A stretch of 55,251 bases of DNA, taken from positions 1 through 55,251 of the IMG/VR virus record IMGVR_UViG_3300030090_005805. The stretch is one strand, 5' to 3'. The stretch is from a virus. Made by a program: the position numbers and the translations under genes. The notes below the pieces were generated by a model, which was not told the DNA's origin, did not search any database, and worked only from the letters and a program-made list of their open reading frames with translations. Positions 1 to 55,251 of the stretch are shown here, piece after piece. Position 1 is the stretch's first letter, and each line of letters opens with the position of its first letter.

Positions 1-84
1 TGTTATGGGTAGATATATAAATGTTAATATTAATTTGAAGGAGGTTAAATTTGATTACAAATATATATAAACGTATGTTTGCAA

Positions 85-106
85 GATGGGGGTGTATGCC
101 CTCATC
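85..106 (+). terminator. Hairpin, possible terminator of an upstream operon
   Basis: GATGGGGG (85-92) and CCCTCATC (99-106) form an 8-bp stem with one G-U pair around a 6-base loop. A short T-rich stretch (107-111) follows. It could end transcription arriving from the left of the window, but the T run is weak, so the role is uncertain. Confidence 0.35.
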
Positions 107-112
107 TCTTTA

Positions 113-141
113 GCATACGCTAGCGTTGCGTTAGCGTACGC
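113..141. repeat. Strong GC-rich inverted repeat
   Basis: The arms 113-125 and 129-141 pair over 13 positions with one mismatch and one G-T pair around a 3-base loop. It lies in the GC-rich island and is followed by more near-palindromic sequence. It may be an origin hairpin, a binding site or part of a structured RNA. Confidence 0.5.
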
Positions 142-347
142 ATGCATACGGGGGCGCCGCAATTGCGTGCCGTGTACATATGCGCGCAGATGACGGCGGG
201 TTTGGGTCGACCCTCTCCTCGCAAACGATCTTTCACCATCGAGCGTATATACGCATATAAAAACATATACATAAAAACGTCATAATCAATTCATATTAAA
301 GTCATCGCTGTGTCCTCACGGAGTATTACGTATCAATAAAAAACATT

Positions 348-437
348 ATGAATTCACAAGAAAAAAAACTCGACATCAGCGCCCCTCTCTATGTGTTAAT
401 CATAGTAGCAGCATTCGCTGTAGGTATATTATTATAA
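348..437 (+). CDS. Possible 29-residue single-span membrane peptide
   Basis: An ATG after an A-rich leader opens a 29-codon frame ending in TAA. The first 13 residues are polar and charged (MNSQEKKLDISAP). Residues 14 to 29 are a continuous hydrophobic segment (LYVLIIVAAFAVGILL). This is the layout of a small phage inner-membrane peptide. It is the only plausible gene in the 700-base region. Short length and lack of a recognised family keep confidence low. Confidence 0.35.
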   Translation: MNSQEKKLDISAPLYVLIIVAAFAVGILL

Positions 438-527
438 TACAGAGTCCAAAATACCCATTTTACCCTAAAATATACAGACATTAAAAAAGAGATCTTTACG
501 GATTTTTTCAATCGAGCCTCATATATA

Positions 528-560
528 CACCGGACACCGGACACCGTCACCGTTCACCGT
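528..560. repeat. CACCG short tandem array (iteron-like)
   Basis: Five CACCG units start at 528, 535, 542, 548 and 555, giving a 7, 7, 6, 7 base period. The first two units are identical (CACCGGA) and the last three read CACCGT. The regular spacing suggests a multi-site protein-binding array or recent slippage. Confidence 0.5.
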
Positions 561-711
561 ATGTCTATCTATGTTTGGTTCCGTCGCTGTATATGTATTA
601 GTGTTGATTTTTGATTTTCTATGTTAGAGCGTATATATGTAGGATGGTAGGGGTAATATAAAGTCAGAAAAAAACTAGGATGTTTAAGTTATTTTTTGTA
701 TATATTAATAA

Positions 712-975
712 ATGATGAATTTAGATAAAGAAGTACATTTAAAGCAAGTTTTAAAAAGATTTCCACCCGGAGATCGTTGGACTCCTGTAGGAGCTGATGA
801 ACCTATATTTTCTTCCTTAACGGAAGGAATAGAATGGGTATTTCAACAAACTAAATCACATGACTTTTTAATAAGAGCAGCAGAAGGTAAAGTATTTATA
901 TATTCTGAAACAGAAAAACCTGAACCAGAACCAGAAAAACCTAAAACGTATAACATTTATGGAGAATTTGAGTAA
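712..975 (+). CDS. Hypothetical protein, 87 aa
   Basis: Small soluble protein with no family I recognise. It has an N-terminal charged region, a Trp/Phe-containing middle (residues 20-60) and a Pro-Glu linker (PEPEPEKPK) near the C-terminus. Two ATG codons stand at the start and the first is used here; they follow an A/T-rich leader without a Shine-Dalgarno sequence, as is usual for Bacteroidota and their phages. It overlaps the next gene by 17 bases, so the two are probably translated together. Confidence 0.65.
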   Translation: MMNLDKEVHLKQVLKRFPPGDRWTPVGADEPIFSSLTEGIEWVFQQTKSHDFLIRAAEGKVFIYSETEKPEPEPEKPKTYNIYGEFE

Positions 976-1603
976 AATACTTTTTATATTATTATTTTTA
1001 AGTAGTTGTAGTTTAACTTCAACATATTATGTTGATCCTGTATACGAAGATCATCCACATACAACTGAAGTATATTGGTATACTGACTATGAATTAGGTG
1101 GTACACCATATTTTGGGTATTGGGATAATTTTTATTATTATTATGGGGTTCCTCATTTTTACCCATGGTGGTATTATTATCAATTTATTCCTCCATACCA
1201 TTATTATTCACATACACATATAATTATTACAATTGACAATGGATATTATGTATATGGGCATAGAGGTCCTAAGTTCCATAATACTGGACCTGATTGTAAA
1301 ATTAACCATGGAAAATTTACTCCAACAGTTAAATTAAAAGGCACAAATGATAAATCATTTGTATTTCCTAGAGATTGGAAGTCACACAACTCAACTAAAA
1401 ATACTAAACAGGATAATTGGTGGAATAAAGTTAATATGAATAAAACTAATTATAATAGAAATTTTAATTATGGAAATTCTTATAAAATTAATAATAAGCA
1501 TAATAATACTATTAATATTAATAAAAATAACACAATAAATAAAGGTAATAATGGATCTACGAGACCAAATAAAACAAGAATTAACCAAAAGAAAAAAAGA
1601 TAG
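959..1603 (+). CDS. Tyr/His-rich putative lipoprotein
   Basis: The first 17 residues are a lipoprotein signal (hydrophobic core then lipobox LSSC, Cys17), so the mature protein should be lipid-anchored in the envelope. Residues 20 to 100 are extremely rich in Tyr, Trp and His. The C-terminal half is Asn/Lys-rich and low in complexity. The composition recalls metal-binding or surface-coating proteins, but no family is recognised. A phage lipoprotein could act in superinfection exclusion, which is inference only. Its 3' end overlaps the next gene by 53 bases in another frame. Confidence 0.7.
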   Translation: MENLSKILFILLFLSSCSLTSTYYVDPVYEDHPHTTEVYWYTDYELGGTPYFGYWDNFYYYYGVPHFYPWWYYYQFIPPYHYYSHTHIIITIDNGYYVYGHRGPKFHNTGPDCKINHGKFTPTVKLKGTNDKSFVFPRDWKSHNSTKNTKQDNWWNKVNMNKTNYNRNFNYGNSYKINNKHNNTININKNNTINKGNNGSTRPNKTRINQKKKR

Positions 1604-1772
1604 AGGTTTTGGTGATACTTTTGAAAGATTTACAACATTTACAGGAATTAAACGTCTAGTTAAATGGATATACGGAGATAAAGATTGTGGATGTGACAGA
1701 AGAAAAGATTTATGGAATAAATGGTTTCCTTATAATGATAAAGAAGCTTCTTGTCAAGAGGATAAAAAATAA
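1551..1772 (+). CDS. Small CGC-motif phage protein, 73 aa
   Basis: A basic small protein with a C-terminal cluster DCGCDRRKDLWNKWFPY (about residues 45-61), a layout I have seen in small conserved proteins of large marine phages; the function is unknown to me. The cysteines may bind a metal. The frame starts inside the end of the lipoprotein gene, and an internal start would remove the conserved-looking N-terminus, so the long form is kept. Confidence 0.65.
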   Translation: MDLRDQIKQELTKRKKDRGFGDTFERFTTFTGIKRLVKWIYGDKDCGCDRRKDLWNKWFPYNDKEASCQEDKK

Positions 1773-1829
1773 ATATATGTATTTACGACACCTAAGTTTA
1801 ACCAAATTTTTTATTATCAAAGATACTCA

Positions 1830-2018
1830 ATGTCTCATAAAGTCTTTATACGCCACACTTATATCTATAAATGTTCTGCCCAAGAATGTCGTGGTGAATG
1901 GAAAATTAATGAAGCACCTCATTTAGAAAGATTAAATTGCCCACATTGTGGGAAAAATGATATTGTTAATTATGTTAGAGTAGATCAACGAGAAAAGTAT
2001 AATAGAAAATGGGAATAA
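1830..2018 (+). CDS. Small zinc-ribbon-like protein, 62 aa
   Basis: Two cysteine pairs, C-x4-C (CSAQEC, about residues 15-20) and C-x2-C (CPHC, about 37-40), form a likely zinc ribbon. The spacing fits a rubredoxin-knuckle-type metal site. The gene stops one base before the rhodanese gene starts, so they share a transcript. The role could be nucleic-acid or protein binding; the sequence does not say which. Confidence 0.7.
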   Translation: MSHKVFIRHTYIYKCSAQECRGEWKINEAPHLERLNCPHCGKNDIVNYVRVDQREKYNRKWE

Positions 2019-2019
2019 T

Positions 2020-2319
2020 ATGTTAAAAGAAATTACACCTGAAGAACTAATAAACAAATCCCCTCAAATTATTCAAATTATTGACATTAGAGAACCCTAT
2101 GAATTAGTAGACGGTTATATATTAGGTAATACTAATATTCCTATGGGAGATATTTTAGATAAAAAAGACCAATTAAGTAAAACAAAAGATATAATAATAT
2201 ATTGTAATACTGGTAGAAGAAGTAAACCCGTAGTATATATGTTAAAAAAATTACATAATATATCTGCTTATAATTTACAAGGAGGTTATAAAAATTTCTT
2301 AAAAACAATTGCGAAATAA
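2020..2319 (+). CDS. Rhodanese-like domain protein
   Basis: A single-domain rhodanese of 99 residues, the normal size for the family. It has the N-terminal IDIREPYE motif (about residues 21-28) and the active-site loop CNTGRRS with the catalytic Cys62. Such proteins carry sulfur as a cysteine persulfide or act as small phosphatase-like domains. It follows the zinc-ribbon protein by one base. In a phage it might serve tRNA thiolation or cysteine redox chemistry; this is inference. Confidence 0.88.
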   Translation: MLKEITPEELINKSPQIIQIIDIREPYELVDGYILGNTNIPMGDILDKKDQLSKTKDIIIYCNTGRRSKPVVYMLKKLHNISAYNLQGGYKNFLKTIAK

Positions 2320-2343
2320 TTTGGAAAAGCAAAATATCCTTCG

Positions 2344-2362
2344 TATCTTATAGTATAAGATA
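2344..2362. promoter_or_regulatory. Perfect 9-bp palindrome before the VWA gene
   Basis: TATCTTATA and TATAAGATA flank a single central G, and the right arm ends 7 bases before the next start codon. A perfect 19-base palindrome at this place fits an operator for a dimeric repressor. The arms are A/T-rich with a one-base centre, so it is unlikely to work as an RNA hairpin. Confidence 0.45.
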
Positions 2363-2369
2363 AAAATAT

Positions 2370-4148
2370 ATGAGTAAAGGTTTTAGATATTGGGGTAAAG
2401 AATCACAAGAAAAATTTGATTTAATAGAATTAGCTCAAGCACAACATAACATAACTAATTTTGTAAAAATACTTACAGGAAAAGAAATACCAGTTGAATT
2501 TACAACTTCAGGTGATAGTATGACTGATGGTGAATCAATTACAATATCATCTAAAATAACACAAGATAAATTAGATAGTGTAGTTGGATTAGCATTACAT
2601 GAAGGTGCACATTGTACTTATACAAACTTTGATATACCTAAAAAAATAGGTAATTTCCTATTAGAACATAATTTAATACATGGTAAAGAAATTATATTAT
2701 TATTACTTAATTTTGTTGAAGATAGAAGAATAGACCAACTAGTTTATGATACAGCTCCTGGTTATCAAAGTTATTATAAAGCAATGTATGATAGGTATTT
2801 TTATAATAATACAATTGATAATGGAATTCGAAGTAATAAATTTAGAAATGAAAATTGGGAATCTTATATATTTCGTATAGTTAATATATTTAATAAACAT
2901 ACTGATTTAGGTGCTTTAGCTAAATTAAAAGAAGTATACAATATATTAAATTTAAAAAATATTAATAGACTTGAAAATACTATAGATTCACTTTATGTCG
3001 CATGTGAAATATATAAATGTATATATAATTATTTATCTACTTTAACAAAAGATGATAATATAAAACAATCATATAAAAATAAACAAAGTGGAGAACATAA
3101 AAGTTCAAAACCTAATGGAGCGTCTAAAAGTACTTTAAAAAAATTACTTAAAAAACAAGAAGATTTTACTTTAGGAAAAATTCATAAACAAAAAATATCA
3201 GCTATACATAAAAATAAAATAAAAGCTATTAGTGAATCACTTATTAAAGTAGAATTTATTACATCTGCTAATAAAAAAAGACCGGTTCATATAATGGATG
3301 GTATTAGTGATTCAACTATAAATGAAAAATTATATAATAGGTTTTATTCATTTAAACACACTAAAAATGACCACTTAATAGAGCAAGGCATAACTAAAGG
3401 TAAAAGATTATTAAATAAATTACAAATTAGAAATGAACAAATTACATCAGTATCTAAAAGATTAAAACAGGGTAAAATAGACCCCAGAAGAATTTATGTC
3501 GCTAATTTTGAAGATGATTTATTTTATAAAATAGATAAAGCTAATTATAAACCAATTAATTTAAATATATCAATTGATGGTAGTGGTAGTATGAAAGGAG
3601 ATAAATGGGAACAAGTTTTAATTAACGCTATAGCTTTAGGTTATGTATCTCTTAATATGAATAGTATTGACATATTAATATCTATTAGAACTACTGGTGA
3701 TGTGTTTACAAGAGGACAAGTACCATTATTAATCTTAGCGTTTAATAGTAAAAAACATACATTAAAAGACTTAAAAAAATTAAAATATTATCGTGAAGAT
3801 GGATTAACTCCTGAAGGTATATGTTTAGAAGCATTAAATATACCTAATTCTTCATATTATTTAGATTCATATTTTATTAATATGAGTGATGGAATGCCTA
3901 TATATAATGATTATAAAGGTGAAGCTGCTATATTAGATACAGCTAGAGTAATAAAAAATATCAAAAAAGGTGGGGTTAATATATTAAGTTATTTTATACA
4001 AAGTGAACATCATAATTATAAACATGACACAGAAAATAATTTTAAAAAAATGTATGGTAAAGATGCATCATTTATTGATATAAATAATATAAATGAAATA
4101 ACTAAATCATTAAATAAATTATTATTAAAAAAAGAATTAGTATCATGA
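2370..4148 (+). CDS. Metallopeptidase-like/VWA-domain protein (CobT-like layout)
   Basis: A 592-residue protein with two parts. The N-terminal part carries HEGAH (His77, Glu78, His81), a zinc-peptidase-like motif, followed by NFVEDRRID (about residues 115-123), which can supply the next ligand. The C-terminal part is a von Willebrand A domain with the MIDAS motif DGSGS (Asp403, Ser405, Ser407) and a later NMSDGMP strand. A Lys-rich linker separates them. VWA proteins of this layout usually work with a MoxR-type AAA ATPase to remodel a protein partner; no such ATPase is in this window. The stop overlaps the next start by 4 bases (ATGA). Confidence 0.8.
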   Translation: MSKGFRYWGKESQEKFDLIELAQAQHNITNFVKILTGKEIPVEFTTSGDSMTDGESITISSKITQDKLDSVVGLALHEGAHCTYTNFDIPKKIGNFLLEHNLIHGKEIILLLLNFVEDRRIDQLVYDTAPGYQSYYKAMYDRYFYNNTIDNGIRSNKFRNENWESYIFRIVNIFNKHTDLGALAKLKEVYNILNLKNINRLENTIDSLYVACEIYKCIYNYLSTLTKDDNIKQSYKNKQSGEHKSSKPNGASKSTLKKLLKKQEDFTLGKIHKQKISAIHKNKIKAISESLIKVEFITSANKKRPVHIMDGISDSTINEKLYNRFYSFKHTKNDHLIEQGITKGKRLLNKLQIRNEQITSVSKRLKQGKIDPRRIYVANFEDDLFYKIDKANYKPINLNISIDGSGSMKGDKWEQVLINAIALGYVSLNMNSIDILISIRTTGDVFTRGQVPLLILAFNSKKHTLKDLKKLKYYREDGLTPEGICLEALNIPNSSYYLDSYFINMSDGMPIYNDYKGEAAILDTARVIKNIKKGGVNILSYFIQSEHHNYKHDTENNFKKMYGKDASFIDINNINEITKSLNKLLLKKELVS

Positions 4149-4477
4149 GAGGAAGACCAGTAGAAAATGTGGTTAAAAAAATGAAATATGTTATAGATTA
4201 TGGAGATTCTAAATGGCATTATAATTTAAATAAATATCCTAATGGACCTTATTTAGTAGAACATTTTGATTCGAAATATGATAAACTTGAAAAATTATAC
4301 TATAAATTAGAAAATTTAAAAAAACCTAAATACCATACAAATGGAAGAAAAAAACGAATCACTAAAGATTGTAAAAAAAAGATGGAATTGGCTGAAAAAA
4401 ATTATTGGATGGAACATTATAAACTTTTTCCAAATGAAAGACCAAAAAGAAGAGGTAGAAAACCAGCTAAACGATGA
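4145..4477 (+). CDS. Basic hypothetical protein, 110 aa
   Basis: A strongly basic protein with many Lys and Tyr residues and a C-terminal RRGRKP, which resembles an AT-hook and suggests DNA binding. It is coupled to the VWA gene by an ATGA overlap. No family is recognised. Its last 44 bases overlap the next gene. Confidence 0.6.
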   Translation: MRGRPVENVVKKMKYVIDYGDSKWHYNLNKYPNGPYLVEHFDSKYDKLEKLYYKLENLKKPKYHTNGRKKRITKDCKKKMELAEKNYWMEHYKLFPNERPKRRGRKPAKR

Positions 4478-4625
4478 AGAAGATATTGAATTACTTTTAG
4501 AAGAAGCAAATGCATTTGGTTTAAGGTGGGAAATAGATAACACAGCTAAACAAATGATGGAACAAAATCCACATCTTCCTAAACTAGAAGCATATGTACA
4601 AGCATATAACGAATGGATTAAATAA
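4434..4625 (+). CDS. Acidic small phage protein, 63 aa
   Basis: The frame can begin at 4341, but that would overlap the previous gene by 137 bases. The ATG at 4434 gives a compact acidic protein (MKDQKEEVENQLNDEEDIEL at its start). The middle EANAFGLRWEID and the end AYNEWIK look conserved rather than random. The function is unknown. It is followed one base later by the next gene. Confidence 0.6.
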   Translation: MKDQKEEVENQLNDEEDIELLLEEANAFGLRWEIDNTAKQMMEQNPHLPKLEAYVQAYNEWIK

Positions 4626-4626
4626 T

Positions 4627-4797
4627 ATGTCAGTAGAAGATTTTTGGTGGGATACCCACAACGAATTAAAAGAACTTGGTTTGCAAAAAAAATTTGATAA
4701 ACAAGTTAAAAAAATGAAATCCCAAGAAAAACATCAGTATAAAGATGCAAAACAGATATGGGAATATGCTTTAGATAAAGTTAAAAATGGTCGCTAG
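4627..4797 (+). CDS. Hypothetical protein, 56 aa
   Basis: The start at MSVEDFWW (4627) is preferred to an upstream ATG at 4594 that would overlap the previous gene. The product is small, charged and helical, with Trp-rich N-terminal residues. Its stop codon lies 3 bases before the first paired base of the tmRNA acceptor piece, so the gene and the RNA may be processed from one transcript. Confidence 0.55.
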   Translation: MSVEDFWWDTHNELKELGLQKKFDKQVKKMKSQEKHQYKDAKQIWEYALDKVKNGR

Positions 4798-4848
4798 TAC
4801 TTATATTAGCTGCTTGTTTGGACCCGGGTTCGATTCCCGGCATCTCCA
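4798..4848 (+). ncRNA. tmRNA acceptor piece
   Basis: This upstream piece carries the 3' half of the P2 helix, the bases GGAC before the T stem as in ordinary tmRNA, the T arm with loop TTCGATT, and the 3' acceptor strand ending in discriminator A at 4848. It cannot be a whole tRNA, because only about 50 bases separate it from the coding sequence and no matching 5' acceptor strand lies upstream. The 17-base spacer 4849-4865 should be removed in maturation. Confidence 0.83.
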
Positions 4849-4865
4849 CTAAGAATACACGATAT

Positions 4866-5087
4866 GGGGATGACTGGATTTGACAGCAAGTAAGGGTATA
4901 AGGAAGACCAACGCAGTAACCGGCAAACAGGTTAACACGGCGATAGCAAGTACATTTGCTTTCTTATCATCTATTCGATCTCTTTCACAAGAGACTGTAG
5001 TTGCTAAAGAGCAAGTATTTGCAATGGCTGCCTAGTTAGGCACCCACGCCACACGGCAAACGAGGATCATGTCGTAAAAATCCTAGA
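4866..5087 (+). ncRNA. tmRNA coding piece with tag AKEQVFAMAA
   Basis: It starts with the tmRNA 5' acceptor strand and D-loop-like sequence. A hairpin (4979-4984 with 4989-4994) stands just before TAGTT (4998-5002), matching the UAGUC that precedes the resume codon in E. coli. The frame GCT (5003) to TAG (5033-5035) encodes AKEQVFAMAA, comparable with ANDENYALAA and ending in a ClpXP-type Ala-Ala. The stop lies in a hairpin (5029-5033 with 5038-5042), like helix P5 of one-piece tmRNA. The 3' end of the mature piece is not defined by the sequence. Confidence 0.83.
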
Positions 5088-5118
5088 AGCAGCCCGAAAG
5101 GGCTGCTTTTTATTTTTC
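5088..5118 (+). terminator. Rho-independent terminator of the tmRNA
   Basis: AGCAGCCC (5088-5095) and GGGCTGCT (5100-5107) form a perfect 8-bp stem with a stable GAAA tetraloop. A T-rich run follows. It closes the tmRNA transcript and marks where the gene really ends. Confidence 0.9.
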
Positions 5119-5123
5119 CTTTC

Positions 5124-5134
5124 TATATTTATTA
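5124..5134 (+). promoter_or_regulatory. Putative late promoter motif
   Basis: TATATTTATTA lies 26 bases before the start codon at 5150, right after the tmRNA terminator, so this cassette needs its own promoter. It is one of six similar motifs in the window (consensus ATATTTATWA). Recognition by the gp55-like sigma factor is inference. Confidence 0.45.
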
Positions 5135-5149
5135 GAAAAACTCATTATA

Positions 5150-6211
5150 ATGAAAAAATTATTAGTTTCGCTACTGATCATTCCCCTCTTTTTGTTTAGT
5201 CAAACAGAAAAAAAATCATTCGATTTTAAGGCAGAATTTAAAAAATTTACTAAATTTTCCACCTTTTATGGTGGAGTAAATGGAGGAACATCATTATCAG
5301 ATGATAATGTATATTCTATAACAACAGGTACTTTAGATCAAGGTATTATTGAAACCCCCTTTGATTATTCAATTATATTTGGTGTAAGAAAAATTGCTAG
5401 ATTTGGATATTTACCAAAAGAAGCATTTAAAAAAGGTAATGAAAATTCATTCTCAGATGCTGCAACTATGGGTAAAGTAACAGGATTTGAATTTTTATTT
5501 GAAGCCGAATATAAAAGACAACAAGGATTAACATTTTTTGATCAACATCATTTTTTAAGATATGTTGCAGATAAATGGATGGCTAAATTTGAATATTTAA
5601 AAGATGGATTTGCAGATATTGAATATGTTGAAGCATCACAAAGATATAGACATAAAATAAATAGAAAATTATCATTTACAGTAGGAACAGCACAAAGGAT
5701 ATCTGAACCATATGGGTTTAATCCATTAGACGATTGGATATTAGAAAATGGTAATTTACATTACACATATTTAGCATTACAAGAAGGATATGAAATAGAT
5801 CCCTTTAACGAAACATATACAGATCCAAACGGAAATATAGTTGCAAATTCAAATGAAGTATGGGAAGAGGTTATTATACCACAAATGTTAGATGAATATG
5901 TGATAAAAGAAAAAGATAAATTACCAAATGTTTGGAATCATTCATTGATTGTAGGATTTGATTATTATAGTTACAAGAAAGATTATTGGTTACATGCATG
6001 GGGTAATATTTTACCTTTACATTGGTTAGATGATAATGAATATTCATATAACACATTTAACGGAGGTAATTGGATAGATTATTCTGGTGGAATAATTTTT
6101 GGTTATTGGTTTAATAAAAATTTAGGTATATTTATAGAAGGTAAATATAACAAATATTGGAATAGAGAATGGCATAATTTTTCATTCGGTGTAAATTATA
6201 AAATATTTTAA
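5150..6211 (+). CDS. Outer-membrane beta-barrel-like protein
   Basis: A 353-residue protein with a clear signal peptide (residues 1-18, MKKLLVSLLIIPLFLFSQ). The mature part alternates polar and aromatic residues in short strands separated by Asn/Asp-rich turns. It ends FSFGVNYKIF with a terminal Phe, as in many outer-membrane barrels. It probably sits in the host outer membrane. Possible roles are receptor masking or surface remodelling late in infection, but this is inference. It starts a cassette of four exported or membrane proteins. Confidence 0.68.
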   Translation: MKKLLVSLLIIPLFLFSQTEKKSFDFKAEFKKFTKFSTFYGGVNGGTSLSDDNVYSITTGTLDQGIIETPFDYSIIFGVRKIARFGYLPKEAFKKGNENSFSDAATMGKVTGFEFLFEAEYKRQQGLTFFDQHHFLRYVADKWMAKFEYLKDGFADIEYVEASQRYRHKINRKLSFTVGTAQRISEPYGFNPLDDWILENGNLHYTYLALQEGYEIDPFNETYTDPNGNIVANSNEVWEEVIIPQMLDEYVIKEKDKLPNVWNHSLIVGFDYYSYKKDYWLHAWGNILPLHWLDDNEYSYNTFNGGNWIDYSGGIIFGYWFNKNLGIFIEGKYNKYWNREWHNFSFGVNYKIF

Positions 6212-6215
6212 AAAA

Positions 6216-6509
6216 ATGGCAAGCAAAGAATTAAACGAAGACTCAAGTTTTAAAGTTAGTATTAAAACCCTAATTGGTATAGGATTTGCAATGGCTACAG
6301 TTATTAGTATGTGGTTTATGTTACAAGCAGACATCGCTGAAGCTAAAGAATTACCTGTTATAGAAATTCCACCACCAGATGTAACTAGAATGGAATTTGA
6401 TATGAAAGATAAAAATATTCGATTAACTATACAAAATACTCAAGACGACGTTGAAGAAATTAAAGAAGATTTAAAACGTATTGAGGAAAAAATAGATCGA
6501 CTAAAATAA
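6216..6509 (+). CDS. Membrane-anchored coiled-coil protein, 97 aa
   Basis: A short cytoplasmic N-terminus is followed by one transmembrane span (about residues 15-36), a Pro-rich linker (IPPPDV) and a charged heptad-patterned coiled coil to the C-terminus (about 60-97). This is the topology of an inner-membrane spanin or of a small structural anchor. No lipoprotein partner is nested with it, so a spanin role is only a possibility. Confidence 0.65.
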   Translation: MASKELNEDSSFKVSIKTLIGIGFAMATVISMWFMLQADIAEAKELPVIEIPPPDVTRMEFDMKDKNIRLTIQNTQDDVEEIKEDLKRIEEKIDRLK

Positions 6510-6516
6510 AAAAAAT

Positions 6517-6840
6517 ATGAAAAGATTACTATTTTTACTACTGTTATTATCAGGAATAGTACATTCACAGATAACAGTAATACATTTTAATGCTAGTTGG
6601 AATGCTTCAAATGATGTTAAATGGTTTGGAGATTTAACTGATTGTAAATTAAAAAATATAGATATTGCTACAGATGCACAAGCAGGTACCGATCATAAAA
6701 TAACAGTTGTACCTACAATATTAGTATTAATTGATGGTGAAGAAGAAGAAAGATATGAAGCAGATATTTCATTTAGTATGCAAGCTACCAAAGAAGAAAT
6801 ACAAGAAGTTATAGACGAAATAGTAATGGATCAGTTCTAA
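6517..6840 (+). CDS. Exported thioredoxin-fold protein lacking the CxxC motif
   Basis: Residues 1-17 are a signal peptide. The rest matches a short thioredoxin: a first strand VIHFNASW (about 21-28), a second half with VVPTILVLIDG (about 64-74) containing the cis-proline (Pro66), and a C-terminal helix. The active-site position that normally reads WCGPC is WNASN here, so both redox cysteines are absent. It cannot act as an ordinary disulfide reductase; binding or chaperoning is more likely. It lies directly before the giant Cys-rich repeat protein, which may be its client (inference). Confidence 0.72.
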   Translation: MKRLLFLLLLLSGIVHSQITVIHFNASWNASNDVKWFGDLTDCKLKNIDIATDAQAGTDHKITVVPTILVLIDGEEEERYEADISFSMQATKEEIQEVIDEIVMDQF

Positions 6841-6852
6841 AAACAAAATCAT

Positions 6853-9800
6853 ATGAAAAAAATATTAAGTTTATTTTTAGTGTTAATGCCTTTATTAGCA
6901 CTTACACAAGACACAATTGTTAACCCTCCACCACCACCACCACCATTAGAAACAGACAGCTTATTATATGATTCTTGGATCACTATAGATGTTCATACAG
7001 ATGACTGGCCAGAAGAAACAACATGGGAATTAGTAGATTCAAATGATGTAGCAATTGCGTCAGGAGGGCCATACAATTCAGAACAAACTTTATACAGTGA
7101 AATAGTTAATTTAAACTCAGGTGAATATTATTATTTTTTATTTGATTCATATGGAGATGGTTTATGGACAGGAGGGTATGTTGAAATATGGAATTCATGT
7201 GATACTGTATTATTCTTTCATGAAGGACCATTTACTGGATATACTCTTGAAGAGGTAATGGAAGATGGTGCAGAATGGCAATCAAATGAATTGATAGAAT
7301 CATTAACAATAGCACCTTGTGCACCCCCAACTGAAGGTTGTACTAATCCCTTAGCTATAAATTATGATGAAACAGCAGGTATTGATGATGGAAGTTGTGA
7401 AATTTTAGAAGGCTGTACAGACCCAATTGCATTAAATTATGATGAAACAGCAGGTATTGATAATAATAGTTGTGAATATATAGAAGGATGTATAAATGAA
7501 AATGCATCTAATTACAATCCTGAAGCAGGAAGCTTACCAACAGGAATTATAACACCAGGTTCAACATGTAATCTGGTTTCTTTTACTAACACTCATTTTG
7601 GAATTGATCCTGCATTTTATTTAGAATGGCAAGATGTTTTACAAGTTGGTACAAGAATATATGTTGGTAATAATGGTCAACAATGGTTTATAGATGCAAT
7701 AGCTTTTGATGGTGGGGGTTGTAATTCACCAACAACTTTAATTTATGTTGTATCAACAGCAGCAGAAGCAGATGGAAACCCAAATACAAATGCACCTGGA
7801 GGTGTAAATGTAGCTGCTGTAGTAGGTGAAATATGGCAGGTAGATCCTTGTATTTTTATCTATGGTTGTACAAATCCAACAGCATTAAATTATAATCCTG
7901 AAGCAGGTATTGATGATGGTTCATGTATTAATATACCTGGTTGTACAGATCCAACAGCAGCTAGTTATAACCCAGCAGCAACTCAAGATGATGGTTCTTG
8001 TAATGGAGGTGAAGTAATTTGTACAGAAAATAAAACATTAGTTACTGTTGAAATAATGGTTGATCAATATGGTTGTGAAACTAGTTGGGTAATATATGAT
8101 CAATATGGTGATGGAACTCCGTTAGCTGAAGTAAATGATCTTTATTGTGGTGTACCTGTAGGTACTACAATAGAATATCAAACTTGTATTAATGATAATA
8201 CAAATATTATGTTTTGGCTTCAAGATTCATATGGTGATGGATTAGGAGGAGCCCAATGGGGTGGTATAGATGGTACTTGGGTAGTCTATACAGAATGTGG
8301 TGATACAATATCAGAAGGTATAGGTGATTTTGGTGAACTTATAATTGATGTAGGTCAAGTAATACCTTGTGCCCCTGAAGCTATTGAAGGTTGTACAGAT
8401 GATAATTATCTAGAATTTAATCCTTATGCAAACACAGATGATGGTTCATGTATAACAGAAAGAATATTTGGTTGTATTAACCCGGATGCTTTTAATTATG
8501 ATGAAGATGCAAATACTCAATTAGTAAACCCTCAATGTTTAAATACATTAAGATTAACAGATTGGGCTGATAATGGATGGGCAGGTTCATTTATGGTTGT
8601 TACTCAAGGAGATGATTATTGGGGACCCTTTACATTAGAAAGTGACCAAACAGTATTTGAAACTCAAATTAATTTAAATACTGAAGAAATGGTTAAAGCA
8701 TATTTTTATTCATTTGGTCAATCTCAACAAACAACAGAACAATGTAGTTTTGAAATATTAAATCCTATTGGTGATATAATTTTAGAAGGTGGAACAAACC
8801 CCTATACAAATCCAGTTTTATCTTATAACCAATATGGTTTTTCATATCAAGGACAAGCTTTATGTGGTAACAATTGTGAACCAAAAGTTTATGGCTGTTT
8901 AGATGATATTGCAGTTAATTATGATGAATTAGCAAATACAACAGATGGTTCATGTTATTATAATCCAGGTTGTAATAATGAAGCATATACAGAATATTAT
9001 AATTATCTTAATGTAAATGGTGTAGCAGCAGATTTTAATGATGGTTCATGTGTAGAATTTGCAGTATTTGGTTGTATGGATGATATGATGTTTAATTTTA
9101 ATTATAATGCAACTGTTAATGGTACAGCAATTGGGGACCTTACAGATCCTTGTATACCTTATATATTAGGATGTACTGATCCAACTGCATTTAACTATGA
9201 TGATGCAGCTAATTTTGATTTTGATGGATTAATTTGTGAACCATTTATTTATGGATGTACTGATGAATTAGCATTTAATTATGATTCATCTGCTAATACA
9301 AATAATGATTCTTGTATTGAAGTAATTTATGGTTGTACAGATGATGAAGCATTTAATTATGATATTAATGCAAATGTAGATGACGAAACATGTATACCAG
9401 TAATAGAAGGATGTACACAATCAAATCAATTTAATTATAATGCAGAAGCAAACACAGATGATGGTTCTTGTTATCCTTTTGTATACGGTTGTTTAAACCC
9501 TAACTCATACACTTATAATGATTATGATAATGATGGTGTTGGTAATCCTATAACAGGAATAAATGGTGTAGATGTTAATACAAATAATAATTTATGTGAA
9601 CCTTTTATTTATGGTTGTTTAGATGAAACAGCATTTAACTACAATTCAGAAGCTAACACAGCAGATGAAAATAATCCATGTGAACCATTTATATATGGTT
9701 GTATGGATCCAACTCAATTCAATTATGATGTTAACGTAAATACTGACGATGGTTCTTGTATAGAATTTGCATATGGTTGTACAGACCCAGAAGCATTTAA

Positions 9801-10842
9801 CTATGATGAAACAGCAAATACAAATGTTGGTTGTATATCATTTGTTTATGGTTGTACAAATCCAGACGCCTTTAATTATAACCCACAAGCTAATACAGAA
9901 GATAATAGTTGTGAAGCTGTAGTTATTGGATGTACAGATTCTACAGCAAACAATTATGATGAGAATGCTAATACTAATAATGGTTGTATATATCCAGTAT
10001 ATGGTTGTACTGATGAGGAAGCATTTAATTATAACTCTAATGCTAACACAGATGATGGTTCATGTATACCTTTAATTTATGGGTGTACAGATAATACAAT
10101 GTTTAATTATAATTCAGAAGCAAATACTGAAAATGGTAGTTGTATAGAATTTATATATGGTTGTATGGATTCAACAGCGTTTAATTATGATCCAACAGCT
10201 AACACAGATAATAGTTCATGTATCCCCATAATTGAAGGTTGCACTGATCCAAGTGCATTTAATTATAATGCAGATGCAAATACAGAAGACTTTTCATGTA
10301 TTGAAGTTGTTATAGGTTGTACAGATCCAGATGCAATAAATTATGACCCTTTAGCAAACACAGATTCAGGAGCTTGTATAGATGTATTAACAGGTTGTAC
10401 TGATGTAAATGCATATAATTATAGTTTAACAGCTAATACAGATGACGGTTCATGTGTTTATGATGCAGGATGTAGTGGAGGACCAGGAGAACCATATTGG
10501 TTACCTAATGAATGTTTTGCATGGGTAATATCAGTAGATGATGAATGTTGTAATGGTCAATGGGATTCATATTGTGTAGAATTATATAATTATTGTGATT
10601 TAGGTTGGCCTATTGATTTAATAGAATCTTCTTCTGAATTATTGATTTATCCTAATCCAGTAATTGATATATTAAATATAAATCAAGAAATTGATGTAAA
10701 ATTATATGATATGGTAGGAAATTTAGTAATTTCTAAAGAAAACATAACACAAATAGATATGACTAATTTACCAAGTGGTATTTACAATTTAAATATAAAC
10801 CACAATAATAAAATAATAAATAATAAAATTATAAAACAATAA
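6853..10842 (+). CDS. Giant Cys-rich repeat protein with T9SS sorting tail
   Basis: A 1329-residue secreted protein. It has a signal peptide (about 1-18), a poly-Pro stretch, two DSYGDGL-type modules (about 40-155 and 400-505), and roughly 26 repeats of the form GCTDP..FNYD..ANTDDGSC, densest from about 770 to 1205. A Cys cluster with ECCNGQWDSYC follows. The last 68 residues are a Por-type C-terminal sorting domain (LLIYPNPV then KLYDMVGNLV and LPSGIYNL). Proteins of this build in marine Flavobacteriia are exported by type IX secretion to the cell surface, which identifies the host phylum. Its place in a phage cassette suggests capture from a host and use as a surface adhesin or coat. The paired cysteines suggest disulfide-linked or metal-binding repeats. 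Confidence 0.88.
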   Translation: MKKILSLFLVLMPLLALTQDTIVNPPPPPPPLETDSLLYDSWITIDVHTDDWPEETTWELVDSNDVAIASGGPYNSEQTLYSEIVNLNSGEYYYFLFDSYGDGLWTGGYVEIWNSCDTVLFFHEGPFTGYTLEEVMEDGAEWQSNELIESLTIAPCAPPTEGCTNPLAINYDETAGIDDGSCEILEGCTDPIALNYDETAGIDNNSCEYIEGCINENASNYNPEAGSLPTGIITPGSTCNLVSFTNTHFGIDPAFYLEWQDVLQVGTRIYVGNNGQQWFIDAIAFDGGGCNSPTTLIYVVSTAAEADGNPNTNAPGGVNVAAVVGEIWQVDPCIFIYGCTNPTALNYNPEAGIDDGSCINIPGCTDPTAASYNPAATQDDGSCNGGEVICTENKTLVTVEIMVDQYGCETSWVIYDQYGDGTPLAEVNDLYCGVPVGTTIEYQTCINDNTNIMFWLQDSYGDGLGGAQWGGIDGTWVVYTECGDTISEGIGDFGELIIDVGQVIPCAPEAIEGCTDDNYLEFNPYANTDDGSCITERIFGCINPDAFNYDEDANTQLVNPQCLNTLRLTDWADNGWAGSFMVVTQGDDYWGPFTLESDQTVFETQINLNTEEMVKAYFYSFGQSQQTTEQCSFEILNPIGDIILEGGTNPYTNPVLSYNQYGFSYQGQALCGNNCEPKVYGCLDDIAVNYDELANTTDGSCYYNPGCNNEAYTEYYNYLNVNGVAADFNDGSCVEFAVFGCMDDMMFNFNYNATVNGTAIGDLTDPCIPYILGCTDPTAFNYDDAANFDFDGLICEPFIYGCTDELAFNYDSSANTNNDSCIEVIYGCTDDEAFNYDINANVDDETCIPVIEGCTQSNQFNYNAEANTDDGSCYPFVYGCLNPNSYTYNDYDNDGVGNPITGINGVDVNTNNNLCEPFIYGCLDETAFNYNSEANTADENNPCEPFIYGCMDPTQFNYDVNVNTDDGSCIEFAYGCTDPEAFNYDETANTNVGCISFVYGCTNPDAFNYNPQANTEDNSCEAVVIGCTDSTANNYDENANTNNGCIYPVYGCTDEEAFNYNSNANTDDGSCIPLIYGCTDNTMFNYNSEANTENGSCIEFIYGCMDSTAFNYDPTANTDNSSCIPIIEGCTDPSAFNYNADANTEDFSCIEVVIGCTDPDAINYDPLANTDSGACIDVLTGCTDVNAYNYSLTANTDDGSCVYDAGCSGGPGEPYWLPNECFAWVISVDDECCNGQWDSYCVELYNYCDLGWPIDLIESSSELLIYPNPVIDILNINQEIDVKLYDMVGNLVISKENITQIDMTNLPSGIYNLNINHNNKIINNKIIKQ

Positions 10843-10860
10843 CGCCTTTTAAAATAAATA

Positions 10861-10872
10861 TATATTTATTAA
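10861..10872 (+). promoter_or_regulatory. Putative late promoter motif
   Basis: TATATTTATTAA lies 30 bases before the start codon at 10891, in the only gap after the giant repeat gene. It matches the motif before five other operon-leading genes. Confidence 0.45.
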
Positions 10873-10890
10873 GGAACAACATTATAAAAA

Positions 10891-12060
10891 ATGGCAAATA
10901 ATAAACTTTACGGATATACTCCTACAACTTCAAAAGAAAAAGAAGGTAATAGATTAGACCAATATAATCCATACGAATTTAGAAAAGGTATGGATTATGA
11001 ATTAACTTCTATGGGATGCATGAGACTAGCAGAATCTACTATTGAAGAAAGAGAAAAAGCTACAGAATCTGTTCTTAAAAATTTAGAAAGTCACCCTGCT
11101 TATTATTCAGGTTTAATACAATTTGAAGCAGGAATGAACCATGCGGGTAAAATTGATGGTAAAAATTTTAAAACTTGGCTTAAAGATCATTTTGAAGTAA
11201 ATAAAATGCAAGAAATTCAAAATGGATTTGATAGAAAAAATGTTACTTCAGATGTAAGAGCTAAAAGTTTAAAAACACCAAAATTTGATGATCAAATGAC
11301 TGAACCTAAAGGATACAATAAAAAAGATTACACAACTCCTTTTGAAACAAAACCTTCTCCTTTAAAAGAAGAACAACTTAGAAAAACAATTAGAAATGAA
11401 GCTTTAAAAATTCTTAAAGAACAAGATGAAGAAGAATTTGACGCTGATGTTGATAAAGCAGATAAAGCAGCTACTAAAGCTGCTAAAAAATCAAAATCAA
11501 GTAATAGATTTGATTTAGAAAGAGAAGCAATTAAAGACTTATTATATAGAGGTAAAAAAGGAAAAGAAAGCGAATATACAGAAGAAGAACCAGCTCCTAA
11601 AAGTATTCTTGATATAAAAAATCAAATGTTAGATTTATATAAAAATAAATTTAAAGGAAAAGAAGGAGGTGTAGATGACTATAATGCAGAACTAAAAAAA
11701 GTAAATGAAAAATTTAAAAAAATATTAGAAAAGCATGTAAAAACTTTTGGTGAAGAAGGAAAAGGTAACAATGTTACTTTAAATATTGTATATGGAGAAA
11801 AATTACCTGATACTATTAAATTGTTAGGTGCAAGACTAAAAGCTTTAGAAAAAGAAGAAGAAGAAGATATAGTATCAGCAAATGAATTAAGACGTGAAGT
11901 AGCAAAAACAGATATGACACGTGAACAACATATTAAACTTCTTGAAATAATTAAAAAACATGGTGTCTCTTTAAGAGAAGGAGCTATGGGTGTTAAGCAA
12001 TATTATAATATAGCAAAAGAAGCATATTTAGAAGGTGTTGCAAACGGTTTAAAAATATAA
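10891..12060 (+). CDS. Hypothetical charged protein with internal LKEQ site, 389 aa
   Basis: A soluble, Lys/Glu-rich, mostly helical protein of unknown family. Around residues 155-178 it contains a segment like the N-terminal tags of other proteins here (LRKTIRNEALKILKEQ, ending Leu175-Lys-Glu177 then Gln178). This could be an internal prohead-protease site dividing it into two parts. The C-terminal part is a helix-rich region rich in Lys and Glu. It may be a head-interior or scaffold-type protein; this is inference from the tag. Confidence 0.6.
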   Translation: MANNKLYGYTPTTSKEKEGNRLDQYNPYEFRKGMDYELTSMGCMRLAESTIEEREKATESVLKNLESHPAYYSGLIQFEAGMNHAGKIDGKNFKTWLKDHFEVNKMQEIQNGFDRKNVTSDVRAKSLKTPKFDDQMTEPKGYNKKDYTTPFETKPSPLKEEQLRKTIRNEALKILKEQDEEEFDADVDKADKAATKAAKKSKSSNRFDLEREAIKDLLYRGKKGKESEYTEEEPAPKSILDIKNQMLDLYKNKFKGKEGGVDDYNAELKKVNEKFKKILEKHVKTFGEEGKGNNVTLNIVYGEKLPDTIKLLGARLKALEKEEEEDIVSANELRREVAKTDMTREQHIKLLEIIKKHGVSLREGAMGVKQYYNIAKEAYLEGVANGLKI

Positions 12061-12079
12061 AATATAAAAATAAATAGTT

Positions 12080-12229
12080 ATGAATTGGATAAATAGTTGG
12101 AGAGAAGGTAATAAAAAAAATATTGTCGACTTTACATTAAGATTTGGAGTATTAACTCTATTTGAACTTAAGTGGAATCCCGGAATTAAGTTTAGATTAT
12201 TAATATTAAATTTTGGGATTGAATTATAA
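12080..12229 (+). CDS. Small hypothetical protein, 49 aa
   Basis: A 49-codon frame fills the gap between two larger genes, from an ATG after an A/T-rich leader to TAA. It begins MNWINSWREGNKKN and ends with aromatic, beta-prone sequence containing FELKWNPGIKFR. The pattern of alternating hydrophobic and basic residues looks like a real small protein. The function is unknown. Confidence 0.55.
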   Translation: MNWINSWREGNKKNIVDFTLRFGVLTLFELKWNPGIKFRLLILNFGIEL

Positions 12230-12263
12230 GACTATAAGCTAATAATATTAAAATTAAATAAAG

Positions 12264-12713
12264 ATGAATTTAACAGAATTAAAAAAAATGGTTAAAGAAG
12301 AATATAATAAATTCTTAGAACAAGATATGCCTGACATGCCTGACATGCCTCAACCATCAGCAGGTATGGAAGATCCTACAATAGCAGTATCTGACAATGA
12401 CATAGATCTTGATGGAGGAGAAAATCCAGAAGATACTTTACGTGCAATTTTTGACATGCTAAAAGATTTTTTTGAAGGAGATGATAAACCTGCTCCTAAA
12501 GCACCTAAAGCTAATAATAAAAAAGATGATGATAAAGGTGATGACAAAAAAGATGATGATAAAAAAGATGATGATAAAAAAGATGATGATAAAAAAGATG
12601 ATGTCAAAGAATCATATAATAGAAAATTTAGAAGAAAAATTTCTCCTAATAAATCTAATGATATGAAAATTTTACAAGAAAGGTTTAAAAAATTAGCTAA
12701 TATTATAAAATAA
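12264..12713 (+). CDS. Acidic KDDD-repeat protein with N-terminal tag, 149 aa
   Basis: It begins with a helix ending in FLEQ (Glu19/Gln20), like the capsid-targeting-type tags elsewhere in the window. Next come MPDMPDMP, an acidic region, and a run of KKDDD repeats (about residues 86-115). It ends RFKKLANIIK, a basic motif shared with two other proteins here (RMQKLAGL and RFKKLAGI). The low-complexity acidic centre suggests a flexible head-interior or scaffold-like protein. No family is recognised. Confidence 0.65.
   Translation: MNLTELKKMVKEEYNKFLEQDMPDMPDMPQPSAGMEDPTIAVSDNDIDLDGGENPEDTLRAIFDMLKDFFEGDDKPAPKAPKANNKKDDDKGDDKKDDDKKDDDKKDDDKKDDVKESYNRKFRRKISPNKSNDMKILQERFKKLANIIK
12533..12604 (+). 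repeat. Coding trinucleotide-rich tandem repeat (KKDDD)
   Basis: A repeating unit of about 15 bases (AAAAAAGATGATGAT) recurs inside the tagged acidic gene and encodes KKDDD. It should be prone to length change by slippage. The unit stays in frame. Confidence 0.7.
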
Positions 12714-12717
12714 TATT

Positions 12718-13959
12718 ATGACTCTTGATGAGTTATTATTAGAATGGTCTTATAGGTCAGAAAAGGGGTATCCATCTTTGGATAGCCCTTCTGATATCTT
12801 TACTCTTAAACAAATTTTAGAAAAATTAAAATTACCTTCTAATAAAATTATTAATAATTTAAAAGAAGGTACTAAAGCATCTAATAGTAGAAATGCTATA
12901 GCTAAAATAGTAGATTCTCCTGAAGGAAAAGAATCAGGTTTAACTACTATGTCAAATGTTTATAGAGTAGGTAATCAAAAAAAGATTGATAAAGATAAAT
13001 TTATGGAAATTATAATTTCTCTTTTCAATAATCCTCAAATTACAATTCATGAACCTAAATCAGGTCCTAATAAAAGTTCAAAATATAATATGTTTGAATT
13101 TGAAACTGAAGAAGGTCAAGTACAAATAGTTTTAGCAGGTGGAGCTAATGAAGGAGAAGTTTATGAACAAGATCTTTTAACTAAAATACAAGGATCTGTT
13201 GGTTTTCCTATGGACGAAATAGAATTTCCTGATATTCAAAAATTATTTACAACTATAGGTATTGATCCTGAAGATCTTACCCCTGATGATGCTGAATTTA
13301 TGGGAGCTGCAGATACAAAAAGACAATTATCATTTGAAGGACCTACAGATTTAGGATCTAAAGTAGCAGATCTTGTAATACATGCTGAACAAGATATTTA
13401 TTTATCTATAAAAAATAGAAAGGGTTCTGGAATATATAATGGAGGAAATGTTCCTTTTGTTTATTTAAATGATGAAGGTCAAGCTATATTTGATGAAAGT
13501 AAATATAATGAAAAACCATTATTTAAAGAAATATTTGAAGCTTGTGGTATTGACCCACAAAGAATGGCAGATGGTTTAAATGCTTATATTAATGGAGAAG
13601 GAGAAAAAGGAGAATGGGAACCATCATCTGGTGTAGATGTAAATAAAATAAGAAATTTACTAGCATCTTCATTTGGATATAACTATTGGTATGTAAGAGA
13701 AAAATCAGGTGGTGAAATATTTGTTCATTATATAGATGGTGAACAAGGAGCTTATGATATGGTAGGAGAATTGAATGAAAATGCAGTACAAATAAAATAT
13801 CCAGGTACTACATCTAAAAATTTAGATGTAGTTATTGAAACTAATAGTCCTGTTTTTCAACAAGATGAAGGAAAAGTACCTTTAAAATACCAAATAGTCA
13901 TAAGAAACGCATCAGGTAAAATCCTTCCTGCAAGGCTTAACATAAGAACCAATAAATAA
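12718..13959 (+). CDS. Conserved-type phage protein, possible PD-(D/E)XK nuclease
   Basis: A 413-residue soluble protein. The N-terminus (LLLEWSYRSEKGYPSLDSPS) looks like a module I have seen at the start of other phage proteins. The middle has an acidic residue Glu150 in EVYEQDLL, then Asp218 in VADLVI and Lys232 in LSIKNRKG. This is a spacing and strand pattern that resembles a PD-(D/E)XK nuclease core with Ser in place of the second acid. The match is by eye only. It follows the acidic tagged gene by 4 bases. Confidence 0.5.
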   Translation: MTLDELLLEWSYRSEKGYPSLDSPSDIFTLKQILEKLKLPSNKIINNLKEGTKASNSRNAIAKIVDSPEGKESGLTTMSNVYRVGNQKKIDKDKFMEIIISLFNNPQITIHEPKSGPNKSSKYNMFEFETEEGQVQIVLAGGANEGEVYEQDLLTKIQGSVGFPMDEIEFPDIQKLFTTIGIDPEDLTPDDAEFMGAADTKRQLSFEGPTDLGSKVADLVIHAEQDIYLSIKNRKGSGIYNGGNVPFVYLNDEGQAIFDESKYNEKPLFKEIFEACGIDPQRMADGLNAYINGEGEKGEWEPSSGVDVNKIRNLLASSFGYNYWYVREKSGGEIFVHYIDGEQGAYDMVGELNENAVQIKYPGTTSKNLDVVIETNSPVFQQDEGKVPLKYQIVIRNASGKILPARLNIRTNK

Positions 13960-14012
13960 TTTGGTTTTTCAAAATTCCCTTATTACATATAAATTAATAA
14001 ATAAAAATAATT

Positions 14013-14249
14013 ATGAAATATTCAAGACAAGTACAAGGAGCTCTTAATAGATTAGATCAAACCCTATTAGCTCTTAATAGATTAGTTAAAGAAGGCAAAC
14101 AAACAGAAGCTATTCAATTTATGGAACAAGGAGCATTAAAAGATGCTTTTGAAGACTTACAAAATATAATTACAGTAGCAGGAGGACCAGGAAATACAGC
14201 AGATATGGGAGCTAGAGGTACAAATCAAGCAGGTACATTTAGAGAATAA
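14013..14249 (+). CDS. Small hypothetical protein, 78 aa
   Basis: A helical small protein with two related stretches (ALNRLDQTLLALNRLVKEG) and a Gly-rich C-terminus. It has its own 53-base leader containing ATATAAATTAATAAATA, which may be a promoter. No family is recognised. It is 14 bases before the HD-domain gene. Confidence 0.6.
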   Translation: MKYSRQVQGALNRLDQTLLALNRLVKEGKQTEAIQFMEQGALKDAFEDLQNIITVAGGPGNTADMGARGTNQAGTFRE

Positions 14250-14263
14250 TAAAAAAATAGGTT

Positions 14264-15049
14264 ATGTTATCAGCAGAAAAAATCCAATCAAATTGGGATC
14301 GTTATATAAATGAAATAAAAACAAATATATCTAAAGAAAGATCGGATATATTATTACCTTTTTTAGAAAAATTTGAAGAACGAATAATGATGATGCCTGC
14401 AGCAGCTAAAAATTGGCACCATTCAGCATTTGCAGGTGGTTATGTTGATCATGTATTACGTGTATATGATTGCGCAAATGAATTATATAAAACGTGGAGT
14501 AAAATGGGAGGAGATATATCTACATATACAATTGAAGAAATGCATTTCGTTGCTTTATTCCATGATTTAGGTAAAATGGGCCAACAAGAAGGTGAATACT
14601 ATCAACCAAACGATTCACAATGGCATATTGATAAATTAGGTCAAATATATAAATTTAATACTGATATCCCTGCAATGAAAATACCAGAACGATCTTTATT
14701 TTTATTACAACAAATAGGATGTAAAGTATCTCAAAATGAATATATTGGTATCAAAATACATGATGGTTTATATGATGAAAGTAATAAATTTTATTTTATG
14801 TCTAGTATGAAAGAGACTAAATTAAGATCACATTTACCTTTACTTATGCATCAAGCAGACCATATGGCAGCTCAAATTGAATTTGAAATATGGAATAATG
14901 CAACAGATGCTGTTCCTAAACAATCTAAACCTAAAAATGGTTCTAAGGGAGATAAAACAATAAGAAATGCTAAAAAAATAAATACTAAAAATAATCCGAA
15001 TCTATCTAACGCTACTTTAGATGTTATAGATTCTTTTTTTAAAGATTAA
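14264..15049 (+). CDS. HD-domain phosphohydrolase
   Basis: A 261-residue protein with the HD-superfamily signature: GGYVDHVLRV (His63), ALFHDLGK (His100-Asp101) and a later HQADHMA (about 195-201) that can give the last metal ligand. The family hydrolyses phosphate esters, such as nucleotides or RNA ends. The GGYVDHVLRV...HDLGK arrangement resembles the catalytic half of YhaM-type 3'-5' exoribonucleases, but substrate cannot be read from sequence. The C-terminal 40 residues are basic and disordered-looking. Confidence 0.82.
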   Translation: MLSAEKIQSNWDRYINEIKTNISKERSDILLPFLEKFEERIMMMPAAAKNWHHSAFAGGYVDHVLRVYDCANELYKTWSKMGGDISTYTIEEMHFVALFHDLGKMGQQEGEYYQPNDSQWHIDKLGQIYKFNTDIPAMKIPERSLFLLQQIGCKVSQNEYIGIKIHDGLYDESNKFYFMSSMKETKLRSHLPLLMHQADHMAAQIEFEIWNNATDAVPKQSKPKNGSKGDKTIRNAKKINTKNNPNLSNATLDVIDSFFKD

Positions 15050-15052
15050 ATT

Positions 15053-15307
15053 ATGGGATGGACAATAGCAACAATAATACTTAGTATATTTACAACTGCA
15101 ATGGGATTTTCTATTAGAAATTTACTTATTAAAAATGAAAAACTAGAAGATTTTATATCAAAACAAAGTGATGCTATAAATGCTTGCGATCAAAGATTAA
15201 AACAAATCGATAATAAAAATATATTTTATGCGGATGATGAAATAGGTTGGTTTTTTAAAGAATTAAAAAAAATTCAAGACGCATTAAATGAATTTACCCT
15301 TAAATAA
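15053..15307 (+). CDS. Small membrane protein, 84 aa
   Basis: An N-terminal transmembrane helix (about residues 2-22) is followed by a charged helical region with a heptad-like pattern. The topology suggests a membrane-anchored coiled-coil protein. It lies 3 bases after the HD gene and 3 before the sigma-factor gene, so the three are co-transcribed. Confidence 0.6.
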   Translation: MGWTIATIILSIFTTAMGFSIRNLLIKNEKLEDFISKQSDAINACDQRLKQIDNKNIFYADDEIGWFFKELKKIQDALNEFTLK

Positions 15308-15310
15308 AAT

Positions 15311-16066
15311 ATGATTACTAAAACTCAAACTAAATTAGAAGTAAACTCTATCCCTCCTCCTAAAAAAAAAAGAGGAAGAAAAAGAACTAAAAAAAGATAC
15401 TTTACTGAAGATACAGATGCTGCTATAAAAGAATATTTAGCATCTGAAAACCAAAAAGAAAGAGATTCAATATATAAAAATAGAATACATTATCCTTTTT
15501 ATAAATTAGCTGAAAATTTAATTCATACATTCAAATTTTATTATACAGAAGTAGATAATTTAGAAGACTTAAAACATGAAGTAATTTGTTTTTTATTAGA
15601 AAAATTAGATTACTTTAAGCCAGAAAAAGGAACTAAAGCATTTAGTTATTTTTCAATTGTAGGAAAAAATTATCTTATATTATATAATAATAACAATTAT
15701 AAAAAGAAAAAAATAACAACAGATATTATGGCTGCTGATGAAGATGAAGGAGTTTTACATCAATTAGGTAGAGATAATAGAAAAAAAGAATTAAAAGATT
15801 TTATAGATTATTTTACAGAATATGTTGATAAACATATATTTACCTTATTTAAAAAAGATAAAGATAGAAAAGTATGTGACGCTATTAATACTCTTTTTAA
15901 ACGTAGAGAAAATTTAGAAATTTTTAATAAAAAAGCATTATATATTTATATTCGTGAAATGACAAATGTAGATACTCCTGTTATTACTAAAGTAACTAAA
16001 ATACTAAAAAAACATTACAAAAAATTATATTTAGAATATAAATCAACAGGATATGTAAAAATTTAA
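15311..16066 (+). CDS. T4 gp55-like late sigma factor
   Basis: It should direct host RNA polymerase to late promoters. Residues about 55 to 125 resemble sigma region 2: a helix with DLKHEVICFLLEKLDYF, then KGTKAFSYFSIVGKNYLI, matching the aromatic -10-melting helix. The N-terminus is basic (KKKRGRKRTKKR). At 251 residues it is longer than T4 gp55 (185), partly from the N- and C-terminal extensions. Its presence fits the putative late-promoter motif before six gene groups in this window. Confidence 0.75.
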   Translation: MITKTQTKLEVNSIPPPKKKRGRKRTKKRYFTEDTDAAIKEYLASENQKERDSIYKNRIHYPFYKLAENLIHTFKFYYTEVDNLEDLKHEVICFLLEKLDYFKPEKGTKAFSYFSIVGKNYLILYNNNNYKKKKITTDIMAADEDEGVLHQLGRDNRKKELKDFIDYFTEYVDKHIFTLFKKDKDRKVCDAINTLFKRRENLEIFNKKALYIYIREMTNVDTPVITKVTKILKKHYKKLYLEYKSTGYVKI

Positions 16067-16073
16067 TTCTTTC

Positions 16074-16084
16074 CATATTTATAA
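16074..16084 (+). promoter_or_regulatory. Putative late promoter motif
   Basis: CATATTTATAA lies 25 bases before the start codon at 16099, in the gap after the sigma-factor gene and before the tail module. It shares ATATTTATAA with the motifs at 31830 and 37882. Confidence 0.45.
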
Positions 16085-16098
16085 TAAAATATGAAGAT

Positions 16099-16485
16099 AT
16101 GGACTCATTAAACCAAATATTATTTGATGATAAATCATTTTCTGATTTATTAAAAGAAATTCACAAAAACCAATCTAAAAAATCAAAACAATTAGCCAGT
16201 TTAATTGCTGAATTACGCCCTCTTATTACTAATTTAGGAGATGCTACAGTAGTAGTACCCTTAATTAAAGAATATATGGAAATTAGTGTAAAAAATGATG
16301 ATCAATTAATAAAAATGGCTGCTATAGTACAACGTTTATCTACAGGTGCTTCAAGCACGGGTGATGGAGGTATGTTAACTGAAGAAGAAATGGAACAACT
16401 TCAATCAGTAGCTGAAGAAATATCTAAAACAGTAGAAAAACCAAAACAACTAGAAAGTCCTAAAGAAGAAAATAATGAGATTTAA
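16099..16485 (+). CDS. Hypothetical protein at head of the tail module, 128 aa
   Basis: A helical acidic protein of unknown family. Residues 20-80 are amphipathic helices, then a Ser/Gly-rich turn (STGASSTGDGG), then an acidic helix. It follows the sigma gene and overlaps the next virion gene by 11 bases. A co-activator or a tail-assembly role are both possible and neither is shown by the sequence. Confidence 0.6.
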   Translation: MDSLNQILFDDKSFSDLLKEIHKNQSKKSKQLASLIAELRPLITNLGDATVVVPLIKEYMEISVKNDDQLIKMAAIVQRLSTGASSTGDGGMLTEEEMEQLQSVAEEISKTVEKPKQLESPKEENNEI

Positions 16486-17626
16486 AGTAGTTAGAGTAAT
16501 AGATATTATATTAGATGAATCCCATTCACATTATTTACGATATGGTAAAGAAGAATCTGTAGGAACTATATTTTGGAGTCCTATAAGTAGAAGAAATCCT
16601 GTAGTAACAAATCTTGATCTTTTTCAAACAGCTAAACCTTTAAATTACAGTATATCTCATTATCCTGTACCTAATGAAATATTACATATATTAGGAGCTC
16701 CTTCTTCTACATACAATGAAAATAATAGTTTTGATTGGTATTATATGCCTCCTATATCAATTTATAAAGACCCTTCAAGTAATGCTTACCCTACAGACAT
16801 AAGAGGTGATATTGGAGAAGGTTCTGGTTTTTACGAAGGTCGTTATTTTAAATCAAATGAAAATGTAAGACCATTAAGACCATATGAAGGAGACATAATG
16901 ATAGAGGGTCGTTTTGGACAGTCTATAAGATTTGGATCTACTATAAATAATACTTTAACTGCTCATCCTAATGAATGGAGTAATGAAGGAAAAGTAGGAA
17001 ACCCTATTACTATTATAAGAAATGGCCAACAAGGAAATGAAGGGTATGAAGTAGGAAATCCCGATAAAGAAACTTTTAAACATATATTAGAAAATATAAA
17101 TGAGGATGATTCAAGTATATATTTATGTTCTACACAACAAATATCAAACTTTATTCCTGCTTCACTTTATAAAGAATCATATGGGGTAGAAGATTCAGGA
17201 ACAAAACCTCAAGAAACTGTAATTATGCCTAATAATGAATTTCCACCTTCTATTGAAGAAAAATTAACATCTTATACTCCTCCTATACCACCAGAAGAAA
17301 TACAAAATACAAGTGAAATTAACCCAGAAATAGACCCTGAAACAGCACAATATGATATAGCCCCTACAGAACAACAAATAGTACAACCTACAGATACAGA
17401 CAACTCAATTCCTCCTAATCTTATAGTCCCTGATAATATTGACCCTAATGTATTAGCAGCTCCTATAGATAATTTATCTGTTTCTCCATTTACTATATCT
17501 GGAGATGAAAATACTCCTACTAATATTGATGATCAAATAACAATACCAGGTTATAACCCTGATTTACCTAATGGAGGAGGTACTTTTTATGATGATGGAG
17601 AAGATTTTGATGGAGAATTAGATTAA
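16475..17626 (+). CDS. Baseplate hub/central-spike OB-fold-like protein
   Basis: A 383-residue virion protein. The N-terminal 210 residues are beta-rich and contain GDIMIEGRFGQSIRFGST (about 143-160) followed by ITIIRNGQ. This pattern is typical of the OB-fold hub proteins that hold the T4 gp5-type spike in large marine myophages. The C-terminal 170 residues are Pro/Asp/Asn-rich and look extended. It is followed by an M15 peptidase and a beta-strand tip-like protein, so the three may together replace T4 gp5. It overlaps the preceding gene by 11 bases. Confidence 0.62.
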   Translation: MRFKVVRVIDIILDESHSHYLRYGKEESVGTIFWSPISRRNPVVTNLDLFQTAKPLNYSISHYPVPNEILHILGAPSSTYNENNSFDWYYMPPISIYKDPSSNAYPTDIRGDIGEGSGFYEGRYFKSNENVRPLRPYEGDIMIEGRFGQSIRFGSTINNTLTAHPNEWSNEGKVGNPITIIRNGQQGNEGYEVGNPDKETFKHILENINEDDSSIYLCSTQQISNFIPASLYKESYGVEDSGTKPQETVIMPNNEFPPSIEEKLTSYTPPIPPEEIQNTSEINPEIDPETAQYDIAPTEQQIVQPTDTDNSIPPNLIVPDNIDPNVLAAPIDNLSVSPFTISGDENTPTNIDDQITIPGYNPDLPNGGGTFYDDGEDFDGELD

Positions 17627-17637
17627 AAATATAAAAT

Positions 17638-18228
17638 ATGCCCTTTAACCTATTAAGTAATATAAAAAGCAAAAAAGCAGAACAAGAAGGAATAAATAAT
17701 TTCCCTGGAGTTGATGTAGAAACAGATCCTACCTTAACTTATGATTTTATTGTTAATAATTTAATTCGTTTACATGCACAATGTATTACCCCTATAATAG
17801 AAACCTTTGGTGAAAGTAATATAGGAATTACTTCAGCATATAGATGTAAAGATTTAAATAAAGCAGTAAATGGGGTTGAAAATTCTCAACACATTAAAGG
17901 GTATGCTATAGACATAGTTAGTATAAATCATCCTACATCTGTAATATTTAATTGGGCAGTTCAAAATTTAACTGATTACTACCAATTAATTTGGGAATAT
18001 CCAGAACAAGGACAATTTAATAATCCTAATAACTTTAATCCATCGTGGATTCATATATCTTTAACAGATGGATTTAACCCTAAAACTAAATCTATAGCTA
18101 CTAAAATAGAAAAAGTACATGAAGCATATTTAAGAAACTCAGAACTTCAAATTTCTTCTAAAACTCCTTATAGAAGTGGAGAATATACACATAATATTGC
18201 GATAGCAGATAATAATTTATTTTTATAA
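17638..18228 (+). CDS. M15-family peptidoglycan peptidase
   Basis: A zinc D-Ala-D-Ala-type or L-Ala-D-Glu-type peptidase of 196 residues. The motifs are TSAYR (65-69), SQHIKGYAID with His85 and Asp92, and WIHIS with His139, which are the metal ligands of peptidase M15 (VanY/endolysin-like). It has no signal peptide. Its place between two spike-region genes suggests a tail-borne enzyme for penetrating the cell wall at entry, though use as an endolysin at exit cannot be excluded. Confidence 0.85.
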   Translation: MPFNLLSNIKSKKAEQEGINNFPGVDVETDPTLTYDFIVNNLIRLHAQCITPIIETFGESNIGITSAYRCKDLNKAVNGVENSQHIKGYAIDIVSINHPTSVIFNWAVQNLTDYYQLIWEYPEQGQFNNPNNFNPSWIHISLTDGFNPKTKSIATKIEKVHEAYLRNSELQISSKTPYRSGEYTHNIAIADNNLFL

Positions 18229-18230
18229 AA

Positions 18231-18701
18231 ATGACGTTTAAACCTTTACCTTTATCTACATACATAGGAAATCAAGTATTAATAAATTCAGATAGATTAA
18301 TATTTAATGCTAAAAAAGATTCTATACTTTTATATTCAGATAAAGTTATAGGATTTAGTACTAATGGAAGTTTTCACTTTGACACTAGTCCTGAAAGTGA
18401 TAGTAAATTTGTTTTAAATTCACCTAATATATATTTAGGATTAGAATATGATAATACACTCCCTACAGAACCTGCAGTTTTAGGAAATGAACTTAAAGAT
18501 ATTTTACGTAGAATTATAGATCAAATTATGGGGTTAATGGCAGATATAGAATTTAAAATATCATATACAGTTACTCTTCCAGGATCTCCTACAGGACCTA
18601 ATCCTCTTAATTCAGGACAATTACAAGGAAGATATAGAGAACTTAGAACTATAATATCAGATTTAGATGACATTTTAAGTGAAAACACAAAACTAGTTTA
18701 A
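18231..18701 (+). CDS. Spike-tip or beta-helix-like virion protein, 156 aa
   Basis: The N-terminal 85 residues are short repeating strands (LINSDRLIFNAKKDSILLY, then FVLNSPNIYLG), the look of a trimeric beta-helix needle. After PAVLGNEL the protein is helical. These features match proteins that extend the T4-like central spike. It starts 2 bases after the M15 peptidase and abuts the next gene. Confidence 0.58.
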   Translation: MTFKPLPLSTYIGNQVLINSDRLIFNAKKDSILLYSDKVIGFSTNGSFHFDTSPESDSKFVLNSPNIYLGLEYDNTLPTEPAVLGNELKDILRRIIDQIMGLMADIEFKISYTVTLPGSPTGPNPLNSGQLQGRYRELRTIISDLDDILSENTKLV

Positions 18702-19622
18702 ATGGCAACACAACAAATAAGAAATATAATTAATAGTCAAATTGATTCTAGATTAGCTAGAGCAGAAAAAGATGTACGAAATGAAGGAAAAAAAAGATTA
18801 AAAGATTTAAAGAAAAAAATTCCAACTCCTCAAGAAGTACAAGCTAAAATGACAATTGAAATAGATAATGAAAGTTGTAGTGAAGCTGGGTATGAAGAAT
18901 ATATGAAAAAATATAATGAACAAATGAGTAAATTTCAAAATTTAGAATTTATTTTAGATAGAGGATTAAACAAATTTGATGGAATTATAAATAAAGTAAA
19001 ACCTATTTCAGAAGAAAAAGGTCCCATAAAAGTTATTATGGGTGTAGTAGATTACTTATCTCCAATAATTGATATTTTAAAAATAATAATATCTTTAGCT
19101 CCTATTGCTTTATTAGCAAATTCAGGTCCTACTTCAAGTGGAGCTGTTACTGATCAAATTCAAGATAAAAGAGATAAAGCAAATGGAAAAATAAAAGAAT
19201 GGGCTGCTCTCTTTGCAACTATACCTGCAATAATACTTTTATATAAAAATAAAGCTGAAAAAATTCTTTCTAAATTAGAACAAGCAAGAAATAAATTAAA
19301 TTTTTTAAAAGAAAAAGTACTTTTATTAAAAGCTCTTTTAGATCATCAAAAACTTGAGTATGTTCAAAGATGCAATGATCTAAATAACCCTCAAGTTACT
19401 ACAGACACTACTGTAGGTATAGATGGAGAAGAAATAAACCCTGATATTCAAAATACAGATTTAGAAAATTATTTACAACTTCTTCAACAAAAATATAATA
19501 GCGTATATCAACAATTACAAGAATCAGGGGATACAAAAGCTCTTGAAAGAACTTATAATATTAAAGAAAATTTACAAGAATTTTACAATAGTGGGTTTAA
19601 AATTATAAATCCTCAAGATTAA
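18702..19622 (+). CDS. Virion-region protein with hydrophobic helices, 306 aa
   Basis: A mostly helical protein with a charged N-terminal region, two hydrophobic segments (about 110-140 and 167-182) and a coiled-coil-like C-terminal half. It starts right at the end of the previous gene. The hydrophobic segments in a tail-gene setting suggest a protein that enters or bridges the membrane at infection, or a tape-measure-like piece; the sequence does not decide. Confidence 0.58.
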   Translation: MATQQIRNIINSQIDSRLARAEKDVRNEGKKRLKDLKKKIPTPQEVQAKMTIEIDNESCSEAGYEEYMKKYNEQMSKFQNLEFILDRGLNKFDGIINKVKPISEEKGPIKVIMGVVDYLSPIIDILKIIISLAPIALLANSGPTSSGAVTDQIQDKRDKANGKIKEWAALFATIPAIILLYKNKAEKILSKLEQARNKLNFLKEKVLLLKALLDHQKLEYVQRCNDLNNPQVTTDTTVGIDGEEINPDIQNTDLENYLQLLQQKYNSVYQQLQESGDTKALERTYNIKENLQEFYNSGFKIINPQD

Positions 19623-19624
19623 AT

Positions 19625-19636
19625 TATATTTATTAA
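19625..19636 (+). promoter_or_regulatory. Putative late promoter motif
   Basis: TATATTTATTAA lies 29 bases before the start codon at 19654, in one of the few gaps inside the tail module. It is identical over 12 bases to the motif at 10861. Confidence 0.47.
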
Positions 19637-19653
19637 CATAAACAAATAATAAC

Positions 19654-20079
19654 ATGAAAGCAAAAACTTTTGAAAATCTAATTAGAAAAGTAGTTAGAGA
19701 AGAAATTGACTATGCTCTACGTAGAGAAATTAGATCACTTAAAGAAGACTTACAAAGTGAAAATAAACCTCAAATTGTAGAACAAAAACCAGTGTTGCAA
19801 AAAGCTAACAATTTAAAACAAGAAATTTTTGCAAAAAAACACATTAAAGCACAACAGTTTACATCAAATAATACTTTAAATGATTTACTAAATGAAACAG
19901 CTCAAGGAGACACAAATTTAGATAGAGGAACTTCTCCTGTTACAATGGAAGGAGATTTTTCTACTGTAGGAGGAGTACCTGTAGAATCAGTCCCTGAAGA
20001 AGTACAAAATGCAGTAACAAGAGATTATAGTGCTTTAATGGAAGCAATTGATAAAAAGAAAAATAATAAAAGACCATAA
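19654..20079 (+). CDS. Tagged hypothetical protein, 141 aa
   Basis: The N-terminal 31 residues form a basic amphipathic helix ending SLKE (Glu31), then a disordered, Gln/Lys-rich region and a Gly/Thr-rich C-terminal half. The N-terminal helix resembles the tags on the Cys-rich proteins downstream. The stop codon overlaps the start of the gp25 gene (ATAATGG), so it heads the wedge operon. No family is recognised. Confidence 0.6.
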   Translation: MKAKTFENLIRKVVREEIDYALRREIRSLKEDLQSENKPQIVEQKPVLQKANNLKQEIFAKKHIKAQQFTSNNTLNDLLNETAQGDTNLDRGTSPVTMEGDFSTVGGVPVESVPEEVQNAVTRDYSALMEAIDKKKNNKRP

Positions 20080-20486
20080 TGGCTATATTACAAGGAATAA
20101 AAAGAATTAGTCCTTTAGATCTTAATAAAAATGTTAGGATAGGGGTTGCTTTTCCTTTGGATGATATTAATATGTTTCAAGGAACTGAAACTATAAAAGA
20201 ACAAGTCAAAACAAATCTTATAAATGTCTTACTAACAGTTCCTGGAGAAAGAATAAACTTACCTAAATATGGTGTAGGATTAAAAAAACTTTTATTTGAA
20301 AACGAAATAAACACAGAATTACTAAAAGAAAAAATAAATTTTCAAATAAGTAAATATGTTGAAAACATACGTGTAACTAGTGTAGATATAGGCGCAAGTG
20401 AAGATGAACATACTATATTTATAACTATAGTATATAGAGTTTTGTTAGATGGATCTTTAGATAGTATAAAATTAAACTTTTCATAA
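20079..20486 (+). CDS. Baseplate wedge protein, gp25-like
   Basis: A 135-residue member of the GPW/gp25 family, close to T4 gp25 (132). It shows GVAFPL (about 22-27) and the characteristic VPGERINLPKYGVGLKKLLF (about 53-72). gp25 joins the sheath to the baseplate in contractile tails, so this gene shows that the phage has a myovirus-type tail. It overlaps the previous gene by one base and precedes gp6 by 2 bases, the T4 order. Confidence 0.92.
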   Translation: MAILQGIKRISPLDLNKNVRIGVAFPLDDINMFQGTETIKEQVKTNLINVLLTVPGERINLPKYGVGLKKLLFENEINTELLKEKINFQISKYVENIRVTSVDIGASEDEHTIFITIVYRVLLDGSLDSIKLNFS

Positions 20487-20488
20487 TA

Positions 20489-22384
20489 ATGGCTTATAAT
20501 AAATTATTAACACAATTTCAACCTAGAGATATTAATTATCTAAATAAGGATTTTGCTACATTTAAACAAAATTTATTAGAATTTACACGAACTTATTTTC
20601 CTGACAATTTTAATGATTTTAGTGAAGGAAATCCTGGAATGATGTTTTTAGAAATGGCTGCTTATGTAGGAGATGTTCTTTCCTTTTATACTGATACTCA
20701 ATTTCAAGAGTCTTTTCTTTTATTAGCACAAAATCAAAATAATTTATATAATATGGCTTATGCTATGGGTTATAAACCTAGAGTTACATCAGCTGCAGCT
20801 GTTTCTTTAGATATAACTCAATTAGTTCCTGCTAAAGTAGATGAAGAAGGTGCAAGAGTCCCTGATTATGATTATGCTTTAAATATAAAACAAAGTTCTA
20901 CTTTTATTTCTACTGAAGGTCCTTCTTTTTATTTAATAGATGATTGTGATTTTACATATTCTTCTTCTTTATCTCCTGTTACAGCAAGTATATATCAGTA
21001 TGACAGTGATGCTAAACCAGAATATTATATATTAAGAAAACAAGCACAAGCTATATCTGCTAACGTAAAAAGTCAAGAATTTTCAATAGGAACAGCTCAA
21101 CGATTTAAAACTATTAGCTTATTTGATACAAATATTATATCTGTAGAAAGAGTTACAGATTCAAATGGTAATACTTGGACAGAAGTACCTTATTTAGCAC
21201 AAGATACTGTATATCAAGAAGTTAATAATAATGCAGCTAACGACCCTGAATTACATCAATATAATCATGAAACTCCTTATTTACTTAAATTAAAAGAAGT
21301 TCCTAAAAGATTTATAAGTAGAATAAAAACAGACAATACTTTAGAAATTCAATTTGGGGCAGGAACAAGTGCTCAATCTGATGAAGAAATTATACCTAAT
21401 CCAGATAATGTAGGATTAGGAATAAAAGATGGTTTATCAAAGTTAGATAAAACTTATGATCCATCAAACTTTTTATACACAAAAACTTATGGTCAAGCAC
21501 CACAAAATGTAACTATAACAGTAGATTATTTAGTAGGAGGAGGTTTAAAAGCAAATGTAAATAGTAATACTATTACTGATGTAGGTGAACTTACAATTGT
21601 TTCTAAACCTAATTTACAAGTTGGAATGGCTAATTTTATTAGATCATCTATTACTTCTACTAATGTAGAAGCAGCAAGAGGAGGAGGTAGTGGAGATTCT
21701 ATAGAAGACATAAGATTAAATGTTATGGCTAACTTTTCTACTCAAGGAAGAACAGTAACAAAAGAAGATTATATTGTTAGAACTCTTTTAATGCCTTCTC
21801 GTTTAGGAAGTATAGCTAAAGCTTACATTACTCAAGATGATCAAATATCCCCTCTAACTACACAACCAAATAGAATTCCAAACCCATTAGCTATAAATTT
21901 ATATGTTTTAGGATATAATCAAAAAGGTTTATTTACAACAATAAATAAAGCTACTAAGACAAATTTACTTACATATTTAGAACAACATAGAACATTAACA
22001 GATGCAATTAATATTAAAAATGCTTTTATAATAAATTTTGCAATTGAATTTGAAATTACAACATTTAAAAATTATAACAATAATAGTGTATTATTAGAAT
22101 GTATTACTAATTTAAGAGAATATTTTAATAATGATTCAAGACAAATTAATCAACCTATTGTAATAGCAGATGTTAAAAATTTAATAGGATCTATACGTGG
22201 TGTACAAACAGTAGAAAATGTAATATTTTCAAACAAATCAGGAGTTTATGGAGGATATTCTATTTATAGATATGATATGGAAGCAGCAACTAAAAATGGT
22301 ATAATATATCCATCAATGGATCCAAGTATATTTGAATTAAAATTCCCTAACACAGACATTAAAGGTCGAGTAATAACTTATTAA
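20489..22384 (+). CDS. Baseplate wedge protein, gp6/baseplate J-like
   Basis: A 631-residue wedge protein. The N-terminal DFSEGNPGMMFLEMAAYVGD (about 48-67) and FYTDTQFQESFL mark the gp6/baseplate-J family. A J-like core with ARGGGSGDSIEDIR (about 392-405) and a C-terminal beta domain follow. T4 gp6 is about 660 residues and forms the inner baseplate ring with gp25 and gp53. It follows the gp25 gene directly. Confidence 0.9.
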   Translation: MAYNKLLTQFQPRDINYLNKDFATFKQNLLEFTRTYFPDNFNDFSEGNPGMMFLEMAAYVGDVLSFYTDTQFQESFLLLAQNQNNLYNMAYAMGYKPRVTSAAAVSLDITQLVPAKVDEEGARVPDYDYALNIKQSSTFISTEGPSFYLIDDCDFTYSSSLSPVTASIYQYDSDAKPEYYILRKQAQAISANVKSQEFSIGTAQRFKTISLFDTNIISVERVTDSNGNTWTEVPYLAQDTVYQEVNNNAANDPELHQYNHETPYLLKLKEVPKRFISRIKTDNTLEIQFGAGTSAQSDEEIIPNPDNVGLGIKDGLSKLDKTYDPSNFLYTKTYGQAPQNVTITVDYLVGGGLKANVNSNTITDVGELTIVSKPNLQVGMANFIRSSITSTNVEAARGGGSGDSIEDIRLNVMANFSTQGRTVTKEDYIVRTLLMPSRLGSIAKAYITQDDQISPLTTQPNRIPNPLAINLYVLGYNQKGLFTTINKATKTNLLTYLEQHRTLTDAINIKNAFIINFAIEFEITTFKNYNNNSVLLECITNLREYFNNDSRQINQPIVIADVKNLIGSIRGVQTVENVIFSNKSGVYGGYSIYRYDMEAATKNGIIYPSMDPSIFELKFPNTDIKGRVITY

Positions 22385-22385
22385 T

Positions 22386-23552
22386 ATGGCATATTATTTT
22401 TTATTTCCTGAAAAAGATACAACAATCTATAGTCATCCTGATAGATCAAAAATGAATGCAGGTCATGATGAAATATTAGAAGTAGTTAAAGAAAGAGGAT
22501 CAACAGATCAAAAATTTTATCCTTCAAGAATTTTAATTAAATTTAAAAATGAAGAAATTACAGATTTAATATCTGAAACCATAGGTCATTCTACTTTTAA
22601 TAATAGTACTTCAAAAGTTAATCTTGAATTATTTAATGCAAATTCTAAAAATTTAAATGCAACTTTAAATTTAAATGTATTTGCTATATCTCAATCATGG
22701 GATGAAGGTACAGGTAGATATTCTAATTTACCAACAAGTTCAAATGGGTGTAGTTGGATATTTAGAAATAATACAACTGTAGCTACAGAATGGTTAGGGG
22801 TAACAGCATCAAATTTTGCAACAGGTACAACAGGATCAATCACTTCTTTATTAACTCAAGGAGGAGCTAATTGGTATACAGCTAGTGGATTTACTTCTAC
22901 TCAACAATTTTTAGCAGGTGATTCTTTAGATACTGATTTTGATGTTACAGATATAGTAAAAAAACATAGTGCTAGCTTATTTAATAATAGTACTTTTCCT
23001 GTTGGGGCACCTAATAATGGATTTTTAATAAAAAAACCAGAAATAATTGAAGCAGATACAGGAAGTGCTTTTGGTGATTTACAATATTTTTCAACAGATA
23101 CACACACAATATACCCACCTACATTAACATTTAAATGGGATGATTCTATCTATAATGATTCTCTTACAGGAAGTGCTAAATATTCAGGAGATTTAAATGT
23201 TTCATTGTATAGAAATAAAGAAGAATATAATCAAAATGATGTAGCTACTTTTAGAATTCATGTAAGAGATAAATATCCAACAAGACAATTTGCTTCAAGT
23301 TCAAATTTTTTAAATGCAGGCTACTTTACAACAGCTTCTTTTTATAGTATAAGAGATGCTCACACAGAAAGAGAAATTATTCCTTTTGATACTAATTTTA
23401 CAAAATTAAGTGCTGACTCAGAAGGTATGTACTTTAAAGTATATATGAAAGGATTACAACCAGAAAGATATTATCGTATCTTATTTAAACACACTAACAA
23501 TGATGGAACAGCTATTTATGATGATAAATATTATTTTAAAGTTGTTAGATAA
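22386..23552 (+). CDS. Virion structural protein, DNRLRE-like N-terminus
   Basis: A 388-residue beta-rich protein. Its start (FPEKDTTIYSHPDRSKMNAG, then an SRILIKF strand) resembles the DNRLRE/CBM-type module seen in tail and surface proteins. The C-terminal third looks like Ig-type strands ending in YYFKVVR. It starts 1 base after the gp6 gene, so it is probably a wedge or tail-peripheral component. Confidence 0.62.
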   Translation: MAYYFLFPEKDTTIYSHPDRSKMNAGHDEILEVVKERGSTDQKFYPSRILIKFKNEEITDLISETIGHSTFNNSTSKVNLELFNANSKNLNATLNLNVFAISQSWDEGTGRYSNLPTSSNGCSWIFRNNTTVATEWLGVTASNFATGTTGSITSLLTQGGANWYTASGFTSTQQFLAGDSLDTDFDVTDIVKKHSASLFNNSTFPVGAPNNGFLIKKPEIIEADTGSAFGDLQYFSTDTHTIYPPTLTFKWDDSIYNDSLTGSAKYSGDLNVSLYRNKEEYNQNDVATFRIHVRDKYPTRQFASSSNFLNAGYFTTASFYSIRDAHTEREIIPFDTNFTKLSADSEGMYFKVYMKGLQPERYYRILFKHTNNDGTAIYDDKYYFKVVR

Positions 23553-23564
23553 TAAAAATAATTT

Positions 23565-25325
23565 ATGGCTAATAAATCTCTACGTAAAAGAATAACAAGT
23601 AATAAACACTCAAATACTGTTATAAATAAAAAATTTGAAAAACTAGCCAAATCAGGAGATCCTATAGACCCAGAAAGAATTAAAAATATGTATAATGATT
23701 CTTTCTTTAAAATAAAAAAAACAGGTAAATTATCACATAATGAAATAATAGAACAAAGCTATAATTATGTATTTTATAGACTTAATCAAACTTTAGATAA
23801 TAGAATAGATACACTTTTATATGACCTTGATGAATGGAATAACAAACTAACAGATAGTCAATTACCAAATATTAATGAGCATAGTGTATATGATGATGGG
23901 TCTTTTTTAATGGCAGGAGAAAGTCCAGATCAAGAACCTTATCAAGACATGTTTACTGTATGGGTAATGCAAGAAGGAAGAAAAAGACCTATTGCAGATG
24001 TTAACGTATATAATACTATTAGAAAAGCTTATGGTCTTGAAATAGGAGAAACTACAGGAATATATTATCTTACTATAGAAGAATTAAATTTAATACCTGA
24101 TGGTACACCCATACATGTTTATCCTGACTTAAATTTAGAAGGAAATAGTTTAATAGCAGAAGATGTAGATTTAGAACTTACTTCTGCTTATTATGAAGCA
24201 TCTTTTTATTGTGAAGGTAATGAAGTGCAAGATGTGTATAATATTATATTAAATGATAATGGAGCATCTCAAGGTCAATTTTTTGTAAATAACGAAGGAT
24301 GTCGTATAAAATTTTTAGTAGATAATGGTACAGTTGATGAAGTATTACCTGAAATTGTAGAAGTACAATTTAATAAAGGAGACCAAATAATACAAAGATT
24401 TGTTAGAGAAACTTTTAGTTTAAATAATTCAGGAATGCCTACTAATATTAGTGAACTTTATACGTTAAATTCTCCTGGAGAATTAACATATGATACTGCT
24501 TATGTTGCGGGAGCTATGGATGTAGGTGTAATGCCTATATCTGATTATATAAGAGAATGGGGACCTATGGGAAAATTTACAGGTATAGTTTATGCTGAAG
24601 GTAGAATTAAATACAGAGAACTTAAACCTAATGAAGAGACTGACTCACACATACTTAATGGGTTACCATCTTCTCCCTCAATGGGAAGTTATTATCAAGT
24701 TGTAAATGTAGATCAACTTAATCAAAATACACCCTTTGGTACTAATAGAATTTTTGCACCTGGGTCTAGTTTATTTGGGGGATTAAATCAAGATTCTGAT
24801 CTTCAATCTAAATTTGATGATTTATCTTTTAAATACTATTCAAAACAAGCTGTAGTAGGTAACATATATTTAGATTTATCATATCTTGGGGGATTTGTAA
24901 ATTTCTTTACTGGAGATGAAATTCGTGTAAATGGAGGAACTTTTCCTATTTATGGACAACCTATAATTAGGTATGATCAAAGGTATAATGTAATATTAGC
25001 AATAAGATCAAAAACATGGGATATTGCTAGTATTGATGTAGGTTCACAAGAATGGTTTGTTTTATATGATTTAACAGGAGGTAGAGGAGTTTATACAAGA
25101 AGAAGAAGAGACTTAAAAAATGCAGGTATAAATTTAGATATGGGATTTAGTGATTCAGGGCCTGATAGAATTAAATGGGAAAATGCAGATCGATCTAAAA
25201 TAAAATTTATAGGATTAAAAGGGTATGGAACTGTTGGTTATAATAATTCAGGAGTAGGAAATGATAATCCATTTAATCCTAACAATGGAGGTAGTAATTT
25301 TGAAATAAACTCATATAATAATTAA
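23565..25325 (+). CDS. Virion structural protein, probable baseplate wedge
   Basis: A 586-residue protein of unknown family in the wedge gene cluster. The N-terminal 100 residues are helical and basic, and the rest is beta-rich. The position after gp6 corresponds to gp7/gp8 in T4, but no clear similarity is visible. The C-terminus is Asn/Gly-rich and probably flexible. Confidence 0.6.
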   Translation: MANKSLRKRITSNKHSNTVINKKFEKLAKSGDPIDPERIKNMYNDSFFKIKKTGKLSHNEIIEQSYNYVFYRLNQTLDNRIDTLLYDLDEWNNKLTDSQLPNINEHSVYDDGSFLMAGESPDQEPYQDMFTVWVMQEGRKRPIADVNVYNTIRKAYGLEIGETTGIYYLTIEELNLIPDGTPIHVYPDLNLEGNSLIAEDVDLELTSAYYEASFYCEGNEVQDVYNIILNDNGASQGQFFVNNEGCRIKFLVDNGTVDEVLPEIVEVQFNKGDQIIQRFVRETFSLNNSGMPTNISELYTLNSPGELTYDTAYVAGAMDVGVMPISDYIREWGPMGKFTGIVYAEGRIKYRELKPNEETDSHILNGLPSSPSMGSYYQVVNVDQLNQNTPFGTNRIFAPGSSLFGGLNQDSDLQSKFDDLSFKYYSKQAVVGNIYLDLSYLGGFVNFFTGDEIRVNGGTFPIYGQPIIRYDQRYNVILAIRSKTWDIASIDVGSQEWFVLYDLTGGRGVYTRRRRDLKNAGINLDMGFSDSGPDRIKWENADRSKIKFIGLKGYGTVGYNNSGVGNDNPFNPNNGGSNFEINSYNN

Positions 25326-25329
25326 TAAT

Positions 25330-25962
25330 ATGCCAAATGTAAAATTAACAAAAAGATATTATGGAGCAAAAGAGGCTAAAGAAAGATTAGATACAAAAAT
25401 TTTTCAATTATTACCTAAAAAAATAACTCCAAAAATTTTTTTTGATTTATATAACCAATATTTTTATAATATTCCTAATCTTTTACATAGAGAATTTATA
25501 ACAAGAAGTACAGAATATGTTTATCCTGAAGGCTATACTAATCCTAGACAAATAGAAATAGATGAACTAACAAAACAAATAAATGATATTAAAGATCAAA
25601 TAGACTCAGTAGAAAAAGAACATCCTTACTTTAAAAATGGAAATTTTATTATGGATTTAGTTTATGAAGGTAATCCTCAATCAGCAATATCAGAAGGTAA
25701 AGTTTTTTATATGCATTCAAAGAAAAAAAGACCCGTTTTAAATTATAGTATTTATAGTAATTTAAAAAATAAAATAAGAAAAATTAGAGGTCCTATAGAA
25801 GATTCTAATTTTATTATTTTTGTAGATAATATTACATTAGGGGGAATATCTACTGGTCCCCCTATAGAAAAAACAGAAGATATTTACATACCTGTTTTAG
25901 AAATTAATAGGTATGGTCGAGCATTAGTAGATGATGATGATGCGATAATTATAAGAGATTAA
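25330..25962 (+). CDS. Virion structural protein, 210 aa
   Basis: An N-terminal segment of about 80 residues resembles in layout the start of the preceding protein (basic helix, then YVYPEGYTNP). A coiled-coil stretch of about 30 residues follows, then a beta-rich end. The region FYMHSKKKRPVLNYSIYSNL recalls GRKRPIADVNVYNTIR in the preceding gene, so the two may be paralogues or domain duplicates. It lies between two wedge-type genes. Confidence 0.58.
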   Translation: MPNVKLTKRYYGAKEAKERLDTKIFQLLPKKITPKIFFDLYNQYFYNIPNLLHREFITRSTEYVYPEGYTNPRQIEIDELTKQINDIKDQIDSVEKEHPYFKNGNFIMDLVYEGNPQSAISEGKVFYMHSKKKRPVLNYSIYSNLKNKIRKIRGPIEDSNFIIFVDNITLGGISTGPPIEKTEDIYIPVLEINRYGRALVDDDDAIIIRD

Positions 25963-25964
25963 AA

Positions 25965-28900
25965 ATGGCAGAAGAATATTTTATATTAGATTCAGAATCA
26001 ACTTCTTCAGTTGACCCTACTATTAACCCCCCTGTATCTGTAGATACTCTAAGAATAGGTTCAAATTCTCAAGAACTAAATAAAACTTTTGGTAGAAAAG
26101 AAGATTATATAGATGTACACATTTATGATACAGAAGGTAATCTAGAACTTACAGTTAATGATTGTAAAGATTATTCTATAATAGGAGAAGCTCCATCTAA
26201 TACTATAGATATTGATGGAAAAGTTATTTTAAATAATGCTGGATATACTTCTGGAAAATTTAGATTAAAAGTAAATATTTTTAAAAATAAAATATTTGAT
26301 ACTCTTTCTGATCAATATCCATTTTTAGTAAAAGAAATATCTGACAATAGATTAGAAATAAGATCTGTTACTCCTTCAATCAGTAATGAACTTTTTGATT
26401 CTGCTGTTAGTAGTTTTATTTCCGAAATAGAATCTTCAGCATATTTTAAAGAATTCTCCCTTGATTTTGGCGATGATACAATAATACCTGCTGTTAATGT
26501 ATTATTAAATAAAAATCCTATTAAACATGAATTGCTAATAAAAACACTTGAACCTCTTTCCCGTGATTTTCATACGGGCAGAAATTTTAAAGTTGTAGAA
26601 GAAATAGTAGATTCATTTTTTATAAATGTAGACTTAGGAGAAATAACATTTACAGATCCTACTGTTGGTATAAGACCTCCTAATTTTAATATTGATGTTA
26701 AAAGATATGCATCAATGCCTTCAAGTTTAAAATCATATGATGATATATTAAATTACAAAGTAACTTCTTCTTATGAACATTTATTAAGTAAATTAGAAGA
26801 TGATGGTATAGATTTAAATATACAATATGATTATATAAGACCTACAACAGGAAGTAGTGATGAACCTGTATATCATTTTGAAAATTTTACTCATTTTAGT
26901 AGTGCTACAGAACGTTTAAAAAATTTTCAACATAAAATAAAATTAATTGAAAAATATGATTCTGAAATAAACACTATAAATAATATTGAAGGGTCTACAT
27001 CTGGAGCTGCTGTTGTTGTAACAGACAAAAGTCATATATACAGAAAAAAAGAAAAACTAATAAAAGGGTTTGATGGTTATGAACAATTTTTATATTTTAC
27101 TTCAGGAACTTTTGCTTGGCCTAAAACTAACACACATGAACCTTATGAATTATATGCAGTAACTTCTTCTGAAGCTAAAGTTTGGTTAGGTAGTGAGGAT
27201 AGTATTAAAGAAGGTTCTTTATATGGAGGTCAATTATTATCTGCTTCTTTATATGATAAAATAAACCATCATAATTTAAATAGATTAATACCAGAACATA
27301 TTATAGAAAATGAAGATAATGATTTTTATATTAGTTTTATAAATATGGTAGGTCAACATTTTGACCATATATGGACTTATATAAAGTCAATGACAGAAAT
27401 CCATAATACAGACAATATTAATGGTATTTCAAAAGATTTAGTTTATCTCCAGTTAGGAAGTTTAGGAATAGAATCTTTTGATCAATTTGAAAATGCTGAT
27501 CTAATAGAATATATTTTAGGTCAAAGTACTAGTCCTGCAAATACAGTTGGAGAATTAGTAATAGGAGAATATGTTATAGGAGGAAATTCTTTAAATTATT
27601 ATAATACTCCTATTAATCAAACTTTAGTTACTGCTTCAAATGAAGGGTCTATACCTAAATCAGATATTCCTAAAGAAATTATGAAGCGTTTATACCACAA
27701 TGCTCCTTATTTATTAAAAAATAAAGGAACAAAAAGAGGTTTAAAAGCATTAATGAGTTGTTATGGTTTTCCTACAAGTATATTAAGTATAAAAGAATAT
27801 GGAGGGTCTACTCAAGTAGTAGGACCTTTAAAAGATTTAAAAACAGCAGATTTTTATAAAACTTTTACATATAAAAAATCTTCATTAACATTACATGGAG
27901 TTTCTTCTGATGATGAGTTTTTTATAAAAACAAGATGGGGTTCTCAGTACACTTTACCATTATCTTCATCTGCAAAAACCATTGAATTTAGAATTAAACC
28001 ACTTAGAAAAGGAGAAATACAAGATGAAAAACAACATTTATTTAGTTTATCAGGTAGTGCTATTAATTCTGTAGCTCCTCATTTAGTTTTAAATCCTTAT
28101 GGAGAAAATGATATATATGAAGAAGGAGACATGTCTCAATTTGGTAAATTAGAACTTATCATTAATAACACAGTAGTAGCATCTACAGACAACTTTAAAG
28201 TATTTAATGGTGATTTTTGGAATATTTTTATAGGAACCCCTGGTACTTCAGGTAGTGCTGACGATATAAAATTTGGTGCTTATCAAGCTAACTTTTTAAA
28301 AAATATTTTACATTATACTGCTAGTTTTTCTATACCTGAAGTTCAGAGAAGTTTAACTTTTGGAGATCCCTATTATAACGGAACTAACACTAGCGGAGCA
28401 ACTAATGTTTTTTTTGGAGGTATGCCCCTTAATTCAGATCCTGCCCTTAATAGTGTAGATACACTTGGGTATTCAGGTTCACTTCAAGAAATAAAATATT
28501 ATTTTCATAAAAGTGGTTCTTTTGAAATGTTATCTCATAGTACATTAAAAAAACATGCGTTAGAACCTTTTATGTATAGTGGTAATCATATTACTTCTTC
28601 TTTTAATGAAGTAATATTAAGATTACCTTTAGGTAGTAATGATCAAAGAAATAGTTCTAGTTTTCATCCCGACATAGATACACCTTATTTAGATCCAGGA
28701 GATGGTTCTGATATTGAAAGTAATTTTTCAAATCAATCGTGGATAGAAACAATAGAAAATCATTATTTACCTACTCCTGATACTATTGGTAGATCATGGA
28801 CAAGTGAAAAAGTAAGATTAGATGAAGGAACAATAGATGAAAACATATTATCTCTAACAGTTAAAAATGAAACGTCTACATTAGATAGACAACCTCTTGA

Positions 28901-29810
28901 TTACCCTGATTTAGGTATTTTCTTTTCTCCTACAAATGAAATAAATGAGGATATAATTTATACTTTAGGAGCTTTTAGATTAGATGATTATATAGGATCC
29001 CCTTTACCTTCAGCTCAAACTTCTTCAAAATATGAAGATTTAAAAGAAATTAAAGATTATTATTATAAAAAAGTAAAAGAAAAATATAATTATTTTGACT
29101 ATATAAAAGTTGTTCAACAATTAGACCATACACTTTTTAAAGTAATAGAACAATTTGTTCCTTATAAAGCTAATACCAAAACAGGACTATTAATAGAACC
29201 ACATTATTTAGAAAGACCAAAAATTCAAAGAAGTTTACCTGTTAGATCTGATGGTCAAACAATGATAACAGGATCTCATCAAACTATTGAGGTTCAACTG
29301 TCTACTCCTTTTGAAGGTAATAAAATATATAATATGGCTTCTTCAAGTGCTAAAGATTTTGGACAAGAAGGTATAAAATATTTAGGTAAAACAAAATTAC
29401 TAACAAGTAATAATGTTAAAGGACAACATGATCCTGGATCATATGTAATAGGTCATAATAATTTTACATCCCATTTAACTTCTAGTAAAGGATATAGAAA
29501 AGATTATGGAACTAATACTACTATAGGAATTTATGATGAATATTTAGATCCATTTTTAAGAGATAAAAACGCTGAAAACCAACAATCAAACCAAGCTCCT
29601 ATTAAACCCTATACAGGTACAAAATCATTTAGTTATAAAGCCCATGCTCCAAGAGTTGTAACTCATAATCAAATTCACCCAAAACCACAACTCCCAGAAC
29701 AAGATGTTTTATTAGGAAATGTAATGAAAGGAAGAAAATCTAATAAGTATTATAAATACACAGAATATTTCTTGCAAAGTTCAAGTTTATATGGAAGTTA
29801 TACCCTTTAA
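25965..29810 (+). CDS. Large tail/baseplate protein with gpI-like and lectin-like parts
   Basis: The largest tail protein here, 1281 residues. The stretch PKEIMKRLYHNAPYLLKNKG followed by TKRGLKALMSCYGFP (about 570-605) is the signature of P2 gpI-type tail proteins that join fibres to the baseplate. The segment about 640-860 has strands like a concanavalin/LamG fold (KTIEFRIKPL, FWNIFIG, SLQEIKYYF). The C-terminus is extended. It probably links wedge to fibres and may bind sugar. It starts 2 bases after its neighbour. Confidence 0.68.
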   Translation: MAEEYFILDSESTSSVDPTINPPVSVDTLRIGSNSQELNKTFGRKEDYIDVHIYDTEGNLELTVNDCKDYSIIGEAPSNTIDIDGKVILNNAGYTSGKFRLKVNIFKNKIFDTLSDQYPFLVKEISDNRLEIRSVTPSISNELFDSAVSSFISEIESSAYFKEFSLDFGDDTIIPAVNVLLNKNPIKHELLIKTLEPLSRDFHTGRNFKVVEEIVDSFFINVDLGEITFTDPTVGIRPPNFNIDVKRYASMPSSLKSYDDILNYKVTSSYEHLLSKLEDDGIDLNIQYDYIRPTTGSSDEPVYHFENFTHFSSATERLKNFQHKIKLIEKYDSEINTINNIEGSTSGAAVVVTDKSHIYRKKEKLIKGFDGYEQFLYFTSGTFAWPKTNTHEPYELYAVTSSEAKVWLGSEDSIKEGSLYGGQLLSASLYDKINHHNLNRLIPEHIIENEDNDFYISFINMVGQHFDHIWTYIKSMTEIHNTDNINGISKDLVYLQLGSLGIESFDQFENADLIEYILGQSTSPANTVGELVIGEYVIGGNSLNYYNTPINQTLVTASNEGSIPKSDIPKEIMKRLYHNAPYLLKNKGTKRGLKALMSCYGFPTSILSIKEYGGSTQVVGPLKDLKTADFYKTFTYKKSSLTLHGVSSDDEFFIKTRWGSQYTLPLSSSAKTIEFRIKPLRKGEIQDEKQHLFSLSGSAINSVAPHLVLNPYGENDIYEEGDMSQFGKLELIINNTVVASTDNFKVFNGDFWNIFIGTPGTSGSADDIKFGAYQANFLKNILHYTASFSIPEVQRSLTFGDPYYNGTNTSGATNVFFGGMPLNSDPALNSVDTLGYSGSLQEIKYYFHKSGSFEMLSHSTLKKHALEPFMYSGNHITSSFNEVILRLPLGSNDQRNSSSFHPDIDTPYLDPGDGSDIESNFSNQSWIETIENHYLPTPDTIGRSWTSEKVRLDEGTIDENILSLTVKNETSTLDRQPLDYPDLGIFFSPTNEINEDIIYTLGAFRLDDYIGSPLPSAQTSSKYEDLKEIKDYYYKKVKEKYNYFDYIKVVQQLDHTLFKVIEQFVPYKANTKTGLLIEPHYLERPKIQRSLPVRSDGQTMITGSHQTIEVQLSTPFEGNKIYNMASSSAKDFGQEGIKYLGKTKLLTSNNVKGQHDPGSYVIGHNNFTSHLTSSKGYRKDYGTNTTIGIYDEYLDPFLRDKNAENQQSNQAPIKPYTGTKSFSYKAHAPRVVTHNQIHPKPQLPEQDVLLGNVMKGRKSNKYYKYTEYFLQSSSLYGSYTL

Positions 29811-29820
29811 GTTATAAGAT

Positions 29821-31806
29821 ATGCCCTATTCAAACGATTTTTTTCCAGATAGCTCAATGACTCAATACCTTCCAGGTACTCCTTCAACAAGTGCTTCTTC
29901 ACTTGTAACACATAGTTTTAGTGAAAGACTTATGGGAGCTGAATTTGATGATGCTTTAGTAGATCAAGCTCCTTGGAAAAACCCTAGATATGATGGGTCA
30001 AAAATTACAGGTAAAGAAATTAATAAATTTACTCCAGTAGAAACTGTAGGAATAGGAACTGCTGAAATAACTGTAGATTTTATAATAGGAGGATATCAAA
30101 AAGATGGGTGGTTAGGAGATAAAACAGGTCAATTAGGAGATACTCCTGTAATTAATAATGAAACAACAGCTTTATATATAGCTAATACTGTTATAGGTGG
30201 AACTGAAGACCCACAATTTGCTACTATAAAAGGTCATTCATATGTAGGGATTAATAAAATGTTACTTATAAATCCATCAGATGATTCTGTTACTATTATA
30301 GATAGGGCTGTAGAACCTTATGAAGAATTTCACAGGTTTGTAACTAATGATTTTCATACAGGAACTAGGTGTAAAGTAAAAATTATAGATGAATCTATAG
30401 GTACTAATTTAAAAGGAGATTATAGAGTAAAAATGAATAAAGGATATTTACTTAAAACCTTTTCATTTGATCAAGCAGGAGAAAAATCAGGTTCTTTAGA
30501 TCCCGCACATTCAAAATCTTTATTAGATAATAACTCAATGTATCTATATACAAAAGGAAATTTTAGAGATAATTTTATTGTTACTGGATCTACAGCAACA
30601 GGTACAGTAACAGCTCAAGAAGATCAACTTAGATTTAGATATGGTGTAGTTGAAATGTTTAATGCAGGTACTTCTAGCGGACATCATGGACACCTTTTTG
30701 ATCATAGAAGAATAGGACCCCTATTTGTTTCTGCTTCAATTCATGAAAATAAATTTACCCAAGAATATTATACTGGTAGTTATGGTTTTATAAAACACCA
30801 AACAGAAGGAGTACATATTGAAACACAAGCTCGAATGTTAGGTGCTTCAGGTTTAGGTTCTGCAAGTAGATTTATGGGAGTAGATACTTTAAGTTATTTA
30901 TCTGAACGTAATACAGATCCATTTTTAACAGAACAAGAAAAAACAGAAGTACATGTTACCTTTTTTAAAGGTACTAAAGACTTTGCCCCAAACCAACATG
31001 ATGAAAGAAGTATAGGTACTTTTGAAGTTGATGGAAATAAAGCTCAATTAGGCATAGAACAAGGAGATAGTTGTAATAACGGGTTACCTACAAATCATGA
31101 ATTAGTATTTAAAGGTCGTCTTGATAACAGATTTTTACCTAAAATTGATACTTTTATAGATACTCTTCAAAATGCTCATTTACAATTATTAAGTGCAGAT
31201 GCAGGTTGTGCACCTACAGGATCTTTACAAGGTACTGTAGATGGAGATGGTGTTACAACTGCAACAGCAGCAACATTAGGAACTCAAACTCTTATAGGAA
31301 GTATACAAGCAGGAGTTACTGTAGATAAAGTAGAAGATTTTAATTGCTACGTTCAAGGTGGGGCTTTAGGAGTTATAGGATATATAGGAGCTAATAGTGC
31401 ATCTTTATTTAATTCAGGAAACCCAAATGGTACTCCTAATACATTAGCTGAAATACCATTAGATTCTCCATCTCCATTCGCCCCGGGAGCAGGAGGTGGG
31501 GGTTTATTTGATCCACCTGCAGGTACTCTTCTTCACCCTGGATATGGTGAAGGGTCTGATAAATTAATGAAATCTGATAATTTCTATACTGGATCTTTTA
31601 ACTATGAATTATCATTTTTAGATAAAGATCATACATTAATATTAAATTTAGATAAACCTTCTGAACTTTTTGATGGAATAGGAGAAAAAGGCTTAGTTAT
31701 AGTACCACAAGATTGCTTACCTAAAATAAAAAATAATATTGAATTTTATTTAGAAAAAGCAGGAATAATAGAAAACACAACTAACACACAACAAAATTTA
31801 GGATAA
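29821..31806 (+). CDS. Virion structural protein, 661 aa
   Basis: A beta-rich protein with an extended, Ser/Thr-rich N-terminus (SSMTQYLPGTPSTSASSLV) followed by APWKNPRYDGSKI. Patterns of this kind recur in tail proteins of large marine phages. A Gly/Pro-rich loop (about 545-565) lies near the C-terminal domain. No enzyme motif is visible. It starts 10 bases after the gpI-like gene and ends the wedge group. Confidence 0.6.
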   Translation: MPYSNDFFPDSSMTQYLPGTPSTSASSLVTHSFSERLMGAEFDDALVDQAPWKNPRYDGSKITGKEINKFTPVETVGIGTAEITVDFIIGGYQKDGWLGDKTGQLGDTPVINNETTALYIANTVIGGTEDPQFATIKGHSYVGINKMLLINPSDDSVTIIDRAVEPYEEFHRFVTNDFHTGTRCKVKIIDESIGTNLKGDYRVKMNKGYLLKTFSFDQAGEKSGSLDPAHSKSLLDNNSMYLYTKGNFRDNFIVTGSTATGTVTAQEDQLRFRYGVVEMFNAGTSSGHHGHLFDHRRIGPLFVSASIHENKFTQEYYTGSYGFIKHQTEGVHIETQARMLGASGLGSASRFMGVDTLSYLSERNTDPFLTEQEKTEVHVTFFKGTKDFAPNQHDERSIGTFEVDGNKAQLGIEQGDSCNNGLPTNHELVFKGRLDNRFLPKIDTFIDTLQNAHLQLLSADAGCAPTGSLQGTVDGDGVTTATAATLGTQTLIGSIQAGVTVDKVEDFNCYVQGGALGVIGYIGANSASLFNSGNPNGTPNTLAEIPLDSPSPFAPGAGGGGLFDPPAGTLLHPGYGEGSDKLMKSDNFYTGSFNYELSFLDKDHTLILNLDKPSELFDGIGEKGLVIVPQDCLPKIKNNIEFYLEKAGIIENTTNTQQNLG

Positions 31807-31829
31807 ATAATAATCTTTTTTAAAAAATT

Positions 31830-31841
31830 TATATTTATAAC
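31830..31841 (+). promoter_or_regulatory. Putative late promoter motif
   Basis: TATATTTATAAC lies 26 bases before the start codon at 31856 at the head of the fibre cluster. It is identical over 12 bases to the motif at 37882. Confidence 0.5.
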
Positions 31842-31855
31842 AAAACACAAATAAT

Positions 31856-32518
31856 ATGGGATACTTAGATAACAGTTCAATTACAGTAGATGCGATTTTA
31901 ACTAAAAGAGGTCGTGAATTACTAGCAAGAAACGATGGTAGTTTTAAAATTACACAATTTGCCTTAGGAGATGATGAAATTGATTATTCATTATTTAATG
32001 AAAGTCACCCAAATGGTACTCAATATGCTTCAGAAGCAATTGAAAATATGCCCTTAATTGAAGCAATACCAAATGGAGCTAATTCAATGAATTCTAAACT
32101 TATAACTTTAGCTAGAGGTGCACAAGCAATTCCTTACATACAAACATCATACCCAGCTACAGGTATTAGTCTTAACCAAGGAGGTGATGCTACTATATCA
32201 CCTAGTACTTTTAATCTAACAGGAGGTAACACAGCAGGTGCTGAAGAATATATATTTACTATTTTAGATAGTAGATTAAGAAATTCTTTTTCAGCTACAG
32301 GAGGAACAGCTTCTGCTTCAACTGCAGATATTAATGAATTTTCTACTATAGCAACTTCAGAATCTATTAGAGGAACTGTTCTTAATATAGTAGCTACAAC
32401 AGGTAATGAATTATTTAGCTCAACAATTTTAACTAGAACTACTAGTATAATTATAGAAGGAGTTACTTCAGGAGCTATAATATCTATTCCACTTACTATT
32501 AATAAAACTACATCATAA
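31856..32518 (+). CDS. Virion structural protein, probable tail fibre component, 220 aa
   Basis: The N-terminal 90 residues (SSITVDAILTKRGRELLARN, then ITQFALGDDEIDY) form a module I have seen in virion proteins of large marine phages. The C-terminal part is Ser/Thr/Ile-rich beta structure. It has its own putative promoter and begins the fibre cluster. Confidence 0.65.
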   Translation: MGYLDNSSITVDAILTKRGRELLARNDGSFKITQFALGDDEIDYSLFNESHPNGTQYASEAIENMPLIEAIPNGANSMNSKLITLARGAQAIPYIQTSYPATGISLNQGGDATISPSTFNLTGGNTAGAEEYIFTILDSRLRNSFSATGGTASASTADINEFSTIATSESIRGTVLNIVATTGNELFSSTILTRTTSIIIEGVTSGAIISIPLTINKTTS

Positions 32519-32529
32519 AATAAATAATA

Positions 32530-33606
32530 ATGTATACAAGATTTCAAAACACTGATATTGTTACCAGAGAAGCTCAAGAATTAGTAACTTCAACTTGGAC
32601 AAACAATACAAATAATTTAAAAGTAGCTCATACAGCTTCTATACAAGCAGATTTTACAACAGCTACAAGTTCAGGTCATTTCTATATTGATGTATATAAT
32701 GATTTTACAGGATCTACTTCAGCTGAAGTACAATATGCTGTATCTTATGGTCATAGATTTGGATCAGGATCTCCTGATTTTACTAATGATACAGGTTCTT
32801 TTGGTATAACAGCAACAAGAACTGTTTATAATCAATATAGACAATTACATTTTAATGATGATACTAAATTTTTTGAATTTGGTACTCATACACCTGACAG
32901 TGTTTATGTAATCAATATAAATAGATCTAGATATAAACAAAGATTAACTTTAGGGTCTTTAAATTTAACTATATCAGGAGCAGCAACAGGCCATGCAGGT
33001 ATGTCTACTATTAAACTTACAGATGATAGTGTTACAAATGGTCAAACAGCAGATTCTAATTTAGGACCTGTATATAATATAGTATCAGGTTCAAATGGTG
33101 TACTTAGTGGTTCTAAAACAAACCAACTAACTATTAATGCTAGTGCTTCTACATATGGTAATTTTTATCCTGAATCTGGGTTAATAATTTTAAATGCAGA
33201 TGCTTTTACAGGATCTATAAATCCAGCATATTATTCAGGTTCAAATCAAGCATTAGACCAACAAAAACCTCATGAAAGATTCCTTAGACATATATCTACA
33301 GTAGGAAATCAAATTTCTTTAGATAACACAGGATCTTTTATAGTTGATACTACTGAAGAAATAAATTCACAATTTTATTTTGTTAGAGCAGCAAACAGTC
33401 AATTTAATTATACTAATAATGAATCTTTTGTAGATAATAATAAAAATATTAGATTTACAACAATGAGACTTAATCCAAAAGTATTCATTACAACAGTAGG
33501 ATTATACAACGATGCTTTTGAGTTAGTAGCAATAGCAAAATTAAGTCAACCAGTCGCTAAAGATTTTACAAAAGAAGCACTTATTAGAGTAAAATTAGAC
33601 TATTAA
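32530..33606 (+). CDS. Virion structural protein, probable fibre component, 358 aa
   Basis: A beta-rich, Ser/Thr/Gly-rich protein. Its end (FITTVGLYNDAFELVAIAKL, then SQPVAKDF and IRVKLDY) is nearly repeated at the end of the following gene (STIGLYNQAYELLVIGKL, then GQPIPISD and FVVRWDT). The two genes therefore share a C-terminal module, probably for assembly on the same attachment site. Confidence 0.62.
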   Translation: MYTRFQNTDIVTREAQELVTSTWTNNTNNLKVAHTASIQADFTTATSSGHFYIDVYNDFTGSTSAEVQYAVSYGHRFGSGSPDFTNDTGSFGITATRTVYNQYRQLHFNDDTKFFEFGTHTPDSVYVININRSRYKQRLTLGSLNLTISGAATGHAGMSTIKLTDDSVTNGQTADSNLGPVYNIVSGSNGVLSGSKTNQLTINASASTYGNFYPESGLIILNADAFTGSINPAYYSGSNQALDQQKPHERFLRHISTVGNQISLDNTGSFIVDTTEEINSQFYFVRAANSQFNYTNNESFVDNNKNIRFTTMRLNPKVFITTVGLYNDAFELVAIAKLSQPVAKDFTKEALIRVKLDY

Positions 33607-33618
33607 AATGTTATTTGA

Positions 33619-35493
33619 ATGGCATATGTCTATAAACAATTTTCAGCAAACGATATAGCAACGGTACCTTTTAATGCTCACAAACAATATGATTTTACTT
33701 CTGCTTCTGCCGTAACTAATAAAGTATCTACTTTTAGTGGACAATATACTTCAGAATCAATATCTCTTTACAGTTCAGCTAGTGCTGCATATGGAAGTGA
33801 TACAAAAAATGTTGTAAAATATAATCAAATAGATCATTTATTTTATAACAATTATATAAAAAATGTAGGTAAAAAAAAAGATTTTTTAAATTATCTTAAA
33901 CAACGTAGAGAATTATATGAAAAAATCAATATATTATCCATACCCACAGGTTTGTATGGATTTGAAGTAAGAAAATCTTCATTTTATGTAAGTTCTAGTA
34001 AATACGAAGTTACAGATGATTCTTTTGGTAATTTAATTATTAGTGGTACTATTATAGATAACTATCCTAATATTAAAAGCAATGTATTTAGATTAGATCC
34101 TATTAAAGGATTTAAAAAATATGATTTAAGTATTTATGATGGATATGCTATAGTTATGGAAGGTCCTTTTATAGGAAATCATCCAACAGTTGCTAGAAGT
34201 CATTATAGAAGAGGTTCAGTAAACCCAAAAGCATCTTCTTCTTACACTACAGTACCTAGGTTTCCTTTAGGATATTTTCCAAAAGATGAAGACGATAGTT
34301 ATGTTCTTAATGAATTAAATTATACTAATATAACTTTCAAATCTTCTTCTTTAGGATCTTCTAGTCATAAATTTCCCTCTATAAATTTTAATAGTGCTAT
34401 AACATCATCTATTAAAATTAACCATGATGATAAATTTAATTTTAATAGTAATGATGATTTTTCAATTTCATTTTGGATAACACCACAAGCAACAGGATCT
34501 GATGGGGGTATGGATATTAATGAAAAAAGATATATTATTGCTAAAAGTGGAACTAAAACAGTACATGTAAGTGGTTCTTCTCCTTTAGATACAAATGCTG
34601 GTCCTCAATATCCTTTTGAAATATATATGAGGAGTCAATCATTATATTTTTCAAGATCTGATGGAGAACAAACAATTACTATTAGTGGAGAAATAACTTC
34701 TAGTGCTGAAGGAGCTAAAAGAACTTCTCATATATTATGCCAAACTTCAGCGTCTATAATGGAACTTTGGTTTGATGGTAATAAAATAGATTCCCAACTA
34801 TATAGTTTTAAAGAAAAAACAAAAAATAAAGCTAACCTATATATAGGTTCAAAAGGACATAATACTACCTCAGATAAAATATCTATTGGAGTTGGAGATT
34901 TAGAAATAGGAGGTAATTTTGAAGTAGATAATTATTATCTTTCTGATAAAGGTACTATTAAACATTTTAATGGACAATTAAATAATATTAATATATGGTC
35001 TAGAGCATATAACTCAACTCAAATAGCAAATATATCAGAAAGTATTAATGCTTCTCCATATATAGGAAACATTTTTTATCAAAGTGGTTTTGCAACTATT
35101 ACTCATCCTAAGTATCATGATATTTTAAGGACACCTATAGGTATAGGAACTGATGGTATGACTATTGGAGAAGACTTTATAGTAGATGCAGGAATTGAAA
35201 ATGGAATAAAAACACTACAATTCCAAGGTTCACATTTAATTTATGAACATGAATATCATTGTAATGTTCAAGAACATGAATTTAATAGCACTACTAATTT
35301 TTCAGCAAGAGATAAATTTGAAAATCCTTATAATTTAGCTAACTTTACTACGAGTTCTAATTTTAGACCATATGTATCAACGATTGGGTTATATAACCAA
35401 GCATATGAATTATTAGTTATTGGTAAACTAGGACAACCAATACCTATATCAGATCAAACTGATACAACTTTTGTGGTCCGTTGGGATACCTAA
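33619..35493 (+). CDS. Tail fibre-like protein with LamG domain
   Basis: A 624-residue protein. The centre (about 245-475) is a LamG/concanavalin-like sandwich: FSISFWITPQ, IMELWFDGNKIDS, ANLYIGSKG and LNNINIWSRAYNSTQIANI. Such domains often bind sugars, so this may be a receptor-binding fibre. The C-terminal module (VSTIGLYNQAYELLVIGKLG) is shared with the preceding gene. Confidence 0.72.
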   Translation: MAYVYKQFSANDIATVPFNAHKQYDFTSASAVTNKVSTFSGQYTSESISLYSSASAAYGSDTKNVVKYNQIDHLFYNNYIKNVGKKKDFLNYLKQRRELYEKINILSIPTGLYGFEVRKSSFYVSSSKYEVTDDSFGNLIISGTIIDNYPNIKSNVFRLDPIKGFKKYDLSIYDGYAIVMEGPFIGNHPTVARSHYRRGSVNPKASSSYTTVPRFPLGYFPKDEDDSYVLNELNYTNITFKSSSLGSSSHKFPSINFNSAITSSIKINHDDKFNFNSNDDFSISFWITPQATGSDGGMDINEKRYIIAKSGTKTVHVSGSSPLDTNAGPQYPFEIYMRSQSLYFSRSDGEQTITISGEITSSAEGAKRTSHILCQTSASIMELWFDGNKIDSQLYSFKEKTKNKANLYIGSKGHNTTSDKISIGVGDLEIGGNFEVDNYYLSDKGTIKHFNGQLNNINIWSRAYNSTQIANISESINASPYIGNIFYQSGFATITHPKYHDILRTPIGIGTDGMTIGEDFIVDAGIENGIKTLQFQGSHLIYEHEYHCNVQEHEFNSTTNFSARDKFENPYNLANFTTSSNFRPYVSTIGLYNQAYELLVIGKLGQPIPISDQTDTTFVVRWDT

Positions 35494-35503
35494 TATGTAT
35501 AAT
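35491..35503 (+). promoter_or_regulatory. TAATATGTATAAT motif, possible promoter
   Basis: TAATATGTATAAT overlaps the end of the LamG gene and stands 31 bases before the start at 35522. The same 13 bases occur at 51914-51926, 28 bases before the holin gene. The two sites may be a second promoter class; GTATAAT resembles a sigma-70 -10 element. Confidence 0.38.
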
Positions 35504-35521
35504 AAAATAAATAAATAAAAA

Positions 35522-36205
35522 ATGGCATCAAATAAAACAAGAACACAATTAAAACAATACTTTGAAACAGGAGACAAACCAACACAAGCACAATTTGCCG
35601 ACTTAATAGAAAGTAATGTAAATTTAACTGACGCTACAACGGTTACAGGAGATTTAGAAATTTCATCATCATTATTACAAGTATCAGCATCATCTTTTAC
35701 AACTAGAGGAGCAGGAGCTGCTACAGGTTCAAATTTTCATTGTAAATTAGCTCATTTTAATGGAGAAACTATTACTACAATATTAGTAGACATTGAAGGT
35801 ATGAAATCTAAAAATGATGAAGGAGATGTAATTGGTATAGCAGGAACAAATAGTGCAAGTTTAATGAAGTGGGATACTGCTAAACATGGTATTTTATACA
35901 AAGTAGAAATGGCATGTCTTGAAGCACCTACAGGTGGAACAGAAGATATTGATTTAAGAAGTAATGCAGCAGGAGGATTAACATATGATGGGGATTGCAA
36001 TAGTTGTACAGCATTATTAGCAGCAGGAGGTGATTGGGCTGTAGGTAAACGTTTAGGAACAGACGGTGCTAATGGTACTCAAACCCAAATAGCAGCAAAT
36101 GGTGATCATATCTATTTAGTAGCAGGAGATGCAGGAACAGACGGTGTTTATACCGCTGGTAAATATATTATTAAATTTTATGGAGTAAAAGCAGATTTTA
36201 GCTAA
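35522..36205 (+). CDS. Virion structural protein, fibre-type, 227 aa
   Basis: The N-terminus (RTQLKQYFETGDKPTQAQFA then DLIESNVNLTD) is a fibre-attachment-type module I have seen in phage and Bacteroidota proteins. The rest is Ala/Gly/Thr-rich, beta-prone and Cys-poor. It may carry an adhesive or decoration domain. It begins after the possible second-class promoter. Confidence 0.6.
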   Translation: MASNKTRTQLKQYFETGDKPTQAQFADLIESNVNLTDATTVTGDLEISSSLLQVSASSFTTRGAGAATGSNFHCKLAHFNGETITTILVDIEGMKSKNDEGDVIGIAGTNSASLMKWDTAKHGILYKVEMACLEAPTGGTEDIDLRSNAAGGLTYDGDCNSCTALLAAGGDWAVGKRLGTDGANGTQTQIAANGDHIYLVAGDAGTDGVYTAGKYIIKFYGVKADFS

Positions 36206-36209
36206 AATT

Positions 36210-36488
36210 ATGAAAAAAAGTACATTAAAAAATCTAATTAAAGAAATACTCCAAGAACAACTACAAGGAGCTGCTGTAGTTCCTAATGCTTTTCCTGCTT
36301 CAGGAGGTAAAGTAGCAATAGTTTGTCCTGATGGTTATAATTTTAAAAATGAAAATTTTCAAACATTAGGTCCTGTAGGGCCATCAACTCAAATTGTTCA
36401 CATTGTTGAAGGGTGTATTCCAGATAAAAAAACATTTACAGATAAATTTGGAAATACTGTAAGCCCTATTGGAGCAGGACCTGGTTAA
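36210..36488 (+). CDS. Small tagged protein, 92 aa
   Basis: It starts MKKSTLKNLIKEILQEQ, one of the clearest tags in the window, ending Leu14-Gln-Glu16 then Gln17. The remaining 75 residues are a small Gly/Pro-rich domain with two cysteines (IVCPDG and VEGCIPD). If the tag is cut like a T4 capsid-targeting sequence, the mature protein would be about 76 residues. The function is unknown. Confidence 0.65.
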   Translation: MKKSTLKNLIKEILQEQLQGAAVVPNAFPASGGKVAIVCPDGYNFKNENFQTLGPVGPSTQIVHIVEGCIPDKKTFTDKFGNTVSPIGAGPG

Positions 36489-36500
36489 AAAATAAAAAAA

Positions 36501-36929
36501 ATGAAATGGTTATATAAAGGATCAGAAATCAATGAAATTTCTGATCTACCAAACAATGCCTTCGGCTTTGTTTATCAAACAACTCACTTACCTACAAATA
36601 AAAAATACATTGGTAAAAAGTCTTTAATGTATAATTTAAAGAAAAAATTAGGTAAAAAAGAAAAAGCACTTTGGGAAGGTAAAGGTCGCCCACCTGTATA
36701 TAAGAGGGTACTTAAAGAAAGTGATTGGAAAAATTACTATGGTTCACATGGTTTTATTAAAGAAGCAAACGAAGAAGACTTAAAAAGAGAAATTTTAGAA
36801 ATTGCTTACCATAAAAAAGAATTAACTTATCTTGAATGTAAATATCAGTTCACACTTGGTGTGCTTGAAAGTAGGTCTTACCTTAATGACAATATTCTCG
36901 GTAAATTTTTCGATAAAGATTTTGTTTAG
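36501..36929 (+). CDS. SegE-like GIY-YIG endonuclease
   Basis: A 142-residue protein with a GIY-YIG-type core: GFVYQTT (22-28) and KYIGKKS (35-41) supply the two strands, and later Arg, Glu and aromatic residues complete the fold. The layout is that of SegE-family phage nucleases, which cut DNA and can spread as homing elements. It lies between a tagged gene and the primase, 12 bases downstream of the former. Residues ESDWKNYYGSHGF are typical of the family. Confidence 0.75.
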   Translation: MKWLYKGSEINEISDLPNNAFGFVYQTTHLPTNKKYIGKKSLMYNLKKKLGKKEKALWEGKGRPPVYKRVLKESDWKNYYGSHGFIKEANEEDLKREILEIAYHKKELTYLECKYQFTLGVLESRSYLNDNILGKFFDKDFV

Positions 36930-36955
36930 TTACTTATTTTTCATACAATAATAGT

Positions 36956-37876
36956 ATGAAGGAAGATCTTTTAAAACAACTATTAGAATCTGTATTAGGT
37001 AGAAGTAAATCAGCTAGAGGAGGTGATGAAGCTGTATTTACTTGTCCTAGTTGTAATCATCATAAAAAGAAACTTACATTTAATTTACAATCACAAAAAT
37101 TTCAATGTTGGGTTTGTGGTTATAAAGGTCATAGAGCTTATCAATTACTTAAAAAAGCTAAAGCTCCGGGATCTACTTATTCAACTTTAAAAGAAATAGA
37201 CAGTCAATATAATTTTAAACAACAAATAGTTAAAAAACAAGAATTAACCTTTAATTTACCTGAAGGTGTTCAACCTTTAATTTCTTCATCTGCTGTATTA
37301 TCAAGACATGCTTTACATTATTTAGATCAAAGAGGTATATCACAACAAGATATAGTTAAATATGATATACATTATAGTGAACAGGGTGATTTAAAAAATA
37401 TGGTAGTAATCCCTTCATATGATGCAAATGGTATACTTAATTATTATGTAGGTAGATCATTTGATAAAAACGCATATATTAAACATAAATTAGCTCCTAC
37501 AACAAAGGATATAGTTGGTTTTGAAATGTATATAAACTGGGATTTACCGTTAATTTTATGTGAAGGAGTATTCGATGCAATGACAATTAAACGTAATGCT
37601 ATACCTTTATTTGGTAAAAAAATATCATCATCATTAATGAAAAAAATTATTAAAAGTAATGTTAAAAAAATATATCTTGCTTTAGATGATGATGCTTTAA
37701 AGGATGCCCTTAAACATGCTGAAACATTTATAGGTTATGGAAAACGTATTTATTTTATAGAAATGCAAGGTAAAGATCCTAACGAATTAGGATTTAATAA
37801 ATTTACAAAATTACTACATAAAGCTACAGAACTTACTACTTCAAGTTTAATGAAAAAAAGAATGGCCTTATTGTAG
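36956..37876 (+). CDS. T4 gp61-like DNA primase
   Basis: It makes RNA primers for lagging-strand synthesis. An N-terminal zinc ribbon (Cys30-x2-Cys33 and Cys51-x2-Cys54) is followed by a TOPRIM core with LILCEGVFDAMTI and YLALDDDA. At 306 residues it is somewhat shorter than T4 gp61 (342). No helicase gene is adjacent in this window. A 26-base A/T-rich gap precedes it. Confidence 0.88.
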   Translation: MKEDLLKQLLESVLGRSKSARGGDEAVFTCPSCNHHKKKLTFNLQSQKFQCWVCGYKGHRAYQLLKKAKAPGSTYSTLKEIDSQYNFKQQIVKKQELTFNLPEGVQPLISSSAVLSRHALHYLDQRGISQQDIVKYDIHYSEQGDLKNMVVIPSYDANGILNYYVGRSFDKNAYIKHKLAPTTKDIVGFEMYINWDLPLILCEGVFDAMTIKRNAIPLFGKKISSSLMKKIIKSNVKKIYLALDDDALKDALKHAETFIGYGKRIYFIEMQGKDPNELGFNKFTKLLHKATELTTSSLMKKRMALL

Positions 37877-37881
37877 TTTTT

Positions 37882-37893
37882 TATATTTATAAC
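37882..37893 (+). promoter_or_regulatory. Putative late promoter motif
   Basis: TATATTTATAAC lies 28 bases before the start codon at 37910 in the gap after the primase gene. It should drive the polyprotein and perhaps the Cys-rich group. Confidence 0.5.
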
Positions 37894-37909
37894 AAAAACT
37901 AACCATTAA

Positions 37910-40900
37910 ATGGAAAAAATTGCAATTTTACCTGGAGGGTTTAAACCTCCCCATGCTGGTCATTACAATATGGCTAAATGGTTAGCTAATAATACTGACG
38001 CAGATACAATAGTAGTTAAAATAGGATCAGGAGTAAGAGACGGAATTACAAGAGAAATATCCCTTAAATTATGGAATTTGTATAGAACTTCAGATCCTGA
38101 TGATACTAGTATTTCAATTTTACCTTCAGAATCTCCTTCTCCCGTAAGAGATGTTTACGATTTTATAGAACAAGAAGCTCCTGAAGGATCTACTGTTTAT
38201 TTAGGAATGGGAGAAAAAGATATAGATGATCAAAGATTTAAAAATATAGGAAAATTTGCGGATCCTAAAAATATAAAATTTGAAACTGTATTAGTACCTC
38301 CACAAGCAGGAGGAGTTTCAGGTACTGAAATGAGGAGTTTTATAAAAAATAATGATAAAAAAAGCTTTCAAAAATATTTACCTGACCATTTAACATCTGA
38401 TCAAGAAGAAGAAGCATGGGATATAGTAACTTCTATAAATGAAGATTTATATGACCCAAATGATCATTATAGAGATTTTGCAAAAACAAATGATCCTAAT
38501 CCTAAAAAACCAATATCACCTTCTTACAAATACCATAGAGCAGGAGTGTATGGAAGAATGTATGAGCAACAAGGAGGAAAAACTTTAAGAGTATATGATT
38601 TTGATGATACTTTAGCTATTACTAGAGGGGCTAACATAAAAGTAAAACATGAAGATGGTACTATTGATACTTTAGATCCTGCTGAATTTGCTGTTTATCA
38701 AGAACAACCAGGAGATAAATTTGATTTTACTGAATTTGATAGTGTAATTAAAGAAGCTACCCCTATTCAACACATAGTAGACATGTTAAAAAAAGATGTC
38801 AATGATGCTAGTGTAGATAAAGTAACAATTTTAACAGCTCGTTTATTAGCTTATCCTGTTAAAAGATATTTAAGAGAAGAATTAGGATTAGATGTTTACG
38901 TTGTAGCTGTAGGATCTTCAGACCCCTTAGATAAAGCTACTTGGATAGAAGACCATATTCTTAAAGGGTATAATGATATAATGTTTATTGATGATTCTGA
39001 ACCAAATAGAAAAGCAGTAAGTAAATTAAAAGATATCCATTCTGATATAAAATTAGATGTTTTTCATCCTCATGAACTTAATGAAGAAATGTATGGGATG
39101 ATGACTAAGCGAGAAAAAGCTAGACATAAAAGAAAACTAAAAAAAATAAAAAAAGATCTTAAAAGACTTGATAAAAAAAATAGATATTATGAAGTACCTA
39201 AAAGTTGGAGAGGATCACTTACAAGAAAATATAAAAGAAAAAGAAGAAGAAAAAGAAGAAAAAGAAGAAAAATGAATGAAAATGCTACTGCCTCAATAAA
39301 AGGTCAATTTATACCTTTAGAGGTAATGGATACTCCTGAATTACAAGTACAAGGAATGATGGGAAGAGATAAATTAGAAGGGGGTATGGTTTTTCCTTAT
39401 GATGGGATAGATAAAAGAACTTTTCATACCCAAAATTGTAAAATTCCTTTAGATATAATTTTTATAGCAGATAATGAAGTTACTAAAATATTTCATGATT
39501 GCCCTCCTTGTCAAGAAAAACAATGTCCTAAATATTCAGGAAGAGCAGATAATGTTTTAGAATTGCCTGGAGGTTATTGTGAAGAAAATAATATAAATGT
39601 AGGAGATCAAATAGGACTTAATACTTATAATTTACCTAAACCTTTATCTGAACAAAAAGAATATAGACCTTTTAAAGATAAACTTATACAAAGATATGTA
39701 AAAGCTTGTAATTGTAAAGTTTTAGATAAATTTGGAAATTGTCCTAGAGACTTTTTTCCTTATTGGCTTAATTGTACTATTGATGGAGGTACTCCTAAAG
39801 TAGGAGATACTTTCATTTATCCTATAAATAATCATAAAGTAAAAGTACATAAAGTACAAATGGGTTTTGATGCTCCGGTTGCCGTAACAGATGTAGAAAG
39901 TACTAATTGTGGTGTAGGACCTATAAGTGAAGCTGACCCTAAAAAAGGAACAGGTAAAAAACCTAAAGGATCAGGAAGAAGATTATATACAGACGAAAAT
40001 CCTAAAGATACAGTTAAAGTAAAATTTTCAACAAGACAAGATATAGTAGACACTTTAAATAAAAAATCTTTTAAAAGCAAACCACATAAACGTCAATCTC
40101 AAATTATAAATTTAATTCATCAAAGGGTAAGAGCTGCTTTAAGTAGAACAAAAGATCCACAAAAGAAAAAAAGTTTAAAATCAGCTTTTGAATATATTAA
40201 AAAACGTAAAGAAGCTTCTAAGAAAAAAACACAACGAATGAAAAAAGAAAATGTGTTTACTAAAGGATGGTGGAAAGATACCTTAAATGAAATATTGTTA
40301 AAAGAGGGAGGAGCAGCAGGACATATGGCACATCCTTTTAATTTACCAGATGTTAATTCAGGTAGTGATTTAAAGGATATATTTAATAAATCAGCAGAAT
40401 CTCTTCAAAATAATCCAGGTTCAGTAAAAATAGATGGAGTAAATAGTTCTATTCGTTTAATAGATTTAGATGGTGAAAAACAATTTGTGATGGATAGAGG
40501 TTCTAAAAAAGAACTTGATATAAAAGGTATTACTAAAGATGATTTATTAGATAGGTTTGGAGATGGACATGGAATGGTTAAAATAGGAGGAGAAGTATTG
40601 GATATGTTTAATAATGCATTACCTTCTATAAAAAATGATTTAGAAAAATTAGGAGTTTATGATGATCCTAATATATTATTTAACATGGAATATGTTAGTG
40701 GAAAAACTAATGTACAAGATTATGGTTCTAATTTTATAGCAATACATGGTTTAAATAAAATAGAAAGTAAAGAAGTAGAGGGTAAAAGAGGACCTTTAAT
40801 TAAAAGAGTATCTTCTGAAGTGTCTTATGATAAGTCCGCTTTACAATCACTTTTAGATAATTTAGCACCAACAGCTAAAGAACAAGGATTTGAAGTGTAT

Positions 40901-41359
40901 GGTTCTGTACCTACAGAAATGAGTAAAAAACCTAATTTTTCATCAGCACTTTCTCAAAATTATACAATAGTGTCTAATGAAGGAGAAAAAACACAAACAT
41001 TAGATCAATGGTTAAATGAATTAAATAACATTCCTGAAGAAGATTTTATATTTATGAATGTAGACAACTCTAAAAAGAAAGTTGGGGCTGTCTCTAAATT
41101 AGTATATACTACACTCCTTAAAGGAGATAACATAGATGAGTTGTTTGAATCTGAAGAAGATAAACAAAAAGCTATTGAAGGTTTTACAACTTATCTTGCA
41201 ACTGAAAAATTAGGTGATGAAGTACTTAAAGTATTAAATTCACCTATGGGTTCAGTTGATAACCATGAAGGAGTAGTAATAAGAGATGAAAATATAGCAA
41301 ATGTACCATTTAAAATTACAGGTAAATTTATTTTAGGTGGGATGGCCTCAGATTTTTAA
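37910..41359 (+). CDS. Multi-domain probable polyprotein: NTase, HAD, DUF192, ligase-like
   Basis: A 1149-residue fusion. Residues 1-219: HxGH nucleotidylyltransferase, NMNAT-like (GGFKPPHAGHY with His15 and His18; GVSGTEMR 135-142). 220-457: HAD phosphatase (DFDDT 230-234, then LTAR and FIDDSEPN). 458-581: DUF192-type domain (MGRDKLEGGMVF). 582-674: a Cys-containing segment. 675-799: a basic segment resembling DUF5872 (GSGRRLYTDENP). 800-1149: ligase-like nucleotidyltransferase (KIDG with Lys840, FNMEY Glu927, EGVVIR from Glu1120, FKITGKF), starting GGAAGHMAHPF as in DUF6267 phage proteins. Each boundary has h-x-E: MYE219, MNE457, LSE581, ISE674, LKE799. Cleavage there by a gp21-type protease would free six proteins; this is inference. 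Confidence 0.78.
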   Translation: MEKIAILPGGFKPPHAGHYNMAKWLANNTDADTIVVKIGSGVRDGITREISLKLWNLYRTSDPDDTSISILPSESPSPVRDVYDFIEQEAPEGSTVYLGMGEKDIDDQRFKNIGKFADPKNIKFETVLVPPQAGGVSGTEMRSFIKNNDKKSFQKYLPDHLTSDQEEEAWDIVTSINEDLYDPNDHYRDFAKTNDPNPKKPISPSYKYHRAGVYGRMYEQQGGKTLRVYDFDDTLAITRGANIKVKHEDGTIDTLDPAEFAVYQEQPGDKFDFTEFDSVIKEATPIQHIVDMLKKDVNDASVDKVTILTARLLAYPVKRYLREELGLDVYVVAVGSSDPLDKATWIEDHILKGYNDIMFIDDSEPNRKAVSKLKDIHSDIKLDVFHPHELNEEMYGMMTKREKARHKRKLKKIKKDLKRLDKKNRYYEVPKSWRGSLTRKYKRKRRRKRRKRRKMNENATASIKGQFIPLEVMDTPELQVQGMMGRDKLEGGMVFPYDGIDKRTFHTQNCKIPLDIIFIADNEVTKIFHDCPPCQEKQCPKYSGRADNVLELPGGYCEENNINVGDQIGLNTYNLPKPLSEQKEYRPFKDKLIQRYVKACNCKVLDKFGNCPRDFFPYWLNCTIDGGTPKVGDTFIYPINNHKVKVHKVQMGFDAPVAVTDVESTNCGVGPISEADPKKGTGKKPKGSGRRLYTDENPKDTVKVKFSTRQDIVDTLNKKSFKSKPHKRQSQIINLIHQRVRAALSRTKDPQKKKSLKSAFEYIKKRKEASKKKTQRMKKENVFTKGWWKDTLNEILLKEGGAAGHMAHPFNLPDVNSGSDLKDIFNKSAESLQNNPGSVKIDGVNSSIRLIDLDGEKQFVMDRGSKKELDIKGITKDDLLDRFGDGHGMVKIGGEVLDMFNNALPSIKNDLEKLGVYDDPNILFNMEYVSGKTNVQDYGSNFIAIHGLNKIESKEVEGKRGPLIKRVSSEVSYDKSALQSLLDNLAPTAKEQGFEVYGSVPTEMSKKPNFSSALSQNYTIVSNEGEKTQTLDQWLNELNNIPEEDFIFMNVDNSKKKVGAVSKLVYTTLLKGDNIDELFESEEDKQKAIEGFTTYLATEKLGDEVLKVLNSPMGSVDNHEGVVIRDENIANVPFKITGKFILGGMASDF

Positions 41360-41362
41360 AAT

Positions 41363-44300
41363 ATGAAAAAAACAATTTTACGTAGAATTAGACAAAAAGC
41401 ACATAAGTTACTAAAAGAACAAAAAATATTTGATCAAGAATATTTTAGTAATATATTAAAACCACCAACAAGTCCTTTTGACTTAGTATCAAAAATACCA
41501 AAACCTGATAAAGATCAACCATATCCTTTTGGAAATGGAATAGCAGTCCAATGTAAAAATCAACAACCTGCCTTTGAATTATTTTATGTAGTTTGTCAAG
41601 ATGGTGGAGATCTTGGACCTCAATGTGAATGTGAACAATATGAAGTAACTGCTGATTGGATTTGTTGTGATGGTGTTGACAGTTTTACAAATCCTGGATT
41701 TGTCCCTTATCCAGGTCAATCATATGCAGGTGATGATAGTCTTTATTGTATGGCAGCACCTGGTACTCCAAATACTTTTGAAAATTATAAAGAAGCTCTT
41801 TTACAAAATGCTTGGATAATAAATATTAATTTTAGTAATTGGATAGCAGATGGTTTGCTTAATTTTCAAAGTGGACCTGGAGACATACCTGTTGTAGGAA
41901 CAGGTTATTTATCTGAAGAATGTCCTGGATGTATGATAACACAACCTGCACCTCTTTCAGGTAATAATTTAGACATAGCAAATCAACAAAATATGCCTGA
42001 TAATTTATCAATGGTACATGATGGTTCATGTGTGTTTGAATGGTGTAATACTCCAGAAGCAGACAATTATTTTTGTAATTCTGAATTAGCCTCAGAAGAT
42101 ATAGCAGGAATAAATATTAGTTTTAGTGATTGGTGTGTTCCTAATGAAGATGGAATTTTAGTTCTTGATACTGCTATAGGAATTGTACAAGAAGGAGAAC
42201 TAACTGAATGTTATGTTGGTGGTTGTACAGATAATGGAACCTTAACTGCTGAAGTTTGGGCTGCAGAATATGCAGGAACAACTCAAACATTAGGAGATGG
42301 TACTGGTGTATTACCAGATGAATATCCAGGAATGCCTGGAGCTGATAACTATGATCCTTTAGCTACTGTAGATGATGGTTCATGTATATATGATGGAGAT
42401 GAAGATGGAGTTTTCTCATTTGATGAAGTAGATGGCTGTACAGATCCTTCAGCTTTTAATTATAATGAAAATGCATCTGAAGATGATGGTACATGTGTAC
42501 CTATAATTTATGGTTGTACAGATTCATTAGCTTTTAACTTTGATGAAGAAGCTAATACTTTATGTGAAGATCCTCCAAATCAAATTAATATAGACCTAAA
42601 TGGTAATGAAGAAGAATGTATAGAATGTATAGAAAATTTAGGTGGTTGTACAGATAATAGTGCAACTAACTATAACCCTGATGCTACTTTTGATGATGAT
42701 TCATGTTGTTATAATCCAGGTTGTACAGATGTAAATGCTTGTAATTATAGTGAAGCTGCTTGTTTTGATGATGGTTCTTGTGAATATGAATCATGTTTAG
42801 GTTGTACAATAATTGGATTTAATGGTGATGCTTCAGGTATAGGTGCTTATAGTGCTGCTAACAGTACAACATTAAGTGTACCTACTATAGATTATTGTGT
42901 TTATAGTGGTTGTTTAAATAGTGAACAAAATGAAGATGGGTCATATGTTTATGAAAATTATGTTTGTAATGGAGATTATGCTCAATTTTTGTGTACATCT
43001 ATTGATATTGATGGTGATGGAGCTCCAGATTTAGGGGTCCCAATGAGTCAAGAAAGTATAGATCAATATGGTCTTAGTATGGAACCTATAGGTATTTTTG
43101 TTGATAAAGGAACTTGTCAATTAGCTCCTGTATTAGGATGTACAAATCCTGATGCTGAAAATTTTAATCCTGATGCAACTGAAGATGATGGTTCATGTGA
43201 ATTTATTCTAGGATGTATGGAAAATACAACAGCTGATTGGAGTTTAGAACCTAATGGATTTATAGTAACTAACTACCAACCAGATGCAACTCAAAATTTT
43301 GGCTGTAATTACGTTGTTTGTTTAGATGGAAATGCTGACAACTATGTATGTGATGCAGAAGATGGTGTACCATATCTATGTTTACAAAATACAGGAGACC
43401 CTAATCAAGATTTAGATGATGACTTTATAGATAGTATAGGTGCTACTATTGAAGATTGTAATTATAATGATCAAAATATATTTGATGCTTCAGGTACAAA
43501 TACTTGTTGTTTTAACATTATTCCAGGATGTATGCAAGGAGGAAATACTATTACTAACCCAGGAAATCTTACAGCTGACAATTATGATCCAAATGCTAAC
43601 GTAGAATGTGTTGATCCTCCAAACCAAGAAGATAATGACACAGGCCTTCCTTGTGAACCTTGTATATTTTCAGGATGCCCAGATCCAACAGCATGTAATA
43701 GTATAGTAGGTAATAATATGTTTGGTCTGTTAGGTTATGAAGCATGGGTATATAATGATGATGGTTCATGTGAATATCCTGACACTTGTAATGATTGTGA
43801 TGGAAATTACTTAACTGATGGATGTACTGATGAAGCAGCATGTAACTATGATCCAACAGCAGAATGTGGACCTAATGATCAACTTTGTGATTATGGTTGC
43901 TATGGTTGTACAGATGAAGCTGCTGCTAATTATGATCAACTAGCTACTATGGATGATGGTAGTTGTGAGTATGATGAAATGTGTTGGGATATAACAATAA
44001 CACAATGTAATGCAGCTTATTTATCATTTGCTTATCAAATTGCTGAACTAGAAGGAACTAGAGCTCCTGGTGGTCCTGATATGTGGACAAATGTAACACT
44101 TAGATGTGTGTCTATAGGATACCCATCAGCTGCAACTGAAATTGGACCTAATGCTCCTGATGGAGAATTTGGAGGTAACCCACCTTTTGTAGATGGAACA
44201 AGCCCTAATGGTTTAGGAGAATATGTTGTTTATGAAGGTTTTACAGCACAAATGGAAGGAGGACCTGGAGATGATTTAGGAATACCTTACGTACCAGCAG

Positions 44301-45055
44301 CTGTATGTCCTACTGATGCTTTACCTTTAGGTGCTAGTTTAATGAATTTTAATTGGACACAATTTGATCCTAATGATTATGGTAATATAGGTCAAGGTGG
44401 TTGTTGTGTACCTGCATTAGTACATGTAGATTCTGCAGGACATCCTAATGTTTATACAAATGCAGGTACATTGTCTGCAGGTACTAATTTTGGTGAACTT
44501 GTTCCTAATACAACTGGTCTTTCACAAGCAACAGCTGTTTGTAATACTGAATCACCTTGTGCAATTGAGGTAGGTCCTAATAGTAACTATTATTGTAATG
44601 GAAATCCAACAACTACTATAGATTTTGATGAGGATGATTTTGAGCCAGATGATGATATAATATATAACCCACCTATTGATGAAGGATTAGTAAATGAACA
44701 AGCTGACATTCCAACAGGTCTTGGAGTATATGTTGATTATGGAGAACCTTATAGAGATGTACAATGGGGTCAGGATCCTGACGCAATTTGGAGAGTTACT
44801 AGCGTATCAGAACCTTATTCATCTACAGGAGAAGTACTTTATTTACCTACATCAACTGATGATGAATGTTATGAATACTCAATGAATGGACCATTTATGC
44901 AAGATGGTCAACCAGAGACAAGAGTTACAAGTACTAGTGATAAATTTACAAATCCAAATAGATCTGTAAATCGCCCTATTAATAGAGATGTTCAAAGAAC
45001 AATTAATGAAAGTAAAAGATTAAGAAAAGCTATTAAAAAAATATTTAAAAAATAA
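41363..45055 (+). CDS. Tagged Cys-rich GCTD-repeat protein, 1230 aa
   Basis: It begins with the tag MKKTILRRIRQKAHKLLKEQ (cut expected after Glu19) and has no signal peptide, unlike the T9SS protein at 6853. About 11 repeats of the form GCTDP..FNYN..ASEDDGTC lie between about 285 and 870, mixed with other Cys-rich segments. The end is basic and helical (SKRLRKAIKKIFKK). It probably travels with the virion instead of being secreted. The repeats look captured from a host gene and reused. Confidence 0.75.
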   Translation: MKKTILRRIRQKAHKLLKEQKIFDQEYFSNILKPPTSPFDLVSKIPKPDKDQPYPFGNGIAVQCKNQQPAFELFYVVCQDGGDLGPQCECEQYEVTADWICCDGVDSFTNPGFVPYPGQSYAGDDSLYCMAAPGTPNTFENYKEALLQNAWIININFSNWIADGLLNFQSGPGDIPVVGTGYLSEECPGCMITQPAPLSGNNLDIANQQNMPDNLSMVHDGSCVFEWCNTPEADNYFCNSELASEDIAGINISFSDWCVPNEDGILVLDTAIGIVQEGELTECYVGGCTDNGTLTAEVWAAEYAGTTQTLGDGTGVLPDEYPGMPGADNYDPLATVDDGSCIYDGDEDGVFSFDEVDGCTDPSAFNYNENASEDDGTCVPIIYGCTDSLAFNFDEEANTLCEDPPNQINIDLNGNEEECIECIENLGGCTDNSATNYNPDATFDDDSCCYNPGCTDVNACNYSEAACFDDGSCEYESCLGCTIIGFNGDASGIGAYSAANSTTLSVPTIDYCVYSGCLNSEQNEDGSYVYENYVCNGDYAQFLCTSIDIDGDGAPDLGVPMSQESIDQYGLSMEPIGIFVDKGTCQLAPVLGCTNPDAENFNPDATEDDGSCEFILGCMENTTADWSLEPNGFIVTNYQPDATQNFGCNYVVCLDGNADNYVCDAEDGVPYLCLQNTGDPNQDLDDDFIDSIGATIEDCNYNDQNIFDASGTNTCCFNIIPGCMQGGNTITNPGNLTADNYDPNANVECVDPPNQEDNDTGLPCEPCIFSGCPDPTACNSIVGNNMFGLLGYEAWVYNDDGSCEYPDTCNDCDGNYLTDGCTDEAACNYDPTAECGPNDQLCDYGCYGCTDEAAANYDQLATMDDGSCEYDEMCWDITITQCNAAYLSFAYQIAELEGTRAPGGPDMWTNVTLRCVSIGYPSAATEIGPNAPDGEFGGNPPFVDGTSPNGLGEYVVYEGFTAQMEGGPGDDLGIPYVPAAVCPTDALPLGASLMNFNWTQFDPNDYGNIGQGGCCVPALVHVDSAGHPNVYTNAGTLSAGTNFGELVPNTTGLSQATAVCNTESPCAIEVGPNSNYYCNGNPTTTIDFDEDDFEPDDDIIYNPPIDEGLVNEQADIPTGLGVYVDYGEPYRDVQWGQDPDAIWRVTSVSEPYSSTGEVLYLPTSTDDECYEYSMNGPFMQDGQPETRVTSTSDKFTNPNRSVNRPINRDVQRTINESKRLRKAIKKIFKK

Positions 45056-45058
45056 GTT

Positions 45059-45634
45059 ATGTTAAAAAAAGAGTTTAAACGTAGAGATGTAGAAAGAATG
45101 AGAAACCTAATTAAAGGTGATGTTGGTTCTTCATCTGAAACTCAAATTGGTTACAATAAAAAAAGAATTGAATATAAAGAAGGAGACATTTGGACAGAAG
45201 GAAGAAAAACATGGACTATAAAAAATGGAATAAAAAAAACTGTATCAAAATTAAGTTCAATAAGAAAAGAAATATTTACTCCCTTATGTTGTCCTAAATG
45301 TAGTAAAGTAATAAAACATCCTTTAGACAAGAGTAATTATAAAGTTCATAAAAAATGTCATGATTGTGTTATAGAATTTGAACATAAACTTAGAATAAAA
45401 GGTAAATATGATGATTATATAAAAAAATTAAAAACTAAAAATGCTCTTGACATAATTAATGAAACAGAAGCATATTTATTAGATATGGTTAACACATCTA
45501 ATGAAGGGTATGTTTCTGAAGATGGTGTAGTTGAAAAATGGGTAGGAGGTATTAATAAAAAAGAATTTACTAAAAAAATAAAAGATATTACCAAAGCACG
45601 TAAAGAATACGTAGAAAAAGAATCAAATGGATAA
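45059..45634 (+). CDS. Zinc-finger phage protein, 191 aa
   Basis: An N-terminal region rich in Lys and Arg and a cluster CCPKCSKVIKH..(about residues 77-87) followed by KKCHDCVIEFE form a likely zinc-binding fold with about five cysteines and two histidines. No enzyme motif is visible. It is 3 bases after the repeat gene and overlaps the next gene by 8 bases, so it is in the same operon. Confidence 0.65.
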   Translation: MLKKEFKRRDVERMRNLIKGDVGSSSETQIGYNKKRIEYKEGDIWTEGRKTWTIKNGIKKTVSKLSSIRKEIFTPLCCPKCSKVIKHPLDKSNYKVHKKCHDCVIEFEHKLRIKGKYDDYIKKLKTKNALDIINETEAYLLDMVNTSNEGYVSEDGVVEKWVGGINKKEFTKKIKDITKARKEYVEKESNG

Positions 45635-46895
45635 GTTAAAAGAATATATTATAGAACTTATACAAGAATATACAGGTACTGGAGCTGGTGGAGGAAACGC
45701 TACTGATGGTAATGATATAACTTCTCCTAGACCTTTTGCAGATGATATGTCTGAAATAGAAAATTATATCTTTAAAAACGTTTATGGAGGAGAAGGAGGA
45801 CATTATAGAAAAGATCAATATAATGGAAACTACCCTAACAGACATAAAACAACTATGTTTGAAAATGAAGATCAAGTAAGAGAATACATAAGAAATGAAA
45901 TAAGAAGTTATTATGGGGTACATGATACTTATGGAGCAAGTCCCCGTCAAAAAAGAAATTTAAGTGGATTTATAGGGGTACAAGAACAAATGGATCCTGG
46001 TAAACAAGCAGAATTTACAAGAAGAAAAATAGATCTTCAAAAAGATTTAGCACAAGTTGATATAGAAATGACTAGAGAACAATTAAAAGCTATTAGTGCA
46101 CAAACACAACAAGCAACAAGTCAAATATCTCAACAAATTGCCCAAACAGAACAACAATTACAAGATGCAATTCAACAAAAAAGAGATCAAACAAAACAAA
46201 TAATAGATGTAGAAAGAGAAATATCTGACTTAGAAGAAGATGAAGAAATTACACCAGATTTAAAAAAGAAAAGAAGAGAAGAATTAGATAAAGAATTATC
46301 AACAGCAAGAGGCTCTCTTGAAGGAGTTAAAGACCAAATTATACAATTTAAAAAAACAAAAGATCAACTATTCGGTCAACAAGCTCAAAATTCAGCTAAT
46401 GCTTCTCAACAAGTAAAACAAATTAGGGACCAAATAAGACAACAAACTAAAGCCATGAATTCAATAGGAAAAACACAACCAGGACAAACAATGCGAGAAT
46501 ATTTTAAAGATACCCAAAGTAACTTAATGGAAAGAATGGATTCTTATAGAAAAGAAGCTAAAAGAAACATTCTTATGGAAGGAGTTATGAAAACATTTTT
46601 TGAAATGTTTGATAATGGTATGACAAATGAAGAAATAATTCAAGATTATGCTTCAAAAGGAACCCAAGTTCCTGAAACTTTTGTAGGTACTGCTAGAAAA
46701 CAGTATGAAACTTATAAAAAGATGAAATTAGAACTAGACATGAGTGAAAAAGAATTTAAAAATTCAGCTAAAGAAATAGTAAATAATCCTGAAATGATGG
46801 AACGAGACTCAGAAGAAAAACAATTAGCTTCAGGGCTTTTTAAAGAAGAAATATTAAAAAAACAAATAATAAAAGAACTTAATAAAATAAAATAA
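45627..46895 (+). CDS. Tagged coiled-coil protein, 422 aa
   Basis: It starts MDKLKEYIIELIQEYTGTGA, a tag-like helix with IQE at Glu14. A Gly-rich region follows, then a long Gln/Lys/Glu-rich coiled coil (about 135-300) and a helical C-terminal domain. It may form a rod or scaffold. The 8-base overlap with the zinc-finger gene implies coupled translation. Confidence 0.65.
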   Translation: MDKLKEYIIELIQEYTGTGAGGGNATDGNDITSPRPFADDMSEIENYIFKNVYGGEGGHYRKDQYNGNYPNRHKTTMFENEDQVREYIRNEIRSYYGVHDTYGASPRQKRNLSGFIGVQEQMDPGKQAEFTRRKIDLQKDLAQVDIEMTREQLKAISAQTQQATSQISQQIAQTEQQLQDAIQQKRDQTKQIIDVEREISDLEEDEEITPDLKKKRREELDKELSTARGSLEGVKDQIIQFKKTKDQLFGQQAQNSANASQQVKQIRDQIRQQTKAMNSIGKTQPGQTMREYFKDTQSNLMERMDSYRKEAKRNILMEGVMKTFFEMFDNGMTNEEIIQDYASKGTQVPETFVGTARKQYETYKKMKLELDMSEKEFKNSAKEIVNNPEMMERDSEEKQLASGLFKEEILKKQIIKELNKIK

Positions 46896-46896
46896 G

Positions 46897-47163
46897 ATGG
46901 GGAAAACAGCAACAACAGTATCAGCAAGTGTTACTTATACAGCAAGTGCTGGAGATACAATAACAAGAATATATGCACCTGCAGCTGCAACTTTAGCTAG
47001 TGTTGAATTTGGACAAAATCAAAATCCATATAGTGCAGATGCAATAACAAGTCGAGTAGCTACAATAGCAATACCTGCAGGAACATATTTGGAAGGACCT
47101 ATAGTTCAATTTAAAAATAATGATCCTAGTAATATAGTATTAGTATATCTTGATCAAAAATAA
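46897..47163 (+). CDS. Small beta-rich virion-type protein, 88 aa
   Basis: A compact Ala/Thr/Ile-rich protein (SASVTYTASAGDTITRIYAP, later VATIAIPAGTYLEGPIVQF) with a pattern I associate with small phage decoration or structural proteins. It has no tag. The stop overlaps the next start by one base. Confidence 0.65.
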   Translation: MGKTATTVSASVTYTASAGDTITRIYAPAAATLASVEFGQNQNPYSADAITSRVATIAIPAGTYLEGPIVQFKNNDPSNIVLVYLDQK

Positions 47164-47606
47164 TGATGAATATTAAAAAAGTAATAAGACGATTAGTAGA
47201 AGCTGAGGTAACTAAAAGGTACCCTATGCCTCCTGAAATTAAGGATGCATTAGAAAATAAACTTAAAATAAATCCTATACCTCGTTTTGTAAATAACTTA
47301 AAAGCAGTTAATTCTATTCCTGCTTCTTATAGAATATTTTTACATAATAATCAGTTTTTTGATATAATTTATGAAGAATTTTCATTAATGGTTAAAATAG
47401 GAACTAAAGAATATTACTTAGCAGACTTACAAGAAAGAAATAATGCTATAAAAGACATAAATAGACTATTAACAGGTCCTATTATGAAAAAACAAGGAGA
47501 AGAAGAAGAAGCATCTCCAAAAGGAGGAGGAGCTCCTTCACCCCCATCATTACCAACTATACCGCCCCCACCACCACCACCAACCCCTGATGAACCTGAA
47601 GCATAA
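47163..47606 (+). CDS. Tagged Pro-rich protein, 147 aa
   Basis: It starts MMNIKKVIRRLVEAEVTKRY, a helix with LVE13 then Ala14, the closest match here to the T4 E|A cut. The middle is a small alpha/beta domain and the end is Glu-, Gly- and then Pro-rich (PPPPPPPTPDEPEA). One-base overlaps join it to both neighbours. The function is unknown. Confidence 0.6.
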   Translation: MMNIKKVIRRLVEAEVTKRYPMPPEIKDALENKLKINPIPRFVNNLKAVNSIPASYRIFLHNNQFFDIIYEEFSLMVKIGTKEYYLADLQERNNAIKDINRLLTGPIMKKQGEEEEASPKGGGAPSPPSLPTIPPPPPPPTPDEPEA

Positions 47607-47983
47607 TGGAATATAAAAAAATATTTGGAGAATTATACAGTAATGCTAAAGAAAAATTTAGCATTAAACAACCTCCTAAACTTTTTTTAAAACAAGACCC
47701 TAAAAATGCTAAAAATATATTAGGTCGTACAGCATACTATGATCCTGGAGAACAAACTATTGTTATATTTATAACAGATAGACATCCTAAAGATATACTT
47801 AGATCTTTTTGTCATGAAATAATACATCATGTACAAAATGAAAGAGGTGATTTAGATGTAAGTGGTAATATGTCTCCAACATACGCTCAAGATGATAAAC
47901 ATATGAGAGCAATGGAAAAAGAAGCATACTTAGAAGGAAACTTATTATTAAGAGATTATGAAGATAATAAAAAATATAAATAA
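47606..47983 (+). CDS. Small HExxH metallopeptidase-like protein, 125 aa
   Basis: It has HEIIH (His70, Glu71, His74) and a downstream EKEAYLEG that can give the third ligand (Glu106). The fold resembles minimal zincin/IrrE-type phage metalloproteins. It lies directly before the Cys-rich repeat genes, and could process them, but no substrate is shown. One-base overlaps link it to both neighbours. Confidence 0.75.
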   Translation: MEYKKIFGELYSNAKEKFSIKQPPKLFLKQDPKNAKNILGRTAYYDPGEQTIVIFITDRHPKDILRSFCHEIIHHVQNERGDLDVSGNMSPTYAQDDKHMRAMEKEAYLEGNLLLRDYEDNKKYK

Positions 47984-50718
47984 TGGGGAAGTTTAATTAT
48001 AAAAAATGGAAATCTAAGTATCTTCTAAAAGAACAAGCAAATACTGTAACTTATTTAGGTTGCTCAATGTGTTCTGCTGATAATCCCTATTATGCAGGTA
48101 TGCAGGTGTGTACTCCTACTATTCCTTTTACATTAAATACAGATGATATTGTAAATAACGATGATGGTTTTACTGATCCTTTTGTTTTAAATTTTGATGA
48201 ATATCTACCAGGTTTTGAATCTATAGGATATTATCATGATTATATGTTTCAAAATGTCGATATAGTTGGAACCCCTAGTATAGGATGTATTGGAGGAGGT
48301 GATGGTTATAATCCTTATGGTTGTACAGATCCTAATGCATATAATTATGACCCAAATGCTGAAATTGATGATGGTTCATGTGATTCACAACTACCAGACG
48401 AACCTTGTCCTCCACTTGAAATTATAGCACAACCAGATTTTATATCTGAAAATCCTACTACATTTAATTGGACAGGAGGATGTCCTGATTTACCTATATA
48501 TGCTACTCTTAGTGGTGGAGGAGCAGGACAAATAAATGTAAATTGGGAAGCAGGAGGACAATATATCCCAAACACAGGAGAATTTACATGGAATTTACCC
48601 TGTGAGGAATTAACAGTAGGTATGGAATATTTTTACTACATAGCACAAGTAGTTGATGAAAATGTAGCATATGGTTCAGATAACATTTATAACATGAATG
48701 GGGACGAACAAGGAGGTTATGGTTTTTATCTTTATTCTAATAATACTTTAGGAACAATATATATTGACCCAATTTTATGTCCTGATCAAAGTGGTTGTAC
48801 AGATGAAAATGCTGAAAATTATAACCCTGAAGCTACATATGATGATGGTTCATGTGAATATCGTCCTGTAGTTGGTTGTACTGACGAAACAGCTATAAAT
48901 TATGATGAAGGAGCTGTTGAAGATGATGGAAGTTGTGTATATCCTGAACCCGGATGTACAGATGAAAATGCAATCAATTATAATCCAGAAGCAGATGTAG
49001 ATGATGGGTCTTGTGAATATGAAGGTTGTACTGATGAAAATGCAACTAATTATGATGAAACTGCTAATGTAGATGATGGTTCTTGTGTTTACCCTGTACC
49101 TGGATGTACAGAAGAAGGTGCATGTAATTATGATGAAAATGCTGAAGTAAATGATGGAAGTTGTGAGTATGAATCATGTGCAGGTTGTATGGATAATTCA
49201 ACATATTTTAATATAGAAACTCAACAAGAAGAATTAATAGCTGTTAATTATGACCCAGAAGCTACACTTCCAGGTCCTTGTCAAGGATGTGCTGATCAAC
49301 AATCAGATAATGCTAGTTTTATTAGTGTATCACAAAACTTTGCAGTTGGTTCAGGTAATGCTAATCAATTATATATTGATGTTCTTCCTGAAGGATGGAA
49401 CACAACAGAACTATGGACAAATTTTGATTATGGTTGTCTTGATTGTTGTGTTTATTCAGGATGTTCAGATCCAGAAGCAGATAACTTTTGGCCAATGGCA
49501 GATCCTAATAATCAACCAACTACTTATGGAGCAACATGGACATTTATAGATGATGGTAGTTGTGAATATACAATACCAGGTTGTACAGACCCACAAGCAG
49601 GAAATTATAACCCAGATGCTACAGTAGATGATGGTACATGTAATTATTTTACTACGGGTGATCCTATAGAAGGTTGTACAGATGAAAGTGCTGACAATTA
49701 CAATGAAGAAGCTACTCAAGATGATGGTTCTTGTGAATATACAGTATTTACATGTGAAACCCTTACTAGTGGCACACCTGCTCAAATTATTTCTGAAGAA
49801 TGTACTGAATCAATAAGTTCAGAACCTGCAGACGGAGAAACAACTTTTACTACTTTAGAATCTTGTCAAGATATTACAGGATGTGTAAAACCTGAAGATG
49901 AATATGGGGGTTGTACAGATATTACTGCAACAAATTATGACTCAAATGCTAGTTATGATGATGGAAGTTGTGAATATCCTGAAGATCCTTGTACTCAATT
50001 TAACACTTATGATGAAGAAGGTCAAGCACAAGCATGTTATATGACTTTTGAAGCACCTGTTTATGATCCATCAACAGGAACCGGTTTTGGTCAAGAAGTT
50101 ATAGATTTCTTTAATGATCTTACTAATAATGGTGAATGTTGTCCTGAACAACCAGAACCAGAACCACGTTATACTTGTTTACCAACAGTAGGATCAGACA
50201 CTCAATATTGTGTAGAAGATCCTAATGGTGCTTTTACATCTGAATCAGAATGTAACGAATCATGTCCTGAAATTAATTGTGTTGTTCATCTTGATACTAT
50301 AATATGGCCAGGAACAGGATTTAATAATGCTGAAGAGTTTTGTGGTAGATGTGAAGTAGGAGGATATGAAGCAGCAGAAATGCAAATAAGTACTTCAACA
50401 GGACAAATGGCTAATTGTGGTTGTTGTGAAGAAGTTGATAATACTAATTATGCAACAGATATGATTACAGGATGTGATGGATTTAATTCTATAGGTTTTC
50501 CTCAAAGTTTTAGAGATCTTATTTGTGAACAATGTGAAGATCCTAATTATGTGAATATACACTGTGAATGTTGTGAAGAAGGAGTTAATTATAATATAGA
50601 TGCAGTTACAGATAATCCAGACCCAGGTACTCCATCTTTTCCAATTAGACCTACACCTGATCCGGAAATAAATAGAATGCAAAAACTAGCAGGACTAAAA
50701 AATAAAAAAAGAAAATAA
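47983..50718 (+). CDS. Tagged Cys-rich repeat protein with FCGRC..CxCC module, 911 aa
   Basis: The tag ends LLKEQ (Glu17/Gln18). An N-terminal domain (about 20-100, TYLGCSMC..) is shared with the gene at 52331. About 12 GCTDP..NY..DDGSC repeats follow. Near the C-terminus (about 765-870) is a module with FCGRC, CGCC, TDMITGCDGF, FRDLICEQC and CECCEEG that recurs in the next gene. The end is RMQKLAGLKNKKRK. No signal peptide is present. It is likely a virion-associated, disulfide- or metal-rich protein. Confidence 0.76.
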   Translation: MGKFNYKKWKSKYLLKEQANTVTYLGCSMCSADNPYYAGMQVCTPTIPFTLNTDDIVNNDDGFTDPFVLNFDEYLPGFESIGYYHDYMFQNVDIVGTPSIGCIGGGDGYNPYGCTDPNAYNYDPNAEIDDGSCDSQLPDEPCPPLEIIAQPDFISENPTTFNWTGGCPDLPIYATLSGGGAGQINVNWEAGGQYIPNTGEFTWNLPCEELTVGMEYFYYIAQVVDENVAYGSDNIYNMNGDEQGGYGFYLYSNNTLGTIYIDPILCPDQSGCTDENAENYNPEATYDDGSCEYRPVVGCTDETAINYDEGAVEDDGSCVYPEPGCTDENAINYNPEADVDDGSCEYEGCTDENATNYDETANVDDGSCVYPVPGCTEEGACNYDENAEVNDGSCEYESCAGCMDNSTYFNIETQQEELIAVNYDPEATLPGPCQGCADQQSDNASFISVSQNFAVGSGNANQLYIDVLPEGWNTTELWTNFDYGCLDCCVYSGCSDPEADNFWPMADPNNQPTTYGATWTFIDDGSCEYTIPGCTDPQAGNYNPDATVDDGTCNYFTTGDPIEGCTDESADNYNEEATQDDGSCEYTVFTCETLTSGTPAQIISEECTESISSEPADGETTFTTLESCQDITGCVKPEDEYGGCTDITATNYDSNASYDDGSCEYPEDPCTQFNTYDEEGQAQACYMTFEAPVYDPSTGTGFGQEVIDFFNDLTNNGECCPEQPEPEPRYTCLPTVGSDTQYCVEDPNGAFTSESECNESCPEINCVVHLDTIIWPGTGFNNAEEFCGRCEVGGYEAAEMQISTSTGQMANCGCCEEVDNTNYATDMITGCDGFNSIGFPQSFRDLICEQCEDPNYVNIHCECCEEGVNYNIDAVTDNPDPGTPSFPIRPTPDPEINRMQKLAGLKNKKRK

Positions 50719-50719
50719 A

Positions 50720-51916
50720 ATGAAATTAAAATTAAAAAATATCATTAAAGAACAAAATCTTGGACCTGGACAAGGATGTTCTGATCCTGCTGCATTAAAT
50801 TATGACCCAAATGCTAATGGTGATTCTCAATATGGTGCTTTTATTTGTCAGTATGATTATGGATGTGCTAATTTTAGTCAATGGGCACTTCAACTTCATG
50901 GATTAGCTGTATTAAATGAACAACTTAATAATATACCTTTTCCTAATCAAGCAGCTGTTAATCAAGGATTAGCTAATGATCCTGTTGCTCCTAATGAAAT
51001 GGAAGATTACATATGTAATGTTATATGTAATACCAGTGTTAATATAAATCCAGGACAATATTGCCCTGCTTGTTGGGCAGGACAAGGAGGTTTTGATTTT
51101 AATAATCCTATGAACAGTTATAACATTGGGTTATCTATGTGTACATGTTGTCAAGATGTACCTATAGAAGGTTGTACAGATCCTACTTCAGAAAATTATA
51201 ATCCAGAAGCTTCTATTGATGATGGGAGTTGTATATATCCTACAACAAATTATTCATGTATGCAAGCAAGTATAGGAGGAGGTGTTATTAATGGTAATTG
51301 TGTTTTAGATGAAAATGGTCCTTATAGTTCATTAGAAGAATGTGAAATGGATGGATGTTCAGCATGTATGAATATTGATTTAAATGATTATTTTGCAGAT
51401 TGTGGTACTCCAGCTGGAACAAGTGATATATGTGCAGGATTTAATAGTGCTCAAGAATTTTGTGGTAGATGCGCAGTTGCACCTTCAAATACTAACGAAT
51501 GGGCATTACAAAATCTACCATCACATATAACTTGTGATTGTTGTGAAGGACAGATTGATAATACGGGTTATGCAACAGATATGATAACAGGTTGTGACGG
51601 ATTTAATCACCCAAATTTCCCTCAAGATTTTAGAGATTTAATTTGTAATCAGTGTTTAGATCCTACTTATGTAAATGTGCATTGTGATTGTTGTGAAGAG
51701 GGAGTTAATTTTGAACCTGAAGGAATGCCATTAGCTCCTGACACAGCTAGTCCAGAAGGAATGCCTAGTCCAGAAGGAATACCTACTATAGGTACTCCTG
51801 ATAAACCTAAATATCCTAAATATCAAAAGAAACTTTTAAAACAAAAACCATTTTTAAAAGAATCTATAATTAATAGGTTTAAAAAATTAGCAGGAATAAA
51901 ACCTGAAAAAAAATAA
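50720..51916 (+). CDS. Tagged Cys-rich protein with two FCGRC..CxCC modules, 398 aa
   Basis: It starts MKLKLKNIIKEQ (Glu11/Gln12), the shortest tag. It has two GCTD-type repeats (near 20 and 150), then the module FCGRC..CDCC..TDMITGCDGF..FRDLICNQC..CDCCEEG, nearly the same as in the previous gene. The end is a basic helix (RFKKLAGIKPEKK). The 142-base stretch 51569-51710 aligns without gaps to 50449-50590, so the two genes share a recent duplication. Confidence 0.75.
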   Translation: MKLKLKNIIKEQNLGPGQGCSDPAALNYDPNANGDSQYGAFICQYDYGCANFSQWALQLHGLAVLNEQLNNIPFPNQAAVNQGLANDPVAPNEMEDYICNVICNTSVNINPGQYCPACWAGQGGFDFNNPMNSYNIGLSMCTCCQDVPIEGCTDPTSENYNPEASIDDGSCIYPTTNYSCMQASIGGGVINGNCVLDENGPYSSLEECEMDGCSACMNIDLNDYFADCGTPAGTSDICAGFNSAQEFCGRCAVAPSNTNEWALQNLPSHITCDCCEGQIDNTGYATDMITGCDGFNHPNFPQDFRDLICNQCLDPTYVNVHCDCCEEGVNFEPEGMPLAPDTASPEGMPSPEGIPTIGTPDKPKYPKYQKKLLKQKPFLKESIINRFKKLAGIKPEKK

Positions 51917-51926
51917 TATGTATAAT
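51914..51926 (+). promoter_or_regulatory. TAATATGTATAAT motif, possible promoter of holin group
   Basis: The 13 bases are identical to 35491-35503 and overlap the stop of the Cys-rich gene, 28 bases before the holin start. This could allow separate control of lysis. Confidence 0.38.
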
Positions 51927-51941
51927 TAAAAATAAAACGTT

Positions 51942-52334
51942 ATGAAAGTGTTAAATAAGTTATTTTCCGGAGGAGCTAGTAAATTAGTTGAATCGGTAGG
52001 AGGTGTATTAGATAATGTAATAACCACAAAAGATGAAAAATTAGAAGCAAAAAGAAAATTAAAAGAACTAATATTAAGTCATGAAGCTGAAATGGAACGT
52101 AATATAACTGACCGTTGGCAAGCTGATATGAATTCAGATAGTTGGTTAAGTAAAAATGTAAGACCAATGATTCTTATATTTCTTGTTGTCTCTACAGTTC
52201 TTATGATATTTATAGACGCAGGAACTATACAATTTACTGTTGAAGAAAAATGGACAGACCTGCTTCAGCTTGTATTAATTACAGTGATTGGTGCCTATTT
52301 TGGTGGTAGATCATTAGAAAAAAGAAAAAAATGA
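51942..52334 (+). CDS. Holin-like membrane protein, 130 aa
   Basis: Residues 1-70 are helical and charged. Two transmembrane helices follow (about 75-94 and 104-122), then a basic end GGRSLEKRKK. The sequence RPMILIFLVV and the end AYFGGRSLEK resemble the GTA-type 3-TM holin family. Holins make inner-membrane holes that release endolysin. The stop overlaps the next start by 4 bases (ATGA). Confidence 0.8.
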   Translation: MKVLNKLFSGGASKLVESVGGVLDNVITTKDEKLEAKRKLKELILSHEAEMERNITDRWQADMNSDSWLSKNVRPMILIFLVVSTVLMIFIDAGTIQFTVEEKWTDLLQLVLITVIGAYFGGRSLEKRKK

Positions 52335-53110
52335 CAATAGAAAAATTTGATTACAAAAAATGGGTAGTAGAAAATAAATACGGCTCTTTAAAAGAACAAA
52401 TAACACAAGCTGAAACATATATTGGGTGTGGGTTATGTGATGATTCATCACAAACCCCTGGAGAGTATGCTTGTGCTCCTGGAATAGAATTTCAAATTAC
52501 TCCTGATATGACAAATACTAACGTAAATCCTAATAGTAATTGGGATGTAGGTACACTTACATCAGATGAAATTGTAGGAGGATTTGAAAGTATTGGTTAT
52601 GAAGGAACTCGACTATACCGAGAATCAATGATAGATGGAGTAAATTATTATGACTATGGTGGAATAGAATATTGGTGCCCATCAGGTAGTGCAATGACAC
52701 CAACAGATGGTCCTACAGTAACAGCAAGTACTTCTTCAGATGCCTTTACAGGAGCTGCAGGGGGAGATGCAACTAATTTTACTCAAGGAGACTTTGATTT
52801 TAATACAGACTGTGGTCCATTTAATGAATTACCACAAGACTTTAAAGATCTTATTTGTCAATCTTGTGAAGATCCTACTTACATTAGTATGCAATGTGAA
52901 TGTTGTAATCAAGAATCAGATACACCAAATCAAGCAGTTCCTGTTAAAACACCAAATAAAGGACCTGAAAAAGATCCAGATAAAGGACCTGATAAATTAA
53001 AACAAAAATCTAAACCAGTAGTACCTCCACCTCCTAAAAAACAAGATAAACGAGATTTAGGAAGATTAAAAGAAATAATAGCAGATACTATAAAACAATT
53101 AAAAAAATGA
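52331..53110 (+). CDS. Tagged Cys-rich protein, 259 aa
   Basis: It begins MTIEKFDYKKWVVENKYGS then LKEQ (Glu22/Gln23). Residues about 30-125 are homologous to the N-terminal domain of the 47983 gene (TYIGCGLC.., GGFESIGY..). A Cys module (DLICQSC..CECC, about 177-195) matches the C-terminal module of the two large proteins. A Lys/Pro-rich linker and a basic helix end it. The first 48 bases are nearly identical to those of the next gene, showing a tandem duplication. Confidence 0.72.
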   Translation: MTIEKFDYKKWVVENKYGSLKEQITQAETYIGCGLCDDSSQTPGEYACAPGIEFQITPDMTNTNVNPNSNWDVGTLTSDEIVGGFESIGYEGTRLYRESMIDGVNYYDYGGIEYWCPSGSAMTPTDGPTVTASTSSDAFTGAAGGDATNFTQGDFDFNTDCGPFNELPQDFKDLICQSCEDPTYISMQCECCNQESDTPNQAVPVKTPNKGPEKDPDKGPDKLKQKSKPVVPPPPKKQDKRDLGRLKEIIADTIKQLKK

Positions 53111-54255
53111 CAATAGGAAAATTTGACTACAAAAAATGGGTAGTAGAAAATAAATTTGGTAAAACATCTTCTTTTTCTCACTATGGTTCATTAAATGAAC
53201 AACAAACAGGAAGTTTAACATGTCCTGAAGGAACAGAAATAAATACAACAAGTAATTATGGAGCAATGTATTGTGCTTCTGGTAGTGAAGGTCCTGGTTT
53301 TAATTCAGATGGAACTTGGGCTATTACAGGATATCCATCAACTATAACTTCAGGTTTTGAAGAATATTGTTGTACAGGAAGTTTAGATACAGGAGCAACG
53401 GGTTCAAATTATTCTTGTAATGTTTGTACTGGATGTGTAGAAGATTCAAATGGTCCTTTTGGTTCATTAGAAGAATGTCAAGCATCAGGATGTTTTGAAG
53501 GAAGCTTAGAAGAATATGCAATATCTTTAGGAATATCACCTGGAGTAACTGGTGTTGATGGTACAACTATGTCAGCAGAAGACCAATATTGCATTAAATG
53601 TCAATCAAATTCTTGGCCTGACGATATAGCACAAAAATGTGCTTGTTGTAATACTGATTATGAATATGAAGATAATGTAGTAACTTATAATCCTGGTCAA
53701 GCAGGAATACCTCCTAAAGATCCAGATAAAGGTCCAGGTAAATTTCCTCAAAAAAGACAACAAAGATCTAGAAGAGGTTTAAGAGAATTTATTACAAATG
53801 AAGTTAAAAAAGAACTTAAAAAATTAGAAGAACGTAATATATGTCAAACATTTGCAAACTTCTTAGCTACAGGTTTACAAATGCCTTTATCACAAGCTCA
53901 ATTTTGTCAAAGATGTAGTGATACAGGAAATAATACTGCAGGAAGTGAGTATTGTGGTTGCTGTACCTCTAATGTAAAACCATCTAGACCAATGAGAGAA
54001 GTTGAGGAAGAGGATCTAACTGGTGGGGGAAAATGTCCTGAAGGTTACATGTACATTTTAAATAACCCTAGTGATCCATTTGATGGTAGTTTTAGTTGTA
54101 GTCAATTATTAGATACTGTAACTTTACAGGGTATGGGTACTCAACAAGGAAAAGGACCTAAAACAAGAGCAAGAAGTATTAGTCCACCTATAAAAAAACC
54201 TAAGAAAAATTTCCCTGGGTCACCAGGAGGTTATAATCCTTTTGGACCTCAATAA
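53107..54255 (+). CDS. Tagged Cys-rich protein, 382 aa
   Basis: A paralogue of the preceding gene, overlapping it by 4 bases. The tag ends SLNEQ (Glu31/Gln32). Three Cys-rich segments follow: GFEEYCCTG near 80, CIKCQ..CACC near 170-185, and FCQRC..CGCC near 265-290. The middle (about 220-245) is a basic helix like those ending its relatives, so the protein may be two fused units. The C-terminal 80 residues are Gly/Pro-rich. Confidence 0.72.
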   Translation: MTIGKFDYKKWVVENKFGKTSSFSHYGSLNEQQTGSLTCPEGTEINTTSNYGAMYCASGSEGPGFNSDGTWAITGYPSTITSGFEEYCCTGSLDTGATGSNYSCNVCTGCVEDSNGPFGSLEECQASGCFEGSLEEYAISLGISPGVTGVDGTTMSAEDQYCIKCQSNSWPDDIAQKCACCNTDYEYEDNVVTYNPGQAGIPPKDPDKGPGKFPQKRQQRSRRGLREFITNEVKKELKKLEERNICQTFANFLATGLQMPLSQAQFCQRCSDTGNNTAGSEYCGCCTSNVKPSRPMREVEEEDLTGGGKCPEGYMYILNNPSDPFDGSFSCSQLLDTVTLQGMGTQQGKGPKTRARSISPPIKKPKKNFPGSPGGYNPFGPQ

Positions 54256-54261
54256 CATAAA

Positions 54262-54280
54262 GTTCGATTCATAGCCGAAC
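54262..54280. repeat. Short GTTCG/CGAAC hairpin
   Basis: GTTCG (54262-54266) pairs with CGAAC (54276-54280) around a 9-base loop, seven bases after the last Cys-rich gene. It may be part of an RNA end structure or mark chance pairing. Confidence 0.3.
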
Positions 54281-54295
54281 GATAAATTAAATTTT

Positions 54296-54336
54296 AGAGA
54301 GCTGTGGCCTCATTTGGTCTACAGCTCTCTTTTTAT
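54296..54336 (+). terminator. Rho-independent terminator of the Cys-rich operon
   Basis: AGAGAGCTGT (54296-54305) and ACAGCTCTCT (54321-54330) form a perfect 10-bp stem with a 15-base loop and a T-rich run (TTTTATT). It closes the operon ending at 54255. Confidence 0.87.
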
Positions 54337-54349
54337 TATATATAGCAAT

Positions 54350-55251
54350 ATGGAAAACACATTAATAATAGGAGCCGGAGTTGCAGGAGTAAATGCAGCT
54401 ACAAAATTAGTTGATAACAATTATAAAGGTAATATTACTGTAATTGATATGGGTAATGATCCTTTTAATCGTAAACCTGAAGAAGTAATGACGGGTTTTA
54501 TGGGTGCTGGTGGATGGTCAGATGGTAAATTAACTTATCATACATCTATAGGAGGTCATATGTCTAAATACTGTGGTGATGAAAAAGCTATGGAATTAAT
54601 GGATCAGGTTATTGATAATTTTAGAAGATTTCACCCAAAACCTGAAGTAATTCAATGTTCTCATCCCGTAGAAGAACCGGAATTTATTAAGCCTTATTTT
54701 GGTTTGCGATTATTCCCTGTATGGCATATAGGAACTGATTATCTACATGAAATTGGCAAGAATTGGTATACATATTTGACCGATAATAATGTTAGATTTA
54801 GATGGAAAGAAAAAGTAACTAATATTGATTTTGATAAACAAGAAGTTTATACAGATATATCACAATTTAACTATGATAGACTTATTTTTGGTGTAGGCAA
54901 ATCAGGAATTGACTTTGGAAAACAATTAGCTGAAAAATATGATTTACCAACAGAACCAAAACCAGTACAAATAGGAGTTAGATTTGAAGCGCCACAAAAA
55001 CATTTTCAAAAATTAATTGATATATCATATGATTTTAAATTATATAGAAAATTTGATGATGTAAGTTTAAGATCATTTTGTACAAATAATAATGCTGCTT
55101 ATGTTGCTGTAGAAGAAACTTATGGAGATCATTCTTATAATGGTCATGCTAAAAAAGACGAAGCATACAGAAACGATATGACTAATTTTGGTATATTAAT
55201 GGAAATTAGAGGTATAGATAAACCATTTGATTGGTCAAGAGAAGCAGTTAA
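54350..55251 (+). CDS. FAD-dependent oxidoreductase, 5' part (cut by window end)
   Basis: An ATG after an A/T-rich leader opens a frame that runs to the window edge (300 complete codons seen). Residues 5-20 hold a Rossmann FAD-binding motif GAGVAGVNAA (Gly8, Gly10, Gly13), then VIDMGND at the end of the second strand. A later segment RLIFGVGKSGIDFGKQLAEK resembles a second conserved region. The layout matches large FAD-dependent dehydrogenases (COG2509-like), to which substrate cannot be assigned from this part. It starts a new transcription unit after the terminator. Confidence 0.75.
   Translation, partial: MENTLIIGAGVAGVNAATKLVDNNYKGNITVIDMGNDPFNRKPEEVMTGFMGAGGWSDGKLTYHTSIGGHMSKYCGDEKAMELMDQVIDNFRRFHPKPEVIQCSHPVEEPEFIKPYFGLRLFPVWHIGTDYLHEIGKNWYTYLTDNNVRFRWKEKVTNIDFDKQEVYTDISQFNYDRLIFGVGKSGIDFGKQLAEKYDLPTEPKPVQIGVRFEAPQKHFQKLIDISYDFKLYRKFDDVSLRSFCTNNNAAYVAVEETYGDHSYNGHAKKDEAYRNDMTNFGILMEIRGIDKPFDWSREAV

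Follow-up and report, generated by a model that had tools for sequence, protein, structure and literature searches.

How does a phage come to carry a tmRNA gene whose 3' part is encoded ahead of its 5' part, when its hosts would normally make a one-piece tmRNA? The question is raised by the window, the whole 55,251-base linear virus record analysed here, in which such a gene lies at 4785-5110 (+) between two ORFs. Several bacterial lineages are believed to have acquired permuted two-piece tmRNA independently, for a reason left open in the available text of PMC3978253, which cites Sharkady and Williams (2004). We read the locus, with a probability of about 0.8, as a phage-encoded circularly permuted tmRNA gene whose two pieces would rescue stalled ribosomes and which most likely arose when a Bacteroidia-type one-piece tmRNA was permuted, independently of the alpha-, beta- and cyanobacterial lineages.

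Order of the two pieces and related loci

The acceptor (3') piece, containing the P2 3' strands, the T arm and the acceptor 3' strand to A73, occupies 4785-4848 (its 5' end is putative). It is followed by a 17-nt intervening sequence (4849-4865), presumably cut out by tRNA-processing enzymes, and then by the coding (5') piece at 4866-5110, with G1 at 4866 as placed by the RF04321 match and the comparison of loci. The 3' end of the coding piece was set at a rho-independent-terminator-like hairpin and T run (5085-5110), the one site found by a terminator scan of the region, as against 0.6 expected in shuffles; a similar hairpin and T run is present in 8 of 32 post-tag rows (window included). A promoter scan of the region found 1 site against 3.0 expected, and TATATTTAT occurs 13 times against 8.25 expected, with 10 of 100 shuffles reaching 13. 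CCA is not encoded in the window, as A73 at the end of the acceptor 3' strand (4841-4848) is followed by CTA; 10 of the 47 loci described below do encode it. PHROGs and Pfam gave names for few window proteins only, and a Pfam scan of 26 window ORFs (the window has 59 ORFs of at least 80 aa) found no SmpB.

ARAGORN called a permuted gene (tmRNA*) at 4757-5126 with the tag AKEQVFAMAA. A cmscan of the full window against 4227 families returned RF04321 (tmRNA_permuted) at 4789-5035 with 78.9 bits (E 1.6e-13), the only match above its gathering cut-off, which for this family is 47 bits; a related locus, L005, also lies above it at 71.2 bits. The T arm and a D region without a stem are present, as the RF04321 type requires, and the predicted fold of the gene has z = -4.97. 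A chance match is ruled out by the RF04321 score together with covariation across relatives, and the permuted two-piece-type gene in the window is confirmed as real. The sequence-only reading had placed the 3' part before the 5' part and had suggested an Infernal search with one-piece and two-piece models and a search for related phage genomes. The order is borne out by the ARAGORN call and the RF04321 score; it was the two-piece model that scored above its cut-off, and 47 viral loci, window included, share the architecture.

These loci were collected with sequence patterns. An exact T-arm plus acceptor-strand pattern retrieved 66 viral stretches, a mixture of one-piece genes, beta-like permuted genes and near kin of the window, and a second pattern, for the acceptor piece, retrieved 47 stretches. 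An earlier locus pattern had caught 12 loci only and was replaced; the later one itself requires TTGAC, so that its catch is no evidence for the TTGAC signature discussed below. The coding piece is also present in 47 of 48 acceptor-anchored loci (window included), 34 of the 47 being distinct by sequence. The spacer measures 17-23 nt in 42 of the 47 loci and 69, 70, 70, 89 and 91 nt in the other five. In L046 (4786-4860, -) and L058 (4462-4536, +) a complete tRNA-Ala(tgc) gene lies in the spacer between the tmRNA pieces; a tRNA-Ala in a permuted tmRNA spacer has been described for one nominally archaeal MAG (GCA-2688965) in the accessible part of PMC11915505, and L046 and L058 suggest that the MAG's gene may belong to this phage clade. 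Other permuted phage tmRNAs were met along the way: L003, L015, L023, L026, L039 and L057 (the L003 group) have a 29-aa tag ending LAV, and Xanthomonas phage XacN1 (AP018399.1, 37231-37293) gave a full-length match of 84.6% to the permuted acceptor-piece consensus.

The exception among the 48 loci is L018, in which the acceptor 5' strand and the D region of the coding piece are missing. Its contig (also L068) is 95% identical to the window in the 592-aa protein; from 2372 the acceptor strand and D region are gone and the 37-aa tag frame is still open, by deletion or assembly error. Such a near relative is what one would point to if the window's gene were a decaying relic or an assembly artefact with no function, a reading made very improbable by the architecture and compensatory changes kept in 47 of the 48 acceptor-anchored loci.

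The 261-aa protein at 14264 has homologues in 50 records that were screened for the tmRNA gene (mostly short contigs, and part of 80 records kept from at least 591 relatives); the match was strong in 1 (126.5 bits) and weak in 3 (28-34 bits). One relative, G1081, is 100% identical to the window in w10891, w12264, w12718 and w14264 (149-413 aa aligned); its 73.5-kb record contains no tmRNA match, and tblastn of a 20-kb portion found no homologue of proteins w712 to w5150. The tmRNA gene is accessory and not fixed in this phage type. Across 50,697 phage records no match to the window's gene was found at 1e-5, and in the phage collection matches to the L005 gene cover at most 16% of it in the 40 listed of 51 records; neither search brought up an isolate of this clade.

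Pairing, pseudoknot and tag

The acceptor stem consists of 7 bp between GGGGATG (4866-4872) and CATCTCC, with G3-U70, and all acceptor cells pair in the 28 distinct sequences compared (window included). Over the 31 proposed pairs, 94.9% of cells in these sequences are standard-paired, as against 41.0-51.6% in a control in which partners were slid by 1-3 columns. Double changes were counted in 74 cells and 11 of the 31 pairs, and none of 500 shuffles was as high. The T stem-loop (4824-4840, from the RF04321 alignment) is 100% paired. In the P2 helix that joins the two pieces, whose 5' strands lie within 4885-4910, double changes affect 9 of 19 pairs: 4 of 5 in the outer helix (4788-4792 with 4906-4910; 91.4% paired), 2 of 8 in the middle helix (4800-4807 with 4895-4902; 97.8%) and 3 of 6 in the inner helix (4813-4818 with 4885-4890; 83.9%). 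The outer helix is the clearest, reading GGTC/GACC in the window, GACC/GGTC in L005 and GAATC/GATTC in L002. The split P2 helix is real, and with it the 7-bp G3-U70 acceptor stem and the T arm, which had been proposed from the window's letters, are upheld by pairing and covariation.

Downstream of the tag, an H-type pseudoknot is formed at 5053-5084 by 5053-5057 with 5071-5075 and 5063-5067 with 5080-5084. In 32 sequences, one of them (L046) kept in with a mis-set stem-A anchor, stem B is 95% paired against 74% when shuffled, the observed value being reached by 0 of 2000 shuffles; both stems together are 88.1% paired by the tool's count, which includes a one-column misregister. Known two-piece coding pieces typically, though not by definition, have both PK1 and PK2, as the available part of PMC3985003 describes. 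In the window the resume codon follows P2 after only 12 nt, which leaves PK1 no room in the coding piece, and the single pseudoknot is the one after the tag. A coding piece of this form, lacking PK1 and with one post-tag pseudoknot, looks new.

In all 47 loci the coding piece has, 54-61 nt from its start, a resume codon for Gly within AA[TC]NRGC, and the tag is complete in 45 of them, two reaching the contig end. In 35 loci a 10-aa tag such as GEQVEMAMAA is read from this shared codon. A longer tag is found in 12 loci, window included: six have 37 aa, four have 36 aa and share one tag sequence, and two are cut by the contig end (L048, L054). In the window the codon common to the clade is the GGC at 4922; ARAGORN and the sequence-only reading both began the tag at a GCT lying 81 nt further downstream. 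The frame opened by the GGC comprises 37 codons and TAG (4922-5035), giving GKQVNTAIASTFAFLSSIRSLSQETVVAKEQVFAMAA. AKEQVFAMAA (5003-5035) corresponds to the last ten residues of this frame; the residues proposed at first thus stand, but the start assigned to them is probably wrong.

We consider it rather likely, from resume-codon conservation and the open frame, that the window's tag is the 37-aa form read from GGC at 4922. All 9 distinct sequences, a count that takes in L018 and the partial L054, keep the long frame free of stops, and the two alternative frames contain 2-4 stops with one exception. Composition by itself would leave the frame open with a chance of 0.10-0.17 in any one sequence, and the nine are related. 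At the amino-acid level the long frame is under weak selection, with pooled pN 0.21 and pS 0.28 (pN/pS 0.75). That low constraint is consistent with a different arrangement, in which the resume codon has been relocated, the 81-nt insert of the window's subgroup forming a structural hairpin ahead of it, and only the ten residues AKEQVFAMAA make up the tag. The tag extension does fold into a covarying hairpin (4970-5001; 94.8% paired, double changes in 7 of 11 pairs, 7 sequences), which leaves room for a resume codon relocated downstream of a structural insert, and ten residues is the commonest tag length in the part of PMC11915505 available. We regard the relocated codon as the less probable arrangement: the long-tag loci retain the ancestral resume codon and its context, the long frame is open and in phase in all 9 distinct sequences with a length that differs by one codon (36 or 37 aa), and the window's GCT codon stands at another position in L007, L046, L051, L058 and L009. 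A long tag in this clade, like the shortened coding piece, looks new.

Origin of the permuted gene

The D region of the window contains TTTGAC (4879-4884), a signature of Bacteroidia type. TTGAC is present in the D region of 41 of 41 members of the window's clade when the clade is defined by the acceptor piece alone, in 24 of 27 one-piece genes of the class Bacteroidia, in 1 of 52 other permuted viral genes (L012) and in 1 of 47 one-piece viral genes (L064). A Gly-first tag is found in 47 of 47 clade members, 25 of 28 class Bacteroidia genes and 4 of 52 other permuted viral genes, and the two features occur together in 22 of 28 Bacteroidia genes, 1 of 52 other permuted viral genes and 0 of 47 one-piece viral genes. 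The pattern YAGCTRCNNNNNTGGACNCGGGTTCGANTCCCG, taken from the phage clade, retrieved 5 stretches from an 84,980-species collection, all 5 from Bacteroidota and all 5 one-piece genes. Two one-piece genes from the phylum sample, L168 and L171, for which no P2 pattern was used, have TTAGTTGCTTGTTT where the window has TTAGCTGCTTGTTT. The one-piece gene of Flavobacterium foetidum (L073, pattern-fetched) shares with the window the D/P2 strand TTTGACAGCAAG, the 3' strand TTAGCTGCTTGTTTGGACC and a Gly-first tag; it differs in being continuous, in normal order and 395 nt long. Likewise, the one-piece gene of Cellulophaga phage phi38:1 (L324), a phage whose host is known, shares TTTTGAC and differs in being continuous, in normal order and 360 nt long. 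The phi38:1 gene lies at 26805-27164 (-) of L324, where the annotation of the stretch shown has no tmRNA feature, and its tag has about 30 aa if read from TTTAAAC-GGA as against 22 by ARAGORN. By these comparisons, both halves of the window's gene resemble Bacteroidia one-piece tmRNA.

Distances and tree tests were computed on sampled loci; one set of 92 stretches gave 80 loci, 10 of the 80 being without an ARAGORN call and L310 not anchorable. The class sample comprised the 30 best-scoring of 60 genomes (2 of the 30 loci without an ARAGORN call), and the permuted comparison set comprised phage genes and one Pandoraea plasmid, with no cellular alpha or cyanobacterial permuted tmRNAs. Rows L070-L074 and L165/L200 (F. 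foetidum itself) and the mis-anchored L095, L012 and L197 were dropped beforehand; L064 was further dropped in the 31-column test, and L169 and L173 from the non-class group, which supplied 18, 18 and 15 random rows of Bacteroidota in the three tests. At the 31 columns unaffected by ascertainment, the window differs at a median of 9 from class Bacteroidia and 18 from other permuted genes, and the plain distance medians for the clade are 8 to class Bacteroidia, 12 to other permuted and 14 to one-piece viral genes, so that the groups separate. Over 67 columns the median minimum distances of the clade are 15.5, 16.5 and 14.0, respectively, and give no separation.

The first AU test, in which the group was defined by TTTGAC and the pattern-fetched genomes were left out, used a less clean grouping and gave 0.037 for a single permuted clade and 0.048 for the Bacteroidia grouping; it was replaced because the latter grouping also got p 0.048. 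The second test used all 67 columns and included the class sample; it rejected neither a single permuted clade (0.178) nor the clade plus class Bacteroidia (0.352). The third test left out the T-arm and acceptor columns, since these were fixed by the search pattern, and used only those clade members that the T arm had fetched (25 loci, 13 distinct rows). On these 31 unascertained columns, which are few and in which the P2 strands are not independent of each other, the single permuted clade was rejected (p-AU 0.0167) and the clade plus class Bacteroidia was not (0.267).

Covariance models were also compared. No tmRNA-clan family, including alpha RF01849, beta RF01850 and cyano RF01851, reaches its gathering score in the window, the best being RF01850 at 50.5 against a cut-off of 84. 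The best clan member in L005 is the one-piece RF00023, at 40.4 against 47 and cut off at the 5' end. The beta model was passed by 3 of 3 controls (L003, 117.6; L246, 143; the Pandoraea plasmid gene, 131.6). This last gene is a permuted beta-type tmRNA with the tag GKNDAFYYEAA on a Pandoraea conjugative plasmid (L163, NZ_CP011518.2); no feature is annotated at its position, in a gene table that is without RNA genes. R1, a covariance model of the clade, gave 103 and 126 bits for clade members outside the model (L080 and L415), 18-61 bits for other permuted genes and 18-28 bits for Bacteroidia one-piece genes, with up to 39.6 in an order-wide search. As R1 scores other permuted genes at least as high as Bacteroidia one-piece genes, it does not favour the claim of an independent origin. 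In 395 genomes of F. foetidum's order it found 79 weak matches (best 39.6 bits), and 9 of 10 loci returned from that search had a one-piece tmRNA.

Descent from the beta-like permuted phage genes was considered separately and rejected: the L003 group, which shares the T-arm pattern, is beta-like (117.6 bits) and has another D region and P2. More generally, the permuted tmRNA could have come from Alphaproteobacteria, Betaproteobacteria or Cyanobacteria, or from their phages, with subsequent adaptation of its D region, P2 and resume codon to the SmpB, AlaRS and ribosomes of Bacteroidia. Permuted phage tmRNAs are common among aquatic phages in the accessible text of PMC9004378, the 67-column AU test keeps a single permuted clade at p-AU 0.178, RF04321 detects the window's gene and was made from three known lineages, and R1 places other permuted genes above most one-piece genes. 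We nevertheless think borrowing of this kind unlikely, given p-AU 0.017 on the unascertained columns, lineage models that stay below their cut-offs in the window when beta passes in 3 of 3 controls, and the TTAGTTGCTTGTTT of the one-piece genes L168 and L171 at the position of the window's TTAGCTGCTTGTTT. The clade seems to lie outside the alpha, beta and cyano lineages, and this too looks new. Because of the TTGAC distribution, the tree test and distances on the 31 columns and the lineage-model scores taken together, independent permutation of a Bacteroidia-type one-piece gene is favoured, though not proven, and we hold it to be reasonably likely.

Hosts, proposed function and significance

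That the window comes from a Bacteroidota-type phage had been suggested from its letters, and Bacteroidota hosts are well supported. The 1329-aa ORF at 6853-10842 ends in a C-terminal sorting domain of the type IX secretion system (T9SS; PF18962, 40.3 bits against a cut-off of 27), an SD-like 4-mer stands before 1 of 49 chosen ORFs against a background of 13.5%, and the 20 nt before starts are 56% A as against 39% across the window; the Bacteroidia-type D region agrees with this assignment. A phage protein built for the host T9SS would be unusual. In tblastn searches, parts of the 1329-aa ORF share their hit positions with the ORFs at 41363 and 47983.

Hosts of this kind normally make a one-piece tmRNA, as had been supposed: RF00023 is above its cut-off in 60 of 61 genomes of the phylum Bacteroidota and 55 of 60 of the class Bacteroidia. 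RF04321 was above its cut-off in 1 of 395 phylum genomes and 0 of 395 class genomes, under stricter filters with which weak matches can be lost. In the one genome concerned, G239, the match lies amid rIIA, rIIB, DNA polymerase and helicase genes, a phage region, and the genome also has its own one-piece tmRNA gene. The G239 locus (L095, C1:986035-986308) is a second type of permuted tmRNA with the tag GKVIQMNNAPVRLAA; a similar tag is found in the viral locus L012.

As a kind, permuted phage tmRNA is not new: in the portion of PMC9004378 available, 53 of 133 unique phage tmRNAs are two-piece, and 50 of the 53 come from marine or aquatic samples. The sequence-only reading, which knew of none in Bacteroidota phages, holds in this narrower sense, as no such report was found in a literature with few subscription papers, and the supplementary lists of PMC9004378 and PMC11915505 may hold entries; permuted tmRNA in phages as such, however, has been published (PMC9004378). 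The marine OM43 phage Melnitz likewise encodes a permuted two-piece gene, but the accessible text of PMC9004378 places that tmRNA with Alphaproteobacteria and their phages, whereas the window's clade resembles Bacteroidia one-piece genes. With the alpha, beta and cyano two-piece tmRNAs (RF01849, RF01850, RF01851), which RF04321 merges according to the available part of PMC11915505, the window has in common the acceptor piece first, the spacer, the split P2, a break downstream of the tag and a post-tag pseudoknot. It differs in falling below every lineage cut-off, in lacking PK1 and in its Bacteroidia-like D region and P2.

The order of the pieces, their pairing, the pseudoknot and the open tag frame can be read directly from these loci; from them we infer how processing, charging, SmpB use and tagging would proceed. 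The acceptor piece, the coding piece and the 17-nt spacer between them would be transcribed as a single RNA. Cleavage would be by RNase P at 4865/4866 and by a 3' tRNA nuclease behind 4848, with CCA added afterwards. The two pieces would be held together by the acceptor stem and the three-part P2 helix, and the tmRNA would be used by host AlaRS (through G3-U70), EF-Tu and SmpB, the last assumed to be the host's. It would then rescue stalled ribosomes during infection, adding a phage-specific tag ending AMAA.

Alternatively, the RNA might act as a decoy or inhibitor of the host tmRNA, as does the TLD-only RNA of mycobacteriophage DS6A in the accessible portions of PMC4131195 and PMC11915505, and the accessory status of the gene in these phages would fit such a role. 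A decoy appears improbable in view of the resume site and open tag kept across 47 loci and the pseudoknot kept across 32 distinct post-tag sequences. A working rescue RNA is the reading we retain. In its broadest form, which we put forward tentatively and at somewhat less than even odds, the clade would represent a fourth bacterial-type permutation lineage: Bacteroidota phages would have permuted a Bacteroidia one-piece tmRNA and lost PK1, one subgroup acquiring a 36-37-residue tag around an internal hairpin, and the product would be a phage-specific rescue RNA beside the host's one-piece tmRNA, with another fate for the rescued proteins.

An extra origin in phages whose hosts keep the one-piece gene would, if true, make both forms comparable within one cell. 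It would also mean that phages remodel ribosome rescue, beyond copying a host gene. The small coding piece and long structured tag offer a test of which parts of tmRNA are needed.
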